Source: Brucella pseudogrignonensis | GTDB lineage: Bacteria > Pseudomonadota > Alphaproteobacteria > Rhizobiales > Rhizobiaceae | Assembly (NCBI RefSeq): GCF_032190615.1 | Contig: NZ_JAVLAT010000001.1 | Location: forward strand, 1,372,501 to 1,436,500 | Direction: 5' to 3' | DNA length: 64,000 nucleotides | Shown here: positions 1 to 64,000 of the stretch, in pieces | Layout: each line of letters begins with the position of its first letter | Position numbering within the stretch: the stretch's first letter is position 1 | Translations under genes and position numbers: made by a program | The notes under the pieces: model-generated | What the model was told of the DNA's origin: nothing | The model's input: the letters and a program-made list of their open reading frames with translations, nothing else | The model's database searches: none

Positions 1-54
1 AGGCAATTTGCATGTGAGCGCACAAAACTGCCATCATCATTGAATGACACAGAG

Positions 55-83
55 CTGTAACACTACTGTCATATGACTGTTAT
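55..83 (+). promoter_or_regulatory. Triple PHO box upstream of pstS
   Basis: Three 7-base direct repeats, CTGTAAC (55-61), CTGTCAT (66-72) and CTGTTAT (77-83), are each separated by 4 bases, giving an 11-base period. The last two make a nearly perfect PHO box (two CTGTCAT-like heptamers with a 4-base spacer), the known binding site of phosphorylated PhoB. The first adds a weaker third half site. PHO boxes take the place of a -35 element, and the TATATAG-like sequence at 81-87 and bases just downstream could supply the -10. The site lies 67 bases before the pstS start, so the pst operon is expected to be induced by phosphate starvation. Confidence 0.85.
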
Positions 84-149
84 ATAGAGCGCGTAGATGG
101 CTGCTGACGCTTTCACGTCATGTGTCTTTTACAACAGGGACTGGTACTC

Positions 150-1196
150 ATGAACAAGATGATTTCCTCGACCGCAGCGCTGGCAATTGCAGCAGTTTTG
201 TCGGTTTCAGCTGCAAACGCACGCGAACAGATTCAGGTTTCCGGTTCCTCGACCGTTCTGCCTTACGCGAAGATCGTTGCCGAAACTTTTGGCGAAACCT
301 ACCCGAACTTCAAGACGCCGGTTATTGAATCGGGCGGTTCGGGCGCAGGCATTAAGGAATTCTGTAAGGGCGTTGGTGAAAACACCATCGACATCGCCAA
401 TGCATCGCGCGCTATGAAGGGCACAGAGCTGAAGTCCTGCATCGACGCTGGCGTTAAGGATGTTCAGGAAGTTCGCTTCGGGTATGACGGCATCGTGTTT
501 GCGACCGATGTAAATGGCCCGGACTGGAAGCTCAAGCCTGTTGACCTTTACAAGGCGCTTGCTGCCAAGGTTATTGTTGATGGCAAGCTCGTAGACAATC
601 CAAACACCAAGTGGAATCAGGTCAATGCAGACCTGCCAGATTGGGACATTGCTGCTTACATCCCGGGTGAAAAACACGGCACCCGTGAAGTTTTCGAAGA
701 AAAGCTTCTGGCTGACGGTTGCAAGGAATCAGGTGCCCTCGAAGAAATCAAGAAAACCGGTCTCGACGACAAGGCTGCGGCTGCTGCCTGTATCGCTGTT
801 CGTAAAGACGGCAAGGCTGTCGATATCGACGGCGATTACAGCGAAACGCTGGCTCGCATCGACTCGAACAAGCAGGGCGTTGGCGTTTTCGGCCTCTACT
901 TCTTCGAAAACAATGCTGACAAGCTCAAGGTTGCAACTGTTAATGGCGTAACACCATCGGTAGAAACCGTTGCTTCGGGTGAATATCCCGTTTCGCGCCC
1001 ACTGTTCTTCTACGTGAAGAAGGCTCACCTTGGCGTCATTCCGGGCCTCAAGGAGTATGTTGACTTCTTCCTGTCGGAACAGATGATCGGCCCTGACGGC
1101 CCTCTTGCTGAATACGGTCTGGTTCCTGCACCAGATGCAGAACGGGAAGCACAGCGCACTTCCTTCACCGAAGGCAAGGTTCTTGCTGCTAAGTAA
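150..1196 (+). CDS. pstS: Phosphate ABC transporter, periplasmic phosphate-binding protein PstS
   Basis: Binds inorganic phosphate in the periplasm and delivers it to the PstCAB permease. The product of about 348 residues has a Sec signal peptide (residues 1 to about 24, ending SAANA) followed at once by the family motif QVSGSSTVLPYA and by SGGSGAGIKEFC, which form the phosphate pocket. An ATG at 120 is in frame, but the ATG at 150 is preferred: AGGGA lies about 9 bases upstream and the signal peptide then starts normally with MNK. It is the first gene of pstS-pstC-pstA-pstB-phoU-phoB and is controlled by the PHO box at 55-83. A terminator-like hairpin follows, so pstS is probably made in excess over the permease. 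Confidence 0.96.
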   Translation: MNKMISSTAALAIAAVLSVSAANAREQIQVSGSSTVLPYAKIVAETFGETYPNFKTPVIESGGSGAGIKEFCKGVGENTIDIANASRAMKGTELKSCIDAGVKDVQEVRFGYDGIVFATDVNGPDWKLKPVDLYKALAAKVIVDGKLVDNPNTKWNQVNADLPDWDIAAYIPGEKHGTREVFEEKLLADGCKESGALEEIKKTGLDDKAAAAACIAVRKDGKAVDIDGDYSETLARIDSNKQGVGVFGLYFFENNADKLKVATVNGVTPSVETVASGEYPVSRPLFFYVKKAHLGVIPGLKEYVDFFLSEQMIGPDGPLAEYGLVPAPDAEREAQRTSFTEGKVLAAK

Positions 1197-1210
1197 GCTT
1201 TGAACTGTGG

Positions 1211-1246
1211 AACGTGGGGATCATGCGCCCCACGTTCTTTCTCTTT
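1211..1246 (+). terminator. Hairpin and T-rich tract after pstS
   Basis: AACGTGGGG (1211-1219) pairs perfectly with CCCCACGTT (1228-1236) and is followed by TCTTTCTCTTT. It lies between pstS and pstC in a gap of about 150 bases. It could be a partial terminator or a 3' stabiliser that raises pstS transcript over the permease genes, as is common for binding-protein genes. Confidence 0.75.
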
Positions 1247-1350
1247 AGCGCGGGTCATATAAGACAGGCGCATTCGCGTGGAAGTGGTTTGACGGCATAT
1301 TTGCGTCAATAAACTGCTTCCGCATTTTTTGGGGCAGCCGGGGAAATTGA

Positions 1351-2844
1351 ATGTCCTTCTTTCTGGTTCTCGTCAGCGTCGTCGCAATCGGGCTGATCGG
1401 ATTCTTCATAGGCCGACAGCGCGCCGTAGCAATTGACAAAGCGCAGCCTGTCGTCACCACAGGCGTAAGCGCAGAGAAAATGCATTCCCGCCCGCTTTAT
1501 CATGGCTGGTGGGTTTTCCTCGTTTCCGCATTGCCCGCAATTCTGTTTCTCGCGGTCTGGGCGGTCGGAACATCAGTTTATCTCGACCACACGGCCACAG
1601 CGCGTATGCCTGCGGCCGTTGAAGATGGGACTTATTCCGAGCGCAGCTTGCAGCTTGGTATGATCCGCAGTCTCTCTGATGGTTTGCAGAAGCTGACGCC
1701 CGCTGAAATCGACAGCCTTCCGCAGACCTACGCGCAAGCACGCGACGTGCTTGGTTCGAAGGGTGTAGCGCTTGCGACCGAAGGTCAGGACTATATGGTC
1801 CCGGTTGCAATATTCCTCGATAAAGCCAGCAAGATTTCCCACACTCTGGGCAGCGCAATTGCTCTGGTTATCGCGGTTGCTGGCCTGATTTTTGGCCTTT
1901 CCGGCATTCGCCGCCGCACACGCGCCCGCAACAATGTTGAGCGCATCGTTTTGTGGGGACTGATTGCCGCTTCTGGCATCGCAATTCTCACAACCATCGG
2001 CATCGTGTTTTCTGTTCTGTTCCAGACCGTGAGCTTCTTCCAGTCGATTTCGCCGATGGACTTCTTCTTTGGTACAGTATGGGATCCACGCTTTGCAGCG
2101 GCAGGTTCGGGCGGTGAAGTTGGTCAGTTTGGTCTGATCCCGCTTTTGGCCGGTACTCTCTATATTGCTTTCGTCGCCATGTTGTTTGCAGTGCCGGTTG
2201 GCCTGTTCTCGGCAATTTACATGGCTGAATATGCGACGCCAAAAGTCCGCACCGTGATCAAGCCGGTGCTCGAACTTCTGGCCGGTATCCCGACCATTGT
2301 TTACGGCTTCTTTGCATTGATTACGGTTGGTCCGTTCCTGCGTGACCTTTCTATGGCCATCGCTGGCGGTCAGGGTTTCATCATGGCGCAGAGCGTGCTG
2401 ACGGCTGGTCTTGTCATGGGGGTGATGCTGATCCCGTTCGTGTCGTCGCTGTCCGATGACATTATTACGGCGGTGCCGGGATCACTTCGCGACGGCTCGC
2501 TCGGTCTTGGTGCAACACGCTCTGAAACAATCAAGCGTGTCGTCCTGCCTGCAGCACTTCCGGGCATTGTCGGTGCACTGCTGATGACGGCCTCGCGTGC
2601 GATTGGTGAAACCATGATCGTGGTGCTTGCAGCTGGTGTTGCAGCCCGTCTTTCGGCCAATCCGTTTGAAGCGATGACGACGATCACTGTTAAAATCGTC
2701 AGTCAGCTCACAGGCGATCTTGAGTTTGATTCTCCGCAAACGCTTGTTGCCTTTGCGCTGGGTCTTACGCTTTTTGTCCTGACGCTGATCATGAACATCT
2801 TTGCGCTCTATATCGTTCGCAAGTACCGGGAGCAGTACGAATAA
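1351..2844 (+). CDS. pstC: Phosphate ABC transporter permease PstC
   Basis: Inner membrane subunit of the PstSCAB importer. 497 residues, longer than the E. coli protein (about 320) because of an N-terminal extension with membrane segments at about residues 1-22 and 50-75 and a periplasmic stretch, as usual in Rhizobiales. The C-terminal half (about 260-490) is the typical ABC-2-component permease fold with the EAA-type loop containing SLGLGATRSETIKRVVLPAALPG. The ATG at 1351 follows GGGGAAATTGA. The stop overlaps the pstA start by one base, so the two permease subunits are translationally coupled. Confidence 0.95.
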   Translation: MSFFLVLVSVVAIGLIGFFIGRQRAVAIDKAQPVVTTGVSAEKMHSRPLYHGWWVFLVSALPAILFLAVWAVGTSVYLDHTATARMPAAVEDGTYSERSLQLGMIRSLSDGLQKLTPAEIDSLPQTYAQARDVLGSKGVALATEGQDYMVPVAIFLDKASKISHTLGSAIALVIAVAGLIFGLSGIRRRTRARNNVERIVLWGLIAASGIAILTTIGIVFSVLFQTVSFFQSISPMDFFFGTVWDPRFAAAGSGGEVGQFGLIPLLAGTLYIAFVAMLFAVPVGLFSAIYMAEYATPKVRTVIKPVLELLAGIPTIVYGFFALITVGPFLRDLSMAIAGGQGFIMAQSVLTAGLVMGVMLIPFVSSLSDDIITAVPGSLRDGSLGLGATRSETIKRVVLPAALPGIVGALLMTASRAIGETMIVVLAAGVAARLSANPFEAMTTITVKIVSQLTGDLEFDSPQTLVAFALGLTLFVLTLIMNIFALYIVRKYREQYE

Positions 2845-4160
2845 TGACCGATTCAACATTGAATGCCGGCACTGCTGTGGCAAAGCCTGAGCGCCGTGAT
2901 ATCGGTATCAAGCGTCGCTACGCTGCTGAACGTCGCTTCCGTCTCTATGGCATTATTGCCATTGCGATTGGTGTGTTCTTCCTTTGCGCGCTTTTGTTCT
3001 CTGTTATTTCCAAGGGCTACACGGCTTTCGGACAGACGACGATCTATCTGCCCGTTAAACTTGAAGCGAGCGTCATCGATCCGGGCAACAAGCTTGCAAC
3101 GGATCCGAATGTGCTGATCACCGCCAACTATCCGCTTCTGGTGCGTAATGCGCTGGCTGAAAAATTAGGCGTTTCAACAAGTAACCGCGCAGAAATGCGT
3201 GAAGTCGGGCGTTTCTTCTCGGACGGTGTGCGCGTTCAGTTGCGCCAGATGGTGATGGATAACCCATCGCTGATCGGAACGACGCAGACGGTTCCTGTTC
3301 TTGCCGCTGCTGATATTGATTCTGCCTATAAGGGCCAGATCGATATTTCGGTGCCGGAAGCAAACCGCAAGGTTTCCGATCGCCAGTTTGCCTGGATCAA
3401 GACATTGACCGATGAAGGTATTATGCGTGAGGCTTTCAACTGGGGCTTGTTCACCAATGGTGCTTCCAGCCGTCCTGAAACCTCGGGTCTTGGTGTTGCG
3501 CTGGTCGGTTCTTTCTACATGATGATGATCGTGCTGGTTCTGGCCCTGCCTATCGGTGTAGCCGCTTCGATTTATCTTGAAGAATATGCCAAGAAGAACC
3601 GCCTTACGGATATTATCGAAGTCAACATCAACAATCTTGCTGCTGTTCCGTCGATTGTGTTCGGTTTGCTTGGCCTTGCTGTCTTCATCAACTTCTTCAA
3701 CCTGCCGCGTTCAGCTTCGCTTGTCGGTGGCCTGGTGCTGACGCTGATGACGCTTCCAACCATCATCATCGCGACACGTTCCGCTCTTCGCGCGGTTCCA
3801 CCGTCGATCCGGGCAGCAGCACTGGGGCTTGGTGCATCGAAAACACAGATGGTGTTTCATCATGTGTTGCCGCTCGCAGCTCCCGGTATTCTGACCGGAA
3901 CGATTATCGGTCTTGCGCAGGCATTGGGTGAAACTGCACCGCTGCTTCTGATTGGTATGGTGGCCTTCGTTGCCAATATGCCTGCAACCCCGATGGACCC
4001 TGCTACGGCTCTGCCAGTGCAGATTTTCATGTGGGCCAATGAAGCCGAACGTGCCTTTGTGGAACGGACATCAGGCGCTATTATCGTCCTGCTCCTGTTC
4101 CTTGCGGTCATGAACATCTTAGCAATTATTCTGCGCCGCCGCTTTGAGCGCCGCTGGTAA
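2844..4160 (+). CDS. pstA: Phosphate ABC transporter permease PstA
   Basis: Second permease subunit of the phosphate importer, pairing with PstC. 438 residues with an N-terminal membrane segment (about residues 35-60), a long periplasmic insert (about 60-205) and a C-terminal permease domain. The coupling-loop sequence [25 protein letters not shown] is visible around residues 325-350. The N-terminal extension is again of the alphaproteobacterial kind. The start overlaps the pstC stop (TAATG), and pstB follows after 11 bases. Confidence 0.95.
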
Positions 4161-4171
4161 ACGGGAGAGAA

Positions 4172-4996
4172 ATGATGAATCTCATGACTGAACGATCTCT
4201 CGAAAAAGCCGTAGGAGAAAAAATGAACACCAACGCCCCTTCGATTAAAATGCGTGGCGACAAGGTCTGTGTGTTCTATGGCGAAAAACAGGCTCTGTTT
4301 GAAGTCGATCTCGACGTGCCGGAAAAGATGGTCACAGCGCTGATCGGCCCTTCTGGTTGTGGCAAGTCGACCTTCCTGCGTTCGTTGAACCGCATGAATG
4401 ATACGATTGAAGGGTGCCGCATCACCGGCAATATCACACTGGACAACGAAGACATCTACGATCCAAAGATCGATGTTGTTGAACTGCGTGCCCGTGTTGG
4501 CATGGTGTTCCAGAAGCCAAATCCGTTTCCGAAGTCGATCTTTGAAAACGTGGCTTATGGCCCGCGCATTCATGGTCTCGCACGTAACAAGACCGATCTC
4601 GAAGAAATCGTTGTCACAAGCTTGAAGAAGGCCAGCCTTTTTGAAGAGGTGAAGGATCGTCTGCACGATGCAGGAACCGGTCTTTCCGGTGGTCAGCAGC
4701 AGCGTCTGTGCATTGCACGCGCGATTGCTGTCAGCCCGGAAGTGATCCTCATGGACGAGCCTTGCTCGGCACTCGATCCGATTGCAACCGCAAAGGTTGA
4801 AGAGCTGATCGACGAGTTGCGCCAGAACTACACCATCGTCATCGTGACCCACTCGATGCAGCAGGCTGCACGCGTTTCACAGCGCACGGCGATGTTCCAT
4901 CTGGGTAATCTGGTGGAAGTTGGCGATACGGATGTGATGTTCACGGCACCGACCGAGAAGCGCACGCAGGACTATATCACTGGTCGTTTTGGCTAA
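4172..4996 (+). CDS. pstB: Phosphate ABC transporter ATP-binding protein PstB
   Basis: ATPase of the phosphate importer. It has Walker [10 protein letters not shown] (about residues 59-67), the signature LSGGQQQR, Walker B with [11 protein letters not shown], and the switch His in VTHSM. 274 residues from the ATG at 4172, which has GGGAG 4 bases upstream. An in-frame ATG at 4223 also has a good ribosome site (TAGGAG at 4212-4217) and would give a 257-residue protein closer to E. coli PstB, so dual starts are possible. It is co-oriented with pstA (11-base gap) and phoU. Confidence 0.96.
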
Positions 4997-5065
4997 ACAC
5001 TATTTCAGCAAAAGCCGGAGCCCATTGCGGTTCCGCTTCCTGCATTTTTAATCGAGAGGTCTATT

Positions 5066-5788
5066 ATGGCGTCCCAGCATACTGTTAGCGCATACGACGA
5101 AGAACTCCAGTTCCTGACCCACAAGATCGCCGAAATGGGCGGTCATGCGGAACGCATGGTCGAACAGTCGGTTGCAGCCATTGTCAATGCCGATAACGCA
5201 CTGGCACAGCGCGTTATTTCCGACGATCTCATTCTTGATGCAAGCGAGCGCGAGATTGACGATAAGGCCGTCATGATCATTGCCAAGCGCCAGCCAATGG
5301 CTGTTGATCTGCGAGAAATCATCGGCTCGATCCGCATCTCTGCTGATTTGGAGCGCGTGGGAGATCTTGGTAAGAACATTGCCAAGCGCGTTGCGGCTGT
5401 TTCGGAATCGCGCCAGCCGGGCAAGCTTTATCGAGGGCTTGAAACACTTGCTGAGCTGGCTCTGACACAGTTGAAAGATGTGCTCGATGCCTATGCAACG
5501 CGCTCCGTCCAGCAGATCAATGTTGTTCGTGATCGGGATGATGAAATTGACGCGATGTACACCTCGCTGTTCCGCGAGCTGCTCACTTATATGATGGAAG
5601 ATCCGCGCAATATTTCGGCCTGCACGCATCTTCTGTTCTGCGCGAAGAACATTGAGCGTATTGGCGATCACGCAACCAACATCGCAGAAACGGTCTATTA
5701 CATCGTGACCGGCCTGCAGATGCCTGCGGAACGCCCGAAAGAAGACCTGAGCCACGGTATTGTCGTGGACGAGGCGCGTAAATCCTGA
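5066..5788 (+). CDS. phoU: Phosphate signalling regulator PhoU
   Basis: PhoU links the state of the Pst transporter to the PhoR/PhoB two-component system and keeps the Pho regulon off when phosphate is plentiful. 240 residues, the normal length, made of two PhoU helical bundles (about residues 20-110 and 120-210) with the metal-site motifs of the form ERxxDxxxxI (SADLERVGDLGKNIA and ERIGDHATNIAE). It is encoded 69 bases after pstB. A stem-loop of AAGCCGGAGCC with GGTTCCGCTT (5012-5038) in the gap may stabilise or separate the transcripts. Confidence 0.96.
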   Translation: MASQHTVSAYDEELQFLTHKIAEMGGHAERMVEQSVAAIVNADNALAQRVISDDLILDASEREIDDKAVMIIAKRQPMAVDLREIIGSIRISADLERVGDLGKNIAKRVAAVSESRQPGKLYRGLETLAELALTQLKDVLDAYATRSVQQINVVRDRDDEIDAMYTSLFRELLTYMMEDPRNISACTHLLFCAKNIERIGDHATNIAETVYYIVTGLQMPAERPKEDLSHGIVVDEARKS

Positions 5789-5907
5789 AAACATGGCTTG
5801 CTGTAAGCATGCAGCGAGCCATTTGCATATGTAAGAAAACGCGGCGGCACGCGGCTGAACGGGGGAGTTGTATGTGTCGCCACGCTTAACTCAATAGGAA
5901 ACATTGC

Positions 5908-6594
5908 ATGTCACAGGCACCCAAGATTGCTGTGGTTGAAGACGAAGAAGCGCTGAGCGTTTTGTTGCGCTATAATCTCGAAGCCGAGGGCTACCACGTC
6001 GATACGATCTTGCGCGGCGACGAAGCCGAAATTGCGCTGCGCGAAAACGTGCCGGATCTTCTTATCCTCGACTGGATGTTGCCGGGTGTATCAGGCATCG
6101 AATTGTGCCGACGTCTGCGTCAGTGGCCAGAAACCGAGCGTCTTCCGGTGATCATGCTGACTGCACGCGGCGAAGAAAGCGAACGTGTTCGCGGCTTGAG
6201 CGTTGGTGCCGATGATTATGTGGTCAAACCGTTCTCGACCCCGGAATTGCTCGCGCGTGTTAAAGCCATGCTGCGCCGCGCCAATCCAAGTGTTTTGTCG
6301 CATGTGCTCAAAGTCGGAGAGCTAGTTCTCGATCGTCAGCAGCACCGCGTTTATCGCAAGGAAAAAGAAATCCGCTTAGGGCCGACAGAGTTTCGCTTGC
6401 TAGAATATTTCATGATGTCCCCGGGCCGCGTTTTCTCGCGCAGTCAGCTGTTGGATGGTGTCTGGGGTCCGGATATTTATGTCGATGATCGCACGGTCGA
6501 TGTGCATGTCGGACGTCTGCGTAAAGCGATCAATATTGGCCGCACGCTTGATCCGATCCGCACGGTGCGCGGCGCTGGCTATTCGTTCGGCTGA
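5908..6594 (+). CDS. phoB: Phosphate regulon response regulator PhoB
   Basis: Transcription factor of the OmpR/PhoB class that binds PHO boxes when phosphorylated. Residues 1-120 are the receiver domain, with acidic pocket E11/D12, phosphoacceptor D55 in LILDWMLPG, T85 and K107. Residues about 130-228 are the winged-helix DNA-binding domain (RLGPTEFRLLEYFM, DDRTVDVHVGRLRKAI). It closes the pst-phoU-phoB cluster, a usual Rhizobiales order. The sensor kinase gene phoR is not in the window and probably lies just upstream of pstS. Confidence 0.96.
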   Translation: MSQAPKIAVVEDEEALSVLLRYNLEAEGYHVDTILRGDEAEIALRENVPDLLILDWMLPGVSGIELCRRLRQWPETERLPVIMLTARGEESERVRGLSVGADDYVVKPFSTPELLARVKAMLRRANPSVLSHVLKVGELVLDRQQHRVYRKEKEIRLGPTEFRLLEYFMMSPGRVFSRSQLLDGVWGPDIYVDDRTVDVHVGRLRKAINIGRTLDPIRTVRGAGYSFG

Positions 6595-6623
6595 TCTTCA
6601 GGTTTATCGAATAGATTTTGTAT

Positions 6624-6657
6624 GGCTCGTTACCTGAAAGGAAACGGGCCATTTTTG
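6624..6657 (+). terminator. Rho-independent terminator after phoB
   Basis: GGCTCGTT (6624-6631) pairs with AACGGGCC (6643-6650), including one G-T pair, and is followed by ATTTTTGTT. It would end the pst-phoU-phoB transcript. Confidence 0.75.
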
Positions 6658-6659
6658 TT

Positions 6660-7230
6660 AGGAAATGATCCGTTCCGATTCGTGTTGTCGATGATAATTC
6701 GTTCCATAATGGACCGTATCACACGATGTTACAGTTCATTTCAAAGATTTGACTCACACAGGACGTTAAGCGCGTGAGAGGCGCACGTTGAGGTTTTTTC
6801 AGCGCCGATTTCTATGACTTAGCAGGATTTTACAGCATCCACGAATTAAGGCAGCTCTATGGTGCAAGCTGCACCGCAATTGAATCGCGTGTAATCAATA
6901 GCTTATAAGATTTGAATGGTTGCGTTAATGATTTGTTAATAATTTAGAATGGCTTAGCGCTGATTATTGTTTTCAGTTTTGAGCTCTTGAGTCTTTCGGT
7001 TTCAATATCAGCTTCAATTTGAAATATGATTTTTTGCCTTGTTTTTGCCGAAAAATTCTTAATCCTTGCACTCTAAGAAGATTAGCAGAACGTTTGAATT
7101 TTAATTTTCGTTCGATTTGGCTTGAACGCCAGCCTGATTTTGCAGCGCCTTGAAGGCGCTCTAAAAGTGAAAACAGACTGGATCAGTTAAGGGTCGTAAT
7201 GATGCGCCTAATTAAGAGATTGAGCCGTTG
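6660..7230. other. Long AT-rich intergenic region between phoB and the cell wall hydrolase gene
   Basis: About 570 bases with no convincing reading frame on either strand. It holds the CtrA-like box at 6925-6939 and several AT-rich stretches that could serve as promoter DNA for the downstream gene. No RNA gene was recognised. Confidence 0.6.
6925..6939 (+). promoter_or_regulatory. CtrA-like binding site
   Basis: TTAA (6925-6928), seven bases, then TTAA (6936-6939): an exact match to the TTAA-N7-TTAA full site of the cell-cycle regulator CtrA of Alphaproteobacteria. It lies about 290 bases before the start of a cell wall hydrolase gene, a function that CtrA commonly controls. One exact match in AT-rich DNA can arise by chance. 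Confidence 0.45.
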
Positions 7231-8178
7231 ATGCGCGCTCGTAAATGGAAACTGCCGGTTATTCTTGGTCTGATCGTAGCACCTTTTCTGGTGACGGGCT
7301 GCACGACGACTGGCGGTACAAACAAGGCCAAGACCGAAAAGACGGTTGCAACGAGCCATGTCAAAACGGTCAATGGCGTTAAGACGTTCACATACACGGC
7401 CAGAGACAGAGAATGCCTTGAGCGTGCTATGTTTTTCGAATCCAATCGGTCGAGTCCAGATGGCTTGATGGCCGTCGGCACAGTTGTGATGAACCGTCTC
7501 GCATCGGGCAGCTATCCTGATACGATTTGCGGCGTTGTTGGTCAGAAAAACCAGTTTGCGCCGGGCGTTCTCACCCGCAAGATGAATTCCAAAGCTTTGC
7601 CAGATGTACAAGCAGCTGCCGATGCAGTTCTTAAAGGCAAGCGTCATCCATCTTTGAAGAACTCGATGTTCTTCCATACGGCAGGGCTCAAATTCCCTTA
7701 CAACAATATGCACTATGTGCTGGTTGCAGGTGGAAATTCTTTTTATGAAAAGCGTGGACGTGATGGCGAATTGCAGAACCCGGTTCCGCAGACGCCTTAC
7801 AATCTCGCTTATGTATCAACACCACAATCGCCATCCATGCCGGAAGGGCCGTTTTACAACGTAACCACACAGCAGGATGGGACTGTTCCGGAAGCACAGC
7901 CAACGGTTCAGGTTGCTCTGGCTGAGGCAGCAAAAACGGCAGAGACGCAGCAGAACGGTGGCGTTGGTCCACAGGCGCGCGGTGATCGTCTGGCGACCTT
8001 GCCTGTGACGCCCGCTGAAAAGCCAGTTCTGACGCAAGTTGCAAGCTATCAGCCAACATTTGATGAAACCGCACCAGCGGAGCAGAATGCATCCTTGGCA
8101 TATACCGCTGACAAGAAGCATGTTGATGCAATTGGTGCGATGCTTCTCGCTCAGGATCGTCCGCAATCGCCGCTCTGA
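7231..8178 (+). CDS. Cell wall hydrolase lipoprotein, SleB/CwlJ (Hydrolase_2) family
   Basis: Probable peptidoglycan-cleaving lipoprotein. The N-terminus is a lipoprotein signal with lipobox VTGC (Cys at about residue 24), followed by a short Thr/Lys-rich linker. Residues about 55-165 form the Hydrolase_2 domain: RDRECLERAMFFESN carries the likely catalytic Glu, then VGTVVMNRL, GVVGQKNQFAPG and FFHTAGLKFPY. The C-terminal 130 residues are low in complexity and rich in Pro, Gln and Ala. The ATG at 7231 is preferred over the TTG at 7228. Homologues in non-sporulating Alphaproteobacteria are thought to act in wall remodelling; the exact bond cut is not visible here. Confidence 0.85.
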   Translation: MRARKWKLPVILGLIVAPFLVTGCTTTGGTNKAKTEKTVATSHVKTVNGVKTFTYTARDRECLERAMFFESNRSSPDGLMAVGTVVMNRLASGSYPDTICGVVGQKNQFAPGVLTRKMNSKALPDVQAAADAVLKGKRHPSLKNSMFFHTAGLKFPYNNMHYVLVAGGNSFYEKRGRDGELQNPVPQTPYNLAYVSTPQSPSMPEGPFYNVTTQQDGTVPEAQPTVQVALAEAAKTAETQQNGGVGPQARGDRLATLPVTPAEKPVLTQVASYQPTFDETAPAEQNASLAYTADKKHVDAIGAMLLAQDRPQSPL

Positions 8179-8198
8179 AATTGAGCTGATCGCAGAAT

Positions 8199-8226
8199 GA
8201 AAAAGCGCCCCGAAGGGCGCTTTTTT
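8199..8226. terminator. Bidirectional terminator between convergent genes
   Basis: AAAAGCGCCC pairs with GGGCGCTTTT around a CGAA loop, flanked by runs of A and T. It serves the hydrolase gene on the plus strand and the small lipoprotein gene on the minus strand, whose stop codon lies at its edge (8225-8227). Confidence 0.9.
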
Positions 8227-8491
8227 ATTTTACAGGCACGGCTACCGGAACGGGCTGATAAATTACCATCGGCCTGTCGTAAAAGTTGGCTCTGTTTTGC
8301 CATTCGCGCCGATCCGCGCGGCGGTCGAGATCAAGCCGCATCAGACAATTCGCAAAAGCATCCGATTTCTGTTTGAAACCATAGCTGCGGCAGGTCTGTT
8401 CATCTGCCGCGCGGCGCTGTTCAGGTGTCATGGTTTGACAGCCTGCAAGCAGCCCTGCAATACCGAGGAAAATAAGCACGCTTTTCTTCAT
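8225..8491 (-). CDS. Small predicted lipoprotein, function unknown
   Basis: About 88 residues starting MKKSVLIFLGIAGLLAGC, a clear lipoprotein signal with lipobox LAGC. The mature part contains RRAADEQTCRSYGFKQ and FANCLMRLDLDRRAD, a pattern I recall from small Rhizobiales lipoproteins with two conserved Cys, and ends with a Pro/Val-rich tail. The ATG at 8491 is chosen because the signal peptide begins there, although an upstream in-frame ATG exists at 8506. It is divergent from the aminopeptidase gene. No function can be assigned. Confidence 0.75.
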   Translation of the reverse strand: MKKSVLIFLGIAGLLAGCQTMTPEQRRAADEQTCRSYGFKQKSDAFANCLMRLDLDRRADRREWQNRANFYDRPMVIYQPVPVAVPVK

Positions 8492-8622
8492 AGCCGTTGC
8501 TCTCATTGAATAAAAAATTCGACCGCTTCATCAATATAGCGCAATAACAGTAAAAAGAGTGGTGAAATTATGCCTTCTGATACACTGCCGCTGATTCTAT
8601 CAAACACAAGGTTTGCAGCCCT

Positions 8623-9876
8623 ATGGCACATGACAATAATACTCCCGTCATCGACCCGGTAAAACTTGAACGTCTGGCCGAAGTCGCCGTGCGCGTTGGC
8701 TTGCAATTGCGCGAAGGTCAGGATCTGGTCATAACAGCCCCGGTTGTTGCGTTACCGCTTGTTCGTTTGATTGCGAAACACGCCTATAAAGCGGGTGCAG
8801 GTATTGTGACGCCGTTCTTCTCCGATGATGCGATTGCGCTGGCGCGTTATGAAAATGCTTCGGACGAGAGTTTTGATCGTGCAGCCGACTGGCTCTATGA
8901 AGGTATGGCAAAGGCTTATGCCAATGGCGCGGCGCGTCTCGCGATCGCAGCCGACAACCCTATGCTCTTGTCCTCACAGGACCCTGCAAAGGTGTCGCGC
9001 GCCAACCGTGCCAATTCCAAGGCCTATCAGCCAGCTCTCGAAAAGATCGCGGGCTTCGACATCAACTGGAATATCGTTTCCTATCCGAACCCGGAATGGG
9101 CGAAGCTGATGTTCCCGGCTGATGCGGCAGACGATGCGACCCGCAAGCTTGCTGATGCGATTTTTGCAGCCTCCCGCGTTGATGTGAATGACCCTGTTGG
9201 TGCATGGGCAGCGCACAATGCGGCATTGCGCACCCGCACGCGTTTGCTCAACGGCAAGGCTTACAGCGCGCTGCATTTCAAGGGTCCGGGCACGGATCTG
9301 ACGGTTGGTTTGGCCGATGGTCACGAATGGCATGGCGGCGCCTCCACAGCGAAAAACGGCATCACCTGCAATCCGAATATCCCGACCGAAGAAGTGTTTA
9401 CTACGCCACATGCGCTGCGCGTTGAGGGACACGTATCGAGCACCAAGCCGCTCTCGCATCAGGGTACGCTGATCGATAATATCTCTGTGCGTTTTGAAGG
9501 CGGTCGCATTGTTGAAGCCAAAGCCAGCCGTGGCGAAGAAGTGCTTAACAAAGTTCTGGATACGGATGAAGGCGCACGACGCCTGGGCGAAGTTGCGCTC
9601 GTTCCGCATTCGTCGCCAATTTCGCAGAGCGGACTTCTGTTTTACAACACCCTGTTTGATGAAAATGCTGCGAGCCACATCGCGCTCGGCCAGTGTTATT
9701 CGAAATGTTTTGTTGATGGCGCGAAGCTTACTCAGGAACAGATCAAAGCACAGGGCGGAAATTCAAGCCTCATTCACATCGACTGGATGATCGGTTCCGA
9801 CAAGATCGATGTTGATGGCGTTAATGCCGACGGCAGCCGCGAGCCTGTCATGCGCGGCGGTGAATGGGCCAACTGA
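8623..9876 (+). CDS. Aminopeptidase, M29 (thermophilic aminopeptidase T) family
   Basis: Metal-dependent exopeptidase predicted to remove N-terminal residues from peptides in the cytoplasm. 417 residues, the standard length of family M29. Recognisable stretches are the N-terminal KLERLAEVAVRVGLQLREGQ, the central FKGPGTDLTVGLADGHEW, NIPTEEVFTTPH, GARRLGEVALV, the SHIALG segment and the C-terminal HIDWMIGS, which together carry the Glu/His/Asp ligands of the two-metal site. It stands alone: a lipoprotein gene diverges upstream and a terminator follows at once. Confidence 0.92.
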   Translation: MAHDNNTPVIDPVKLERLAEVAVRVGLQLREGQDLVITAPVVALPLVRLIAKHAYKAGAGIVTPFFSDDAIALARYENASDESFDRAADWLYEGMAKAYANGAARLAIAADNPMLLSSQDPAKVSRANRANSKAYQPALEKIAGFDINWNIVSYPNPEWAKLMFPADAADDATRKLADAIFAASRVDVNDPVGAWAAHNAALRTRTRLLNGKAYSALHFKGPGTDLTVGLADGHEWHGGASTAKNGITCNPNIPTEEVFTTPHALRVEGHVSSTKPLSHQGTLIDNISVRFEGGRIVEAKASRGEEVLNKVLDTDEGARRLGEVALVPHSSPISQSGLLFYNTLFDENAASHIALGQCYSKCFVDGAKLTQEQIKAQGGNSSLIHIDWMIGSDKIDVDGVNADGSREPVMRGGEWAN

Positions 9877-9879
9877 TTT

Positions 9880-9913
9880 AAAAAAGGCCGGGGGTTTCCC
9901 GGCCTTTTCTTTG
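9880..9913 (+). terminator. Rho-independent terminator after the M29 aminopeptidase gene
   Basis: AAAAAGGCCGGG pairs with CCCGGCCTTTT around GGTTT, followed by CTTTG. A strong GC-rich stem with a T tract just after the stop. Confidence 0.88.
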
Positions 9914-10052
9914 TAGTCAGAGGGCTATCCGTTTTGATGTTATGACGTGCCGAAAATGGTGAATTTCGAGAACCGGAGCGGAATGTACTTAAAGGTACAT
10001 GAGCACCGGAAACGCAGAAAAATGCCATTTGCAGGCCGTCAGAGCGTCAAAA

Positions 10053-10550
10053 TCAGTTCTTTTCCTGAACGTGGGCTTCCAGGAACCAAAGCGCCTTATC
10101 AAGGCTGCGCGATGCAGCTGTGAAAATATCGGCCGTGGTGTCGTCACCGGCTTCATCTGCATCTTTGATGGACTGGCGCACGAGGTTGGCCACATCGCCG
10201 TAGCGCTCAATCAGAGCTGCGAGATGGTCGTGCACGGCATATATATCGGTTGGATAGGCTTTAAGTTTGGTGTCTTTTGCGACAACCTGTGTGGTGCCAT
10301 ATGCCGTTCCGCCGAGCTGTACAGCGCGCTCCGCAATGGTATCCACATGATCATCAAGATCTGCACGGAATGTATCAAGCAGTTCGTGGACAGCGATAAA
10401 CTGAGGACCCTTGAGATTCCAGTGTGCCTGCTTGGTAATAAGAGCAAGGTCAATGGTTGCCGCCAGATTTTCGTTCAGCAGCGCAATCATTGTTGTCTTG
10501 GTGTTGGAGGGAAGATCGTTGCGGGTTGCATGCATCGACTTCTTGGACAT
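10053..10550 (-). CDS. dps: Dps family DNA-protecting ferritin
   Basis: Forms dodecamers that oxidise and store iron with hydrogen peroxide and protect DNA in stress and stationary phase. 165 residues. The intersubunit ferroxidase ligands are all present with exact family spacing: H43, H55, D59, D70 and E74 (QAHWN, VHELLD and [11 protein letters not shown]). The N-terminus is Lys-rich (MSKKS), as in Dps proteins that bind DNA through this tail. It diverges from tsaB across about 260 bases that carry its promoter; I could not identify a clear OxyR or Fur site there. Confidence 0.95.
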
Positions 10551-10808
10551 TTGATCCTCTTATCCTTTGCACGATCCGACTGATGTCACAGTGATCTATA
10601 TATCGCTGAGTGAAGGCAAATTAGCTTTCTGAAACCGCCCCCGCCGGATCTTTATATAAGGCCGGTTTGGATAGGGTAATTAGATTTAGCCCCGCATCCG
10701 ATCTTAAAACGCTCTGCACGGCATTTTGTTCCCGAGAACGCTGTTAAATTTGGCACAATTCATGTGTTTTGCTTGTGGCACAACGAATTCTGATTTACCC
10801 GATGGCTT

Positions 10809-11498
10809 ATGAAGATACTTGCCCTTGATACCGCTTCCTCCTGGTGTGCTGCCGCAATTTATGATTCCGGCACCGATAGGCTTCTCGCTGAAGTCAGCGA
10901 GAATATTGGCAAAGGACATGCCGAAGTCCTGATGGACTATATCGGGCGCGTGACAGTGGATGCCGGAATTGCCATGACCGATCTTGATCGCGTGGCCGTC
11001 AATATTGGCCCAGGTTCGTTTACCGGTGTGCGGATTGGTGTTTCGGCAGCGCGTGGTTTCGCGCTGGCGCTTTCGCGTCCGGCAATCGGAGTTAGTGCAT
11101 TCGATGCGCTTGCATCGGAAGTGACGATCAGTCATCCGGGAAAGCCGGTTCTGGTGCTGCTTGAAGCCCATCGTGGCGAAATCTATGCGCAGAGCTTTGA
11201 TGCCACGGGTTCGTCTGTCAACAGCCCATTGGTAATCCCACGCGATGAAGCGCTGGCGCTTATTGAGCAGCAATCTTCAGAGACGGTGCTGGCAGGCTCT
11301 GCCGCAGATACACTCAATGAAGCGCTGGCGGGAACATTCAGCACCGCACGTGTTGAACCAACCGCACGGATCGGCACTTATGCAAAGCTTGCAGCATTGC
11401 GCGAACCGGGCGAAGCACCAAAGCCGCTATACATGCGCGGACCTGATGTGAAGCCGCAGACTGGTTTTGCGCTGCCACGTAAGGCAGGTGGAGAATAA
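10809..11498 (+). CDS. tsaB: tRNA threonylcarbamoyladenosine biosynthesis protein TsaB
   Basis: Non-catalytic partner of TsaD in making N6-threonylcarbamoyl-adenosine at position 37 of tRNAs that read ANN codons. 229 residues of the ASKHA fold: MKILALDTASSWCAAAI at the start, GKGHAEVLMDYI, then NIGPGSFTGVRIGVSAARGFALAL, the signature segment. It heads a run with rimI and plsC: the rimI start lies one base beyond the tsaB stop and plsC overlaps rimI, so the three are probably one transcript. Confidence 0.95.
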   Translation: MKILALDTASSWCAAAIYDSGTDRLLAEVSENIGKGHAEVLMDYIGRVTVDAGIAMTDLDRVAVNIGPGSFTGVRIGVSAARGFALALSRPAIGVSAFDALASEVTISHPGKPVLVLLEAHRGEIYAQSFDATGSSVNSPLVIPRDEALALIEQQSSETVLAGSAADTLNEALAGTFSTARVEPTARIGTYAKLAALREPGEAPKPLYMRGPDVKPQTGFALPRKAGGE

Positions 11499-11499
11499 G

Positions 11500-12000
11500 A
11501 TGTTGGGCTTTTCGCTCCCACGCTTTGGGCGTAGGCCTGTTTCGGTCGAGCCGCTTGGCGCTAAGGACAGCGGAGAAATTCACCGCGTTCATGCGCTGTC
11601 TTTTCATCATAGCTGGAGCTCAGATGATTTCCGCTCGCTGATTGCGCAGGATAACGTGTTTGGCTTTGTGGCTCGGCCAGAGGGCAAACCCGGTAAAGCA
11701 TGTGGCTTTGTGTTGGCACGGCTGGTTGCAGGTGAGGCAGAAATTTTGACGATTGCGGTTGCTGATGAGGTGCGCAAGCAAGGTGTTGGCCGCTCGTTGA
11801 TGGATGCAGTGCTGCGTTATCTTTATCAGCAACGGGCGGAAACGCTGTTTCTGGAAGTTGATGAAAACAATGTTGCGGCACTCGCGCTTTATCGCCGGAT
11901 CGGTTTCAACAAGGTGGGTGATCGTCCGGCCTATTATGAAACAGAAAAAGGTCGTTCATCGGCTTTCATTCTGCGGCGCGATCTGGTGAGGCCGCAATGA
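11500..12000 (+). CDS. rimI: Ribosomal-protein-alanine N-acetyltransferase RimI (GNAT)
   Basis: GNAT-fold acetyltransferase predicted to acetylate the N-terminal Ala of ribosomal protein S18, or other N-termini. About 166 residues. The acetyl-CoA loop is seen in LTIAVADEVRKQGVGRSLMDAVL (the QGVGR motif), and LFLEVDENNVAALALYRRIGFNKVGDRPAYY is typical of RimI. The start at 11500 is chosen because AGGTGGAGA precedes it. The tsaB-rimI pairing is widely conserved, which supports the RimI name over other GNAT proteins. Confidence 0.9.
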   Translation: MLGFSLPRFGRRPVSVEPLGAKDSGEIHRVHALSFHHSWSSDDFRSLIAQDNVFGFVARPEGKPGKACGFVLARLVAGEAEILTIAVADEVRKQGVGRSLMDAVLRYLYQQRAETLFLEVDENNVAALALYRRIGFNKVGDRPAYYETEKGRSSAFILRRDLVRPQ

Positions 12001-12800
12001 TCGGTGCAATCCGCATCATTTTAGTGGTTGTGGCGATGGTGGCTCTCAGCCTGTCGCTCATCCCGTTTCAATATGTGTTTCTGAAACTCAAAAACACATG
12101 GAAGCGCCGCCTGCCGAATTTCTTTCATCGTATCATTGCCCGCTTGTTCGGTTTCCGCATTACGATTGTCGGTGAGATGCGAGAGGGCAGGCCACTGTTG
12201 CTGGTCGCCAATCACACATCATGGAGCGATATTGTCGTTCTGTCGGCGGCGGGTCAGGTTTCGTTCATCGCAAAATCGGAAGTGAAAAGCTGGCCGGTCT
12301 TTGGCTTTTTCGCCGTGTTGCAGCGCACGGTCTTTGTCGAGCGCGAACGGCGCGGCAAGACAGGCGAGCAAACCTCCGACATTGCAAGACGTCTGGCCGA
12401 TGGCGACGCGATGGTTCTGTTCCCGGAGGGGACGACTTCGGATGGCAATCGTGTGTTACCGTTCAAGACCGCACTTTTTGGGGCGGCACATGCCGCCATT
12501 CGTGAGGCGGGTGTGCCAGAAGTGATCGTGCAGCCGGTGGCAATTGCCTATACCGGCATGCACGGGATGGCTATGGGCCGTTATCATCGCCCGATTGCCT
12601 CATGGCCGGGCGATGTTCAGTTGATGCCACATCTCAAAGGCATCCTGAAAGAAGGCGCGATCGACGTTGAAATACGCTTTGGCGAGCCGATTGTGGTGAC
12701 TGCTGAAACGGATCGAAAGGCACTTGCCCGCACGATGGAAAATCGGGTGAGGGCGCTTTTGCAGACGTCGTTGCATGGTCGCGAAATCGTTGAGGATTAA
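11997..12800 (+). CDS. plsC: 1-acyl-sn-glycerol-3-phosphate acyltransferase (PlsC family)
   Basis: Adds the second acyl chain to lysophosphatidic acid to give phosphatidic acid at the inner membrane. 267 residues: an N-terminal membrane anchor (about residues 5-28), the catalytic HX4D motif NHTSWSD (H73 to D78), and FPEGTTSDG for substrate binding. The start overlaps the rimI stop by 4 bases (ATGA). Ornithine-lipid acyltransferases (OlsA) share this fold, so the exact substrate is not certain from sequence alone. Confidence 0.85.
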   Translation: MIGAIRIILVVVAMVALSLSLIPFQYVFLKLKNTWKRRLPNFFHRIIARLFGFRITIVGEMREGRPLLLVANHTSWSDIVVLSAAGQVSFIAKSEVKSWPVFGFFAVLQRTVFVERERRGKTGEQTSDIARRLADGDAMVLFPEGTTSDGNRVLPFKTALFGAAHAAIREAGVPEVIVQPVAIAYTGMHGMAMGRYHRPIASWPGDVQLMPHLKGILKEGAIDVEIRFGEPIVVTAETDRKALARTMENRVRALLQTSLHGREIVED

Positions 12801-12854
12801 GAGCGTAAGTTTGTCGCCTTCCAAAGCGGCGATAAAAACGCTAGATAGCCGCGC

Positions 12855-14243
12855 ATGAGCGAAAATATGACCGATATCAAGACAAACCCGGATGGCAGCA
12901 ACACACGTAAGGTCTTTGTGAAGACTTATGGTTGCCAGATGAATGTCTATGACAGCCAGCGCATGGCGGATAGCCTAGCCTCCGAAGGCTATGTCACCAC
13001 TGACACACCTGACGATGCTGATCTGGTTCTGCTAAACACCTGTCATATTCGCGAGAAGGCTTCGGAAAAACTTTATTCAGCGCTGGGTCGCCTGCGCAAG
13101 ATGAAGGAAAAGCGCGGACCAGACGGCAAGGAACTCACCATCGGCGTTGCTGGTTGCGTGGCGCAGGCCGAAGGTCAGGAAATTTTGCGCCGTGCGCCCA
13201 ATGTTGACCTCGTTATCGGACCGCAGACCTATCATCGTCTGCCTGATGCGCTGGCGCGGGTGCGTGGCGGCGAAAAGGTTGTCGAAACGGAATATGCGAT
13301 CGAAGACAAGTTCGAGCATCTGCCGGCACCAAAGCGTGAAGAAACCCGCAAGCGTGGTGTTTCCGCGTTTCTGACGGTTCAGGAAGGCTGCGACAAGTTC
13401 TGTACCTTCTGTGTCGTGCCTTACACACGCGGTTCAGAAGTCTCGCGCAGTGTTGCGCAGATTGTTGCGGAAGCCGAACGTCTTGCCGATAGCGGCGTGC
13501 GCGAACTCACGCTTTTGGGCCAGAACGTCAATGCATGGCATGGCGCTGGTGATGATGGCCGCGAATGGGGCCTTGGCGAACTTCTGTTCCGCCTCGCACG
13601 CATTCCCGGTGTGGCGCGTCTGCGTTATACGACCAGTCATCCACGCGATATGGACGATACGCTGATCGCAGCGCATCGCGATCTGCGCCAGCTGATGCCT
13701 TATCTGCATCTGCCGGTTCAGGCGGGTTCGGACCGTATTCTTAAGGCGATGAATCGCCGTCACAAGGCCGATGAATATATCCGTCTTGTCGAGCGTATCC
13801 GCGAAGTGCGCCCGGATATGGCGCTATCGGGCGATTTCATTGTCGGCTTCCCCGGCGAAACTGATCAGGATTTTGAAGACACGATGCGGCTGGTGCGCGA
13901 AGTGCATTATGCGCAGGCCTATTCGTTCAAATATTCGCCGCGTCCGGGAACGCCGGGTGCTGATCTTCCCGACCATGTGGAAGAAGCGGTCAAGGATGAG
14001 CGTTTGCAGCGTCTGCAGGCGCTGCTCAACGAGCAGCAATATGCGTTTCAGGATTCGCTTGTTGGTCGTGAAATGGATGTGCTTCTGGAAAAGAAGGGCC
14101 GTTTCGAGTGCCAGATGGTCGGTCGTTCTCCGTGGTTGCTGCCAGCCATTATCGACAATAATGACGATGAGGTCGGCGAGATCATCCGCGTAAAAATTAC
14201 GGGGACGGGCACAAATAGTCTTATTGCGCAAAAGCTCCGGTGA
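12855..14243 (+). CDS. miaB: tRNA-2-methylthio-N6-dimethylallyladenosine synthase MiaB
   Basis: Radical SAM methylthiotransferase that converts i6A37 to ms2i6A37 in tRNAs reading UNN codons. 462 residues: UPF0004 domain with cluster ligands C27, C63 and C101, radical SAM motif C179-xxx-C183-xx-C186 (CDKFCTFC), and a C-terminal TRAM domain (about 395-460). It follows plsC after 54 bases and precedes phoH, the conserved Rhizobiales order. The start at 12855 lacks a strong ribosome site; ATG at 12867 is an alternative. Confidence 0.95.
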
Positions 14244-14342
14244 GAGCATTATAGCTCTCAGGCAGTAGTCGCGGTGAGTAGTCTTTAACCGAACGTTCTG
14301 CTGGTACTGCGATTGCAATGCGTGAACCTTTGGGAGATGCGT

Positions 14343-15440
14343 TTGAGCGCTACGGAAAAACTAAAGCCTGCCAAGCCAACCATCCATACGCAAACAAACA
14401 CAATTTCAAGCCCGGCTGCGAGTTCTGCTATTAGTGCGCCATCCGGGGCCTCCGATATGGCCCATATCGTTCTCACCTTCGATAATAACCGCCTTGCCAG
14501 TGCGCTTTACGGCCAGTTCGATGAGAATCTGGCGCGTATCGAGCAGAAGCTCGGTGTCGATGTGCGTTCACGGGGTAACGAGCTTTCCATTCGCGGAGAG
14601 CCAACGGCCACCGAACAGGCCCGCCGCACGCTTGATCAACTTTATGAATATTTGCAAAAGGGAAATGAGCTGACCGCTTCCGATGTCGATGGCGCGATCC
14701 GCATTGCCATTGCTGCGGATGATCAGCTGGTCTTACCAACTCTTGAAGCCAAAGGGAAAATGTCGGCTGCGCAAATATCGACGCGCAAGAAGACAATCTT
14801 TGCCCGCACACCGACGCAGGACGCCTATATGCGCGCGCTTGATCGTTCGGAACTGGTTATGGGTGTCGGACCAGCGGGTACGGGCAAGACGTATCTGGCC
14901 GTTGCCCATGCCGCGATGTTGCTTGAACGCGGTCTGGTCGAGCGTATTATTCTGTCACGTCCTGCTGTTGAAGCTGGCGAGCGTCTTGGCTTTTTGCCGG
15001 GTGACATGAAGGAAAAGGTCGATCCTTATCTTCGTCCGCTCTACGATGCGCTTTACGACATGATGCCGGCGGAAAAGGTCGAACGCGCCATTACGGCGGG
15101 TGTGATCGAAATTGCACCGCTCGCTTTCATGCGTGGCCGTACACTGGCGCATTCGGCGGTTATTCTCGATGAAGCACAGAACACGACATCAATGCAGATG
15201 AAGATGTTCCTGACCCGTCTTGGTGAAGGTTCGCGCATGATGGTCAATGGCGATCCAAGCCAGATCGATCTTCCACCCGGCCAGAAATCGGGTCTCGTCG
15301 AAGCGTTGCGTGTGCTTGAAAATGTCGAATCGGTCGTCAAAGTACGCTTCACCGAGAAGGACGTGGTGCGTCATCCGCTGGTCGCAGCAATCGTTACCGC
15401 TTACGACACTGACGCAAAAAAGCACGCTCGCTCAGAATAA
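14343..15440 (+). CDS. phoH: PhoH-like ATPase
   Basis: Cytoplasmic ATPase of the PhoH/YbeZ family, coupled to YbeY in RNA metabolism; its precise role is unsettled. The core (about residues 135-350) has Walker A GPAGTGKTYLA, then RPAVEAGERLGFLPGDM, VILDEAQNTT (Walker B) and NGDPSQIDLP. A KH-like N-terminal region begins HIVLTFDNN. The start is ambiguous. GGGAG at 14332-14336 abuts an ATG at 14337 but sits 6 bases from a TTG at 14343, so the TTG is preferred. ATG at 14457, just before the conserved part, is possible. A terminator separates it from ybeY. Confidence 0.92.
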   Translation: MSATEKLKPAKPTIHTQTNTISSPAASSAISAPSGASDMAHIVLTFDNNRLASALYGQFDENLARIEQKLGVDVRSRGNELSIRGEPTATEQARRTLDQLYEYLQKGNELTASDVDGAIRIAIAADDQLVLPTLEAKGKMSAAQISTRKKTIFARTPTQDAYMRALDRSELVMGVGPAGTGKTYLAVAHAAMLLERGLVERIILSRPAVEAGERLGFLPGDMKEKVDPYLRPLYDALYDMMPAEKVERAITAGVIEIAPLAFMRGRTLAHSAVILDEAQNTTSMQMKMFLTRLGEGSRMMVNGDPSQIDLPPGQKSGLVEALRVLENVESVVKVRFTEKDVVRHPLVAAIVTAYDTDAKKHARSE

Positions 15441-15489
15441 TTCAAAATTATTCTTGTATTCGCGTAGAATAATGACGATTTATAATATT

Positions 15490-15520
15490 CCGTCCGCTTT
15501 TCAGCGGACGGTGTTTTTTT
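15490..15520 (+). terminator. Terminator-like hairpin between phoH and ybeY
   Basis: CCGTCCGCT (15490-15498) pairs with AGCGGACGG (15503-15511) around TTTC, followed by TGTTTTTTT. It sits inside an otherwise co-directional run, so it may be a true end or a partial terminator that sets ybeY levels. Confidence 0.85.
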
Positions 15521-15568
15521 AACAACCGGAAGGATAGAGCGGCTGTTTCATCGCAAGCCGCAGCCGAC

Positions 15569-16057
15569 GTGTCAGACAACGCGATCCAAATCGACATTAT
15601 GATCGAAGCCGGCAATTGGCCGGAAGAAACGGTCCTGGAAGGACTCGTGCAGCGCTCCGTAGAGGCGGCTTGGAATAATCTCCAGCTTAAGCCTGCCGAG
15701 AGCGAACTAAGTCTGGTTTTTACCGACGACGCTTCTATCCGCAAGATCAATGCTGAGTGGCGAAACAAAGACAAGGCAACCAATGTTTTGTCTTTTCCGG
15801 CCTATCCTGTAAAGGCTGGCGAGCAGCCGGGCCCGATGCTGGGTGATATCATTATCGCGCGCGAAACGGTGGAGCGTGAGGTTCTCGAAGAGGGCAAGCC
15901 GTTCGAGAACCATCTCACGCATCTCGTGGTGCATGGCTTTTTGCATCTTTTGGGTTACGATCACGAGACTGAGGAGGAGGCCGAAGAGATGGAACGTCGC
16001 GAACGCGAAATCCTTCATGCCCTTGCCATCCCTGACCCTTATGCTGTATCCGATTGA
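15569..16057 (+). CDS. ybeY: Endoribonuclease YbeY
   Basis: Metal-dependent endoribonuclease needed for 16S rRNA 3'-end maturation and 70S quality control. 162 residues with the zinc motif [11 protein letters not shown] (H-x3-H-x5-H) near residue 125. It starts with GTG at 15569 (reading MSDNAIQID). It follows phoH across a terminator-like hairpin and is followed by corC after 20 bases, the usual phoH-ybeY-corC arrangement. Confidence 0.95.
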
Positions 16058-16077
16058 AACGTTGAAACAGATTGATC

Positions 16078-17148
16078 ATGGCTGACCACAACAATTCCTC
16101 GACCGCTGGCGATAGCCGAAGCGACACACAAGACGCCGAAGGGCAAAGTACGCAGCGCTCGCAATCGAGCGAAAAGCGTTCTCTTCTGGCAAATATTTTT
16201 CCATTTATGCGTTCGCGCCAATCATCGTCTTTGCGCGAAGATTTGGCTGATGCGCTTTCAAGCACTGAAAGCGAACAGGATTCAGCTTTCTCGCCTGAAG
16301 AAAAGGCGATGCTCAACAACATTCTGCGTCTGCGCGAAATTCGCGTCGAAGATGTGATGATCCCACGCGCGGATGTTGTCGCGATTGAAATTTCCACACC
16401 GCTCGGGGAAGCGCTGGAACTGTTTGAAAGCTCCGGCCACTCACGCATGCCTGTCTATGCTGAAACGCTGGATGATCCACGCGGCATGATCCATATCCGA
16501 GATGTGCTGAATTACATTACGCAGCAATCCCGACAGAAGACCGACGCGACGAGTGCTGCGAAGTTTGACATGGGTCGTATCGACCTCACGAAGACGATCG
16601 GTGACCTTAATCTTATTCGCAAAGTGTTGTTCGTGCCGCCATCGATGTTGGCGAGCGGACTGATGGCACGCATGCAGGCGGCGCACATTCAGATGGCTCT
16701 GGTCATTGATGAATATGGCGGCACCGATGGTCTTGCCTCGCTCGAAGACATCGTTGAAATGGTTGTCGGCGACATTGAAGACGAGCATGATGACGAAGAG
16801 ATTATGATCTCTGAAGAAGCCAGCGGCGTTTTTGTCGTCGATGCTCGTGCCGATCTGGAAGAATTGGCTGAGCGGATCGGTCCATCTTTTGAGGCCGGAG
16901 AGCATGGCGAGGATGTGGACACTATCGGTGGCCTGATTTTCTCCGTTCTTGGACGCATCCCTGTGCGCGGCGAAGTCGTGCAGGCTATTGCGGGATATGA
17001 GTTTCATGTGCTGGAAGTCGATCCCCGCCGCGTGAAGCGGGTTCGCATTGTGCCACTTTCGGAATCAGAAAGTCATCGCGCACATCCAGTTGTCAGCACG
17101 GATGATGATACATCCGGAAACACCACGGACACGTCCAAAGAGGTCTGA
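16078..17148 (+). CDS. corC: Hemolysin-family CBS domain protein (TlyC/CorC)
   Basis: Cytoplasmic protein with paired CBS domains (about residues 95-215; VMIPRADVVAIE, SRMPVYAETLDDPRGMIHIRDVL, then DEYGGTDGLASLEDIVE) and a C-terminal CorC_HlyC domain (about 235-325; GFxxDTIGG-type segment HGEDVDTIGGLIFSVLG). Homologues are linked to Mg/Co efflux with CorA or to membrane stress; the older hemolysin name rests on weak data. The ATG at 16078 is used, not the TTG two codons upstream. Its stop overlaps the lnt start (TGATG). Confidence 0.9.
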   Translation: MADHNNSSTAGDSRSDTQDAEGQSTQRSQSSEKRSLLANIFPFMRSRQSSSLREDLADALSSTESEQDSAFSPEEKAMLNNILRLREIRVEDVMIPRADVVAIEISTPLGEALELFESSGHSRMPVYAETLDDPRGMIHIRDVLNYITQQSRQKTDATSAAKFDMGRIDLTKTIGDLNLIRKVLFVPPSMLASGLMARMQAAHIQMALVIDEYGGTDGLASLEDIVEMVVGDIEDEHDDEEIMISEEASGVFVVDARADLEELAERIGPSFEAGEHGEDVDTIGGLIFSVLGRIPVRGEVVQAIAGYEFHVLEVDPRRVKRVRIVPLSESESHRAHPVVSTDDDTSGNTTDTSKEV

Positions 17149-18743
17149 TGATAGAGAGATTTGCGGGGAAGATCTCTTCATTAAGCGGCTGGCGCCGGGC
17201 GCTGGTCGCTTTTCTCAGTGGTGCGATTGCGACACTCACCCAACCGCCTTTTGATATTTTTATCGCCGGTTTTGTCACATTCCCACTGCTGGTCTGGCTG
17301 ATTGACGGTGCAGTACCCGATAAGGAAAAAGGTCCGATCCGTCGCTTTTTCCCGGCTGCTCTGATCGGTTGGTGGTTTGGCTTTGGCTATTTTGTATCCG
17401 GCTTGTGGTGGATCGGTACTGCGCTTCTCGTTGATGCGCAACAGTTTGCCTGGGCCATACCGCTTGCCGTTCTGGGGCTTCCCGCCTTTCTGGCGATTTT
17501 CTACGCATTGGCCGCGATGGTTGCGCGGCTTTTCTGGTCACAGGGCATCGGGCGCATTTTTGCGATGGCACTCGGCTTCGGTTTGACGGAATGGCTGCGA
17601 ACATTCGTTTTCACAGGCTTTCCGTGGAATGCGCTGGGCTATGCCGCCATGCCCACGCCAATGATGATGCAGTCGGTCGAGATTGTGGGCCTCATTGGTA
17701 TGAGCGCATTTGCAGCGCTGGTGTTTTCAGCGCCTGCTTTGCTCAGTGGCGGTCGTTTTGCCAAGACCGGGCTTGGTTTGGCCGTTGTTCTTGTCGCCAC
17801 ACATATCGGTTTTGGCGCATGGGTTTTGTCGAATGCGCCAGCGCTTGATACTGATCGGACAACGCTTTCAATTCGCATCGTTCAGCCGTCCATTTCGCAG
17901 AGCCTGAAATGGGACAACAATGAACGGCGGGCGATCTTTGATAAATTTATCGCCATGACTCAGCAGGCACCAGCAGAGGGTGCGCCGAGGCCAGATGTGG
18001 TGATTTGGCCTGAAACTGCGGTTCCCTATATTCTTTCGTCAACACCAGAAGCGCTTAAGCGCATTGCCGATGTGGTTGGCGATGACCAGGTGCTGTTGAC
18101 GGGAGCAGTGCGCGAAGAAATCGTGCCGCGCCGCGATCCGCGTTATTATAATTCTATCCTGACGATCAATGGCGACGGTAAAATCGTCGATTATACCGAT
18201 AAGGTCCATCTTGTGCCTTTTGGAGAATATCTGCCATTTGAGCGCTATCTGCGCAGTTGGGGAATGCAGGAAGTGGTCGAAATGCCCGGCGGCTTCACCG
18301 CTGCAAAGGCGCGTCATGCGATCAACGTGATGGAAGGTCAAACCTTTCTGCCGTTAATTTGCTATGAAGCAATTTTCCCTGATGAGCTTTCGTATACCGG
18401 ACGAAAGGTGACGGCGATTGTGAACGTCACCAATGATGCGTGGTATGGCGATACGCCCGGACCTTATCAACATTTCAGACAGGCGCAGGTGCGATCCGTC
18501 GAGCAAGGCCTCCCCCTCGTTCGTGCTGCCAATAATGGCATATCTGCTGTCGTAGATGCTTATGGACGAATCATTCAGGAGCTACCTCTTGACGCGGTAG
18601 GGGTAATTGATGCTTATTTGCCTGAAGAGCGTGTGCCATTTTGGGGCAGTGCGCCCAGTGGCAAACAGGCTCTTGCAATTCTGATTGTGTTATTCGCCGT
18701 ATGCGTGTGGTTGAGGTTGTCTTTCCGCAACCGTTTTCATTGA
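17148..18743 (+). CDS. lnt: Apolipoprotein N-acyltransferase Lnt
   Basis: Inner membrane enzyme that adds the third acyl chain to the N-terminal Cys of lipoproteins. 531 residues: about six to eight membrane segments in the first 220 residues, then a periplasmic nitrilase-like domain (about 235-500). The Glu-Lys-Cys triad is visible in VIWPETAVP, DKVHLVPFGEY and ICYEAIFP, and a last membrane helix (about 508-525) follows. Translation is coupled to corC through TGATG. Confidence 0.96.
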   Translation: MIERFAGKISSLSGWRRALVAFLSGAIATLTQPPFDIFIAGFVTFPLLVWLIDGAVPDKEKGPIRRFFPAALIGWWFGFGYFVSGLWWIGTALLVDAQQFAWAIPLAVLGLPAFLAIFYALAAMVARLFWSQGIGRIFAMALGFGLTEWLRTFVFTGFPWNALGYAAMPTPMMMQSVEIVGLIGMSAFAALVFSAPALLSGGRFAKTGLGLAVVLVATHIGFGAWVLSNAPALDTDRTTLSIRIVQPSISQSLKWDNNERRAIFDKFIAMTQQAPAEGAPRPDVVIWPETAVPYILSSTPEALKRIADVVGDDQVLLTGAVREEIVPRRDPRYYNSILTINGDGKIVDYTDKVHLVPFGEYLPFERYLRSWGMQEVVEMPGGFTAAKARHAINVMEGQTFLPLICYEAIFPDELSYTGRKVTAIVNVTNDAWYGDTPGPYQHFRQAQVRSVEQGLPLVRAANNGISAVVDAYGRIIQELPLDAVGVIDAYLPEERVPFWGSAPSGKQALAILIVLFAVCVWLRLSFRNRFH

Positions 18744-18861
18744 CATGGCCATTTTGTTAAGTTGTTATATTCGGGCGGTGATGGTTTTTTTCGAAAACCA
18801 GTCTGACTACCTCCCACAATGATTATTATCTCTGTTTTTTTGAACAGACCATGAATGAAAG

Positions 18862-18878
18862 CTCGCGGTCGCGAGGAG
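18862..18878 (+). promoter_or_regulatory. Hairpin overlapping the ribosome binding site of the XRE regulator gene
   Basis: CTCGC (18862-18866) pairs with GCGAG (18871-18875) around GGTC. The ribosome binding sequence GAGGAG (18873-18878) shares bases with the right arm, 9 bases before the ATG at 18888. The stem could lower translation. It is short, and its role is inference. Confidence 0.35.
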
Positions 18879-18887
18879 TGAAACTGT

Positions 18888-19298
18888 ATGATTGAGAATA
18901 AGAAGAAGCCCAACCCCATCGACGTGCATGTGGGCAGCCGCATTCGTCTTCGCCGCAATATGTTGGGCCTCAGTCAGGAAAAATTAGGTGAAAGCCTAGG
19001 AATTACTTTCCAGCAGATTCAAAAATATGAAAAAGGCACCAACCGCGTTGGCGCGAGCCGTCTTCAAGCGATTTCGGCCATTCTGACTGTACCAGTATCG
19101 TTCTTTTTTGAAGACGCGCCGGGTTCTTCGGTCACGCAGGCGGGTTTCGCGGAAGACAATGAAGCGACTTATGTTGTCGATTTCCTCAACTCGAACGAAG
19201 GCGTTCAACTGACCCGTGCATTTACGAAGATTTCTGATCCAAAAGTTCGTCGGAAAATTATTGATCTTGTGAAGTCGCTCGCCGCAGAGGGTGAATAA
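18888..19298 (+). CDS. XRE family transcriptional regulator, PraR-like
   Basis: 136 residues. Residues about 13-70 form a Cro/C1-type helix-turn-helix (VGSRIRLRRNMLGLSQEKLG, then GITFQQIQKYEKGTNRVGASRL), followed by a short helical tail. The lnt-XRE-metK position and sequence resemble the Rhizobiales regulator PraR, known in Rhizobium and Azorhizobium to repress quorum sensing, biofilm or host-interaction genes. That identity is from memory of the context. A hairpin covers its ribosome binding site (18862-18878). Confidence 0.88.
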   Translation: MIENKKKPNPIDVHVGSRIRLRRNMLGLSQEKLGESLGITFQQIQKYEKGTNRVGASRLQAISAILTVPVSFFFEDAPGSSVTQAGFAEDNEATYVVDFLNSNEGVQLTRAFTKISDPKVRRKIIDLVKSLAAEGE

Positions 19299-19371
19299 CG
19301 CAGTTTTGTTCGCAAACGGGCATGCCGGAAGGATTTTTTCTGTCATCTTGGCCTTGCAACAAGAATATGCA

Positions 19372-19400
19372 TTGACGGTTTAATCCTAACTTCGCTAACA
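19372..19400 (+). promoter_or_regulatory. Candidate promoter of metK
   Basis: TTGACG (19372-19377), a 17-base spacer and CTAACA (19395-19400) resemble an alphaproteobacterial vegetative promoter. The implied leader of about 85 bases contains an imperfect GC-rich hairpin, GCCCGGACC with GGTTCCGGGC (19410-19437). Confidence 0.4.
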
Positions 19401-19494
19401 CAATGTTGTGCCCGGACCATAGACAGAGGTTCCGGGCGCTACTGTGTTTCCATGGCGGATATTTCATCCGTTGGATTTTCAAGAGGGGTTACCC

Positions 19495-20760
19495 GTGTCG
19501 CGCAGTTCTTATCTCTTCACCAGCGAATCGGTGTCTGAAGGTCATCCGGACAAGGTTTGCGATCGTATTTCCGATGAAATCGTAGACATGATCTATAAGG
19601 AAGCGCGCCGTACCGGCGTTGATCCCTGGTCTGTTCGTGTCGCATGCGAAACGCTTGCCACTACCAATCGTGTGGTCATTGCTGGCGAAGTCCGCGTGCC
19701 TGAAACTTTCCTGAAGAAGAATAAGGACGGCACAATCGCGCATGACGCGGCGGGCCATCCCCTGATTAATCCATCACGCTTCCGCTCGGCTGCGCGCAAG
19801 GCGATCCGCGAAATTGGTTACGAGCAGGATGGCTTTAACTGGCGCACTGTGAAAATCGATGTGTTGCTGCATCCACAATCTGCTGACATTGCGCAGGGTG
19901 TGGATAATGCTGCCGACCGTCAGGGCGAAGAAGGTGCAGGCGATCAGGGCATTATGTTCGGCTATGCTTGCCGCGAAACGCCGGATCTTATGCCAGCGCC
20001 GATCTATTATTCGCACAAGATTCTCGAAAAGCTTGCCGAAGCCCGTCACAAAGGTGAAGGCGATCCGGGCAAGCTCGGACCTGATGCGAAGAGCCAGGTG
20101 ACTGTGCGTTACGAAAACGGCAAAGCCGCTGAAGTAACGCAGATTGTGCTTTCCACGCAACATCTCGATGCCAGCTGGGATTCAAAGAAAGTTCGCTCGG
20201 TTGTAGAGCCCTACATTCGCGAAGCGCTGGGTGATCTTCCAATTGCAGCCAACTGCAACTGGTACATCAATCCGACCGGCAAGTTTGTTATTGGCGGACC
20301 AGATGGTGATGCGGGCCTTACAGGTCGCAAGATCATCGTGGATACATATGGCGGTGCAGCCCCGCATGGTGGCGGCGCATTCTCCGGAAAAGATACGACA
20401 AAGGTTGACCGTTCGGCAGCCTATGCCGCGCGCTATCTCGCCAAGAATGTGGTTGCAGCCAATCTTGCAGATCGTTGCACGATCCAGCTTTCTTACGCCA
20501 TTGGTGTTGCACAACCGCTTTCGGTCTATGTCGATCTCCATGGCACGGGCAAGGTGGATGAAGCAGCTGTCGAGGAAGCGTTGCGCAAGGTCATGGACCT
20601 CTCGCCAACCGGCATCCGCAAGCATCTTGATCTCAACAAGCCGATCTATGCCAAGACGTCGTCTTACGGTCACTTTGGCCGCAAGCCGGGTCGTGATGGT
20701 TCTTTCTCGTGGGAAAAAACCGATCTCAGCAAGGCGTTGAAGGCAGCACTTTCAGCCTGA
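19495..20760 (+). CDS. metK: S-adenosylmethionine synthetase MetK
   Basis: Makes S-adenosylmethionine from methionine and ATP. About 421 residues from a GTG start at 19495, chosen because AGAGGGG lies 6 bases upstream and the conserved N-terminus [17 protein letters not shown] begins there. An upstream in-frame ATG would add 17 unrelated residues. Other marks are [16 protein letters not shown], the P-loop-like [15 protein letters not shown] and the C-terminal [10 protein letters not shown]. It is longer than E. coli MetK (384) because of an insertion around residues 95-130, as in other Rhizobiales. Confidence 0.95.
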
Positions 20761-20766
20761 TTGATC

Positions 20767-20873
20767 GCATTTCCAGCAAAAGTGCGCAGCGGTTTTGCAT
20801 AGGACAATGCGAAAATGAAATAGGGAGAGCATTTCCAGCAAAATTGCGAAGCAGTTTTGCATAGGATAATGCG
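20767..20873. repeat. Two tandem copies of a 45-base palindromic extragenic repeat
   Basis: Copies at 20767-20811 and 20829-20873 run from GCATTTCCAGCAAAA to ATGCG, with outer arms GCAT/ATGC and inner arms GCAAAA/TTTTGC around a tgcGaAGC core. They differ at only about four positions. The element at 42104-42147 has the same layout with different arm sequences. Copies of this type are, from memory, frequent between genes in this group. A separate short inverted repeat (GCGGTTCC 20889-20896 and GGAACCGC 20915-20922) stands just before trmB. Confidence 0.75.
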
Positions 20874-20927
20874 TAAAAAAGAGTTAGAGCGGTTCCTATG
20901 TTACCGCTTTAACTGGAACCGCGATAA

Positions 20928-21629
20928 ATGACCGATGAATCTCATCCAGTACGCGCGGCCGGAAACTTCTTCGGTCGCCGCCACGGCAAGCCACTGCGTC
21001 CACACCAGAACAATCTGTTTGAGGATTTGCTGCCGCGCCTGAAACTCGATCTCGATACGCCTGCACCACAAGATTTGCGCACATTGTTCGATGCGCCGGT
21101 TGAAAATGTGCGCATGGAAATTGGCTTTGGTGGTGGTGAACATCTCCACCACGAGAGCGGGCGCTATCCGCAGTCTGGCTTCATTGGCGTTGAGCCTTTC
21201 GTCAACGGCATGGCCAAGATGCTGGCGGCTCTTTATGAAGCACCGCGTGCGAATCTGCGTCTTTATGATGAAGATGCGACCGATGTTCTGGATTGGTTGC
21301 CCGATGCATCGCTTGCCGGAATTGATCTTTTCTACCCTGATCCCTGGCACAAGCGCCGTCACTGGAAGCGCCGTTTTGTCAGCGATTCCAATCTCGACCG
21401 TTTCGCACGCTTGCTTAAACCCGGTGCGAAGTTCCGCTTTGCTTCCGACATTGAGCATTACGTCAACTGGACGCTGCAACACTGCCGCAGACATCCTGCT
21501 TTCGAATGGCAGGCCGAAGGTCCGGATGACTGGAACAATGCCTATGATGGCTGGCCGGGTACGCGTTATGAAGCCAAGGCTTTTCGGGAAGGACGCGTTG
21601 CTGCTTATCTTACTTTCATTCGGAAGTGA
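20928..21629 (+). CDS. trmB: tRNA (guanine-N7-)-methyltransferase TrmB
   Basis: SAM-dependent enzyme that forms m7G46 in tRNA. 233 residues. [13 protein letters not shown] is the SAM-binding motif, [19 protein letters not shown] is the TrmB signature, and [12 protein letters not shown] and [13 protein letters not shown] follow. The start ATG at 20928 lies right after an inverted repeat that may form an RNA hairpin. A terminator follows at 21704. Confidence 0.95.
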
Positions 21630-21703
21630 TCTATCTGGGATGCGGGTCTTGAAAAAATCCGTACTGGCTGGTATATAGATTTCAAATTCTTGGTCGTTTG
21701 AAC

Positions 21704-21736
21704 AAGAGTGGGCCCTCCCGGACCCGCTCTTTTTTG
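21704..21736 (+). terminator. Rho-independent terminator after trmB
   Basis: AAGAGTGGG (21704-21712) pairs with CCCGCTCTT (21723-21731) with one G-T pair, followed by a run of T. It lies about 75 bases after trmB and 33 before rimP. Confidence 0.8.
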
Positions 21737-21768
21737 TTACCTGCGACCCAGTAAAAAAGGTTTATCGA

Positions 21769-22455
21769 GTGAGCGAACACGAACAGGCAATTGAAACAGT
21801 AACCGCAGATGCCGTAACCGCAGATGAGCGTATCATTCGCGAAACGGGAATCGATGCGAAAATTGCATCTATTGTGGAGCCGGTGATCAATACGCTGGGT
21901 TTCCGTCTTGTGCGTGTGCGCCTTTCTGGCCTCAATGGTCAGACATTGCAGATCATGGCGGAACGTCCTGATGGAACGATGACTGTTGAAGATTGTGAAT
22001 TGTTGAGCCGCACCGTGGCTCCGGTTCTTGATGTGGAAGATCCGCTCAGCGGCAAGTATCATCTGGAAATTTCGTCGCCGGGGATTGATCGTCCAATGGT
22101 TCGCAAGTCCGATTTTACCGATTGGGTCGGGCATATTGCCAAGGTCGAGACGTCGATTGTGCATGAAGGTCGCAAGAAGTTTCGTGGTCGTATTGTGATT
22201 GATGAAGCGGCAGGCGCTGATTCAATCGTGATCGAAAGCGACCAGATTTCTTATGGAAATGAGCCGGTTGTTCGTATTCCATTTGACCTGATTTCTGATG
22301 CGCGTCTGGTTCTGACCGATGATCTGATCCGCGATGCGCTGCGCAAGGACAAAGCTCTGCGCGAAGGCCGTATCCCCGGTGATGATCTGGGCGATGGCGT
22401 GAGTGAGAATACGGAAGAAACAGGTTCGGCTGAATCCGAAACGGAAAACAAATAA
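21769..22455 (+). CDS. rimP: Ribosome maturation factor RimP
   Basis: Needed for maturation of the 30S subunit. 228 residues with a GTG start (MSEHEQ). The N-terminal domain (about 28-105) contains [12 protein letters not shown] and the hallmark [35 protein letters not shown]; a C-terminal SH3-like domain and an acidic Gly/Glu tail follow. It is the first gene of rimP-nusA-ylxR-infB, with nusA 66 bases on. Confidence 0.95.
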
Positions 22456-22521
22456 GTTTCAAAGTGAGTTTCAGGCGTCCGGCTCTCAAAGAAGATCGGA
22501 TGCGCCACCAAGGAGAGACCT

Positions 22522-24132
22522 ATGGCAGTCAGTGCAAACAGGCTGGAACTTCTGCAGATCGCCGATGCGGTCGCACGTGAAAAGTCGATTGACCGTGAGA
22601 TCGTTCTTGCGGCCATGGCCGACGCGATCCAGAAGGCCGCGCGTTCGCGCTATGGTCAGGAAAGCAACATCCGTGCGGACATCAACGCGAAGTCCGGCGA
22701 GATCAAGCTGCAGCGCCTGCTCGAAGTTGTTGAGACTGTCGAAGACTACTCCACGCAGATTTCGCTGTTCACTGCGCGCGACCGTAACCCTGATGCGCAG
22801 ATTGGTGATTTCATCGCTGATCAGCTGCCGCCGATGGATTTTGGTCGTATTGCTGCCCAGTCGGCCAAGCAGGTTATCGTGCAAAAGGTGCGCGAAGCCG
22901 AGCGTGATCGCCAGTATGATGAATTCAAAGACCGCGTTGGCGAAATCGTCAATGGTACTGTCAAGCGCGTTGAATATGGCAATGTGATTGTTGATCTTGG
23001 TCGCGGCGAAGCAATTGTACGTCGTGACGAACTGATCCCACGCGAAGCATTCCGCTATGGCGACCGCATCCGCGCCTATGTTTACGATGTTCGTCGTGAA
23101 CAGCGTGGCCCGCAGGTTTTCCTGTCACGTACGCATCCATCTTTCATGGCGAAGCTTTTCACCATGGAAGTACCGGAAATCTACGACGGCATTATCGAAA
23201 TCAAGTCGGTCGCCCGTGATCCGGGTTCGCGCGCCAAGATCGCCGTTGTATCGCGTGATGCATCGATTGATCCTGTCGGTGCGTGTGTTGGTATGCGCGG
23301 CTCGCGCGTTCAGGCTGTTGTGGCTGAATTGCAGGGCGAAAAAATCGACATTATTCCATGGTCGCCAGATGCGGCTTCCTTTATCGTCAACGCGCTTCAG
23401 CCAGCTGAAGTTGCCAAGGTCGTTCTCGATGAAGATGCGGAACGTATTGAAGTTGTCGTTCCCAATGACCAATTATCATTGGCAATTGGTCGTCGCGGTC
23501 AGAACGTGCGTCTTGCGTCACAGCTGACCGGCTGGGACATCGACATCCTCACAGAAGATGAAGAGTCCGATCGTCGCCAGAAAGAATTCGCTGAGCGTTC
23601 GAACCTCTTCATGGAAGCGCTCAATGTTGACGAGATGGTTGGTCAGGTTCTGGCTTCGGAAGGCTTTGCCTCGGTTGAGGAAATTGCTTACGTCGAACCG
23701 GCTGAAATTGCTTCTATCGATGGTTTCGATGATGATACCGCTGGTGAAATTCAGGAACGCGCACGTGAATTCCTGGACCGTATCGAAAACGAACAGGATG
23801 ACCGTCGTAAGGAATTGGGCGTAGAAGATGAACTTCGTGAGCTTCCAGGCCTGACGACAGCGATGCTTGTTGCTGTTGGCGAAGATGGCGTGAAGAACAT
23901 CGAAGACTTTGCTGGCTATGCTGTTGACGACCTTGTTGGCTGGCGTGAACGCAAGGACGGCGAAACCGTTAATCATACCGGTATCCTGTCACCGTTTGAT
24001 GTGTCCCGCGTCGATGCGGAACAGATGATCCTGACTGCACGCCTCAAGGCGGGCTGGATCACCGAAGATGAGCTGGTCGCAGTTGAAAGCGACGAAGTTG
24101 AAGAAGCTGGCGAGGAAGAAGCCGCTTCGTAA
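22522..24132 (+). CDS. nusA: Transcription termination/antitermination factor NusA
   Basis: RNA polymerase-binding factor for pausing, termination and antitermination. 536 residues: N-terminal polymerase-binding domain (1 to about 130), S1 domain (about 135-200; GTVKRVEYGNVIVDLGRGEA), two KH domains (about 225-345; VGMRGSRVQAVVAELQGEKI and LAIGRRGQNVRLASQL), two C-terminal helix-hairpin repeats (about 370-510) and an acidic tail. Its ATG follows AAGGAGAGACCT. Confidence 0.96.
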   Translation: MAVSANRLELLQIADAVAREKSIDREIVLAAMADAIQKAARSRYGQESNIRADINAKSGEIKLQRLLEVVETVEDYSTQISLFTARDRNPDAQIGDFIADQLPPMDFGRIAAQSAKQVIVQKVREAERDRQYDEFKDRVGEIVNGTVKRVEYGNVIVDLGRGEAIVRRDELIPREAFRYGDRIRAYVYDVRREQRGPQVFLSRTHPSFMAKLFTMEVPEIYDGIIEIKSVARDPGSRAKIAVVSRDASIDPVGACVGMRGSRVQAVVAELQGEKIDIIPWSPDAASFIVNALQPAEVAKVVLDEDAERIEVVVPNDQLSLAIGRRGQNVRLASQLTGWDIDILTEDEESDRRQKEFAERSNLFMEALNVDEMVGQVLASEGFASVEEIAYVEPAEIASIDGFDDDTAGEIQERAREFLDRIENEQDDRRKELGVEDELRELPGLTTAMLVAVGEDGVKNIEDFAGYAVDDLVGWRERKDGETVNHTGILSPFDVSRVDAEQMILTARLKAGWITEDELVAVESDEVEEAGEEEAAS

Positions 24133-24141
24133 AGAATGGGA

Positions 24142-24188
24142 GCCGCATTATGATCGCTCTGATGCAAATCGGGCGTAAATAATGCGGC
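24142..24188. repeat. Inverted repeat between nusA and the ylxR-like gene
   Basis: GCCGCATTAT (24142-24151) and ATAATGCGGC (24179-24188) are perfect 10-base arms with 27 bases between. There is no T tract, so an RNA-processing or stabilising stem is more likely than a terminator. Confidence 0.6.
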
Positions 24189-24274
24189 ACCGCGCTCTTG
24201 TTAGAGTTTGATATTGTGATGTGGCGTTAGCTCTGCTAGGTCGCTGCCAGTTTTAGAGTTGAAAAAGGCAGTTC

Positions 24275-24916
24275 ATGGCAAAGCCAGCATTGCGTGCGGA
24301 GCAGGATATGAATGACAGAACCTGTATCGTCACACGTGAAAGTGGTTCTGCGGATGACCTGATCCGTTTTGTGGCTGGGCCTGATGGTTCAGTTGTGCCG
24401 GACTTGAAGCGTAACCTGCCGGGCAGGGGCTGTTGGGTTAAGGCAGAGCGGCGTCTGGTTGATGAAGCTGTCAAGCGCAAGCTGTTTGCGCGGGCGCTGA
24501 AAGAAGGTGTTACGCCGCAGGCGGATCTTGGCGCGCTGGTTGACCAGCTGCTGACGAAGTCCGCACTTGGCAGCTTGGCACTGGCACGCAAATCCGGTGC
24601 TGTTGCATCTGGTTCGACGAAGGTCGATCAGGCAATTCGCTCCGGACAAGCGGTGTTGGTTTTGCATGCGAAGGAAGCGGCCTCTGATGGGGTTCGCAAG
24701 CTGGATCAGGCAAGACGTGTTGTCGTGCATATGGATGGACCTCAAATCCCGGCATTCACTCTTTTCGGAGTTGAAGAAATGGATTTGGCATTTGGGGGCG
24801 GAAATGTGATACATGCAGCCGTGCTCGGCGGAAGGGCGTCAGCCGGTGTCGTGCAAAGACTGCTATTATTGCATAGCTATCGTGGCGAAAGCCCACCGAT
24901 TGAGACGGTGAGTTGA
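24275..24916 (+). CDS. RNA-binding protein of the YlxR (DUF448) family with L7Ae-like C-terminal domain
   Basis: 213 residues. The N-terminal part (about 12-90) is YlxR/DUF448: RTCIVTRESGSADDLIRFVAGPDG, then LPGRGCWVKAERRLV. The C-terminal half (about 105-200) resembles the L7Ae/L30e fold (GAVASGSTKVDQAIRSGQAVLVLHAKEA). The family always sits between nusA and infB; YlxR of other bacteria has been linked to RNase P and nucleoid-associated regulation, but no firm function is established for this fused form. ATG at 24275 (AAAGG upstream) is used; ATG at 24308 is possible. Confidence 0.88.
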   Translation: MAKPALRAEQDMNDRTCIVTRESGSADDLIRFVAGPDGSVVPDLKRNLPGRGCWVKAERRLVDEAVKRKLFARALKEGVTPQADLGALVDQLLTKSALGSLALARKSGAVASGSTKVDQAIRSGQAVLVLHAKEAASDGVRKLDQARRVVVHMDGPQIPAFTLFGVEEMDLAFGGGNVIHAAVLGGRASAGVVQRLLLLHSYRGESPPIETVS

Positions 24917-24964
24917 AACGGCGAATTAGAGCAGCAGTCCGACACTGCTGTGTTATAAATTAGT

Positions 24965-25110
24965 AGAGCGGTTCCCTTAAATCCCGACGATACGGGATCC
25001 GCTCTGGAGCATAGACCGGATAATCGGCTTGATTGGCCAAACCGGATTATGCGCTGAAGTGGATGACCGGAGCATTATCCAAAATGATTTGATTGTGTTG
25101 GATAATGCTC
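24965..25110. repeat. Cluster of palindromic elements upstream of infB
   Basis: The 233-base gap before infB holds two strong inverted repeats. AGAGCGGTTCCC (24965-24976) faces GGGATCCGCTCT (24994-25005) with one mismatch. GAGCATTATCCAA (25070-25082) faces TTGGATAATGCTC (25098-25110) perfectly. The first resembles the short repeat before trmB, so both look like dispersed extragenic palindromes. No gene is visible. Confidence 0.7.
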
Positions 25111-25149
25111 GGGTAAAGCAGCAGAAGCTGCGAAGGAAACGGAAACGTA

Positions 25150-28146
25150 ATGAGCGATAAAACAAACGACGATAAGACGCTGAGCGTCAATTCCAAGAAG
25201 ACGCTGACCATCAAGCGGCCAGGGGTTGAGCAGAGCACCGTGCGCCAGAATTTCAGCCACGGTCGCACAAAGGCTGTCGTCGTTGAAACGAAGAAGCGCA
25301 AGTTCTCACGACCGGATGAGAAGCCTGAAACGGAAGCAACGGCACCAAAGCCTGCGGCTCCCGCTCCGGTTGCAGCCAAGCCCGTTGAGCCAAAGCCGGC
25401 ACCTGTCGCTGCAGCTCCTGCGCCTGCCCCAGTTGCAACGCCCACGCCTGCGGCACAACCAGCTCCAGCTGTTGCATCGACGCCAGCTCCGGCGCCTGCG
25501 CCTACGCCTGCCGCCCCAGTTGCAGCAGCTCCTGCACCGCAGCAGTCAAAGCCCGCACCAGCAGCGCCAGCGTCCGCACAGCGTCCGCAGGGTTCACAGC
25601 AGCAGCGTCCCGGCCAGCAGCAGTTCCGTCCGGGTCAGCAGCGTCCCGGTCAGCAGCGCCCTGGCCAGCAGTCACAGCGTCCACGCCAGTCCGATCGCTC
25701 GGGCATGGTGCTGAACACGCTTTCAAGCTCGGAAATGGATGCTCGTCGCCGTGCGCTTGAAGGTGCGTTGGTTCGTGATGCAGAAGAACGCATTCGCGCC
25801 GCTGAAGAAGCCAAGCGTCGTGCCGAAGAGGATGCGCGTCGTGCTAAGGAACGTGAAGAATCCGCTCGCCGTCAGGCAGAGGAAGAAGCACGTCTGAAAG
25901 CGGAAGCAGAAGCCAAGGCACGCGCCGCAGCTGAAGCTGCAAAGCGCGCTCCACAGGCAGCAGCCCGTCCAGAACAGCGTGGCGATTCCCGTTCTGCACC
26001 GCAGGGTGGCCGTCCGCAGCAGTCGGGTCGCCCTCAGCAGGGTGGTCGTCCCGGTCAGGGACAGGGCCAGCGTCAGGCGTCGCCAGCGATTGCAGACGTT
26101 ATCCCAACGGCGAACAAGCCATTGCCGCAAAGCCAACAGCGCAAGCCGGGTGCAAGTCTGGATGATGATGATCGTCGTGGTCCAGCAGGCGCACGCCGCA
26201 GCAGCACACCGGCAAAGGCAGATGCTCGCACACCGAAGGTTGTGAAGGGCGAAGACGACCGCCGTCGCGGTAAACTGACCATCTCCAGCAATCTGGAGGA
26301 TGAAGGTCGTTCACGCTCGCTGTCGGCAATGCGTCGCCGTCAGGAAAAGTTCAAGCGTTCGCAGATGCAGGAAACGCGCGAGAAAATTTCTCGTGAAGTT
26401 ATTATTCCTGAAACCATCACGCTTCAGGAACTTGCACAGCGCATGACCGAACGTTCGGTTGATATCATCAAGTACCTGATGAAACAGGGCCAGATGATGA
26501 AGCCGGGCGATGTGATTGATGCCGATATGGCGCAGCTGATCGCTGAAGAATTCGGCCATACCGTTAAGCGCGTTGCTGAATCGGACGTTGAAGAAGGTAT
26601 CTTCGACGTTGCTGACGATCAGGGTGCAATGGTTTCGCGTCCTCCTGTTGTCACCATCATGGGTCACGTCGATCACGGTAAGACATCGTTGCTCGATGCG
26701 ATCCGTCAGGCCAACGTCGTCTCCGGCGAAGCTGGTGGTATCACTCAGCATATTGGTGCTTATCAGGTCGAACAGAACGGCCATAAGATCACCTTTATCG
26801 ATACGCCGGGTCACGCTGCGTTTACCGCAATGCGTGCGCGTGGTGCACAGGCGACGGACATCGCCATTCTGGTGGTCGCCGCTGATGACAGCGTGATGCC
26901 GCAGACGATTGAATCCATCAGCCATGCCAAGGCTGCTGGCGTGCCGATCATTGTTGCAATCAACAAGATCGATAAGCCGGAAGCTGATGCGCAGAAGGTT
27001 CGTACACAGCTGCTCCAGCACGACGTCTTCGTTGAATCGCTCGGCGGTGAAGTGCTCGACGTTGAAGTTTCGGCGAAGAAGAAGCTGAACCTCGACAAGC
27101 TGCTTGAAGCAGTTCTGTTGCAGGCTGAAATTCTTGATCTGAAAGCCGATGCGTCCCGTACCGCTGAAGGCGTTGTTATCGAAGCTCAGCTCGACCGCGG
27201 TCGTGGTTCTGTTGCAACCGTTCTGGTTCAGAAGGGTACATTGCGTCCGGGCGACATTATCGCTGCTGGTAATGAGTGGGGACGTGTGCGTGCTCTGGTC
27301 AACGACCACGGCGAACATGTCAAGGAAGCTGGTCCTGCGATGCCTGTGGAAGTTCTCGGACTTCAGGGCACACCACAGGCTGGTGACCGCTTCGCAGTTG
27401 TTGCGAACGAAGCCAAGGCTCGTGAAATTGCTGATTATCGCCAGCGTCTTGCTCGCGATAAGGCTGTTGCACGTCAGACTGGTCAGCGCGGTTCGCTTGA
27501 ACAGATGATGAGCCAGTTGCAGGTTAATGGCACGAAAGAATTCCCGCTTGTCATCAAGGGTGACGTGCAGGGTTCGGTCGAAGCAATTATCGCAGCACTC
27601 GACAAACTTGGCACCGAAGAAGTGCGTGCGCGCATCGTTCACTCGGGCGCTGGCGGTATCACGGAAAGCGACGTGTCACTGGCTGAAGCCTCCAATGCAG
27701 CGATCATCGGCTTCAACGTTCGTGCCAACAAGCAGGCACGCGACGCAGCCGATCAGCAAGGCACGGAAATCCGCTACTACAACATCATCTACGATCTGAT
27801 CGAAGATGTGAAAGCAGCAATGTCGGGTCTTCTGTCGCCAGAACGCCGTGAAACCTTCATCGGTAATGCTGAGATTCTCGAAGTCTTCAACATTACCAAG
27901 GTTGGTAAGGTTGCTGGTTGCCGTGTGGTTGATGGCAAGGTTGAACGTGGTGCAGGCGTCCGCCTCATCCGTGACAACGTGGTTATCCACGAAGGCAAGC
28001 TCAAGACACTCAAGCGCTTCAAGGACGAAGTTGCAGAAGTGCCGATGGGCCAGGAATGCGGTATGGCATTCGAAAACTACGACGATATTCGCGCAGGCGA
28101 TACGATCGAAGCGTTCCGCGTCGAACACATTACGCGTACGCTCTAA
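25150..28146 (+). CDS. infB: Translation initiation factor IF-2
   Basis: GTPase that places initiator tRNA on the ribosome. 998 residues, long for the family because of an N-terminal low-complexity stretch: Pro/Ala (about 60-145), Gln/Pro/Arg (about 145-180) and a charged Glu/Arg/Ala coiled region (about 195-270). The IF-2 N-terminal domain is at about 415-470. The G domain (about 495-665) has [20 protein letters not shown] and NKID. Domains II-IV follow to the end. The low-complexity part is the usual variable region of IF-2. Confidence 0.97.
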
Positions 28147-28155
28147 TATCTTGAT

Positions 28156-28190
28156 GCCGGACCGTCCTCGATTGGGTGGTCCGGCTTTTC
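28156..28190 (+). terminator. Terminator-like hairpin after infB
   Basis: GCCGGACC (28156-28163) pairs with GGTCCGGC (28178-28185), followed by TTTTCTT. rbfA and truB follow in the same direction about 130 bases on and may therefore have a promoter of their own. Confidence 0.8.
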
Positions 28191-28313
28191 TTGCCCGGTT
28201 CCGAGGGTCTGACTCCCGTCGCAATTGTGGTAGATTGAACCTATAAAGTTGTAGCCATTTTATCGACAGGCACGTTTGCTTGCTCGTCCATGGCTGTTTA
28301 TCGAGGATAAATA

Positions 28314-28766
28314 ATGGCACGTTCTCCCGATCCGAAAGGCTCAGGCGGTCTTTCTCAGCGTCAGCTTCGCGTGGGCGAGCAGGTACGTCACGCATTGGCA
28401 CAGGTGCTTCAGCGCGGTGAAATTCGCGATGAATTGCTCGAGCGCACGGTTATTTCCGTTTCAGAAGTGCGCATGTCGCCCGATCTGAAAATCGCAACCT
28501 GCTTCATCACGCCACTTGGTAGCACCGATGTGCAGGCGGTGATTAAGGCGCTGGCTTCAAATGCGAAGTTCATTCGCGGTCGGATGGCGCCAAGCCTGAG
28601 CCAGATGAAATACATGCCGGAATTCCGTTTCCGGCCTGACACAAGTTTTGACAATTTTTCCAAGATCGATGCGCTTCTGCGCTCGCCGGAAGTCGCACGC
28701 GATCTTGGACGTGACAATGACGAAAACGGTGAGGCGGATGACGCTTCCCGCAATGGAGACGCATAA
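28314..28766 (+). CDS. rbfA: 30S ribosome-binding factor RbfA
   Basis: Cold-shock and maturation factor that binds the 30S subunit near helix 1 of 16S rRNA. 150 residues with the KH-like core: [40 protein letters not shown], then [13 protein letters not shown]. The C-terminal tail is acidic and Asp/Asn-rich. truB starts 4 bases after its stop, so the two are coupled. Confidence 0.95.
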
Positions 28767-28769
28767 AGC

Positions 28770-29765
28770 ATGGCAAGACGGGGCAAGAAAAAAGGCCGTC
28801 CGGTTTCTGGCTGGGTTATTTTTGACAAGCCAAAAGGCATGGGTTCAACGGAAGCCGTTTCAAAGATCAAGTGGCTTTTCAACGCTGAAAAGGCCGGTCA
28901 CGCTGGGACACTCGATCCGCTTGCATCCGGGATGCTGCCAATTGCGCTCGGCGAAGCCACCAAGACCGTGCCTTATGTCATGGATGGAACCAAGGTTTAC
29001 CGTTTCACCGTGACCTGGGGTGAAGAACGCTCGACCGACGATCTCGAAGGCGTTGCCACCAGGAACTCCGACAACCGCCCATCGCGCGCAGATGTCGAAG
29101 CGCTTTTGCCAAATTATACAGGCGTTATTTCGCAGATCCCGCCGCAGTTCTCGGCGATCAAGATTGGCGGCGAGCGCGCTTATGATCTGGCACGCGAAGG
29201 CGAAACCGTAGAAATTCCTGCACGCGAAGTCGAAATCGACCGTCTGGAAATCGTTGAGTTTCCTGATGCGGATCGCACTGAGTTTGAAGTCGAATGCTCT
29301 AAGGGCACCTATGTTCGTTCGCTGGCGCGCGATATGGGCCGCGATCTGGGCTGCTTTGGCCACATTTCCGACCTTCGTCGCATTGAAGTGGCTCCCTTCA
29401 CTGATGAGGATATGGTGACGCTGGCAGAGCTTGAAGAAGCCTGGCCGCCGCTGCCACCCAAGAAGGAAGAAGGCGCAGACGATGCTGAGGCTGACGTTGT
29501 CGAACAACCAGCACCGCGCCGCGATTTCTCGGCAATCGACGCGCTCGTGATTGATACGGGAGCAGCGCTTGATTGCTTGCCACAGGTTCCGTTGAGCGAT
29601 GATCAGGCGCAACGTGTGCGCCTCGGTAATCCTGTGATTATCCGAGGACGCGATGCACCATTGGAAGCAGACGAAGCCTGCGTAACATCAAAAGGCAAGT
29701 TGCTTGCAATTGGCTATATTGAGCAGGGTCAGTTCAAGCCCAAGCGGGTGTTCACCGCAGCATAG
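28770..29765 (+). CDS. truB: tRNA pseudouridine(55) synthase TruB
   Basis: Makes pseudouridine 55 in the T loop of tRNAs. 331 residues. [14 protein letters not shown] is the N-terminal signature, and [24 protein letters not shown] carries the catalytic Asp. [18 protein letters not shown] and [15 protein letters not shown] follow. An acidic linker (about 230-250) precedes a C-terminal domain with GNPVIIRG. The gene ends the rimP-nusA-infB-rbfA-truB run. Confidence 0.96.
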
Positions 29766-29779
29766 CCGATAGACGATTT

Positions 29780-29857
29780 CTCTAGTGTGGTGGATTTAAA
29801 GTTCCTCGAAGTGAATACAGTGCGAATGATAGGAACTTTAAATTCACCACACTAGAG
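29780..29857. repeat. 78-base palindromic element with 27-base arms
   Basis: CTCTAGTGTGGTGGATTTAA... (arm 29780-29806) faces an arm at 29831-29857 that is its reverse complement with one mismatch (G against A). The 24-base centre is AT-rich. It sits 15 bases after truB. The compact shape with very good arms looks like a short non-autonomous palindromic unit. No coding capacity. Confidence 0.8.
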
Positions 29858-29863
29858 GTTCAG

Positions 29864-29903
29864 CGCGCCGTGGCTCCGAGGGGCCACGGCGCGTATTGTT
29901 TTT
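29864..29903. terminator. Strong terminator between convergent truB and the AhpD-like gene
   Basis: CGCGCCGTGGC (29864-29874) pairs perfectly with GCCACGGCGCG (29883-29893), followed by TATTGTTTTT. The last bases overlap the stop codon of the minus-strand gene. Confidence 0.88.
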
Positions 29904-30246
29904 AGGCAGCTTGAAACTGATCAAAGGCGCGAATAGCGTCAGCCGCATACATAAGTGCCGGGCCACCGCCCATATAGACGCACATGGCCATCACTTCGGC
30001 CACTTCCTGCCGTGTCGCGCCTAGATTGTGAAGCGCTTTTGCGTGGAAGCCTATGCAACCATCGCAACGCTGCGTCACGCCGATTGCTAGCGCAATCAAC
30101 TCTTTCGTTTTCTGATCCAGTTCACCAGAAGCGCCTGCACTTTTAGCTAGCGCGTGGAACGCTTGCATGGTTTCGGGCACCATTTTGCGCAGCTCACCAG
30201 TATATTGCGAAATATCCTTGGTGATGTCCTGATAGTTTTTGGTCAC
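29902..30246 (-). CDS. Carboxymuconolactone decarboxylase (AhpD-like) family protein
   Basis: 114 residues, all of one CMD domain. The motif KELIALAIGVTQRCDGCIGFHAKAL has the Glu, Cys-x-x-Cys and His of AhpD-type alkylhydroperoxidases, which pass electrons to peroxides. It is therefore a likely thiol-dependent peroxidase or reductase, not a true decarboxylase. It diverges from the ArsR-family gene across an AT-rich palindrome (30274-30307), so both sides may be controlled by that repressor. Confidence 0.88.
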   Translation of the reverse strand: MTKNYQDITKDISQYTGELRKMVPETMQAFHALAKSAGASGELDQKTKELIALAIGVTQRCDGCIGFHAKALHNLGATRQEVAEVMAMCVYMGGGPALMYAADAIRAFDQFQAA

Positions 30247-30273
30247 GGTCGACTCCTTTTGACTTGCATCTCA

Positions 30274-30307
30274 ATTTATATTTTTATAATATCACAAAAA
30301 TATAAAT
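30274..30307. promoter_or_regulatory. AT-rich palindromic operator candidate
   Basis: ATTTATATTTTT (30274-30285) and AAAAATATAAAT (30296-30307) are perfect 12-base arms separated by 10 bases, in the 76-base gap between the divergent AhpD-like and ArsR-family genes. Long AT-rich inverted repeats are the known operator type of BigR repressors. Position and form suggest autoregulation of both transcripts. Confidence 0.65.
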
Positions 30308-30322
30308 CGTAAAGAGGTAACT

Positions 30323-30628
30323 GTGTCCATCAATCAGGAAATGCCAGCCCGGGCAGATGTCGTATCAAATTTTCTCAAAGGACTGGCGAATCCTCATCGG
30401 CTTCTCATTCTTTGTGAGTTGGTGAATGGCGAAAAAAGCGTGACCGATCTCATCAATGCGACAGGTATCGCACAGACGTCGATGTCACAGCACCTCAATA
30501 AGCTGAAGGAGGAAGGCATTCTCAGCTATCGCCGAGAACATAGATTGCTTTTCTACAAGATTGAACATCCGGCCGTGATTGAGGTCATGGCCGTACTTTA
30601 CTCCCATTTTTGCGCAAAGGACCAATGA
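30323..30628 (+). CDS. ArsR-family repressor of the BigR/SqrR (sulfide/persulfide-sensing) type
   Basis: 101 residues with a winged helix (about 15-85; LKGLANPHRLLILCELVNGEK, then TGIAQTSMSQHLNKLKEEG as recognition helix). It starts with GTG at 30323 after AAGAGGT. It has just two cysteines, C31 (LILCEL) and C97 (SHFC), 66 residues apart. From memory this equals the spacing of the redox-active pair in Xylella BigR (C42/C108) and Rhodobacter SqrR (C41/C107), which form di- to tetrasulfide links with persulfides and release DNA. No metal-binding CxC motif of arsenic sensors is present. The downstream rhodanese overlaps by 4 bases and fits sulfide detoxification. Confidence 0.87.
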   Translation: MSINQEMPARADVVSNFLKGLANPHRLLILCELVNGEKSVTDLINATGIAQTSMSQHLNKLKEEGILSYRREHRLLFYKIEHPAVIEVMAVLYSHFCAKDQ

Positions 30629-31155
30629 CAATGAATACGATTAAGCCATCTGACGCTGCCCGGATGCTCGCTGATGGAGAGGCAGTACTGATCGACGTTC
30701 GTGAGCCTGACGAGTTCCGCGCAGAGCATATTGCCGCCGCAGCCTCAATCCCTTTAGGGAGCTTAAAGGACAACTTCAGCGCCCTGAACCTGTCACCCCA
30801 AAGAAAGGTGATATTCCAATGCTTGAGTGGTCGTCGTGGCGAGGCAGCCTGTTTATCGTTAGCGCCAATAGCGACTGATCTGACTATCCTCAATCTCGAA
30901 GGCGGCATTGCCGAGTGGAAGAAAGCAGGGTTGCCGGTTGTCTCTAACGGCCGCGCGGCAGCGATACCGCTTTTTCGGCAAGTGCAGATTGCCGTGGGAG
31001 CGATCGTAGCAATTTCGGTTGCTATAGGCTTCTCTGGTTGGACGCTCGGTTTTGGTATCGCCGGTTTCATAGGGTGTATGCTGGTATTTGCCGGCATTAC
31101 AGGCTGGTGCGGAATGGCCATGCTGCTGTCACGTATGCCTTGGAATGCTGCCTGA
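30625..31155 (+). CDS. Rhodanese domain fused to DUF2892-type membrane domain
   Basis: 176 residues. The N-terminal rhodanese domain (about 5-107) has VLIDVREPDEFRAEHI and the active-site loop CLSGRRGE with Cys at about 66, expected to carry a persulfide. Two hydrophobic segments (about 120-140 and 143-170) form the DUF2892-like membrane part, so the sulfur-transfer domain probably sits at the inner face of the membrane. The start overlaps the regulator stop (ATGA); a second ATG at 30631 is better spaced from AAAGGA. No persulfide dioxygenase or Blh gene is next to it, unlike fuller BigR operons. Confidence 0.88.
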   Translation: MTMNTIKPSDAARMLADGEAVLIDVREPDEFRAEHIAAAASIPLGSLKDNFSALNLSPQRKVIFQCLSGRRGEAACLSLAPIATDLTILNLEGGIAEWKKAGLPVVSNGRAAAIPLFRQVQIAVGAIVAISVAIGFSGWTLGFGIAGFIGCMLVFAGITGWCGMAMLLSRMPWNAA

Positions 31156-31256
31156 CGGCTGTAGCAGTTGCAGTGATAGGTCTTTCAATTTGTGCGGATT
31201 TGCTTTATAGGCTCCCGCAACAATTGGTTATGCCTTTTGTTTTAATGGCCCGCGCT

Positions 31257-31287
31257 GGACGACATCCCGGCCTGGGCGTCCGTTTTT
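31257..31287 (+). terminator. Terminator-like hairpin upstream of rpsO
   Basis: GGACG (31257-31261) with CGTCC (31277-31281), extended by CCC (31266-31268) with GGG (31274-31276) across a 4-base bulge, then GTTTTTCC. It lies 25 bases before the rpsO start. It may end the regulator-rhodanese transcript or act as a leader structure for rpsO, whose mRNA is autoregulated in E. coli. Confidence 0.45.
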
Positions 31288-31311
31288 CCTCTCATCAAGA
31301 AAGGGTGTACG

Positions 31312-31581
31312 ATGTCGATTACTGCTGAACGCAAGCAAGCACTTATTAAGGAATACGCCACCAAGGAAGGCGATACCGGTTCTCCTGAAGTTCAGGTTGC
31401 CGTTCTTTCCGAGCGTATTGCTAACCTTACCGATCATTTCAAGGGCCACAAGAATGACAATCATTCGCGTCGCGGCCTTCTGAAGCTGGTTTCGCAGCGT
31501 CGTCGTCTTCTTGACTATGTCAAGGGCATCGACCAGGCACGTTACCAGGCGCTGGTTTCCCGTCTGGGTCTGCGCCGCTAA
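31312..31581 (+). CDS. rpsO: 30S ribosomal protein S15
   Basis: 89 residues, the universal length. It binds the central domain of 16S r[23 protein letters not shown] and the C-terminal [12 protein letters not shown] region with [12 protein letters not shown] are diagnostic. The ATG follows AAAGGGTGTACG. It is paired with pnp downstream, as in most Proteobacteria, with a terminator and a structured leader between. Confidence 0.97.
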
Positions 31582-31590
31582 CGGTAAAGT

Positions 31591-31625
31591 CGGGCGACGT
31601 CTCAAAACGTCGCCCGTTTGATTTA
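31591..31625 (+). terminator. Rho-independent terminator after rpsO
   Basis: CGGGCGACGT (31591-31600) pairs perfectly with ACGTCGCCCG (31607-31616) around CTCAAA, followed by TTTGATTT. Readthrough to pnp is possible. Confidence 0.85.
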
Positions 31626-31955
31626 GAGCGCGTCTTTGTGATGCGCACTGAAGGAATACCTTAAAGCATTCTGAGAAGCGGATAGCCGTTTTCCAACAGA
31701 GAGTGCGATATTTCGGGCATATGCCCACTGGCATGAGACGGCGCACCGGGTGCATTCCGTCATGCCAACCGAGCCATAAGGCTCATGACCTGGACCAGTC
31801 ATGGGGCAGGATTGCAGGCAGTTCGTGCCAGCGAACATTCGCAATGAATGTTCCGACACGTAACGAACTTCCCGTTGTCTTGCCCGTGGCGTGTCCGCCA
31901 ACCCGGACGATGCCTTCAGACGCTTTTGCGCGGCATCTCCAAACAAGGACTAGAT
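31626..31955 (+). promoter_or_regulatory. Structured leader region of pnp
   Basis: 330 bases with no gene but a dense run of potential hairpins. These are GGGCAT/ATGCCC (31715-31726); GGCATGA..CGG with CCGTCATGCC (31730-31766); GAGCC/GGCTC (31771-31784); CATGAC-TGG with CCAGTCATG (31784-31803); GTTCG/CGAAC (31821-31836); and GAACATTC/GAATGTTC (31833-31853). The last two share bases and cannot both form. E. coli pnp mRNA has a leader double hairpin cut by RNase III for autocontrol, so a similar role is plausible here. Sequence identity with the E. coli leader is not claimed. Confidence 0.55.
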
Positions 31956-34097
31956 ATGTTCAACACACACAAAGTTGAAATCGAATGGGGCGGCCGTCCG
32001 CTGACGCTCGAAACCGGCAAGATCGCACGTCAGGCTGACGGCGCAGTTCTCGCAACCTATGGTGAAACCGTCGTTCTTGCGACTGTTGTTTCTGCCAAGG
32101 AGCCAAAGCCAGGTCAGGATTTCTTCCCGCTGACCGTAAACTATCAGGAAAAGACTTACGCTGCTGGTAAGATTCCAGGCGGTTTCTTCAAGCGTGAAGG
32201 TCGTCCAAGCGAAAACGAAACACTCGTTTCGCGTCTGATCGACCGTCCGATCCGTCCGCTTTTCGTTGATGGCTATAAGAATGACACACAGGTTGTTTTG
32301 ACTGTCATTCAGCATGATCTGGAAAACGATCCCGACATTCTGTCGATGGTTGCAGCATCGGCTGCGCTGACCATTTCGGGCGTTCCATTCATGGGCCCAA
32401 TCGGTGGCGCACGCGTTGGTTACATCAACGGCGAATACGTACTGAACCCAAATATCGACGAAATGCCGGAATCGAAGCTCGATCTGGTTGTTGCCGGTAC
32501 TGCTGATGCCGTGCTGATGGTTGAATCAGAAGCACAGGAACTGTCCGAAGAAGTTATGCTCGGCGCCGTTGTTTACGGTCAGAAGGCATTCCAGCCAGTG
32601 ATCGACGCGATCATCAAGCTCGCTGAAGTTGCTGCAAAGGAGCCACGTGACTTCCAGCCGGAAGACCTGTCGGACATCGAAGCGAAGATGCTTGCAGTTG
32701 TCGAAAACGACCTGCGCGACGCTTACAAGATTACCGAAAAGCAGGCCCGTTATGCGGCTGTTGATGCTGCTAAGGCTAAGGCAAAGGCGCATTTCTTCCC
32801 AGAAGGCGTTGAAGAGCCAGAATTCTCGGCTGAAAAATTCGCGACTGTCTTCAAGCATTTGCAGGCGAAGATCGTTCGCTGGAACATTCTCGACACTGGC
32901 AACCGTATTGACGGTCGCGATCTGTCGACTGTTCGCGCAATCGTTTCCGAAGTTGGCCTTCTGCCACGCACCCATGGTTCGGCTCTGTTCACCCGCGGTG
33001 AAACGCAGGCAATCGTTGTTGCCACGCTCGGCACAGGCGAAGATGAACAGATGATCGATTCCTTGACCGGTACGTACAAAGAATCCTTCATGCTGCACTA
33101 CAACTTCCCACCATATTCGGTTGGTGAAACCGGTCGTATGGGTTCGCCAGGTCGTCGTGAAGTTGGTCATGGTAAGCTCGCTTGGCGCGCAATCCATCCA
33201 ATGCTGCCTGCCGCAGAACAGTTCCCTTATACGATCCGTGCTGTTTCTGAGATCACCGAATCCAATGGTTCGTCGTCGATGGCAACCGTTTGCGGCACAT
33301 CGTTGGCTCTGATGGATGCAGGCGTTCCGATCACTCGCCCAGTGGCTGGTATTGCGATGGGCCTGATCAAGGAAGGCGAGCGTTTCGCCGTTCTTTCCGA
33401 CATTCTCGGTGATGAAGATCATCTTGGCGATATGGATTTCAAGGTTGCCGGTACTGAAAACGGCATCACTGCGCTTCAGATGGACATCAAGATCGACGGT
33501 ATCACCGAAGAGATCATGAAGGTTGCTCTGGAACAGGCTAAGGGCGGTCGCGTTCACATTCTGGGCGAAATGAGCAAGGCTCTGTCGAGCTCGCGCGCAG
33601 AACTCGGTGAATTTGCTCCACGAATTGAAGTCATGAACATCCCAACCGACAAGATCCGTGATGTTATCGGTTCTGGCGGTAAGGTTATTCGTGAAATCGT
33701 CGAAAAGACCGGCGCGAAGATCAACATCGAAGACGATGGTACGGTCAAGATCGCTTCGTCAAACGGCAAGGAAATCGAAGCCGCTAAGAAGTGGATTCAC
33801 TCGATTGTTGCTGAGCCAGAAGTTGGCGAAATCTACGAAGGTACAGTTGTTAAGGCTGCTGACTTCGGCGCATTCGTAAACTTCTTCGGCCCACGCGATG
33901 GTCTGGTTCACATTTCGCAGTTGGCTTCCGACCGCGTTGCCAAGACCACTGACGTGGTTAAGGAAGGCCAGAAAGTCTGGGTCAAGCTCATGGGCTTTGA
34001 CGAACGTGGCAAGGTTCGCCTGTCGATGAAGGTTGTCGATCAGGAAACCGGCAAGGAAATCGTTGCTGAAAAGAAGGCAGAAGCAGACGCTGAATAA
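31956..34097 (+). CDS. pnp: Polynucleotide phosphorylase
   Basis: 3'-5' phosphorolytic exoribonuclease, a core part of RNA decay. 713 residues from the ATG at 31956 (after AAGGACTAGAT). An upstream in-frame ATG would add 36 residues without similarity. Domains are: first RNase PH (about 10-145), helical linker, second RNase PH (about 325-540, with [12 protein letters not shown], then [14 protein letters not shown]), KH (about 555-615; [13 protein letters not shown]) and S1 (about 625-695; [16 protein letters not shown]). It follows rpsO. Confidence 0.97.
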
Positions 34098-34122
34098 GCG
34101 TTGAAGCTGTTATAAATTATCG

Positions 34123-34160
34123 AAAGCGCGCCTCAAAGCTAATTTGGGGCGCGCTTTTTT
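34123..34160 (+). terminator. Rho-independent terminator after pnp
   Basis: AAAGCGCGCCTCAAA (34123-34137) pairs with TTTGGGGCGCGCTTT (34143-34157) as a 15-base stem with one G-T pair, followed by TTT. A very stable stop. Confidence 0.93.
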
Positions 34161-34196
34161 GTTGCACGTGAATCAATTCAAGACCATGGATGAGCC

Positions 34197-35231
34197 ATGA
34201 TGACACCAGCACAACAAACACTCTTTCTCCCCTTCTATCAGGACATTCTGGATATGCCTGAAGAAGGCCAGACCTTCCTTGCCTGCGGACTGTCCGCCGA
34301 CCGGCACCTTGAGGATGAATGGAAACAAGCGCTGACTTTTTTGCAGCCATGGCGTCCTGATTGGCTGGCTCTCAATAAGGAAGGCTTTAAGGCAATCCCT
34401 CAGTTGGAGGCAGAGCTTGACGAGGAGAGCTGTTTCTCTGGCGGGCTACTTCTCCTCGGAAAACATCGCGGACGCAATGAGGCGTGGTTTGCGGAGCTTT
34501 TGGCGCGTGTTGAGCCGGGTGGCTGGATTGTTGTTTGTGGAGACAAGAAGCTTGGCGTCGATAGTTTCCGCAAATGGGTCGGCAATATTGCTGAAATTAG
34601 TGATCGGCTGTCCAAGAATCATGCGGTGGCTTTCTGGCTGCAACGCCCAGCCGACCTGACGATCGACTTCATCAATGCTTTGAAGCCGCTTGCAAGCGAT
34701 ATTGACGATGTGTTCCGCACAGAGCCCGGCATGTTCTCGCATGGTGCGATTGATAAGGGTTCGGCGCTGCTGGTGCCGCATATGGAAAAGATCGTGTTCG
34801 GTCAGGTTGCCGATCTTGGCGCTGGCTGGGGCTATCTTGCAGCGCAGAGCCTTAAATATGCAGATCGTCTTAAGGGTATCGATCTGTTTGAGGCGGATTA
34901 TGAAGCACTGGAGGCCGCCCGCGGCAATCTGGAGCGACTTGGCGCATCGGTACCGATTTCGTTTAACTGGTTCGATGTGACCAGTGAAAAACTCACCGGC
35001 ATTTACGACACGGTGATTATGAATCCGCCGTTTCACGAGGGACGGGCAACCGAAGTGTCGCTTGGTCAAACCTTTATTGCCGCCGCCGCTTCACGGCTAA
35101 AAACTGGTGGGCGTCTGCTGATGGTAGCCAATCGACAATTGCCTTATGAGGCGACATTGAAGGGCCTTTTCAAGAACGTGACTGTTCTTGAGGAGGCGAA
35201 CGGCTTCAAAATATTCGATGCAAAAAAATGA
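34197..35231 (+). CDS. Class I SAM-dependent methyltransferase, RsmC-like (16S rRNA G1207)
   Basis: 344 residues in the two-domain layout of RsmC/RlmG proteins. The degenerate N-terminal domain (about 1-155) is followed by an active domain (about 165-340) with VADLGAGWGYLAAQSL as the SAM motif and VIMNPPFHEGRA, the NPPF catalytic motif for exocyclic amino methylation. The probable reaction is N2-methylation of a 16S or 23S rRNA guanine. The ATG at 34197 is followed by a second ATG. It lies alone between two terminators. Confidence 0.85.
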   Translation: MMTPAQQTLFLPFYQDILDMPEEGQTFLACGLSADRHLEDEWKQALTFLQPWRPDWLALNKEGFKAIPQLEAELDEESCFSGGLLLLGKHRGRNEAWFAELLARVEPGGWIVVCGDKKLGVDSFRKWVGNIAEISDRLSKNHAVAFWLQRPADLTIDFINALKPLASDIDDVFRTEPGMFSHGAIDKGSALLVPHMEKIVFGQVADLGAGWGYLAAQSLKYADRLKGIDLFEADYEALEAARGNLERLGASVPISFNWFDVTSEKLTGIYDTVIMNPPFHEGRATEVSLGQTFIAAAASRLKTGGRLLMVANRQLPYEATLKGLFKNVTVLEEANGFKIFDAKK

Positions 35232-35274
35232 TTGATACAAATTCAATTTGATAAAGTCGTTTTTCATTCAATTA

Positions 35275-35302
35275 AAAAAGCCGGGCTGTAACCCGGCTTT
35301 TT
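35275..35302. terminator. Bidirectional terminator between convergent genes
   Basis: AAAAAGCCGGG (35275-35285) pairs with CCCGGCTTTTT (35292-35302) around CTGTAA. The A and T runs serve both the methyltransferase gene (plus) and the cytochrome gene (minus). Confidence 0.93.
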
Positions 35303-35318
35303 CGACATTTTAGTCAGC

Positions 35319-36008
35319 TTAGTTTGCTGGTGCAGGCTGTGTCGGGGCTGGCGCTTCTCCGCCGCTGGCTGGTGCCTGTTCCGCTGGCTTTTCAGTTTCG
35401 CCAGCAGGAACGGTTTCACCTTCGGGCTTTGCGTTACCGCCTTCAGCAGGGGCTGCATCCGCCGCTGGAAGCGGGGCTGGATTGTCGGACAGTGTGCGCA
35501 GAAAGGCAATCAGATCGGCGCGTTCGTTATCTTTCTTATCGCCAGCAAAGCCCATGGCCGTGCCTTTAATGTATCCCTTTGGCGAGGTGAGGAACTTGTT
35601 GAGATGTTCATAATCCCATTTGTTCCCTTCGGCACCAAAAGCCTTCATCGCAGCCGAATAGCCAAAGCCATCTACTGAGGCAGCCGGGCGATTGACAACA
35701 TCCCACAGATGTGGACCGACCTTGTTGGCGCCGCCCTTTTCAGAAGTGTGACATGCTGCACAACGCTTGAAAACGGTTTCGCCGCGCGCAGGATCAGCAG
35801 ATTGCATCAGAACAGCAATCGACACTTCTTCCTTTGCTGGGGCAGCTGCACCACCGCCAGCCGAACCTTCAGCTGCTTCAATAATGAAACCTGGTTTTTC
35901 AGGTGCAGGTGCATGAAACAGTGTGTCGGACAGAATGCCCGTTGTCATGACAACAAAAACTGCGGCCAGAAAAGCCATGATAAATTTGTTCGTCCGGGTT
36001 GAATTCAT
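35319..36008 (-). CDS. cycM: Membrane-anchored cytochrome c (CycM-like)
   Basis: 229 residues. An N-terminal membrane anchor (about 10-30) is followed by a short linker and a class I cytochrome c domain (about 70-175). The haem motif is CAACH ([18 protein letters not shown]), the His partner Met lies in [13 protein letters not shown], and [11 protein letters not shown] is typical. The last 55 residues are Pro/Ala/Glu-rich. In rhizobia CycM carries electrons from the bc1 complex to aa3 oxidase. It is divergent from kdsB. Confidence 0.9.
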
Positions 36009-36246
36009 CGCCGGTCAGCGCTCCCTCTACTCAACGCCTCCAAAGGCCGGCATGCAAAACCTATGTGTAAGTCTGGCAAGTCTCTCCCCGGCATTGGCCG
36101 GAAACTAGGTCTTTTACGGGGGGGGTGCAACACTTATAAGGGCTGCTACCCCCGTGACTTTTTGACACTTTTGCTGCAATGGGTGGGTAGATAAATGTCT
36201 AAAGAAGGCGCAATAAGACCTTTCTGGCTAAACCACACATGACGAG

Positions 36247-37002
36247 ATGATCATGCTTCAGACTTTGAAAACACTGACACTCATTCCTGCTCGAATGGCC
36301 TCGGTGCGCCTGCCAAACAAGCCTCTTGCGGATATTTGCGGCAAGCCGATGATCGTGCATGTGGCGGACCGGGCTGTGGCAGCGAAGCTGGGCCGCACGG
36401 TGGTGGCGACAGATAGTGAAGAGGTTTTTGCTGCCGTTCAGGCCCATGGTCATGAGGTCATTATGACGCGCAGCGATCATGAGTCGGGGTCGGACCGCAT
36501 CTATGAAGCGCTGCAAAAAGTCGACCCGAATGGCGAGGTCGAAGCAGTGGTCAATGTGCAGGGCGATCTGCCGACCATTGACCCGGAAACAATTCGCCGC
36601 TCTTTGCTGCCGCTTGTTGATGGACCTGCCGATATTGCCACGCTTGGCGTCGAGATCACGGTTGATGAAGAGAAGATCAATCCCAATGTGGTCAAGATCG
36701 TCGGCTCACCAATGAATGGCGGCGAACGTCTGCGCGCACTTTATTTTACACGAGCGACCGCCCCTTATGGCGATGGTCCGCTTTATCACCACATCGGTCT
36801 TTATGCCTATCGCCGTGCGGCGCTTGAGCGTTTTGTGAAAATTGGCCCATCTGTGCTTGAAAAGCGCGAAAAGCTTGAACAGTTGCGCGCACTTGAAGAC
36901 GGAATGCGCATAGAAGCCGAGATTGTCCGCACCGTTCCGCTTGGCGTTGATACGCAGGCTGATCTTGACCGGGCACGGGAAATTATCGCAAAGGGTTTGT
37001 GA
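36247..37002 (+). CDS. kdsB: 3-deoxy-manno-octulosonate cytidylyltransferase KdsB
   Basis: Activates Kdo with CTP to CMP-Kdo for lipopolysaccharide core synthesis. 251 residues: [24 protein letters not shown] is the nucleotide-binding start, then [37 protein letters not shown] and [15 protein letters not shown]. Two ATGs lie close together (36247 and 36253). pheA follows after 47 bases, a conserved alphaproteobacterial pair. Confidence 0.95.
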
Positions 37003-37049
37003 TAGATAAGCTTCGATTGTTGCGAAGCGTTTGAGAAAGTACGGACACG

Positions 37050-37913
37050 ATGAAGACCAACCGGATTTCCTTTCAGGGTGAAGCTGGCGCCAATTCCGAT
37101 ACGGCTTGCCGCAACATGTTTCCCGATATGGAGCCTTTGCCGTGCCCAACTTTTGAGGATGCTTTTAACGCAGTCGAAAGTGGCGCTGCAGACCTTGCGA
37201 TGATTCCGATTGAAAATACGCTCGCAGGTCGGGTTGCAGATATTCATTATCTGCTGCCGCTCGCTGATATGCATATTGTTGGCGAATATTTCCTACCGAT
37301 CCACTTCCAGCTGATGGTGCTGCCGGGCGTTAAACGCGAAGAAATCAAGACTGTTCACAGCCATATCCATGCGCTCGGTCAGTGCCGCAAGGTTATTCGC
37401 AGCAACGGCTGGAAACCAGTGATTGCAGGCGATACGGCGGGTGCTGCGCGTCTCGTTGCCGACATGAAAGATCGCTCAATGGCGGCGCTTGCGCCGCGCT
37501 TAGCCTCTGAGCTCTACGGTCTCGATATTCTGGAAGAGAATGTTGAGGATTCGGAAGACAACGTGACCCGCTTCGTCGTTCTGTCCAAGAACAAAAAATG
37601 GGAGCCACGTCCGGAAAACGGCGAGCGTATCGTCACGACCTTTGTTTTCCGCGTTCGCAACGTGCCGGCAGCGCTTTACAAGGCACTTGGTGGTTTCGCC
37701 ACCAATGGCATCAACATGACCAAGCTTGAAAGCTATCAGATCGGTGGCCGTTTCATCGCAACGCAATTCTATGCTGATGTGGAAGGTCACCCGGAAGACC
37801 ATAATCTTCAGTTAGCCCTCGAAGAATTACGCTTCTTCACAAAGGAAGTGCGTATTCTTGGCGTCTACAAGGGAGCCGATACACGCGGCACGCAATTGTT
37901 GGCAGCTGAGTGA
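37050..37913 (+). CDS. pheA: Prephenate dehydratase PheA
   Basis: Converts prephenate to phenylpyruvate in phenylalanine synthesis. 287 residues without a chorismate mutase domain. RISFQGEAGANSD opens the catalytic domain; PIENTLAGRVADIHYLL and DNVTRFVVLS (the TRF catalytic motif) follow. A C-terminal ACT domain (about 195-275; GINMTKLESYQIGGRF) should bind phenylalanine for feedback control. It is co-directional with kdsB and convergent with the AT-rich gene at 37953. Confidence 0.96.
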   Translation: MKTNRISFQGEAGANSDTACRNMFPDMEPLPCPTFEDAFNAVESGAADLAMIPIENTLAGRVADIHYLLPLADMHIVGEYFLPIHFQLMVLPGVKREEIKTVHSHIHALGQCRKVIRSNGWKPVIAGDTAGAARLVADMKDRSMAALAPRLASELYGLDILEENVEDSEDNVTRFVVLSKNKKWEPRPENGERIVTTFVFRVRNVPAALYKALGGFATNGINMTKLESYQIGGRFIATQFYADVEGHPEDHNLQLALEELRFFTKEVRILGVYKGADTRGTQLLAAE

Positions 37914-37952
37914 GGGATTTCATGGCAGCGGATGTTGTTATACATCGACGAG

Positions 37953-38513
37953 TTAGTATCCGCTGCACTGCGTTGTTATTTCGTAGCTAGGTTGAACTAT
38001 AAATTGATTTGAAACAAATGATTTTCCGCCTGTGATGGTGGTATTTGGGAGAATGGCAGGAAATGTACATAACATTTTTTCGTTTGATACATTTCCGATT
38101 TTTATAAGATATAAGAAAAAATTACTTATACGTAGTTTATATTCTCCGAATCCTTTTCCATATGATCTTATTCCAATTGCATTGAGTCCTCTACTGTAGT
38201 CACCATTTATCACATTCCAAGGATCGGTCGGCCGGTCGCGCCACATTCGGACCTTTACACCGCTGGGAGTGTCAAAGGTCGCGTCAAAAGAAAAAGCGCA
38301 ATATAACCCCTCGTAAAAGGCTGTCTGGTCGTCATTGTATGGTTGTATATTATGATAATTATGATCTGAATAGTCGTTATCAAACCATCCTGATTCATTC
38401 CACAGGTAGAACCCAAGCTGATCTGATTCCCATGGGGGGAATTTATCTATTATTTCAAGCTTTATCTTTGCATATATTCCGTCATCGGTATCGTTATTTA
38501 CATATATTATCAT
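37953..38513 (-). CDS. Orphan AT-rich gene, hypothetical protein
   Basis: 186 residues that I do not recognise. The protein is rich in Asn, Tyr, Asp, Phe and Trp (for example GFYLWNESGWFDNDYSDHN), has no signal peptide or membrane helix and looks like a beta-rich fold. The DNA is much more AT-rich than kdsB, pheA and nudC around it, and codon use differs (many TAT, AAT and ATA codons). There is no good ribosome site before the ATG at 38513. These features suggest horizontal gain of a single gene between two conserved loci, downstream of nudC. Confidence 0.65.
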   Translation of the reverse strand: MIIYVNNDTDDGIYAKIKLEIIDKFPPWESDQLGFYLWNESGWFDNDYSDHNYHNIQPYNDDQTAFYEGLYCAFSFDATFDTPSGVKVRMWRDRPTDPWNVINGDYSRGLNAIGIRSYGKGFGEYKLRISNFFLYLIKIGNVSNEKMLCTFPAILPNTTITGGKSFVSNQFIVQPSYEITTQCSGY

Positions 38514-38551
38514 AACGGTTTTCGCTTTTTCAAATTTATTAATTATTTATA

Positions 38552-38578
38552 GCGAATAAAACTGCGAATAAAACTGCG
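38552..38578. repeat. 12-base tandem repeat in the AT-rich gap before the orphan gene
   Basis: GCGAATAAAACT occurs twice in a row (38552-38563 and 38564-38575) and is followed by GCG, the start of a third copy. It lies between nudC and the AT-rich orphan gene, near the edge of the compositional change. Confidence 0.7.
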
Positions 38579-38607
38579 AGTATAATCAGGATATAATAAG
38601 ACGAGTC

Positions 38608-39552
38608 TTAATTATTTTCGGCCCAGGCTCTGATCAGATGGGTTGCGATGGCACCACTTGCCGGGACACGCAGCCCATTTTCATGGGTGCCTGCAAGCAT
38701 GGCGCGAACTTCTGCCTTTTCGAACCAGTGGCCGTCTTCGAGTTCCGAACGGTCGATAGTGAAGTCGTCAGATAGCACCTCGGCATGACAGCCGATCATC
38801 AGGGAATAGGGGAAAGGCCATGGTTGGCTCGCGTGATAGCCCACGCGCCCGATCTGAAGCCCCATTTCCTCAAAACTTTCACGCCGCACGGCAGCTTCAA
38901 TTGTCTCGCCGTGCTCGATAAAGCCCGCAAGGCAGGAATAAGAACCTGCGCTAAAATGTGGGCTGCGTGCGAGAATGCACTTCTCACCGCGAACAGGCAG
39001 CATGATCGCCACAGGATCGGTGCGCGGAAAATGTTCGGCACTGCACTTGGGGCAAACGCGCTTTGCACCCCCGGCACGCATGTCGCTTTTGGTGCCGCAG
39101 CGACCGCAAAAGCGATGATTGTTATGCCATGCGGTGAGTGCTGCGGCTTGTGCCAAAGCGCCGATGATATCGGCAGAAACAAGTCCTTCCATATAGATAC
39201 TGCGATAATCCTGAGCACGATATGGCGGTTCAAGGGCATCCGGATTAAGCGGCGCCATCAGTGCCACAATCGGCGCGCCATCTTGTAAACCGAGCAGAAT
39301 AGGCTCATGCAAATCTGGCGAAAATGCTTGTATTTCGCTAAGCGAAAACAAGGCGCGGGGTGCCTGTTCTTCTATGTAATCAAGCAGCAGCTTGTTACCG
39401 CCCAAAACCATCACGCGGGTTTCCGGCAATTCCAGCGCAGTAAAAGCCGAATCGTCCTGTCGCTTTTCGGACAGGCGATCGATGCGATTGCCTGCAAAGC
39501 CGACAAAACGGCTCGGTTCTGTTTCCGGCAGGTCGTAAAGGCGAAAAGCCAT
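38608..39552 (-). CDS. nudC: NAD(+) diphosphatase / NAD-capped RNA hydrolase NudC
   Basis: Cleaves NADH to NMNH and AMP and removes NAD caps from RNA. 314 residues: an N-terminal NUDIX-like region, a zinc ribbon (FCGRCGTKSD, then RVCPKCSAEHFPR; four Cys) at about 146-170, and a Nudix domain with the box GFIEHGETIEAAVRRESFEEMG (G-x5-E-x7-REx2EExG). The C-terminal SYSCLAG and SQPWPFPYSLMIG motifs are NudC-specific. It is on the minus strand downstream of the HIT gene. Confidence 0.95.
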   Translation of the reverse strand: MAFRLYDLPETEPSRFVGFAGNRIDRLSEKRQDDSAFTALELPETRVMVLGGNKLLLDYIEEQAPRALFSLSEIQAFSPDLHEPILLGLQDGAPIVALMAPLNPDALEPPYRAQDYRSIYMEGLVSADIIGALAQAAALTAWHNNHRFCGRCGTKSDMRAGGAKRVCPKCSAEHFPRTDPVAIMLPVRGEKCILARSPHFSAGSYSCLAGFIEHGETIEAAVRRESFEEMGLQIGRVGYHASQPWPFPYSLMIGCHAEVLSDDFTIDRSELEDGHWFEKAEVRAMLAGTHENGLRVPASGAIATHLIRAWAENN

Positions 39553-39582
39553 GATGTTCTCGGGAAAATGTTTGTGAGGGGA

Positions 39583-39987
39583 TCAGAGTGCAGCGCGAAT
39601 GTCTTCAATCAGCTTTTGCGCTTCAGCATCGTTATAAGGCTCGCGTGTGCCATGACCCCAGACCGGTCCGGGCCAGCCAGCATCACCTTCATTACGCGCA
39701 ATCACATGCATGTGCAGCTGGCGAACCATGTTGCCCAAAGCGCCTGTGTTGATTTTGAGACAATTGGTGGTGCTTTTAAGTGCCTGCGAAACCATTGCCG
39801 CTTCAAAGGTCAGGATGGTCTGATCAAGCGGTGTTAGATCGTGAATTTCGGAGAGTTTGGCGCGGCGCGGCACAAGGATCAGCCAAGGCCAGCGCTTGTC
39901 ATTCATCAAGCGCAGCTCGCAAAGGCCAAGCTTGGCCACTAAAAAAGTGTCGGCATCGAGCCGTTTATCGAGTTCAAACTGTTCCAT
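39583..39987 (-). CDS. HIT family protein
   Basis: Histidine triad nucleotide hydrolase or transferase, about 134 residues. The triad motif is HMHVIAR (H-x-H-x-x-x-R, with R for the third His), and WPWLILVPRRAKLSEIHDL is typical of the alphaproteobacterial Hit branch. The start is set at 39987 (MEQFELDKRL). A longer open frame reaching 40131 would cross the SRP RNA gene and is rejected. It is divergent from ffs and upstream of nudC on the minus strand with a 31-base gap. Confidence 0.88.
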   Translation of the reverse strand: MEQFELDKRLDADTFLVAKLGLCELRLMNDKRWPWLILVPRRAKLSEIHDLTPLDQTILTFEAAMVSQALKSTTNCLKINTGALGNMVRQLHMHVIARNEGDAGWPGPVWGHGTREPYNDAEAQKLIEDIRAAL

Positions 39988-40054
39988 AGAATAATTCTTA
40001 TCAGTTTTTTTGTCTCTGCGCTTGCTTTTTGCGTGGTAATTGACGATATGCAGC

Positions 40055-40154
40055 GTGGGAGGTTGGTGGTGGACGAGCCACTCGCCAACCGGGTCAGGTC
40101 CGGAAGGAAGCAGCCCCAACGAGCACGGCACGGGTCATCGTGCCAGCCTCCCAC
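40055..40154 (+). ncRNA. ffs: Signal recognition particle RNA (4.5S)
   Basis: About 100 bases folding into one long hairpin. The closing stem GTGGGAGG (40055-40062) pairs with CCTCCCAC (40147-40154). The apical Ffh-binding site is GTCAGGTCCGGAAGGAAGCA with the GGAA tetraloop, at 40093-40112. A short run CTTTCT follows. It lies directly upstream of dnaX, the standard alphaproteobacterial order. The exact ends are inferred from the closing stem. Confidence 0.95.
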
Positions 40155-40277
40155 CTTTCTAAAACGATCATGGTTGTTGATGGTTGATAAGCCATCGCCA
40201 AAGCCACTTTCGTCTCTGGTCCAAACTGTTTAGAGTTTGTTGATCGGAACAAGCGAACAGAGAACGGAAGGGTCGCA

Positions 40278-42095
40278 ATGGACACAAAATCCGAAACTGG
40301 CGCTTATCGCGTTCTCGCCCGCAAGTATCGCCCCCAGAATTTCAATGATCTGATTGGCCAGGAGCCGATGGTCCGTACGCTGAAAAATGCGTTTGAGACT
40401 GGCCGTATTGCGCAGGCATGGATGCTGACTGGTGTGCGCGGTGTGGGCAAGACCACGACGGCCCGTATTCTGGCGCGTGCGCTCAATTACAAGACCGATT
40501 CTATTGATCAGCCGTCGATTGATCTCTCCGTCATGGGGGAGCATTGTCAGGCGATCATGGAAGGCCGCCATGTCGACGTCATCGAGATGGACGCCGCCTC
40601 GCATACGGGTATCGACGATATTCGCGAGATCATCGAGCAGGTGCGCTATCGCCCTGTGTCGGCACGCTACAAAGTCTATATCATCGACGAAGTACACATG
40701 CTGTCCAATCAGGCCTTCAACGGTCTGTTGAAGACGCTTGAAGAGCCGCCGCCGCATGTGAAATTTATCTTCGCGACCACCGAAATTCGCAAAGTGCCAA
40801 TCACGGTTCTGTCGCGCTGTCAGCGTTTTGACTTGCGCCGCATCGAATCGGGAACGCTCGCCGCACATCTGCGTCGCATTGCCGAAGCAGAAGCCATCGA
40901 AGTCGATGACACATCGCTTGCGATGATTGCACGCGCGGGCGAAGGCTCGGCACGTGATTCGCTCTCGATTTTCGATCAGGCCATCGCGCATGGTGCGGGT
41001 CATGTCTCAGCGGAAGCTGTGCGTTCGATGCTCGGCCTTGCCGACCGTGCACGCATTATCGATCTTTTTGAGATGATTATGCGTGGGGACGTTGCTGGCG
41101 CTTTGACTGAATTCCGTGCGCAATATGATGTTGGTGCTGATCCATCGGTCGTGCTGACGGATCTTGCCGATTTCAATCATCTGGTGACACGTCTGCGCTT
41201 TACGCCGGATGTGGCGGAAGATGTGTCGCTCTCGGAAGACGAGCGCGTTCGCGGTCGCGAGTTTGCGCAAAAGCTTTCCGTGCGGGTGCTTTCGCGGACA
41301 TGGCAGATGCTGCTCAAGGGCATTGCGGAAGTGGATACCGCAACGCGACCTGTGCAGGCAGCGGAAATGCTGCTGATCCGTTTGGCTCATGCTGCCGATC
41401 TGCCAACGCTGGATGAAGCGTTGCGCGGTTTGGAAAATGGATCAGTCTCAGCACCGCGCCCGCAGCCTTCAGGCGGAGCAAGGCCGAATGGCGGCTCACA
41501 GCCGGAAGCGCGCAGCAGTGTTGATGCAGTTGCCGCCTCAACCATGATGCCAGCATCGGGTGGTCCTGCAACGGCCATGCGTCTGGTTGAAACACAGCCA
41601 CAGCCAGTTCAACCGCCTGCGCCACAGCAGTTTGTCGACAATACGCCGCAGCCCTCGGTTCAAATCAACAGTCTCAATGATATTGTAGCGCTGGCTGATA
41701 AGTTCCGCGACATGCAGTTCAAGATTCTGGTCAAGAACTGTGTGCGCATGTCGTCTATTGCGGCAGGGCGGCTTGAAATCGGCCTCACAGATGATGCGCC
41801 AAAATCCTTGCCGAGCGATATTTCACAGCGTCTGCACAACTGGACCGGCATCCGTTGGGTTGTAACGGTTGCACGTGATGTTTCAGGCCAAACCGTTGCG
41901 GAAGCGGAAACCGAGCGTCGCGATAATCTTGTAACCGATGCCCGTGCTGACCCGGATGTTGCTGCCATTCTGGCGGCTTTTCCGGGTGCAAAGATCACTG
42001 ACGTCCGCATAGCGGTTGCAGAACAGAGCGACGATGACGATATAGACTTGGATAGTATTGAAGACGTGCCCGGCGCGCCTTCTGACGATGACTGA
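40278..42095 (+). CDS. dnaX: DNA polymerase III subunits gamma/tau
   Basis: Clamp-loader ATPase. 605 residues: Walker A GVRGVGKT (52-59), Walker B IIDEVHM, sensor 1 in FIFATTEIRK, then domain III and a Pro/Gln-rich linker (about 385-460), with an alphaproteobacterial C-terminal domain (about 465-600). The four-Cys zinc module of E. coli DnaX is missing: only C90 remains (MGEHCQAIMEGRH). No obvious slippery run for programmed frameshifting was seen. ffs-dnaX-ybaB-recR is conserved. Confidence 0.96.
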   Translation: MDTKSETGAYRVLARKYRPQNFNDLIGQEPMVRTLKNAFETGRIAQAWMLTGVRGVGKTTTARILARALNYKTDSIDQPSIDLSVMGEHCQAIMEGRHVDVIEMDAASHTGIDDIREIIEQVRYRPVSARYKVYIIDEVHMLSNQAFNGLLKTLEEPPPHVKFIFATTEIRKVPITVLSRCQRFDLRRIESGTLAAHLRRIAEAEAIEVDDTSLAMIARAGEGSARDSLSIFDQAIAHGAGHVSAEAVRSMLGLADRARIIDLFEMIMRGDVAGALTEFRAQYDVGADPSVVLTDLADFNHLVTRLRFTPDVAEDVSLSEDERVRGREFAQKLSVRVLSRTWQMLLKGIAEVDTATRPVQAAEMLLIRLAHAADLPTLDEALRGLENGSVSAPRPQPSGGARPNGGSQPEARSSVDAVAASTMMPASGGPATAMRLVETQPQPVQPPAPQQFVDNTPQPSVQINSLNDIVALADKFRDMQFKILVKNCVRMSSIAAGRLEIGLTDDAPKSLPSDISQRLHNWTGIRWVVTVARDVSGQTVAEAETERRDNLVTDARADPDVAAILAAFPGAKITDVRIAVAEQSDDDDIDLDSIEDVPGAPSDDD

Positions 42096-42103
42096 ATTTT
42101 AGA

Positions 42104-42147
42104 GCGCATCCCGAAAAGTGCGAAGCGGTTTTCGGAGTAAGATGCGC
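42104..42147. repeat. Palindromic extragenic repeat between dnaX and ybaB
   Basis: GCGCATC-CCGAAAA faces TTTTCGG-agtaa-GATGCGC around GTGCGAAGCGG. The outer and inner arms are perfect. It has the same plan as the copies at 20767-20873, with different arm sequences. Confidence 0.8.
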
Positions 42148-42173
42148 GTTCAAAAAAATGATGGAGTGAACCC

Positions 42174-42497
42174 ATGCGTGACATGATGGGCATGATGAAA
42201 CAGGCGAAGGAATTGCAGGCCAAGATGAAGGTCATGCAGGATGAAATCGCCAATCTTGAAGCAACCGCTTCTTCGGGTGGCGGCCTTGTTACGGTCACGC
42301 TTTCGGGCAAGGGCACCTTGTCGTCGCTTAAAATCGACCCTTCGATGATGAAGGAAGAGGACACTGAAATCCTCGAAGATCTGATCATCGCAGCTCATAA
42401 TGACGCCAAGGCGAAGCTTGAAGCTGAAATGGCTGAAAAGACCCAGTCGCTGACCGCTGGTCTGCCAATCCCTCCGGGCTTCAAACTGCCGTTCTAG
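42174..42497 (+). CDS. Nucleoid-associated protein, YbaB/EbfC family
   Basis: 107 residues forming the small dimeric DNA-binding YbaB fold: [20 protein letters not shown] helix, [17 protein letters not shown] strand region, a second helix ([23 protein letters not shown]) and the end [12 protein letters not shown]. It lies between dnaX and recR as in most bacteria. The ATG at 42174 has GGAGTGAACCC upstream. Confidence 0.95.
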
Positions 42498-42560
42498 GCG
42501 ATAAGGGGGCGATTAAGCCCCCATTTCATTTTCCCCTAATTTCCAACTTCATAAATCAGC

Positions 42561-43166
42561 ATGTCCAAACGTATCGCCGGTCCTGAAATTGAACGTCTGA
42601 TCCAGCTTCTGGCCCGTGTACCGGGATTGGGGCCGCGTTCTGCGCGTCGTGCGGCGTTGCACCTGATCAAGAAGAAAGAGGCGCTTCTGGTGCCGCTTGG
42701 CGGGGCCATGCAGGAAGCGGCTGAAAAAGTGCGTATCTGCTCGTGCTGCGGCAATGTTGATACCAGCGACCCATGCACGATCTGCACAGACGACCGCCGC
42801 GATCCGTCCGTTCTGATCGTCGTGGAAGACGTGTCCGATCTCTGGGCGCTGGAACGCGCTGGCACCATGAATGTGCGCTATCATGTGCTGGGCGGCCGTC
42901 TGTCACCGCTGGATGGTCTTGGACCTGATGATCTCAATATCAAAGGGCTGGTCGAGCGCGTTGCAACAGGCGAGATCAGGGAAGTGATTCTCGCAGTCAA
43001 CGCCACAGTCGAAGGACAGACGACAGCGCATTACATCACCGATCAGCTGACAAATTTTGAAGTCCGTGTAACACGGCTTGCGCATGGCGTGCCGGTTGGT
43101 GGCGAGCTTGATTATCTTGATGAAGGAACGCTTGCGGCGGCTCTTCGGGCGCGAACAGCACTCTGA
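42561..43166 (+). CDS. recR: Recombination protein RecR
   Basis: Acts with RecF and RecO in loading RecA at gaps. 201 residues: helix-hairpin-helix [18 protein letters not shown], zinc finger with four Cys ([17 protein letters not shown]), and Toprim domain (about 80-175; [18 protein letters not shown], then [14 protein letters not shown]). Standard size and position after ybaB. Confidence 0.97.
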
Positions 43167-43187
43167 CAATCAATTTGGGAGACGTTT

Positions 43188-44447
43188 ATGAAGGCTGCAT
43201 TCTGGAAACGATGCCTGACAACGGCTCTTTTTATCGCTGCATCGCTTTGCTCAACGTCTTCTTATGCTGCTCCCTCCAAAGCGCAAATCGAAAGCCAGTA
43301 TCGCAACTGGATTGAAAAGGACCTTTGGCCGGAAGCCAAAGCCGCAGGCGTTTCGCGTCCGGTTTTCGAGCAGGCTTTTGCAGGCGTCACCATTAATTGG
43401 AAACTGCCCGATCTGGTTATTCCCGGCGAAAAGCCGTCGGGACCAAAAGAGCAGAAGCAGGCCGAATTCGGCGCCCCTGGCAAATATTTCAATGCGAAGA
43501 CCGTTGGCAGCGTCACGAGTGGCGGCAAGGTGCGGCTTGGTCAGAATGCAAGTCTGCTCAAAAGCATTGAGCAACGCTATGGCGTTCCGGGCCGCATTGT
43601 TGTGGCGATATGGGGCCGTGAGTCGGGCTTTGGTACCGTCAAAATTCCCTACAACGCGTTTGAAGTGCTGGGCACCAAGGCCTTCATGGCAACGCGCAAG
43701 GATATGTTTCGCAAGGAGCTGATTGCAGCGCTTCAAATCACATCGCGCGATTACATCGCCAATGGTTCGATGAAAAGTTCGTGGGCGGGTGCGCTGGGCC
43801 AGCCGCAGTTCATGCCGACATCTTATCTCAAACATGCTGTCGATTTTGACGGTGATGGCAAGCGCGACATCTGGAATTCGGTTCCCGATACGCTGGCATC
43901 GATTGCCAATTATCTCAAAATCCATGGCTGGCAGGCAGGCCGGGACTGGGGCTATGAGGTTAATGTCCCTCAGAATGTCTCATGCTCGCTGGAAGGGCCG
44001 GATCAGGGCAAGACCTTCGCTGAATGGTCAAAGCTTGGCATCACTCGCACTAACGGCAAGGCATTTCCTGCCAGTGAGATGCGTGGCGAAGGCTTTCTGC
44101 TTATGCCCGCTGGTCGCTATGGCCCGGCCTTTATCGTGACGCCGAATTTCTACGTCATCAAAGATTACAATATGAGCGATCTCTATGCGCTGTTCATCGG
44201 CCATATTGGTGACAGCATTGCCTATGGCGCGGGTGATTTTCAGACGCAGTGGGGCAATGTCGGCACCATGTATCGCTCTGATATTCTAGCGATGCAAAAG
44301 CGCATGCAGGCGCAGGGCTACGATATTGGCAAGGCTGATGGTTTGCCGGGCTTCAAAACTCGTCGTTCTATTGGTCTTTGGCAATCAAAAAATGGAATGA
44401 CGCCAACATGCTTTACATCATCTAATTTAATTACTATTATACATTAA
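43188..44447 (+). CDS. Lytic murein transglycosylase (MltB/SLT_2 family) with altered C-terminus
   Basis: 419 residues with a signal peptide (about 1-27). The SLT_2 catalytic domain (about 30-340) has Glu145 in WGRESGFG as the acid for cutting MurNAc-GlcNAc bonds, then SWAGALGQPQFMPTSYL. The start of a C-terminal peptidoglycan-binding domain follows (about 360-410; LAMQKRMQAQGYDIGKADGLPG). The last residues (CFTSSNLITIIH) turn AT-rich and the gene stops early compared with the second tail copy at 45103-45270, which runs on to IYSLKIRAGVR. The 3' end therefore appears replaced or degraded by AT-rich DNA. Confidence 0.9.
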   Translation: MKAAFWKRCLTTALFIAASLCSTSSYAAPSKAQIESQYRNWIEKDLWPEAKAAGVSRPVFEQAFAGVTINWKLPDLVIPGEKPSGPKEQKQAEFGAPGKYFNAKTVGSVTSGGKVRLGQNASLLKSIEQRYGVPGRIVVAIWGRESGFGTVKIPYNAFEVLGTKAFMATRKDMFRKELIAALQITSRDYIANGSMKSSWAGALGQPQFMPTSYLKHAVDFDGDGKRDIWNSVPDTLASIANYLKIHGWQAGRDWGYEVNVPQNVSCSLEGPDQGKTFAEWSKLGITRTNGKAFPASEMRGEGFLLMPAGRYGPAFIVTPNFYVIKDYNMSDLYALFIGHIGDSIAYGAGDFQTQWGNVGTMYRSDILAMQKRMQAQGYDIGKADGLPGFKTRRSIGLWQSKNGMTPTCFTSSNLITIIH

Positions 44448-44498
44448 TAAATTTTATTTCATTTTTATATTATATTATATTTTTATTATAGGTTAATT

Positions 44499-45095
44499 AT
44501 GGATAAAGTTATTAATATTTCTGGATACACAGAGTATTTTTTTCATGTAAGAATTATTACAGGTGTATTTGTGAGTCTTTGTATATCTAAGGTGCTTTCA
44601 TCATTTGTTTTTTATATACAGTCAGTAAGCGAGAAAAGAATAAATATTACGCATTTTTTATGGTTGTTAACATGCAGTATATTTGTTGTAGATTGGTGGT
44701 GGGATGTTCTTGCTTGGGGTGAATTGATAAATAATTCTTATTTTTCTTACTTGTTTATTATTTTATATGCATTCAGTTTTTATTTTTTGTCTTCGTTGGT
44801 TTCTCCCGACTACGTTCACTTTCACGAAGATTTTGATTCATATTTTCTAAAAATACGTAAGTGGTTTTTTATGATTTTTATCATAAATCAAATATCTTAC
44901 GATTTACTACATTTTATAATTATAAATAATGCTTACTGGTTTAGCTTAGATATCGTACTAACAGCAATTATGGCTACTATACTTTTTATATCAACTAAAT
45001 TTTGCAGTTCAATTTCTCAAAAATTTACTGCTGTGTTTATTTTTATAATTCAAGTATTTTTGATTTTTGATGACCTTACCGTCGAACATTATTAA
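44499..45095 (+). CDS. AT-rich orphan membrane protein inside the transglycosylase tail duplication
   Basis: 198 residues, rich in Phe, Ile, Tyr and Trp, with about five or six hydrophobic segments (around 15-38, 50-70, 80-100, 120-143, 147-170 and 174-192). It contains VDWWWDVLAWGEL and a loop with DYVHFHEDFDSYF. I do not recognise the family. The DNA is extremely AT-rich, unlike all neighbours. No strong ribosome site was found, although GGTTAATT precedes the ATG. It lies exactly between the two copies of the transglycosylase tail, so it probably entered with that rearrangement. Confidence 0.6.
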   Translation: MDKVINISGYTEYFFHVRIITGVFVSLCISKVLSSFVFYIQSVSEKRINITHFLWLLTCSIFVVDWWWDVLAWGELINNSYFSYLFIILYAFSFYFLSSLVSPDYVHFHEDFDSYFLKIRKWFFMIFIINQISYDLLHFIIINNAYWFSLDIVLTAIMATILFISTKFCSSISQKFTAVFIFIIQVFLIFDDLTVEHY

Positions 45096-45102
45096 TTTCA
45101 CC

Positions 45103-45270
45103 AAAGAGTTCGCGGACCATTCCAATGGAAACGCGGATGGCCTGCCTGGTTTCAGAACCCGTTGTTCCACTGGTCTGTGGCAATCCAAAAATGGACTGCC
45201 TCTAACCTGTTTCACCCAGCAGGAACTGGCGAAAATCTATTCGCTGAAAATCCGCGCCGGAGTGAGATAA
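45103..45270 (+). pseudogene. Second, diverged copy of the transglycosylase C-terminal tail
   Basis: The reading frame encodes NADGLPGFRTRCSTGLWQSK and then NGLPLTCFTQQELAKIYSLK, matching the end of the gene at 43188-44447. Aligning 44331-44416 with 45130-45215 gives 66 identical bases of 86 by hand count, with no gaps. No catalytic domain or believable start is attached, so it is a remnant 3' end or an unused alternative tail. Its G+C resembles the core genome, unlike the 650 bases before it. Confidence 0.75.
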
Positions 45271-45288
45271 TCGCTCCGGCGCACAATT

Positions 45289-46479
45289 TTAAGCCGCTTT
45301 TGTCAGCATGCCATGTGGGTCGAGCACGAATTTCTTCGCCACGCCCTGATCAAAGCTTTCATAGCCTTGCGGCGCATCTTCCAGCGAAATCACCTGCGCA
45401 TTGACGATGTCTGCAATGTTCAGCCGACCGTGCAGAATAGCCTGCATGAGTTGGCGGTTATATTTCACTACCGGCGTCTGGCCAGTATGGAAAGACTGCG
45501 CCTTTGCCCAGCCAAGACCAAAGCGCAGTGACAGGCTTCCCTGTTTGGCGGCGCTGTCAACTGCGCCCGGATCTTCCGTCACATACAATCCGGGAATGCC
45601 GATGGAGCCTGCCGGGCGGGTAATTTCCATCATCTGGTTGAGAACGATAGCCGGTTGTTCACCGCCGCTGTGACCACGGGCTTCAAAGCCGACAGCATCG
45701 ATAGCGCTATCCACTTCGTTGCTGCCGGTCACTTCTGCAATCATGTCACCGAGACGATCACTTGCCGAAAGATCAATCGGCTCGAAACCAACCTTGCGGG
45801 CATGTTCCAGCCGTTCCTTGTTGAAATCGCCAACCATGACGACTGCCGCACCTAAAATGCGCGCAGAGGCAGCGGCAGCAAGCCCAACTGGTCCGGCGCC
45901 TGCCACATAGACAATGGAGCCGACGCCAACACCCGCTTTCACTGCGCCATGAAAGCCGGTGGGCAGAATATCCGACAGCATGGTGAGGTCGCGGATTTTT
46001 TCAATGGCCTGCTCTCGGTCGGGGAACTTCAGCAGATTGAAATCGGCATAAGGCACCATGACATAGCGCGCTTGCCCACCGATCCAGCCGCCCATATCCA
46101 CATAGCCATAGGCACCGCCCGCGCGTGATGGGTTGACCGTCAGGCACACGCCGGTGTCCTGCGACTTGCAGCAGCGGCAGCGCCCACAGGCGACATTGAA
46201 CGGCACCGAAACGATGTCGCCCACTTCGAGCATTTCGACATCGCTACCTTTCTCAATCACTTCACCGGTGATTTCGTGGCCAAGCACAAGACCGGGCATG
46301 GCAGTGGTGCGACCGCGCACCATGTGCTGATCAGACCCGCAGATATTGGTGGTGATCACTTTCAGGATGACAGCGTGGTCCAGCTTACGCCCGTCGGGTG
46401 CGCTCAGCACCGGATCATCAATATCACGAACTTCGACTTTACCCGGGCGCATGTACACAACGCCTCTATTCCTGCTCAT
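45289..46479 (-). CDS. fdhA: Glutathione-independent formaldehyde dehydrogenase (zinc alcohol dehydrogenase family)
   Basis: Oxidises formaldehyde to formate with tightly bound NAD. 396 residues. Catalytic zinc ligands lie in TNICGSDQHMVRG and GHEITGEVIEKG; structural zinc ligands are in CGRCRCCKSQDTGVC. The nucleotide-binding stretch is VAGAGPVGLAAAASARILGA. The long C-terminal part with DFGVGQ-type inserts fits the Pseudomonas FdhA branch; I judge this from overall similarity. It follows the LysR gene in the same direction after 58 bases and may be read with it. Confidence 0.9.
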   Translation of the reverse strand: MSRNRGVVYMRPGKVEVRDIDDPVLSAPDGRKLDHAVILKVITTNICGSDQHMVRGRTTAMPGLVLGHEITGEVIEKGSDVEMLEVGDIVSVPFNVACGRCRCCKSQDTGVCLTVNPSRAGGAYGYVDMGGWIGGQARYVMVPYADFNLLKFPDREQAIEKIRDLTMLSDILPTGFHGAVKAGVGVGSIVYVAGAGPVGLAAAASARILGAAVVMVGDFNKERLEHARKVGFEPIDLSASDRLGDMIAEVTGSNEVDSAIDAVGFEARGHSGGEQPAIVLNQMMEITRPAGSIGIPGLYVTEDPGAVDSAAKQGSLSLRFGLGWAKAQSFHTGQTPVVKYNRQLMQAILHGRLNIADIVNAQVISLEDAPQGYESFDQGVAKKFVLDPHGMLTKAA

Positions 46480-46537
46480 GCCTACCTCCTCCAGATGGAC
46501 AGTGCGGGGATATACCCGTCTGACAAGCCTATCGTGC

Positions 46538-47455
46538 TTAATGGTCGAGGAGTTGTTCTGTGCGCGACATGTCCGGTTCGCGGATCAGCATGTTAGCGAA
46601 AGATGTAAGCGCTTTAGTCTGATAGCGGTCATTATGCGAAAGCATCAAAAACTGGCGTTGAGGCAATGCAAAATTGGCTTTGACCAATGTGCCCGCCGCG
46701 AGATGGGGTGCAGCCACCAGTTCCGAGATCGCAGTAACATAATTGCCGGAAAGCACGGCAGAGCAGATCGCTTCATTGGAAGGAAGTTCAAGCGCAATGT
46801 TCAGACGCGCCGGATCATAGCCTGCGACGCGTGCCGCATCTTCGAACACGCTGCGCGTGCCTGACCCATGTTCGCGCAATATCCACTGGCCGCTAAACAA
46901 CGAATCCCAGGTGAGCTTTTCAGCATTGCGCCATGGATGATCAGGCCCTGTGACAACGATAAGCTGGTCTGTACCAACTTTGCGAAGGGAAAGTGCCGGT
47001 GCCTGTACCGCACCTTCCACAAGCCCTATATCGGCTAAACCGGCCTCAGTTGCTTGTGTCACGCTTTCGGTATTGCCGAGCGTCAGCCGCAAATAGATCA
47101 TTGGGTAGGCTGCATGAAACTGTGCCAGATAGGGCGGCAGCCAATAGCTCGCAATCGTCTGGCTGGCATGAATGGTAAGAATGCCACGTTTGCCACTGCC
47201 AAGTTCCGACAGCATACGCTCAGCGGATTGCGCCCGGGCAAGTGTCGCGCGGGCTTCATCCAGAAACATGCGGCCATCGCCGGTTAGCTCTATGCGCCGT
47301 CCGATCCGGTTGAAAAGCATCGCACTATAGCGATCTTCCAGTGTGCGAATGGCCGAACTCACCGCCGATGGCGTGAGATTGAGCGCCTCCGACGCGCGGG
47401 TCAGATGCTCTCGCTCGGCCACTTCGATGAAAATACGCAGTTGTTCCAGTGTCAT
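46538..47455 (-). CDS. LysR-family regulator, divergent from yeiH
   Basis: 305 residues: N-terminal winged helix (1 to about 60; LRIFIEVAEREHLTRASEALNLTPSAVSSAIRTLE) and a C-terminal effector domain (about 90-295). The YeiE/CysB-like branch is suggested by TIHASQTIASYWLPPYLAQF. It is divergent from a YeiH family gene, the usual partner of YeiE, which in enterobacteria senses sulfite. A palindrome at 47467-47481 lies 12 bases upstream of its start. Confidence 0.9.
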   Translation of the reverse strand: MTLEQLRIFIEVAEREHLTRASEALNLTPSAVSSAIRTLEDRYSAMLFNRIGRRIELTGDGRMFLDEARATLARAQSAERMLSELGSGKRGILTIHASQTIASYWLPPYLAQFHAAYPMIYLRLTLGNTESVTQATEAGLADIGLVEGAVQAPALSLRKVGTDQLIVVTGPDHPWRNAEKLTWDSLFSGQWILREHGSGTRSVFEDAARVAGYDPARLNIALELPSNEAICSAVLSGNYVTAISELVAAPHLAAGTLVKANFALPQRQFLMLSHNDRYQTKALTSFANMLIREPDMSRTEQLLDH

Positions 47456-47466
47456 AGCTTCAATCG

Positions 47467-47481
47467 TTCGATTTTATCGAA
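47467..47481. promoter_or_regulatory. Palindromic operator candidate for the LysR regulator
   Basis: TTCGAT (47467-47472), TTT, ATCGAA (47476-47481): perfect dyad in the 103-base gap between the divergent LysR and YeiH genes. LysR sites are AT-rich dyads of T-N11-A type placed next to the regulator gene, so the position fits autoregulation and activation of yeiH. Confidence 0.5.
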
Positions 47482-47558
47482 TGAATTGTGCCATATTATG
47501 CGATGGAATGAACAGAAGAAAAGGCGCATGAGATTGAAAAATATTTCTCCTGATATGA

Positions 47559-48590
47559 ATGTCTATCCCAATGACGACCGCAATAACCACCAAATTCCAG
47601 AACATTCTCCCCGGGCTAGCGCTTAGTCTGGCGGTATCGGCAGTCGCTATCGGCTTGGAAAAGGTCGAGGAACATTATACGGGCAAGGCATGGCTGGAAG
47701 CGCTTGTCTTGGCAATTCTGCTGGGAACCGCAGTTCGCACCATTTTCCGTCCCGGTAAGCAATTTGCCAAAGGCATCAGCTTTTCGGCAAAGTTGCTACT
47801 GGAAATTGCCGTTGTACTGCTTGGCGCGTCGATCAGCGCAAGTGCGGTGATTGATGCCGGGCCGGGCCTTATCCTTGGTATTGCCTGTGTGGTGGCCATC
47901 GCGATCTCGCTAAGCTATGGCATTGGACGTTTGTTAAAACTGCCGCATCGCATGGCCGTTCTGGTTGCTTGCGGCAATTCAATCTGTGGTAATTCTGCTA
48001 TCGCCGCCACTGCCCCTGTTATTGGCGCAGATAGCGAAGATGTCGCTGCTTCTATCGCCTTTACCGCCATCCTTGGTGTCGTTGTTGTGCTGTGTCTGCC
48101 GCTGCTGGTACCGCTGCTTGGAATGTCTTTTACGCAGTATGGCGTTCTGGCGGGGCTGACGGTTTATGCCGTGCCACAGGTGCTGGCTGCAACCGCGCCC
48201 GTTGCTGCAATCAGCGTACAACTGGGAACCTTGGTCAAGCTCGTTCGTGTGTTGATGCTGGGGCCGGTTATTCTGACGCTATCGGTTCTCGCTGGAAATA
48301 GAGATGCGGAGGTAAAACCCGGCTTTCTGCAACTGGTGCCATGGTTCATCATCGGTTTTCTGGGTATGATGGCGCTGCGCTCGCTGCATCTTATTCCCGA
48401 AGCAATTCTCCCGATCATCCAGTTTGCGTCGACAGCACTGACGATCATTTCAATGGCAGCACTTGGGCTTGGTGTCGATGTGCGCTCTGTCGCCTCGGCT
48501 GGCGGACGGGTCACCTTTGCGGCCATTTTGTCCCTCGTGGCACTTGGGGCGATCAGCTTAGGCTTGATATATTTGTTGGATATAGCTTGA
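47559..48590 (+). CDS. YeiH family putative membrane exporter
   Basis: 343 residues with about ten membrane segments. LLLEIAVVLLGASISASAV, then ACGNSICGNSAIAATAPVIGA and TVYAVPQVLAATAPV are hallmarks of the YeiH (UPF0324) family, named a putative sulfate exporter, though transport has not been firmly shown. ATG at 47559 is used; ATG at 47571 is equally possible. Control by the divergent LysR gene is likely. Confidence 0.9.
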   Translation: MSIPMTTAITTKFQNILPGLALSLAVSAVAIGLEKVEEHYTGKAWLEALVLAILLGTAVRTIFRPGKQFAKGISFSAKLLLEIAVVLLGASISASAVIDAGPGLILGIACVVAIAISLSYGIGRLLKLPHRMAVLVACGNSICGNSAIAATAPVIGADSEDVAASIAFTAILGVVVVLCLPLLVPLLGMSFTQYGVLAGLTVYAVPQVLAATAPVAAISVQLGTLVKLVRVLMLGPVILTLSVLAGNRDAEVKPGFLQLVPWFIIGFLGMMALRSLHLIPEAILPIIQFASTALTIISMAALGLGVDVRSVASAGGRVTFAAILSLVALGAISLGLIYLLDIA

Positions 48591-48679
48591 TAGCTGGCGT
48601 TTAGAATGGAGCGGAGACCTAAAGAAACACCCGCACCATTCGCCTGCTTTATTCCTTAACTACGGAGGGCCAGATTGTT

Positions 48680-49402
48680 CTAAAACTTATAAGCAACACC
48701 AATGCGAATGTCGTTTGTTGACAGTTTGCTGCTTGCCGTGCCGTTTCCATTAAGATCAAAGTTTTGTTTGCCGAAATCTGTATAACGATACTCTAATCGT
48801 AGTATTACGTTGTCGGTTGCCGCATAATCAACACCACCTCCAACAGTCCATCCGGTTCGTGTCTTTGTTTTAGATATAGTCTCACCATCCTCAAATTCTT
48901 CGTTGATTGTAAGCGTATTTTTAATACTTCCAAAGGCTAAACCACCAGCGAGATATGGCATAACTTTATTCACAGCATATCCCATTCGCGCTCGCATCGC
49001 TCCATTCCAAGCTAGTTCCGTGGATGCACTGTGTCCTGAATCATCGTGAAGAAAACTGTTTTTTTGGGATTGAAATCCCTTAATTATATCCACTTCACCG
49101 CCAAGAATAAAATTATTCCCTAAATCAAAGTTATATCCGGCATAGACGCCGCCAATAAAGGCACCTTTGTTTTCTGAACCCGCACTATCAAAGTCTTCAA
49201 AGTCGTCATTATCTTTTAGAGAATATTTAGTTTTTGCCCATGAGTGACCAACTTGGCCGCCCAAATAGGCTCCACTCCAATTATATGGCGAACTTGAAAT
49301 TTTTTCAGTAGGTTCTTGCATGACAACAACATCTGCTGAATAGGCAGCGCTTGTTAATGATATAAATAAAATTGATGATGCAGATAAGAAGTAATGACGC
49401 AT
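48680..49402 (-). CDS. Outer membrane beta-barrel protein, Omp25/Omp31-like
   Basis: 240 residues with a signal peptide (1 to about 22; ending SAAYSAD). The mature protein is an eight-strand barrel type: NWSGAYLGGQVGHSW, GGVYAGYNFDLGNNFILGGEVD, MRARMGYAVNKVMPYLAGGLAFG, GGGVDYAATDNVILRLEYRYTDFG, and the terminal IRIGVAYKF ending in aromatic Phe as porins do. Family members in Brucella are major surface proteins. The gene is more AT-rich than its neighbours and stands alone, which may mean a gained paralogue. Confidence 0.88.
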   Translation of the reverse strand: MRHYFLSASSILFISLTSAAYSADVVVMQEPTEKISSSPYNWSGAYLGGQVGHSWAKTKYSLKDNDDFEDFDSAGSENKGAFIGGVYAGYNFDLGNNFILGGEVDIIKGFQSQKNSFLHDDSGHSASTELAWNGAMRARMGYAVNKVMPYLAGGLAFGSIKNTLTINEEFEDGETISKTKTRTGWTVGGGVDYAATDNVILRLEYRYTDFGKQNFDLNGNGTASSKLSTNDIRIGVAYKF

Positions 49403-49540
49403 ATACTGACTCCGTAGTATTATAATGCTTTTAGATCAATTTACAGTTCGGGTAATTGACATTTAATTTTTTATTTCTCAACCGCAAAATTTTATAAACA
49501 TCTAGGGTTTTATTTGTTGTTCGTATATGTTTGGGTAGTC

Positions 49541-49570
49541 AGAAAAAAAGCCCGCCAAATGGCGGGCTTT
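49541..49570 (-). terminator. Rho-independent terminator after rpsA
   Basis: On the minus strand AAAGCCCGCC pairs with GGCGGGCTTT around ATTT, followed by a run of T. It lies 27 bases after the rpsA stop. Confidence 0.93.
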
Positions 49571-49596
49571 CTCATATTTATTGAAGTGTCGAAAAC

Positions 49597-51297
49597 TTAG
49601 TTGTTTTCCGACTTCTTCATTGCTGCAGCGAGAATGTCGCCGAGCGATGCACCGGAATCGGTCGAGCCGTACTGAGCGACTGCTTCCTTTTCTTCAGCAA
49701 TTTCCAGAGCCTTGATGGAGACCTGCAGCTTGCGGGTCTTCTTGTCGAATGCGATGACGCGAGCGTCAACTTTCTGGCCAACGCTGAAGCGTTCTGGACG
49801 CTGTTCGTCACGGTCACGCGACAGATCCGAGCGCTTGATGAAGCTGTCGAGATCGTGGTCAACGAGACGGACTTCAAGGCCACCATCGGTAACGGCTGTG
49901 ACTTCACAGGTTACAACGGCGTTCTTGCGCAGTTCACCCGAAGCTGCTGCTTCGCCGACCTTGTCGCCGGAAAGCTGCTTGATGCCGAGCGAGATACGTT
50001 CCTTTTCGATGTCAACGTCGAGAACAACGGCCTTAACAACTTCGCCCTTGTTGTATTCTTCGATGACCTGCTCGCCTGGACGGTTCCAGTCGAGATCGGA
50101 AAGGTGAACCATGCCGTCAACGTCGCCGTCGAGACCAATGAACAGGCCGAATTCGGTCTTGTTCTTGACTTCGCCTTCAACGATTGTGCCCTGTGGGTAC
50201 TTGTCAGCAAAAGTCGTCCATGGGTTGTCGAGAGTCTGCTTGAGACCGAGCGAGATACGGCGCTTGACCGGATCAACTTCGAGCACAACAACTTCGACTT
50301 CCTGCGTGGTCGACAGGATCTTGCCTGGATGTACGTTCTTCTTGGTCCACGACATTTCTGAAACGTGGATCAGACCTTCGATGCCTGGCTCGATTTCGAC
50401 AAATGCGCCGTAATCGGTGATGTTGGTTACAGTACCGGTGATCTTTTTGCCGATCGGGTACTTCGCACCAATGCCATCCCAAGGATCGTTCTCGAGCTGC
50501 TTCATGCCGAGCGAGATACGATGTGTGTCCTGGTTGATACGGATGATCTGCACCTTGACCGACTGGCCGATGGTGAGGATTTCCGAAGGATGGTTGACGC
50601 GGCGCCATGCCATGTCGGTCACGTGCAGGAGGCCGTCAATGCCGCCGAGGTCAACGAACGCACCGTAATCGGTGATGTTCTTGACAACGCCGTCAACAAC
50701 CTGACCTTCTTCAAGGTTCTGAACGATTTCCGAACGCTGTTCCGCACGGCTTTCTTCAAGAACGGTACGACGCGAAACAACGATGTTGCCGCGGCGCTTG
50801 TCCATCTTGAGGATTTCGAAAGGCTGTGGGACGTGCATAAGTGGGGTAACGTCGCGGATCGGACGAATGTCCACCTGCGAACGCGGAAGGAACGCAACTG
50901 CGCCGTCCAGATCAACGGTGAAGCCACCCTTAACCTGATTGAAGATGACGCCGTCGACGCGTTCGCTGTTAGCGAACTTCTGCTCGAGCTTGCCCCAGCT
51001 TTCTTCACGACGTGCTTTTTCGCGCGACAGAACAGCTTCGCCGAGTGCGTTTTCGATGCGCTCAACGTAAACTTCAACTTCGTCGCCCGGCTTCATCGAG
51101 CCGTCTTTGCCCTTCGCGCCGAATTCCTTCAGCGGTACGCGACCTTCGACCTTGAGGCCGGCATCGATGATTGCCATGTCTTTTTCGATGGCAACGATGC
51201 GACCCTTTACAACATAACCTTCTGCAAGGTCATTGTTGGCAAAGGATTCAGCCAGCAGCGATTCGAAGTCTGCGAGGGAGGGATTAAATTCAGACAT
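49597..51297 (-). CDS. rpsA: 30S ribosomal protein S1
   Basis: 566 residues with six S1 repeats (for example GRIVAIEKDMAIIDAGLKVEG, GVVKNITDYGAFVDLGGIDG and GTVTNITDYGAFVEIEPGIEG). S1 brings mRNA to the 30S subunit and binds single-stranded RNA. The start at 51297 follows AGGAGTATTT directly below a short hairpin (51311-51338). It is downstream of cmk with a 222-base gap, the conserved aroA-cmk-rpsA order. Confidence 0.97.
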   Translation of the reverse strand: MSEFNPSLADFESLLAESFANNDLAEGYVVKGRIVAIEKDMAIIDAGLKVEGRVPLKEFGAKGKDGSMKPGDEVEVYVERIENALGEAVLSREKARREESWGKLEQKFANSERVDGVIFNQVKGGFTVDLDGAVAFLPRSQVDIRPIRDVTPLMHVPQPFEILKMDKRRGNIVVSRRTVLEESRAEQRSEIVQNLEEGQVVDGVVKNITDYGAFVDLGGIDGLLHVTDMAWRRVNHPSEILTIGQSVKVQIIRINQDTHRISLGMKQLENDPWDGIGAKYPIGKKITGTVTNITDYGAFVEIEPGIEGLIHVSEMSWTKKNVHPGKILSTTQEVEVVVLEVDPVKRRISLGLKQTLDNPWTTFADKYPQGTIVEGEVKNKTEFGLFIGLDGDVDGMVHLSDLDWNRPGEQVIEEYNKGEVVKAVVLDVDIEKERISLGIKQLSGDKVGEAAASGELRKNAVVTCEVTAVTDGGLEVRLVDHDLDSFIKRSDLSRDRDEQRPERFSVGQKVDARVIAFDKKTRKLQVSIKALEIAEEKEAVAQYGSTDSGASLGDILAAAMKKSENN

Positions 51298-51310
51298 AAA
51301 TACTCCTGAT

Positions 51311-51338
51311 GCATCCGGTATAAATCAACATCGGATGC
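51311..51338 (-). promoter_or_regulatory. Leader hairpin directly upstream of the rpsA ribosome site
   Basis: On the minus strand GCATCCG (51338-51332) pairs with CGGATGC (51317-51311) across a 14-base loop. AGGAG follows four bases later and then the ATG. S1 is known in E. coli to control its own translation through leader structure, so this stem is a fair candidate. The rest of the 222-base gap holds no gene. Confidence 0.45.
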
Positions 51339-51519
51339 GGCGCCGGGGGTTAGAGTTGCGTTGGGCCTGTCCTTCGGTCCCGTCTCGTGAGAGACAACCG
51401 GCGCGTGGAACGCGAAGTCAGGTTATAGGTTTGGGTGAGCCCTATATAGGAACAAAACCCGGATTATTCAGTGTTTCAGAGGCATTATTCTATCAGAAAG
51501 TTATAAAACTGTCCCAATA

Positions 51520-53820
<2,301 letters not shown>

Positions 53821-54207
53821 GTGGCAAAAGCTGAACTTGGTACCAAGCGCATCGATCCGGAAACGGGCAAAAAGTTTTACGATCTCAATCGCGATCCGAT
53901 TGTGTCGCCTTACACCGGTATTTCATATCCGCGTTCGTATTTCGAAGCGAGCATAGCTGAAAGCCGTGCCGCTGAAGAGGAATCGGAAGAGGAAGAACTG
54001 GATACGGCATTGGAAAAGCCGGAATTCGTTTCTCTTGAAGATGCGGATGACGAAGCCAAGGGTGGTGACGACCTGCCAGATCTAGACGACGATGTCGATC
54101 TTGGCGATGACGACGACGACACCTTCCTCGAAGAAGAGGAAGATGAAGACGACGACGTTTCGGACATTCTGGGCGGCGGCGTTGGTGATGACGACGAAGA
54201 AGTCTGA
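53821..54207 (+). CDS. TIGR02300 family protein, function unknown
   Basis: 128 residues with a GTG start. The N-terminus (KRIDPETGKKFYDLNRDPIV, then SPYTG) is the conserved part of a small family found in Alphaproteobacteria. The rest is strongly acidic (runs of Asp and Glu, about 60-125). It often sits beside aroA-cmk-rpsA on the opposite strand and before a tRNA-Ala gene, as here. The function is unknown; the acidic tail suggests binding to a basic partner. Confidence 0.85.
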   Translation: MAKAELGTKRIDPETGKKFYDLNRDPIVSPYTGISYPRSYFEASIAESRAAEEESEEEELDTALEKPEFVSLEDADDEAKGGDDLPDLDDDVDLGDDDDDTFLEEEEDEDDDVSDILGGGVGDDDEEV

Positions 54208-54235
54208 TCTAACTCTTCAGCGTTAGTTTGAAAGC

Positions 54236-54267
54236 AAGGCGGCCCATTGGGTCGCCTTGTTGTTTTT
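54236..54267 (+). terminator. Rho-independent terminator after the TIGR02300 gene
   Basis: AAGGCGGCCC (54236-54245) pairs with GGGTCGCCTT (54249-54258), including one G-T pair, followed by GTTGTTTTTT. Confidence 0.85.
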
Positions 54268-54424
54268 TACGGCATGGCAAACGGCGGATAGGCATTTGGC
54301 AAATTATTTTTGGCCGATGCGATAAGAGTTGTGATTTAGCTCTTGATCTTCTTCCAAACGCCATTTAAGAAGCCGCCACACCGGACAGAAATTTCTGTCT
54401 GGCCCACCTCTTAAGAGGTCTGAT

Positions 54425-54500
<76 letters not shown>

Positions 54501-54516
54501 AATTCCCCCAATAATT

Positions 54517-54882
54517 TTAGCGTCGTAAATAGCTTTTCCTCCCGCGATCATCGATGCAATATTTTCCACCGCGTGGACCAGTACAGATCAAGCCGTCGCG
54601 ACACGAGCATTCGCTTGTTGACGAGGATTGCATGTTTGACTGAGCCGGGTTGATCAAACCGGCCGCACCTCCAGCTGGACTGTGGGACAAACCCATAAAA
54701 GCCTGACACGATTTTTTGCTACCGCTGACAGATCCGTCATTGCAAATGAATATGTCACCCCGACAATGCGATATCCCGCCCTTGCTTCCACTACAGGGCG
54801 TATTCGCTGCTTGTGAAGGTGATAGTGTCGTAATTTGCAAACTGGTAATTACCAGTTTGATGACCCAGCCCATGATCCGCAT
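54517..54882 (-). CDS. Small secreted Cys-rich protein, function unknown
   Basis: About 121 residues with a signal peptide ([20 protein letters not shown], cleavage probably after PSQA). The mature part has eight Cys in the pattern [45 protein letters not shown], which suggests four disulfides in the periplasm or outside. I recall similar small proteins in Rhizobiales but no function. The gene converges on the tRNA-Ala gene with 16 bases between. An upstream ATG at 54918 is less likely. Confidence 0.7.
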
Positions 54883-55024
54883 AAGTTCGGATATTAGCGA
54901 GTGTTGAAATGCGTGCAACTGATTAAGATCAGGAAAAGCATAGACGCCACGTCGAGTCTCTTTTACAGACTTCTTGGGAGCTGGATGGGAGAACAGCTCA
55001 GCTCACATAATTCTGGGAGGAATG

Positions 55025-57001
55025 ATGAACAAGACTGCTTCCGCCAATTATCGGCCACTGTGGCAGCCTGATGCAAATCGCATTGCAGCGAGCGGGCTTG
55101 AACATTTTCGCGTGCAGGCAGAGGAGCGCGCAGGGCGGAAGCTTTCCGATTATCAGGCGCTGCATCGTTGGTCGATTGAGGATCGCGCCGCCTTCTGGAC
55201 GTTGATCTGGGATTTCTGTGACGTGATTGGTGAGCGCGGTGATACGGCGTTGATCGATAGTGGCCACATGCGCGAGGCAAAATTCTTCCCGGAGGCAAAG
55301 CTTAATTTCGCAGAAAATCTTCTTCGCCATAAGGGCGAGGGCGAAGCAATCATCTTTCGCGGCGAAGACAAGGTCGAGCGTCGCCTGACTTGGGGTGATC
55401 TGCATGCGCTGGTCTCAAAACTCCAGCAATTCATGTTGGCAGAAGGCGTAAAACCCGGTGACCGCATTGCAGGCATGATGCCCAATATACCTGAAGCCAT
55501 TGCGCTGATGCTGGCGGCGTCTTCTCTGGGTGCAGTGTGGTCTTCCTGCTCGCCGGATTTCGGCGCGCAAGGGGTGCTGGATCGCTTTGGTCAGATCGAG
55601 CCAAAACTGTTTTTCGCCTGCGACGGCTATTGGTATAATGGCAAGCGCATCGATGTGAGTGACAAGATTGCTGAAGTTTCAGCCAGGCTGCCGAGCAGCA
55701 AACGGACTGTCATTGTCAGCTATCTCGGAGAAGCCGAAGCCGTTGCCAGCAATGCGCGAAATGGCATTGCGCTGGATGCAGCCCTTGCATCATTTGCTGC
55801 AAAGGATGTCGCGTTTATGCGACTGCCATTCGACCACCCGCTCTATATTCTCTTTTCGTCGGGTACCACCGGCATTCCAAAATGCATTGTGCATCGCGCT
55901 GGCGGCGTGCTGTTGCAGCACCTCAAAGAACATCGTCTTCATGCGGATGTTCGCAAAGGTGACCGCTTTTTCTATTTCACGACCTGTGGCTGGATGATGT
56001 GGAACTGGCTGGCATCCGGCATAGCGTCCGGCGCAACGCTTCTGCTTTATGATGGCTCACCATTCTATCCCGATGGCAATGTGCTGTTTGACTATGCGGC
56101 AGCAGAAAAAATGACCTATTTCGGCACGTCGGCAAAATTCATCGATGCGGTGCTGAAAGCTGGGTTGAACCCGCGCGAAACCCACGACCTGTCAGCACTT
56201 CGTACGATTTCGTCGACTGGCTCGCCGCTGTCGCCAGAAGGCTTTGCTTTCGTCTACGAGTCGATCAAGCCGGATGTACATCTGGCCTCCATTTCCGGCG
56301 GTACTGATATTGTCTCTTGTTTCGTGCTCGGTGTTCCAACCGAATCTGTGTGGCAGGGTGAAATTCAAGGCGCTGGTCTTGGCATGGCGGTCGATGTCTG
56401 GGACGATGATGGCAAGCCGGTGCGCCGTGAGAAAGGCGAGCTGGTCTGCACGAAGGCTTTCCCCTCCATGCCGCTGGAGTTCTGGAATGATCCGGATGGA
56501 GCGAAATATCAGGCTGCCTATTTTGACCGCTTTGACAATATCTGGTGCCATGGCGATTTTGCCGAATGGACGCAACATGATGGCATCGTCATTCACGGTC
56601 GTTCAGATGCGACACTTAATCCAGGTGGCGTGCGCATCGGTACGGCGGAAATCTACAATCAGGTTGAGCAGATGGCAGAAGTCGCAGAAGCGCTTTGCAT
56701 CGGGCAGGATTGGGATCATGACGTGCGGGTGGTGCTGTTTGTTCGGCTTGCTGAGAGCATCTCGCTCGACGACGATCTCCGAACGCGCATCAAGACCAAA
56801 ATCCGCACCGGCGCGACACCGCGCCATGTGCCTGCAAAGATCGTGGCGGTAAGCGATATTCCGCGCACCAAGTCCGGCAAAATTGTTGAACTTGCCGTGC
56901 GTGACATTGTGCATGGGCGCGAGGTGAAAAATCGCGAAGCGCTGGCAAATCCGGAAGCGTTGGAGCTATATCGCGATCTTGCTGAGCTTCAGAGCGATTG
57001 A
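55025..57001 (+). CDS. Acetoacetyl-CoA synthetase
   Basis: Activates acetoacetate to acetoacetyl-CoA with ATP. About 658 residues of the acyl-adenylate family: [10 protein letters not shown] and [11 protein letters not shown] near the start, the AMP motif [16 protein letters not shown], and [22 protein letters not shown] specific to Aac[16 protein letters not shown] carries the C-terminal Lys. The start at 55025 is favoured by GGGAGG at 55015-55020; ATG at 55022 is adjacent. It stands before the leucine degradation genes, whose end product is acetoacetate, so the pathways join here. Confidence 0.93.
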
Positions 57002-57088
57002 GCACAACCTGAGAAAAACACGAAATAAAATTACGTTAATGGGTAATAAATAGCCACAGAACGCCGCGCAAAGCCATTGCCTATTCCG

Positions 57089-57135
57089 CCTCCACAAGAC
57101 ACTCTGTTTGAATAACCGGGCAGAACTTGTGGAGG
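57089..57135. promoter_or_regulatory. Inverted repeat covering the ribosome site of the isovaleryl-CoA dehydrogenase gene
   Basis: CCTCCACAAG (57089-57098) and CTTGTGGAGG (57126-57135) are perfect 10-base arms. The right arm contains the ribosome binding sequence TGGAGGA of the gene starting at 57142. As RNA, the stem would hide this site; as DNA it could be an operator. The 140-base gap also contains ATTACGTTAAT (57029-57039), which resembles half of an ACGT-containing LiuR-type site. Confidence 0.5.
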
Positions 57136-57141
57136 ACGAGT

Positions 57142-58305
57142 ATGTTTGCTTCGGGCATGAATTTCGGTCTTGGTGAGGAGATCGAGGCCCTTCGCGATAC
57201 GGTGCGCCGTTTTGCGGAAAGCCGCATTGCGCCACTTGCCGCCGATACCGATCGCAATAACGCATTTCCCATGCATCTCTGGCGTGAACTGGGTGATCTT
57301 GGCGTGCTGGGCATTACCGCATCTGAGGATTTTGGCGGCGCAGATATGGGCTACCTGGCTCATTGCATTGCTATGGAAGAAATCAGCCGTGCGTCAGCCT
57401 CGATTGGCCTGAGCTATGGTGCGCATTCCAATCTCTGTATTAATCAGATCATGCGCAATGGTTCACCGGAGCAGCGTGCAAAATACCTGCCAAGGCTCAT
57501 TTCCGGCGAGCATGTCGGGGCGCTCGCCATGTCTGAGCCGGGCGCTGGCTCCGATGTTGTCTCAATGAAGCTTCATGCTGAAAGGCGGGATGGCCGCTTC
57601 GTGCTCAACGGCAACAAGATGTGGATCACCAACGGCCCGGATGCTGATGTGCTGGTGGTCTATGCCAAAACCGATCCGGCTGCCGGTTCGCGCGGGATTA
57701 GTGCTTTTCTCGTTGAAAAGACGTTCAGGGGATTTTCCACTGCACAAAAGCTCGACAAGCTTGGCATGCGCGGCTCCAATACATGCGAACTGGTGTTTGA
57801 GGATTGTGAAGTGCCTGCCGAAAACCTGCTCGGCGAAGTGGGCAATGGCGTGAATGTGCTGATGTCCGGCCTTGATTATGAGCGTGTGGTGCTGGCAGGC
57901 GGCCCGCTCGGCATCATGGCGGCATGCCTCGATATCGTTGTGCCTTATGTGCATGAGCGCAAGCAGTTCGACCAGCCGATTGGCGCGTTCCAGCTGATGC
58001 AGGGCAAACTTGCAGATATGTATGTGAGCTTCAACGCATCGCGTGCCTATGTCTATGCGGTGGCAGCCGCCTGTGATCGCGGTGAAACCACGCGCAAGGA
58101 TGCGGCGGGCTGCATTCTTTATGCCGCGGAAAGTGCCACGCAAATGGCGCTGCAGGCGATACAGGCACTGGGCGGCAATGGATATATCAATGATTATCCG
58201 GCAGGACGCTTATTGCGTGACGCGAAGCTTTACGAAATTGGTGCAGGCACATCTGAAATCAGGCGGATGCTGATCGGGCGGCAACTCTTTGAGGAGACCC
58301 GCTGA
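57142..58305 (+). CDS. Isovaleryl-CoA dehydrogenase
   Basis: FAD enzyme that oxidises isovaleryl-CoA to 3-methylcrotonyl-CoA in leucine breakdown. About 387 residues of the acyl-CoA dehydrogenase fold: [53 protein letters not shown] with the Glu region typical of the isovaleryl branch, [19 protein letters not shown] and [19 protein letters not shown]. The ATG at 57142 follows TGGAGGACGAG. Its stop overlaps the next start (TGATG). Confidence 0.94.
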
Positions 58306-59912
58306 TGCCGGTTCTGAAATCCGAAGTTTTGACACGCAGTGCAATCTTTGAAGCCAACCGCAATGCCATGCTTGCGGCGATTGACGTGGTGGCACAAGCA
58401 TCACGCATCGCCACTGATGGTGGGGGTGAGAAGGCGCGTGAACGTCATGTTTCACGCGGCAAGCTGTTGCCTCGTGACCGGGTTGCGCAACTGCTTGATC
58501 CAGGGTCGCCTTTTCTCGAAGTAGGCCAGACGGCAGCACATGAGATGTATGATGGTGCAGCACCGTCAGCTGGCATTATTACAGGCATCGGGCGAGTTTC
58601 GGGGCGTGAATGCATGATCGTCTGCAATGATGCCACGGTGAAGGGTGGCACTTATTATCCCATCACGGTGAAAAAGCATCTGCGAGCCCAGGAGATTGCG
58701 GGTCAGAACCGCCTGCCATGCATCTATCTCGTTGATTCCGGTGGGGCCAATCTCCCTAATCAGGATGAGGTTTTCCCGGATCGCGATCATTTCGGGCGTA
58801 TTTTCTACAATCAGGCGCAGATGTCGGCGGCGGGCATTGCGCAGATTGCAGTGGTCATGGGATCGTGTACGGCAGGCGGTGCCTACGTCCCCGCCATGAG
58901 CGATGAAACGGTGATTGTGCGCAATCAGGGCACGATTTTTCTGGCTGGTCCGCCGCTGGTCAAAGCTGCAACCGGCGAAGTCGTGAGCGCGGAAGTTCTC
59001 GGTGGTGGCGATACGCATACCCGGCTTTCCGGTGTTGCTGATCATTTGGCGAATGATGATGCGCATGCGCTGCAAATCGCCCGCGCCATAGCGGCCAATC
59101 TCAACAGCCAAAAGCGCGAGTTTTGTCCAAGGGGGGATGCTGCTGCTCCGCTTTATGACTCCGAAGAAATTCTCGGAATTGTCTCGGCTGATACCCGCAT
59201 TCCCTACGATGTGCGCGAGCTGATTGCGCGGCTGGTCGATGGCTCGGATTTCGATGAGTTCAAGGCGCGCTTCGGCCCCACATTGGTTTGCGGTTTCGCA
59301 AGCCTTTACGGAATGCCGATCGGCATTATCGCCAACAATGGCGTGCTGTTTTCGGAAGCCGCTTTAAAGGGTGCGCATTTCATCGAGCTTTGCTGTCAAC
59401 GTAATATTCCGCTGGTGTTTTTGCAGAATATTACCGGCTTTATAGTTGGGCAAAAATATGAAGCTGAAGGCATCGCTAAACATGGCGCGAAGCTCGTCAT
59501 GGCGGTGGCGACGGCCAATGTGCCCAAAATCACGATGCTGATTGGCGCATCCTATGGCGCAGGCAATTACGGCATGGCGGGGCGGGCTTATTCGCCACGT
59601 TTTCTCTGGACCTGGCCGAATAGCCGCATTGCGGTAATGGGGGGTGAACAGGCGGCAGGTGTGCTGGCGAGTGTCAAGCGCGACGGGATTGAGCGCACCG
59701 GCGGCAAATGGTCTGCGGAAGAGGAGGCGGAGTTCAAGCGCCCAACTTTGGAAATGTTTGAGCGACAGAGCCATCCGCTTTATGCGTCGGCGCGGCTTTG
59801 GGATGACGGGATTGTCGATCCGCGCAAGAGCCGTGAGGTCCTGGGCCTGTCGCTTTTTGCAACGCTGAATGCTCCAATAGAGCCGACGCGCTTCGGCTTG
59901 TTCAGGATGTAG
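58305..59912 (+). CDS. Methylcrotonoyl-CoA carboxylase, carboxyltransferase (beta) subunit
   Basis: Transfers carboxyl from biotin to 3-methylcrotonyl-CoA. 535 residues with two crotonase-like halves (about 45-290 and 295-530): [59 protein letters not shown], and [18 protein letters not shown], then [20 protein letters not shown]. Coupled to the dehydrogenase by overlap and followed by the biotin subunit after 11 bases. Confidence 0.95.
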
Positions 59913-59923
59913 AGGGCGATCCG

Positions 59924-61891
59924 ATGTTCAAAAAAATCCTGATTGCCAATCGCGGAGAAATCGCCTGTCGGATCATGCGTACGGCGGGCCAATTGGGGAT
60001 TGCCACTGTCGCGATTTATTCCGACGCGGATGCCAATGCGCTTCATGTCGAAATGGCCGACGAGGCCGTGCGCGTGGGGTCTGCTCAATCTGCGCAAAGC
60101 TATTTGAATGTCGATGCGATCATCAAAGCGGCGAAGGATACGGGCGCCCAGGCAATCCATCCGGGCTATGGCTTTCTCTCCGAAAACCCAACCTTTGTGG
60201 AAGGGGTTGAAGCAGCCGGACTTATCTTCATAGGCCCATCGGCAAAAGCCATTCGCGCCATGGGGTTAAAAGATGCTGCCAAGGCTTTAATGGAAAAAGC
60301 CGGTGTACCTGTTGTGCCGGGTTATCACGGCGATAACCAGGATGAAGCCTTCCTGAAAAGCGAAGCGAGCCAAATCGGCTACCCCGTGCTGATCAAGGCC
60401 CGCGCGGGCGGCGGCGGCAAGGGCATGCGCCGCGTCGATGATCCCGCCGATTTTGCCGCAGAATTGGAGAGCGCGAAGCGCGAGGCGGAAGCCTCGTTTG
60501 GAGATAGTGCTGTTCTGATCGAAAAATACATGACCAAGCCGCGCCATATTGAGGTGCAGGTCTTTGGTGATAATTTCGGCAATGCCGTGCATCTATTTGA
60601 GCGCGATTGCTCGCTGCAACGCCGCCATCAAAAGGTGATTGAGGAAGCGCCAGCGCCCGGTATGACCGCTGACATGCGCGCTGCCATGGGCAATGCAGCG
60701 GTGAAGGCCGCACAAGCCATTGGCTATTCCGGCGCAGGCACAGTTGAGTTCATCGCCGACGTTTCAGAAGGGCTTCGCGCTGATCGTTTCTTCTTCATGG
60801 AAATGAACACGCGTTTGCAGGTCGAGCATCCCGTGACGGAAGCGATTACCGGCCTTGATCTGGTTGAATGGCAATTGCGCGTGGCAGCCGGTGAAGCTTT
60901 ACCAAAGCGGCAGGATGAGCTTGCGATTAATGGCTGGGCTTTTGAGGCGCGACTTTACGCGGAAGACCCGGCGCGCGATTTTCTGCCAGCAACGGGAAGG
61001 CTTGCACTGTTTGCCCCGCCGGAAAATGCGCGGGTCGATTCGGGCGTGCGCAGCGGCGATGTCATTACGCCTTTTTATGATCCGATGATTGCAAAAATCA
61101 TCACGCATGGCGCTACCCGCGACGACGGGTTGAACCGCCTTGCTGTGGCACTGAACAACACGCGCATCGCTGGCGTTGTAACCAATCGGCAGTTCTTATC
61201 TCAACTCTGCAAGCTTCGATTGTTTCAGGAGGGCGATGTCGATACAGGTCTGATTCCGCGTGAGGCAAATGTGCTGTTTCGCGATCAGCGCCCTTCAGAG
61301 ATCGCGTTTGCTTTGGCTGCCCTTGGTGCACTCGACCTTCTTGATCTGCCTGGAAAAGATGATCCGTGGAATGTTCTGCGCGGATTCCGTCTATGGGGTG
61401 ATGCATCGCGCTCTGTCATTCTTGATCATCATGATCAGCGTCAGACAATCAGCTTCAACATTAAAAGTGACAGACTTTTTGGCTTTGCCTTCGGCACACT
61501 GGAAATTCGTTCTTTTGAGAACGGTTTGGTACGTTTTTGCATTGGCGGTCGTATTGACCAGGCATCTGTCTTTCGCATCGGCTGTGACGTGACCGTGCAG
61601 TTTGAAGGCACGGACACTCTGTTTCACTATTTAGAGACTGCCGCAGCAGTGGATGAGGCTTCGAGCGAAAGCCGCATTCTGTCGCCAATGCCGGGATTAG
61701 TTCGGCTCGTTTCTGTGGCGGAGGGGGCCAATGTTGTCAAAGGCGACAGGCTGGTCACGATGGAAGCGATGAAGATGGAGCTTTCACTGATTGCACCCCG
61801 CGATGGCAAGGTCGCATCTGTGAGCGTCGCGGCTGGCGATCAGGTCAATGAAGGCGCGCTGTTAGTCCAATTGGAGGAAGATGATGGCTGA
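59924..61891 (+). CDS. Methylcrotonoyl-CoA carboxylase, biotin-containing (alpha) subunit
   Basis: 655 residues. Biotin carboxylase domain (about 1-450): KKILIANRGEIACRIMRTA, the ATP-grasp loop ARAGGGGKGMRRVDD, FMEMNTRLQVEHPVTEAITG. A middle BT-like domain (about 460-580) and a C-terminal biotinyl domain (about 585-652) follow, with the biotin Lys617 in EAMKMEL. The last codons overlap the HMG-CoA lyase start by several bases, so translation is coupled. Confidence 0.95.
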   Translation: MFKKILIANRGEIACRIMRTAGQLGIATVAIYSDADANALHVEMADEAVRVGSAQSAQSYLNVDAIIKAAKDTGAQAIHPGYGFLSENPTFVEGVEAAGLIFIGPSAKAIRAMGLKDAAKALMEKAGVPVVPGYHGDNQDEAFLKSEASQIGYPVLIKARAGGGGKGMRRVDDPADFAAELESAKREAEASFGDSAVLIEKYMTKPRHIEVQVFGDNFGNAVHLFERDCSLQRRHQKVIEEAPAPGMTADMRAAMGNAAVKAAQAIGYSGAGTVEFIADVSEGLRADRFFFMEMNTRLQVEHPVTEAITGLDLVEWQLRVAAGEALPKRQDELAINGWAFEARLYAEDPARDFLPATGRLALFAPPENARVDSGVRSGDVITPFYDPMIAKIITHGATRDDGLNRLAVALNNTRIAGVVTNRQFLSQLCKLRLFQEGDVDTGLIPREANVLFRDQRPSEIAFALAALGALDLLDLPGKDDPWNVLRGFRLWGDASRSVILDHHDQRQTISFNIKSDRLFGFAFGTLEIRSFENGLVRFCIGGRIDQASVFRIGCDVTVQFEGTDTLFHYLETAAAVDEASSESRILSPMPGLVRLVSVAEGANVVKGDRLVTMEAMKMELSLIAPRDGKVASVSVAAGDQVNEGALLVQLEEDDG

Positions 61892-62747
61892 ACACGTTGA
61901 AATCGTCGAAATGGCTGCGCGCGACGGCCTCCAAAACGAAAAGCGTTTTGTGCCAACAGCCGACAAGATTGCCCTGATCGACCGGCTGTCCGATTGCGGC
62001 TATTCCCGCATTGAGGCAACCAGTTTTGTCAGCCCGAAATGGGTGCCGCAACTTTTCGATGCGACTGAAGTTATGGCCGGTATCCATCGCTCGCACGCTG
62101 TTCGTTATTCAGCCTTGGTACCCAATATGAAGGGCTATGAGCGTGCTGCTAGCGCCGGCGTGGATGAAATTGCGGTTTTCATTTCGGCGTCAGAGGGCTT
62201 TTCCAAAGCCAATATCAATTGCACCATTGCGGAGAGTATTGAGCGGCTAGCGCCAGTCATTGGTGCCGCCATCAATGACGGTCTGGCCATTCGCGGTTAT
62301 GTCAGTTGCGCAGTTGAATGCCCTTATGACGGACCGATTGCTCCGCAGGACGTGGCCAACGTGACCGAGCAACTCTTCTCTCTCGGCTGTCATGAGGTCA
62401 GTCTTGGAGACACGATTGGTCGCGGCACACCGGAAACTGTGAGCGCCATGCTTGATGCGGTTTTGACTGTGGCAACAGCGCATAGTCTTGCGGGTCATTA
62501 TCACGACACCAACGGGCGAGCGCTCGACAATATCCGGATCAGCCTGGAAAAAGGTTTGAGGGTATTTGATGCATCTGTGGGCGGGCTTGGAGGATGTCCG
62601 TTCGCGCCCGGCGCCCAAGGCAATGTCGATACGGTGGCCGTCGTGGAAATGCTGCAAAGTCTTGGGTTTGAAACAGGGCTTGATATTGAAAGACTGCGAT
62701 CAACAGCTTTGTTTGCGCAAGCACTCGCTCAGGATAGGGCGGCATGA
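61884..62747 (+). CDS. Hydroxymethylglutaryl-CoA lyase
   Basis: Splits HMG-CoA to acetoacetate and acetyl-CoA, the last step of leucine degradation. About 287 residues of the TIM-barrel HMGL family: EMAARDGLQNEKRFVPT, EATSFVSPKWVPQLFDA, VSCAVECPYDGPI, SLGDTIGRGTPETV, GHYHDTNGRALDNI and GGLGGCPFAPGAQGN with the catalytic Cys. The start at 61884 is 6 bases after GGAGG; ATG at 61881 is adjacent. It overlaps both neighbours. Confidence 0.95.
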   Translation: MAEHVEIVEMAARDGLQNEKRFVPTADKIALIDRLSDCGYSRIEATSFVSPKWVPQLFDATEVMAGIHRSHAVRYSALVPNMKGYERAASAGVDEIAVFISASEGFSKANINCTIAESIERLAPVIGAAINDGLAIRGYVSCAVECPYDGPIAPQDVANVTEQLFSLGCHEVSLGDTIGRGTPETVSAMLDAVLTVATAHSLAGHYHDTNGRALDNIRISLEKGLRVFDASVGGLGGCPFAPGAQGNVDTVAVVEMLQSLGFETGLDIERLRSTALFAQALAQDRAA

Positions 62748-63538
62748 TGGAATTTGAAACCATCCTCATCGACATTGATGAGCGCGGGGTGGCCACGCTG
62801 ACGCTCAACAGACCAGAGCAGCATAATGCACTTTCCGGTCTGATGATTCATGAGCTTTTCAGCGCTACGCAGCGCCTTGCCAATGACGATGCGGTGCGGG
62901 TCGTCACGCTGACGGGCAGCGGCATAAGTTTTTGTGCGGGCGGTGATCTTGGCTGGATGCGTGAGCAGGTAAACGCGACCCGCACGCAACGCATTGAAGC
63001 AGCCCGAGCACTCGCGCTGATGCTCAAGGCATTGCACGATCTGCCGAAGCCATTGATTGGGCGCGTGAACGGGCAGGCCTATGGCGGTGGTGTCGGACTG
63101 ATCAGCGTTTGCGATACCACAATTGGTGTAACGGATGCGCGTTTCGGATTGACGGAAACCAAGCTTGGATTGATCCCCGCGACGATCAGCCCCTATGTGG
63201 TTGCGCGTATCGGTCAGGCCCATGCATTGCGCAATTTCACGTCGGCACGATTGTTTGATGCCGAAGAGGCAAAGCAGATTGGATTGCTGCATCAGGTGGT
63301 CGAAGCGGAGCGACTTGATGCTTCGGTCGAGGCTGAAATCAGACCATATCTTTCGACTGCTCCAACTGCGGTTGCGGCCTCCAAGCGGTTGGTACATGCG
63401 CTTGGAAGACCCATAGACGATATGACAATCGAAATGACACTGGTCCGCCTTGCGGATGCTTGGGAAACGCCAGAGGCCGCAGAGGGATTCGCGGCCTTTT
63501 TTGCGAAGCGATCACCATCTTGGAAGAGAGGAGGATAG
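62744..63538 (+). CDS. Enoyl-CoA hydratase family protein, probable methylglutaconyl-CoA hydratase
   Basis: 264 residues of the crotonase fold. ATLTLNRPEQHNALSGLMIH, GISFCAGGDLGWM (oxyanion hole) and RVNGQAYGGGVGLISVCDTTIG are family motifs; RFGLTETKLGLIPATISPYV is typical of the LiuC/AtuE type. Its place between methylcrotonyl-CoA carboxylase and HMG-CoA lyase genes supports hydration of 3-methylglutaconyl-CoA. It overlaps the lyase stop by 4 bases and is the last gene of the run. Confidence 0.92.
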   Translation: MMEFETILIDIDERGVATLTLNRPEQHNALSGLMIHELFSATQRLANDDAVRVVTLTGSGISFCAGGDLGWMREQVNATRTQRIEAARALALMLKALHDLPKPLIGRVNGQAYGGGVGLISVCDTTIGVTDARFGLTETKLGLIPATISPYVVARIGQAHALRNFTSARLFDAEEAKQIGLLHQVVEAERLDASVEAEIRPYLSTAPTAVAASKRLVHALGRPIDDMTIEMTLVRLADAWETPEAAEGFAAFFAKRSPSWKRGG

Positions 63539-63867
63539 TCACTTTATGGGAGGCAGTTTTCGTTGTAGTTGCGGGCACTTGGCCCCTTGCAATCGGAGGC
63601 TGGAAATGCATTCTTATTACATCATGAAAGCTCGCTCCCGTTCTGGAGCATGATTTCGAAACCGCAAATGCAGTTTTGGATAATATTATGGCTCTGACAC
63701 TCAGTAAGCGGGACGGCGCGGCGTGCTTTTGGATTGACCCTTTAAGATCGTATGATTGAAATAAAAGGGAGGGACCGGCAAACCGGTGGCGCAAAGACGC
63801 TGCGATTTGACCGGCATGGGTTGTTTGGGGTCATCGGGAAAGCGAGACCTCGCAAAGGAGAAAAAGA
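63539..63867. other. Intergenic region before the branched-chain amino acid binding protein gene
   Basis: 329 bases with no convincing gene. An imperfect palindrome at 63646-63695 starts GAGCATGATTTCGAAA and ends with TTTTGGATAATATTATGGCTC-like bases; it recalls the palindrome at 25070-25110 and may be a worn copy. The ribosome site AAAGGAG (63854-63860) lies at the right edge. No terminator after the hydratase gene was clear. Confidence 0.5.
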
Positions 63868-64000
63868 ATGAATCTCAAGCTTCTGTCCAGCGTGGCTTTT
63901 GCCGCTACACTCGGCTTCGCCGGTGCCGCTTATGCGGACATCACCGTTGGTGTTGTTGCACCGCTCACAGGTCCGGTTGCTGCTTATGGCGATCAGGTCA
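63868..64000 (+). CDS. Branched-chain amino acid ABC transporter substrate-binding protein (partial)
   Basis: Only the first 44 codons are in the window. [20 protein letters not shown] and the cleavage site YAD form a Sec signal peptide. The mature start [20 protein letters not shown] is the typical N-terminus of LivJ-type periplasmic binding proteins. The ATG follows AAAGGAGAAAAAGA. Its place after leucine degradation genes fits uptake of leucine, isoleucine and valine. Confidence 0.88.

What the first reader, a model, noticed from the sequence alone, without database searches (positions are those of the whole stretch)
44331..45270. Transglycosylase tail duplicated around an AT-rich membrane protein gene
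Seen: the C-terminal coding segment of the lytic transglycosylase (44331-44416) recurs at 45130-45215 with 66 of 86 bases identical. Between them lies about 700 bases of very AT-rich DNA with one gene for a polytopic membrane protein. The first tail ends in AT-rich codons and the second is normal in composition. The copies are too diverged for a simple recent duplication. Inference: foreign DNA carrying its own transglycosylase tail plus cargo replaced the 3' end and left the old tail behind, as seen with cassette exchange at the 3' ends of polymorphic toxin or Rhs genes. The cargo could be an accessory or protective protein for the altered enzyme. This is the best candidate here for an undescribed arrangement.
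Basis: partly seen in the sequence, partly recalled or inferred. Interest (0 to 1): 0.75.

Follow-up and report, generated by a model that had tools for sequence, protein, structure and literature searches.

The report
Enzyme gene end swapped beside membrane-protein gene
A bacterial cell-wall enzyme gene is followed by a second, dead copy of its own end, apparently left behind when an AT-rich piece with a small, unstudied membrane-protein gene was joined to it; some related bacteria have similar extra genes at the same place.

Summary
Bases 44331-44416 and 45130-45215 match at 66 of 86 positions; the next best place in the window reaches 44 of 86. The first copy is the working end of an MltB-type lytic transglycosylase of ordinary length. 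The second is a dead remnant: out of frame and without a motif kept in 80 of 80 related loci. Between them lies an intact six-helix membrane-protein gene.

In 35 genomes of the genus the slot after this enzyme gene holds a gene of the same membrane-protein family in 5, another protein in 2 and an inverted-repeat element in 1. In the three AT-richest cases the enzyme's last codons turn AT-rich at the same codon. Gene-end exchange with a displaced old end is supported. The Rhs/toxin parallel and the 'partner of the enzyme' idea are not: the swapped end is short and conserved, and family members (1,146 profile hits) sat in unrelated places where inspected, including viral contigs. The predicted fold is closest to TMEM175 potassium channels, but sequence tests of membership fail. 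Mechanism and direction of the exchange are inferred.

The parts
43188..44447 (+). MltB-type lytic murein transglycosylase gene, 419 aa, working copy (SLT_2 at residues 39-342, PG_binding_1 at 364-408)
   Evidence: ORF; Pfam E 2.8e-95 and 2.6e-05; TIGR02283 MltB_2 357.7 bits, cut-off 248.45
44327..44416 (+). first copy of the 3' segment, in frame, still part of the enzyme
44418..44447 (+). AT-rich last nine codons (SSNLITIIH) and stop, in place of the usual QPEL-type end, same length
44448..44498 (+). AT-rich spacer; no terminator-like site found, promoter-like matches present
44499..45095 (+). six-helix membrane protein, 198 aa, 26% G+C; family without a model in the libraries searched; predicted TMEM175-like fold
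45096..45125 (.). right junction sequence of unknown origin
   Evidence: no second copy found in the own genome
45126..45253 (+). displaced, degenerate remnant of a transglycosylase gene end
45254..45282 (+). GC-rich hairpin, the old 3' hairpin of the enzyme gene, most like B. grignonensis (L004) and B. pituitosa (L005)
45289..46479 (-). zinc alcohol dehydrogenase-like gene, right neighbour of the slot in near relatives
46538..47455 (-). LysR-type regulator gene (named by eye), right neighbour of the slot in other relatives

Best explanation
The 3' end of this MltB-type gene is the left edge of a variable slot. A cassette made of an alternative version of the enzyme's last codons, an AT-rich spacer and a membrane-protein gene became joined to the enzyme gene. 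Most likely it recombined from a related cassette-bearing chromosome, by homology inside the enzyme gene on the left and by an illegitimate join on the right, into a chromosome that had the plain end. The recipient's own end was pushed about 800 bases downstream, lost its function and decayed; its old hairpin now follows the new gene. The enzyme keeps its full length and its peptidoglycan-binding segment, so its activity is probably unchanged, and the membrane protein is an independent passenger, read either by read-through from the enzyme gene or from a promoter of its own in the AT-rich spacer, and possibly silenced by MucR. The passenger is probably a small multi-helix inner-membrane protein with a TMEM175-like fold, of a family that also rides in phage-like contigs. 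Shown: both copies, the remnant's decay, the intact passenger under selection, the recurrent slot and the shared boundary. Inferred: route and direction of transfer, mode of expression, silencing, membrane location and any channel or phage-exclusion role.
For: Of 35 genus genomes, 27 have no family gene and no other insert found in the slot; G005/L054, the closest by this enzyme (97% aa), is among them. A family gene fills the slot in 5 (G000, G018, G021, G013, G012). Codons after Cys-Phe-[Thr/Pro] are 15, 23 and 22% G+C in G000, G018 and G021 against 41-78% in the other 32; in G018 and G021 third positions just before are normal (56 and 81%), so the edge is sharp there. That the three altered ends fall on the carriers of the three AT-richest passengers has a chance of 1.5e-4 (grouping chosen after seeing the data, kinship ignored). 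The remnant has lost a motif kept in 80 of 80. The passenger is under purifying selection: dN/dS 0.11 for G012-G013 and 0.19 for G000-G018, and three homologues of 74-79% identity from unnamed contigs are full length. No tyrosine-integrase match lies in the window.
Against: No donor with the same tail plus passenger was found. The left breakpoint is not resolved: identity to G005 is 90-92% over the first 999 bases of the gene, 88-89% in the next two blocks and 79% only over the last 77 bases compared, a segment in which other pairs fall too. G018 and G021 have the AT-rich end and passenger but no remnant, and G012 and G013 have the passenger with an ordinary enzyme end, so end exchange is not needed to host it. 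In five Phyllobacteriaceae loci a family member lies between the same flanking genes, so long residence with repeated loss is possible. The remnant and hairpin resemble L005 and L004 more than the closest relative. In the window the third positions of the first copy are themselves AT-rich (30%, the lowest of 35), so its left edge is less sharp. dN/dS for G000-G021 is 0.49, and dS was saturated or undefined in several pairs.
Confidence: 0.55

Rival explanations
1. Reverse direction: the lineage already carried enzyme plus passenger, and later a stretch from a passenger-less relative (enzyme end, hairpin, dehydrogenase gene) was recombined in on the right, with an illegitimate join just after the passenger gene. 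The second tail is then the foreign one.
For: The hairpin stretch after the remnant is 89% and 87% identical to L004 and L005 (47 bases) against 76% to the closest relative L054 (45 bases), and the remnant is closest to L005 (81%). A family gene between the same neighbours in five Phyllobacteriaceae loci makes a resident passenger plausible.
Against: The dehydrogenase gene downstream is not clearly closer to L004 or L005 than to L054 (88, 87 and 89%; sliding windows). The remnant is decayed, so its affinities are weak.
Confidence: 0.22
2. Gene-end integration by a site-specific recombinase, as for prophage e14 in icd: the element supplied a new end for the enzyme and the old end was displaced. 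The element has since shrunk to one gene.
For: The geometry fits (enzyme completed by element-side codons, displaced native end at the other edge), and the left boundary falls at the same codon in three genomes.
Against: No Phage_integrase match within the window (13 matches in the genome, 12 over the cut-off, none inside the window's coordinates; serine recombinases not searched for) and one sizeable ORF in the insert. No remnant at the right edge in G018, G021, G013 or G012. Right edges differ: in G018 the dehydrogenase end looks altered too (read by eye).
Confidence: 0.1
3. Tandem duplication of the enzyme's 3' end, followed by insertion of the membrane-protein gene between the copies.
For: Two tandem-oriented copies exist.
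Against: The copies differ at 20 of 86 positions while the first still matches the eight nearest relatives compared at 78-87%; two unlinked events are needed; four relatives have a family gene at the same edge without a second tail.
Confidence: 0.08
4. The passenger is an accessory or protective partner of the altered enzyme.
For: It lies directly after the enzyme gene in 5 of 35 genus genomes and directly after it in one Phyllobacterium (L028).
Against: The enzyme's catalytic domain and length are ordinary. In the same genome two other members lie next to folD/proC-like and leuB-like genes (read by eye); on the five annotated plasmid records inspected the neighbours vary (transporters, thioesterase, AAA ATPase); others lie among phage structural genes. 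30 of 35 genus genomes have the enzyme without a member in the slot.
Confidence: 0.05

Closest known systems
Orphan Rhs-CT modules (displaced 3' gene fragments; PMC3967940, passages seen, parts of the abstract among them)
   Same: A main gene with its current end, followed by another gene, followed by a displaced fragment of an older end without start signals.
   Different: Rhs ends are toxin domains with immunity genes and the orphan can be reactivated; here the end is a short conserved peptidoglycan-binding segment, no toxin or immunity domain was found, and the remnant is decayed.
Prophage e14 in icd of E. coli (PMC4759930, passages seen)
   Same: A foreign element supplies a slightly different 3' end for a housekeeping gene; e14 excision restores the other end; enzyme activity is the same with either end.
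   Different: e14 is a lambdoid prophage recombining at 11-bp direct repeats; here the insert has one sizeable gene and no recombinase was found.
Homology-facilitated illegitimate recombination (PMC6382021, passages seen, part of the abstract among them)
   Same: Foreign DNA anchored by homology on one side and joined illegitimately on the other would give one crossover in the enzyme gene and an arbitrary right join.
   Different: Inferred here from the product only; DNA uptake by this organism was not examined.
TMEM175 potassium channels (PF06736; 5vre, 6hd8/6swr; PMC7176437, passages seen)
   Same: About 200 residues (bacterial forms), six helices, first-ranked structural match by both aligners.
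   Different: No PF06736 match, no FSD motif at the start of helix 1, no profile-profile similarity.
Phage inner-membrane exclusion proteins such as P22 SieA (PMC10883804, start of abstract in a listing, and passages)
   Same: Small inner-membrane protein carried by a phage.
   Different: SieA has three predicted transmembrane segments and no relationship was shown; no exclusion activity has been tested for this family here.

Membership tests
MltB-type lytic murein transglycosylase | SLT_2 / MltB_2 domain above curated cut-offs | tested here: met
   SLT_2 319.3 bits, cut-off 24.3; TIGR02283 357.7 bits, cut-off 248.45
Rhs / polymorphic toxin end exchange | exchanged C-terminal segment is a toxin domain with an adjacent immunity gene | tested here: not met
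   no toxin or immunity family in what was scanned; the exchanged end is the PG_binding_1 terminus
Rhs / polymorphic toxin end exchange | displaced end fragment downstream of the main gene | tested here: met
   (geometry only)
Integrase-type gene-end element (e14/icd like) | element carries or lies near its site-specific recombinase | tested here: not met
   no Phage_integrase match within the 64-kb window; no other sizeable ORF in the insert. Serine recombinases were not searched for
Integrase-type gene-end element (e14/icd like) | common core sequence at both edges | tested here: inconclusive
   90-nt diverged repeat in the window; no enzyme-end remnant at the right edge of the four other family-gene inserts
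TMEM175 channel | PF06736 match | tested here: not met
   (no hit for three members); PF06736 in 3 of 100 genomes, 0 of 35 in G000-G034, all 35 of which carry the window's family
TMEM175 channel | FSD motif at the start of helix 1, with conserved Trp and His in helix 2 | tested here: not met
   motif from PMC7176437; no FSD in helix 1 of alignments A3 and A4 (by eye); hhalign probability 0.35% (the TMEM175 side had 3 sequences only, so a weak test)
TMEM175 channel | six-helix fold of the TMEM175 subunit | tested here: inconclusive
TMEM175 channel | tetrameric potassium-selective pore | not testable with these tools
   needs a multimer model or an assay
Superinfection-exclusion moron | gene carried among phage structural genes | tested here: met
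   homologues, not the window gene: in L173 between tail-terminator and tape-measure genes on the opposite strand; in L176 a tail-terminator gene follows. The INPHARED phage collection gave no match with the window protein
Superinfection-exclusion moron | blocks infection by other phages | not testable with these tools
   needs plaque assays; no PADLOC or PHROGs family matched the members scanned

The most novel reading that the evidence does not exclude
The 198-residue protein belongs to a large family without a model in the libraries searched, of TMEM175-fold membrane channels that travel as single-gene cassettes and phage morons. One preferred landing place is the end of the MltB-type gene, where the incoming cassette rewrites the enzyme's last codons at a fixed codon and displaces the old end: a toxin-free counterpart of gene-end cassette exchange that needs no recombinase of its own.
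Probability: 0.18. Interest if true: 0.65.

Novelty: new variant of a known kind. Interest (0 to 1): 0.42.

Why it matters
Displaced gene ends are known (from my own knowledge and the papers cited) mainly from toxin loci and integrase targets. Here the same geometry appears at a housekeeping cell-wall enzyme, with no tyrosine recombinase found in the window and an enzyme end of ordinary length, and the boundary recurs in three species genomes. The locus also points to a membrane-protein family with 1,146 profile hits and no matching Pfam, NCBIfam, PADLOC or PHROGs model for the members scanned, which occurs in chromosomes, plasmids and viral contigs and may share the fold of a non-canonical potassium channel. 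If that fold assignment holds, the family would be a test case for how phage-borne or mobile channel-like proteins act.

Tried and rejected
Rejected: (1) a simple recent tandem duplication (copies too diverged). (2) Decayed insert without a protein (dN/dS, full-length homologues). (3) AT drift alone: third positions before the boundary are normal in G018 and G021, so the edge is sharp there; drift may have added to the window's own first copy. (4) Cargo as partner of the enzyme (contexts inspected). (5) TMEM175 membership by sequence. (6) Known defence, phage or toxin family for the two cargo types: nothing above a cut-off or at the limits used; Pfam gave sub-cut-off matches only (IL32, E 0.089, for the window protein; F420H2_quin_red, E 0.067, for L013's ORF).

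Led nowhere: origin of the right-junction bases (in the own genome only the locus itself and one weak 31-base match to the passenger's end); the phage collection (no match); structure of the second cargo type (mean pLDDT 42, not used further); the viral structure library (no E under 0.001); solved structures by sequence (none). The tree has very long branches and uneven composition; the place of L011 is unsure. dS was saturated or undefined in several pairs. 'Not in print' is not claimed: the paper searches were (one search failed), and none was aimed at the family by name, since I know of none.

Rows dropped or partial: the second enzyme pieces of G001 and G006 (L163, L164) were left out; both genomes are of lower quality and their enzyme gene appears in two pieces. 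In one search two minus-strand loci (L124, L142) were read on the wrong strand; that output was discarded and repeated correctly. The tree used 19 of the 120 proteins listed and, of the matches, only the 30 given as loci (plus L124, L139 and L022); A4 holds 49 of the 120 plus the window protein. Of 22 plasmid records with a match, 7 were inspected, 2 of them without annotation.
Full report
Observation. The repeat is as described: 66 of 86 identical bases, next best place in the window 44 of 86; the repeat finder extends it to 90 nt, 77%. The enzyme gene (43188-44447) is an MltB-type lytic transglycosylase with a C-terminal PG_binding_1 segment. The 679 bases between the first repeat and the end of the membrane-protein gene are 24% G+C, the window 53%.

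Which end works. The window's enzyme has 419 residues; L054 and L001-L007, the eight nearest loci by this enzyme among the named ones, have 417-419 (whose lengths include the stop). The first copy is in frame and keeps the conserved core. Its last nine residues (SSNLITIIH) keep the length and roughly the hydrophobic pattern of the usual end (such as QPELVKSIR). The second copy has no start of its own, is out of frame in its end, and has lost TRRS[IL]GxWQ, which 80 of 80 related loci keep. It is followed by a strong hairpin that sits at the same place, right after the enzyme's stop, in B. grignonensis (L004) and B. pituitosa (L005). It is thus a displaced, decayed enzyme end with its old 3' region.

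The slot in relatives. One scan of named genomes gave 80 loci (the best 80 of 399). The 34 same-genus genomes returned plus the own genome (G000-G034) all have an enzyme match (35 of 35; in G001 and G006 in two pieces) and all carry at least one member of the membrane-protein family (35 of 35). In the slot after the enzyme: a family member in 5 of 35 (G000, G018, G021, G013, G012); a different protein of about 250 residues in 2 of 35 (G015; two tandem copies in G027); a roughly 270-base element with 37-nt inverted repeats in 1 of 35 (G031); no insert found in 27 of 35, of which 26 have the dehydrogenase or LysR gene at once and G025 showed neither.

The boundary. Codons after the conserved Cys-Phe-[Thr/Pro] are 15, 23 and 22% G+C in G000, G018 and G021, 41-78% in the other 32. 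In G018 and G021 the third positions just upstream are normal (56 and 81%), so composition changes sharply at one codon in two of three; in the window they are the lowest of the 35 (30%, next 37%). The two other family-gene carriers (G012, G013; passenger 48 and 41% G+C) have ordinary enzyme ends. Only the window has a remnant behind the passenger: local alignments of three native ends to the right flanks (55-119 bases) of the four other carriers scored within the range of 200 shuffles, while the window control scored 35-44 against shuffled maxima of 15-16.

Long residence or repeated arrival. In 7 of the 80 loci a family member lies within the fetched flanks, each time downstream on the same strand; about 0.3 would be expected by chance at two genes per 4.5 Mb (the loci are related, so this is only a guide). 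Five of these are Phyllobacteriaceae loci where it lies between the enzyme and LysR genes, in 4 of 5 after one or two other genes that I read as cation-efflux genes by eye, not by a family search. In the tree those five fall in one group (94/84) with the family member found throughout the genus (in G000 next to a proC-like gene), whereas the slot members of G000, G018, G013 and G012 form a distant clade with P0002-P0004 (100/97), and G021's member joins a third line. Support between long branches is doubtful, so the tree does not decide between an old resident gene that speeded up and repeated arrivals.

Mechanism of the exchange. Most likely a cassette-bearing enzyme end was recombined into a plain allele, with homology on the left and an illegitimate join on the right. 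That reaction type is documented in transformable bacteria (PMC6382021, passages). Identity of the window to G005 is 90-92% in three blocks covering the first 999 bases of the gene, 88-89% in the next two blocks and 79% over 44332-44408; G018 is 86-94% identical to its nearest kin (G008, G033) in the earlier blocks and 84% in the last. This fits a breakpoint near the end, but other pairs fall there too (G005-G002 83%), so it is weak. The opposite direction is a live rival, because the hairpin and remnant resemble L004 and L005. An e14/icd-like integration (PMC4759930, passages) has the right geometry but no integrase match lies in the window.

The passenger. A single-sequence search gave 6 proteins, one of them the window's own; a profile search gave 1,146 at E up to 1e-5 (120 listed; none of the 120 has a precomputed Pfam domain, and the names shown are hypothetical, uncharacterised or transmembrane protein or a locus name). 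No model matched above a cut-off or at the limits used for the members scanned: three with Pfam, two with NCBIfam and PADLOC, four with PHROGs. dN/dS is 0.11 (G012-G013), 0.19 (G000-G018, dS saturated) and 0.49 (G000-G021). Plasmid members (22 records, all under 60% identity) have varied neighbours in the five annotated records inspected. The INPHARED phage collection gave no match with the window protein. The IMG/VR scan gave four contigs with a member: in L173 the gene lies on the opposite strand between a tail-terminator and a tape-measure gene, with major-head and head-protease genes further on; in L176 a tail-terminator gene follows. L175 resembles them by eye only; L174 has a large protein nearby whose third-best PHROG is a DarB-like antirestriction family. 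The predicted structure (pLDDT 83, pTM 0.80, six long helices) is closest to TMEM175, but PF06736, motif and profile comparison fail (the last with only 3 TMEM175 sequences), so I call it TMEM175-like in fold at most. A channel, a phage-exclusion protein, or both, remain inferences.

Expression. No terminator-like site was found between the enzyme and the passenger on their strand (the same scan also misses the old hairpin, so it is a weak negative), and the spacer folds weakly (z -1.4). Read-through from the enzyme gene is therefore plausible. But promoter-like matches on the same strand occur at 44412-44473 (10 in the region against 4.9 in shuffles), so the passenger may have its own promoter. 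MucR represses AT-rich foreign genes in the alphaproteobacterium Sinorhizobium fredii (PMC8857273, abstract) and is described as H-NS-like in Brucella (starts of abstracts), so the passenger may be silenced under some conditions. None of this was tested.

Verdict. Real and unusual in detail, explicable by known processes. Interest 0.42: the shared codon boundary and the phage-carried, TMEM175-like family without a model are the parts a specialist would follow.

Noticed in passing
L013:5410-6150 (B. haematophila) and L167:2504-3271, 3361-4149 (G027): A second cargo type in the same slot: a protein of 246-262 residues with few relatives (2 found in the large protein search, one of them a shorter version from B. 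haematophila itself), in two diverged tandem copies in G027. No family matched above a cut-off; the fold prediction failed.
   Followed up: partly
L152:2795-3071 (G031, B. gallinifaecis L003): A small insert in the same slot bounded by 37-nt inverted repeats 89% complementary, like a miniature transposable element.
   Followed up: no
L124 / L168 (G018), right edge of the insert: The C-terminal end of the neighbouring dehydrogenase gene also looks altered where the insert meets it (read by eye), so both flanking genes may have changed ends.
   Followed up: no
L166:5427-6023 and L165:5965-6567 (own genome, contig C2): Two further members of the same membrane-protein family, one next to a leuB-like gene and one next to a proC-like gene (named by eye); the latter type is found throughout the genus.
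   Followed up: partly
L048 (JAHREI010000001.1): A record titled Bacillus subtilis carries an enzyme locus that looks like Pseudochrobactrum (same tail and length), so the title is probably wrong.
   Followed up: no
L081 (Aeromonas salmonicida plasmid pBY3): A distant family member sits on a conjugative plasmid near tetR(Y)/tet(Y); described only.
   Followed up: no
L024, L025 (Phyllobacteriaceae loci): Two tandem genes resembling cation-efflux proteins, read by eye, lie between the enzyme and the family member, another sign that this interval gains and loses genes.
   Followed up: no
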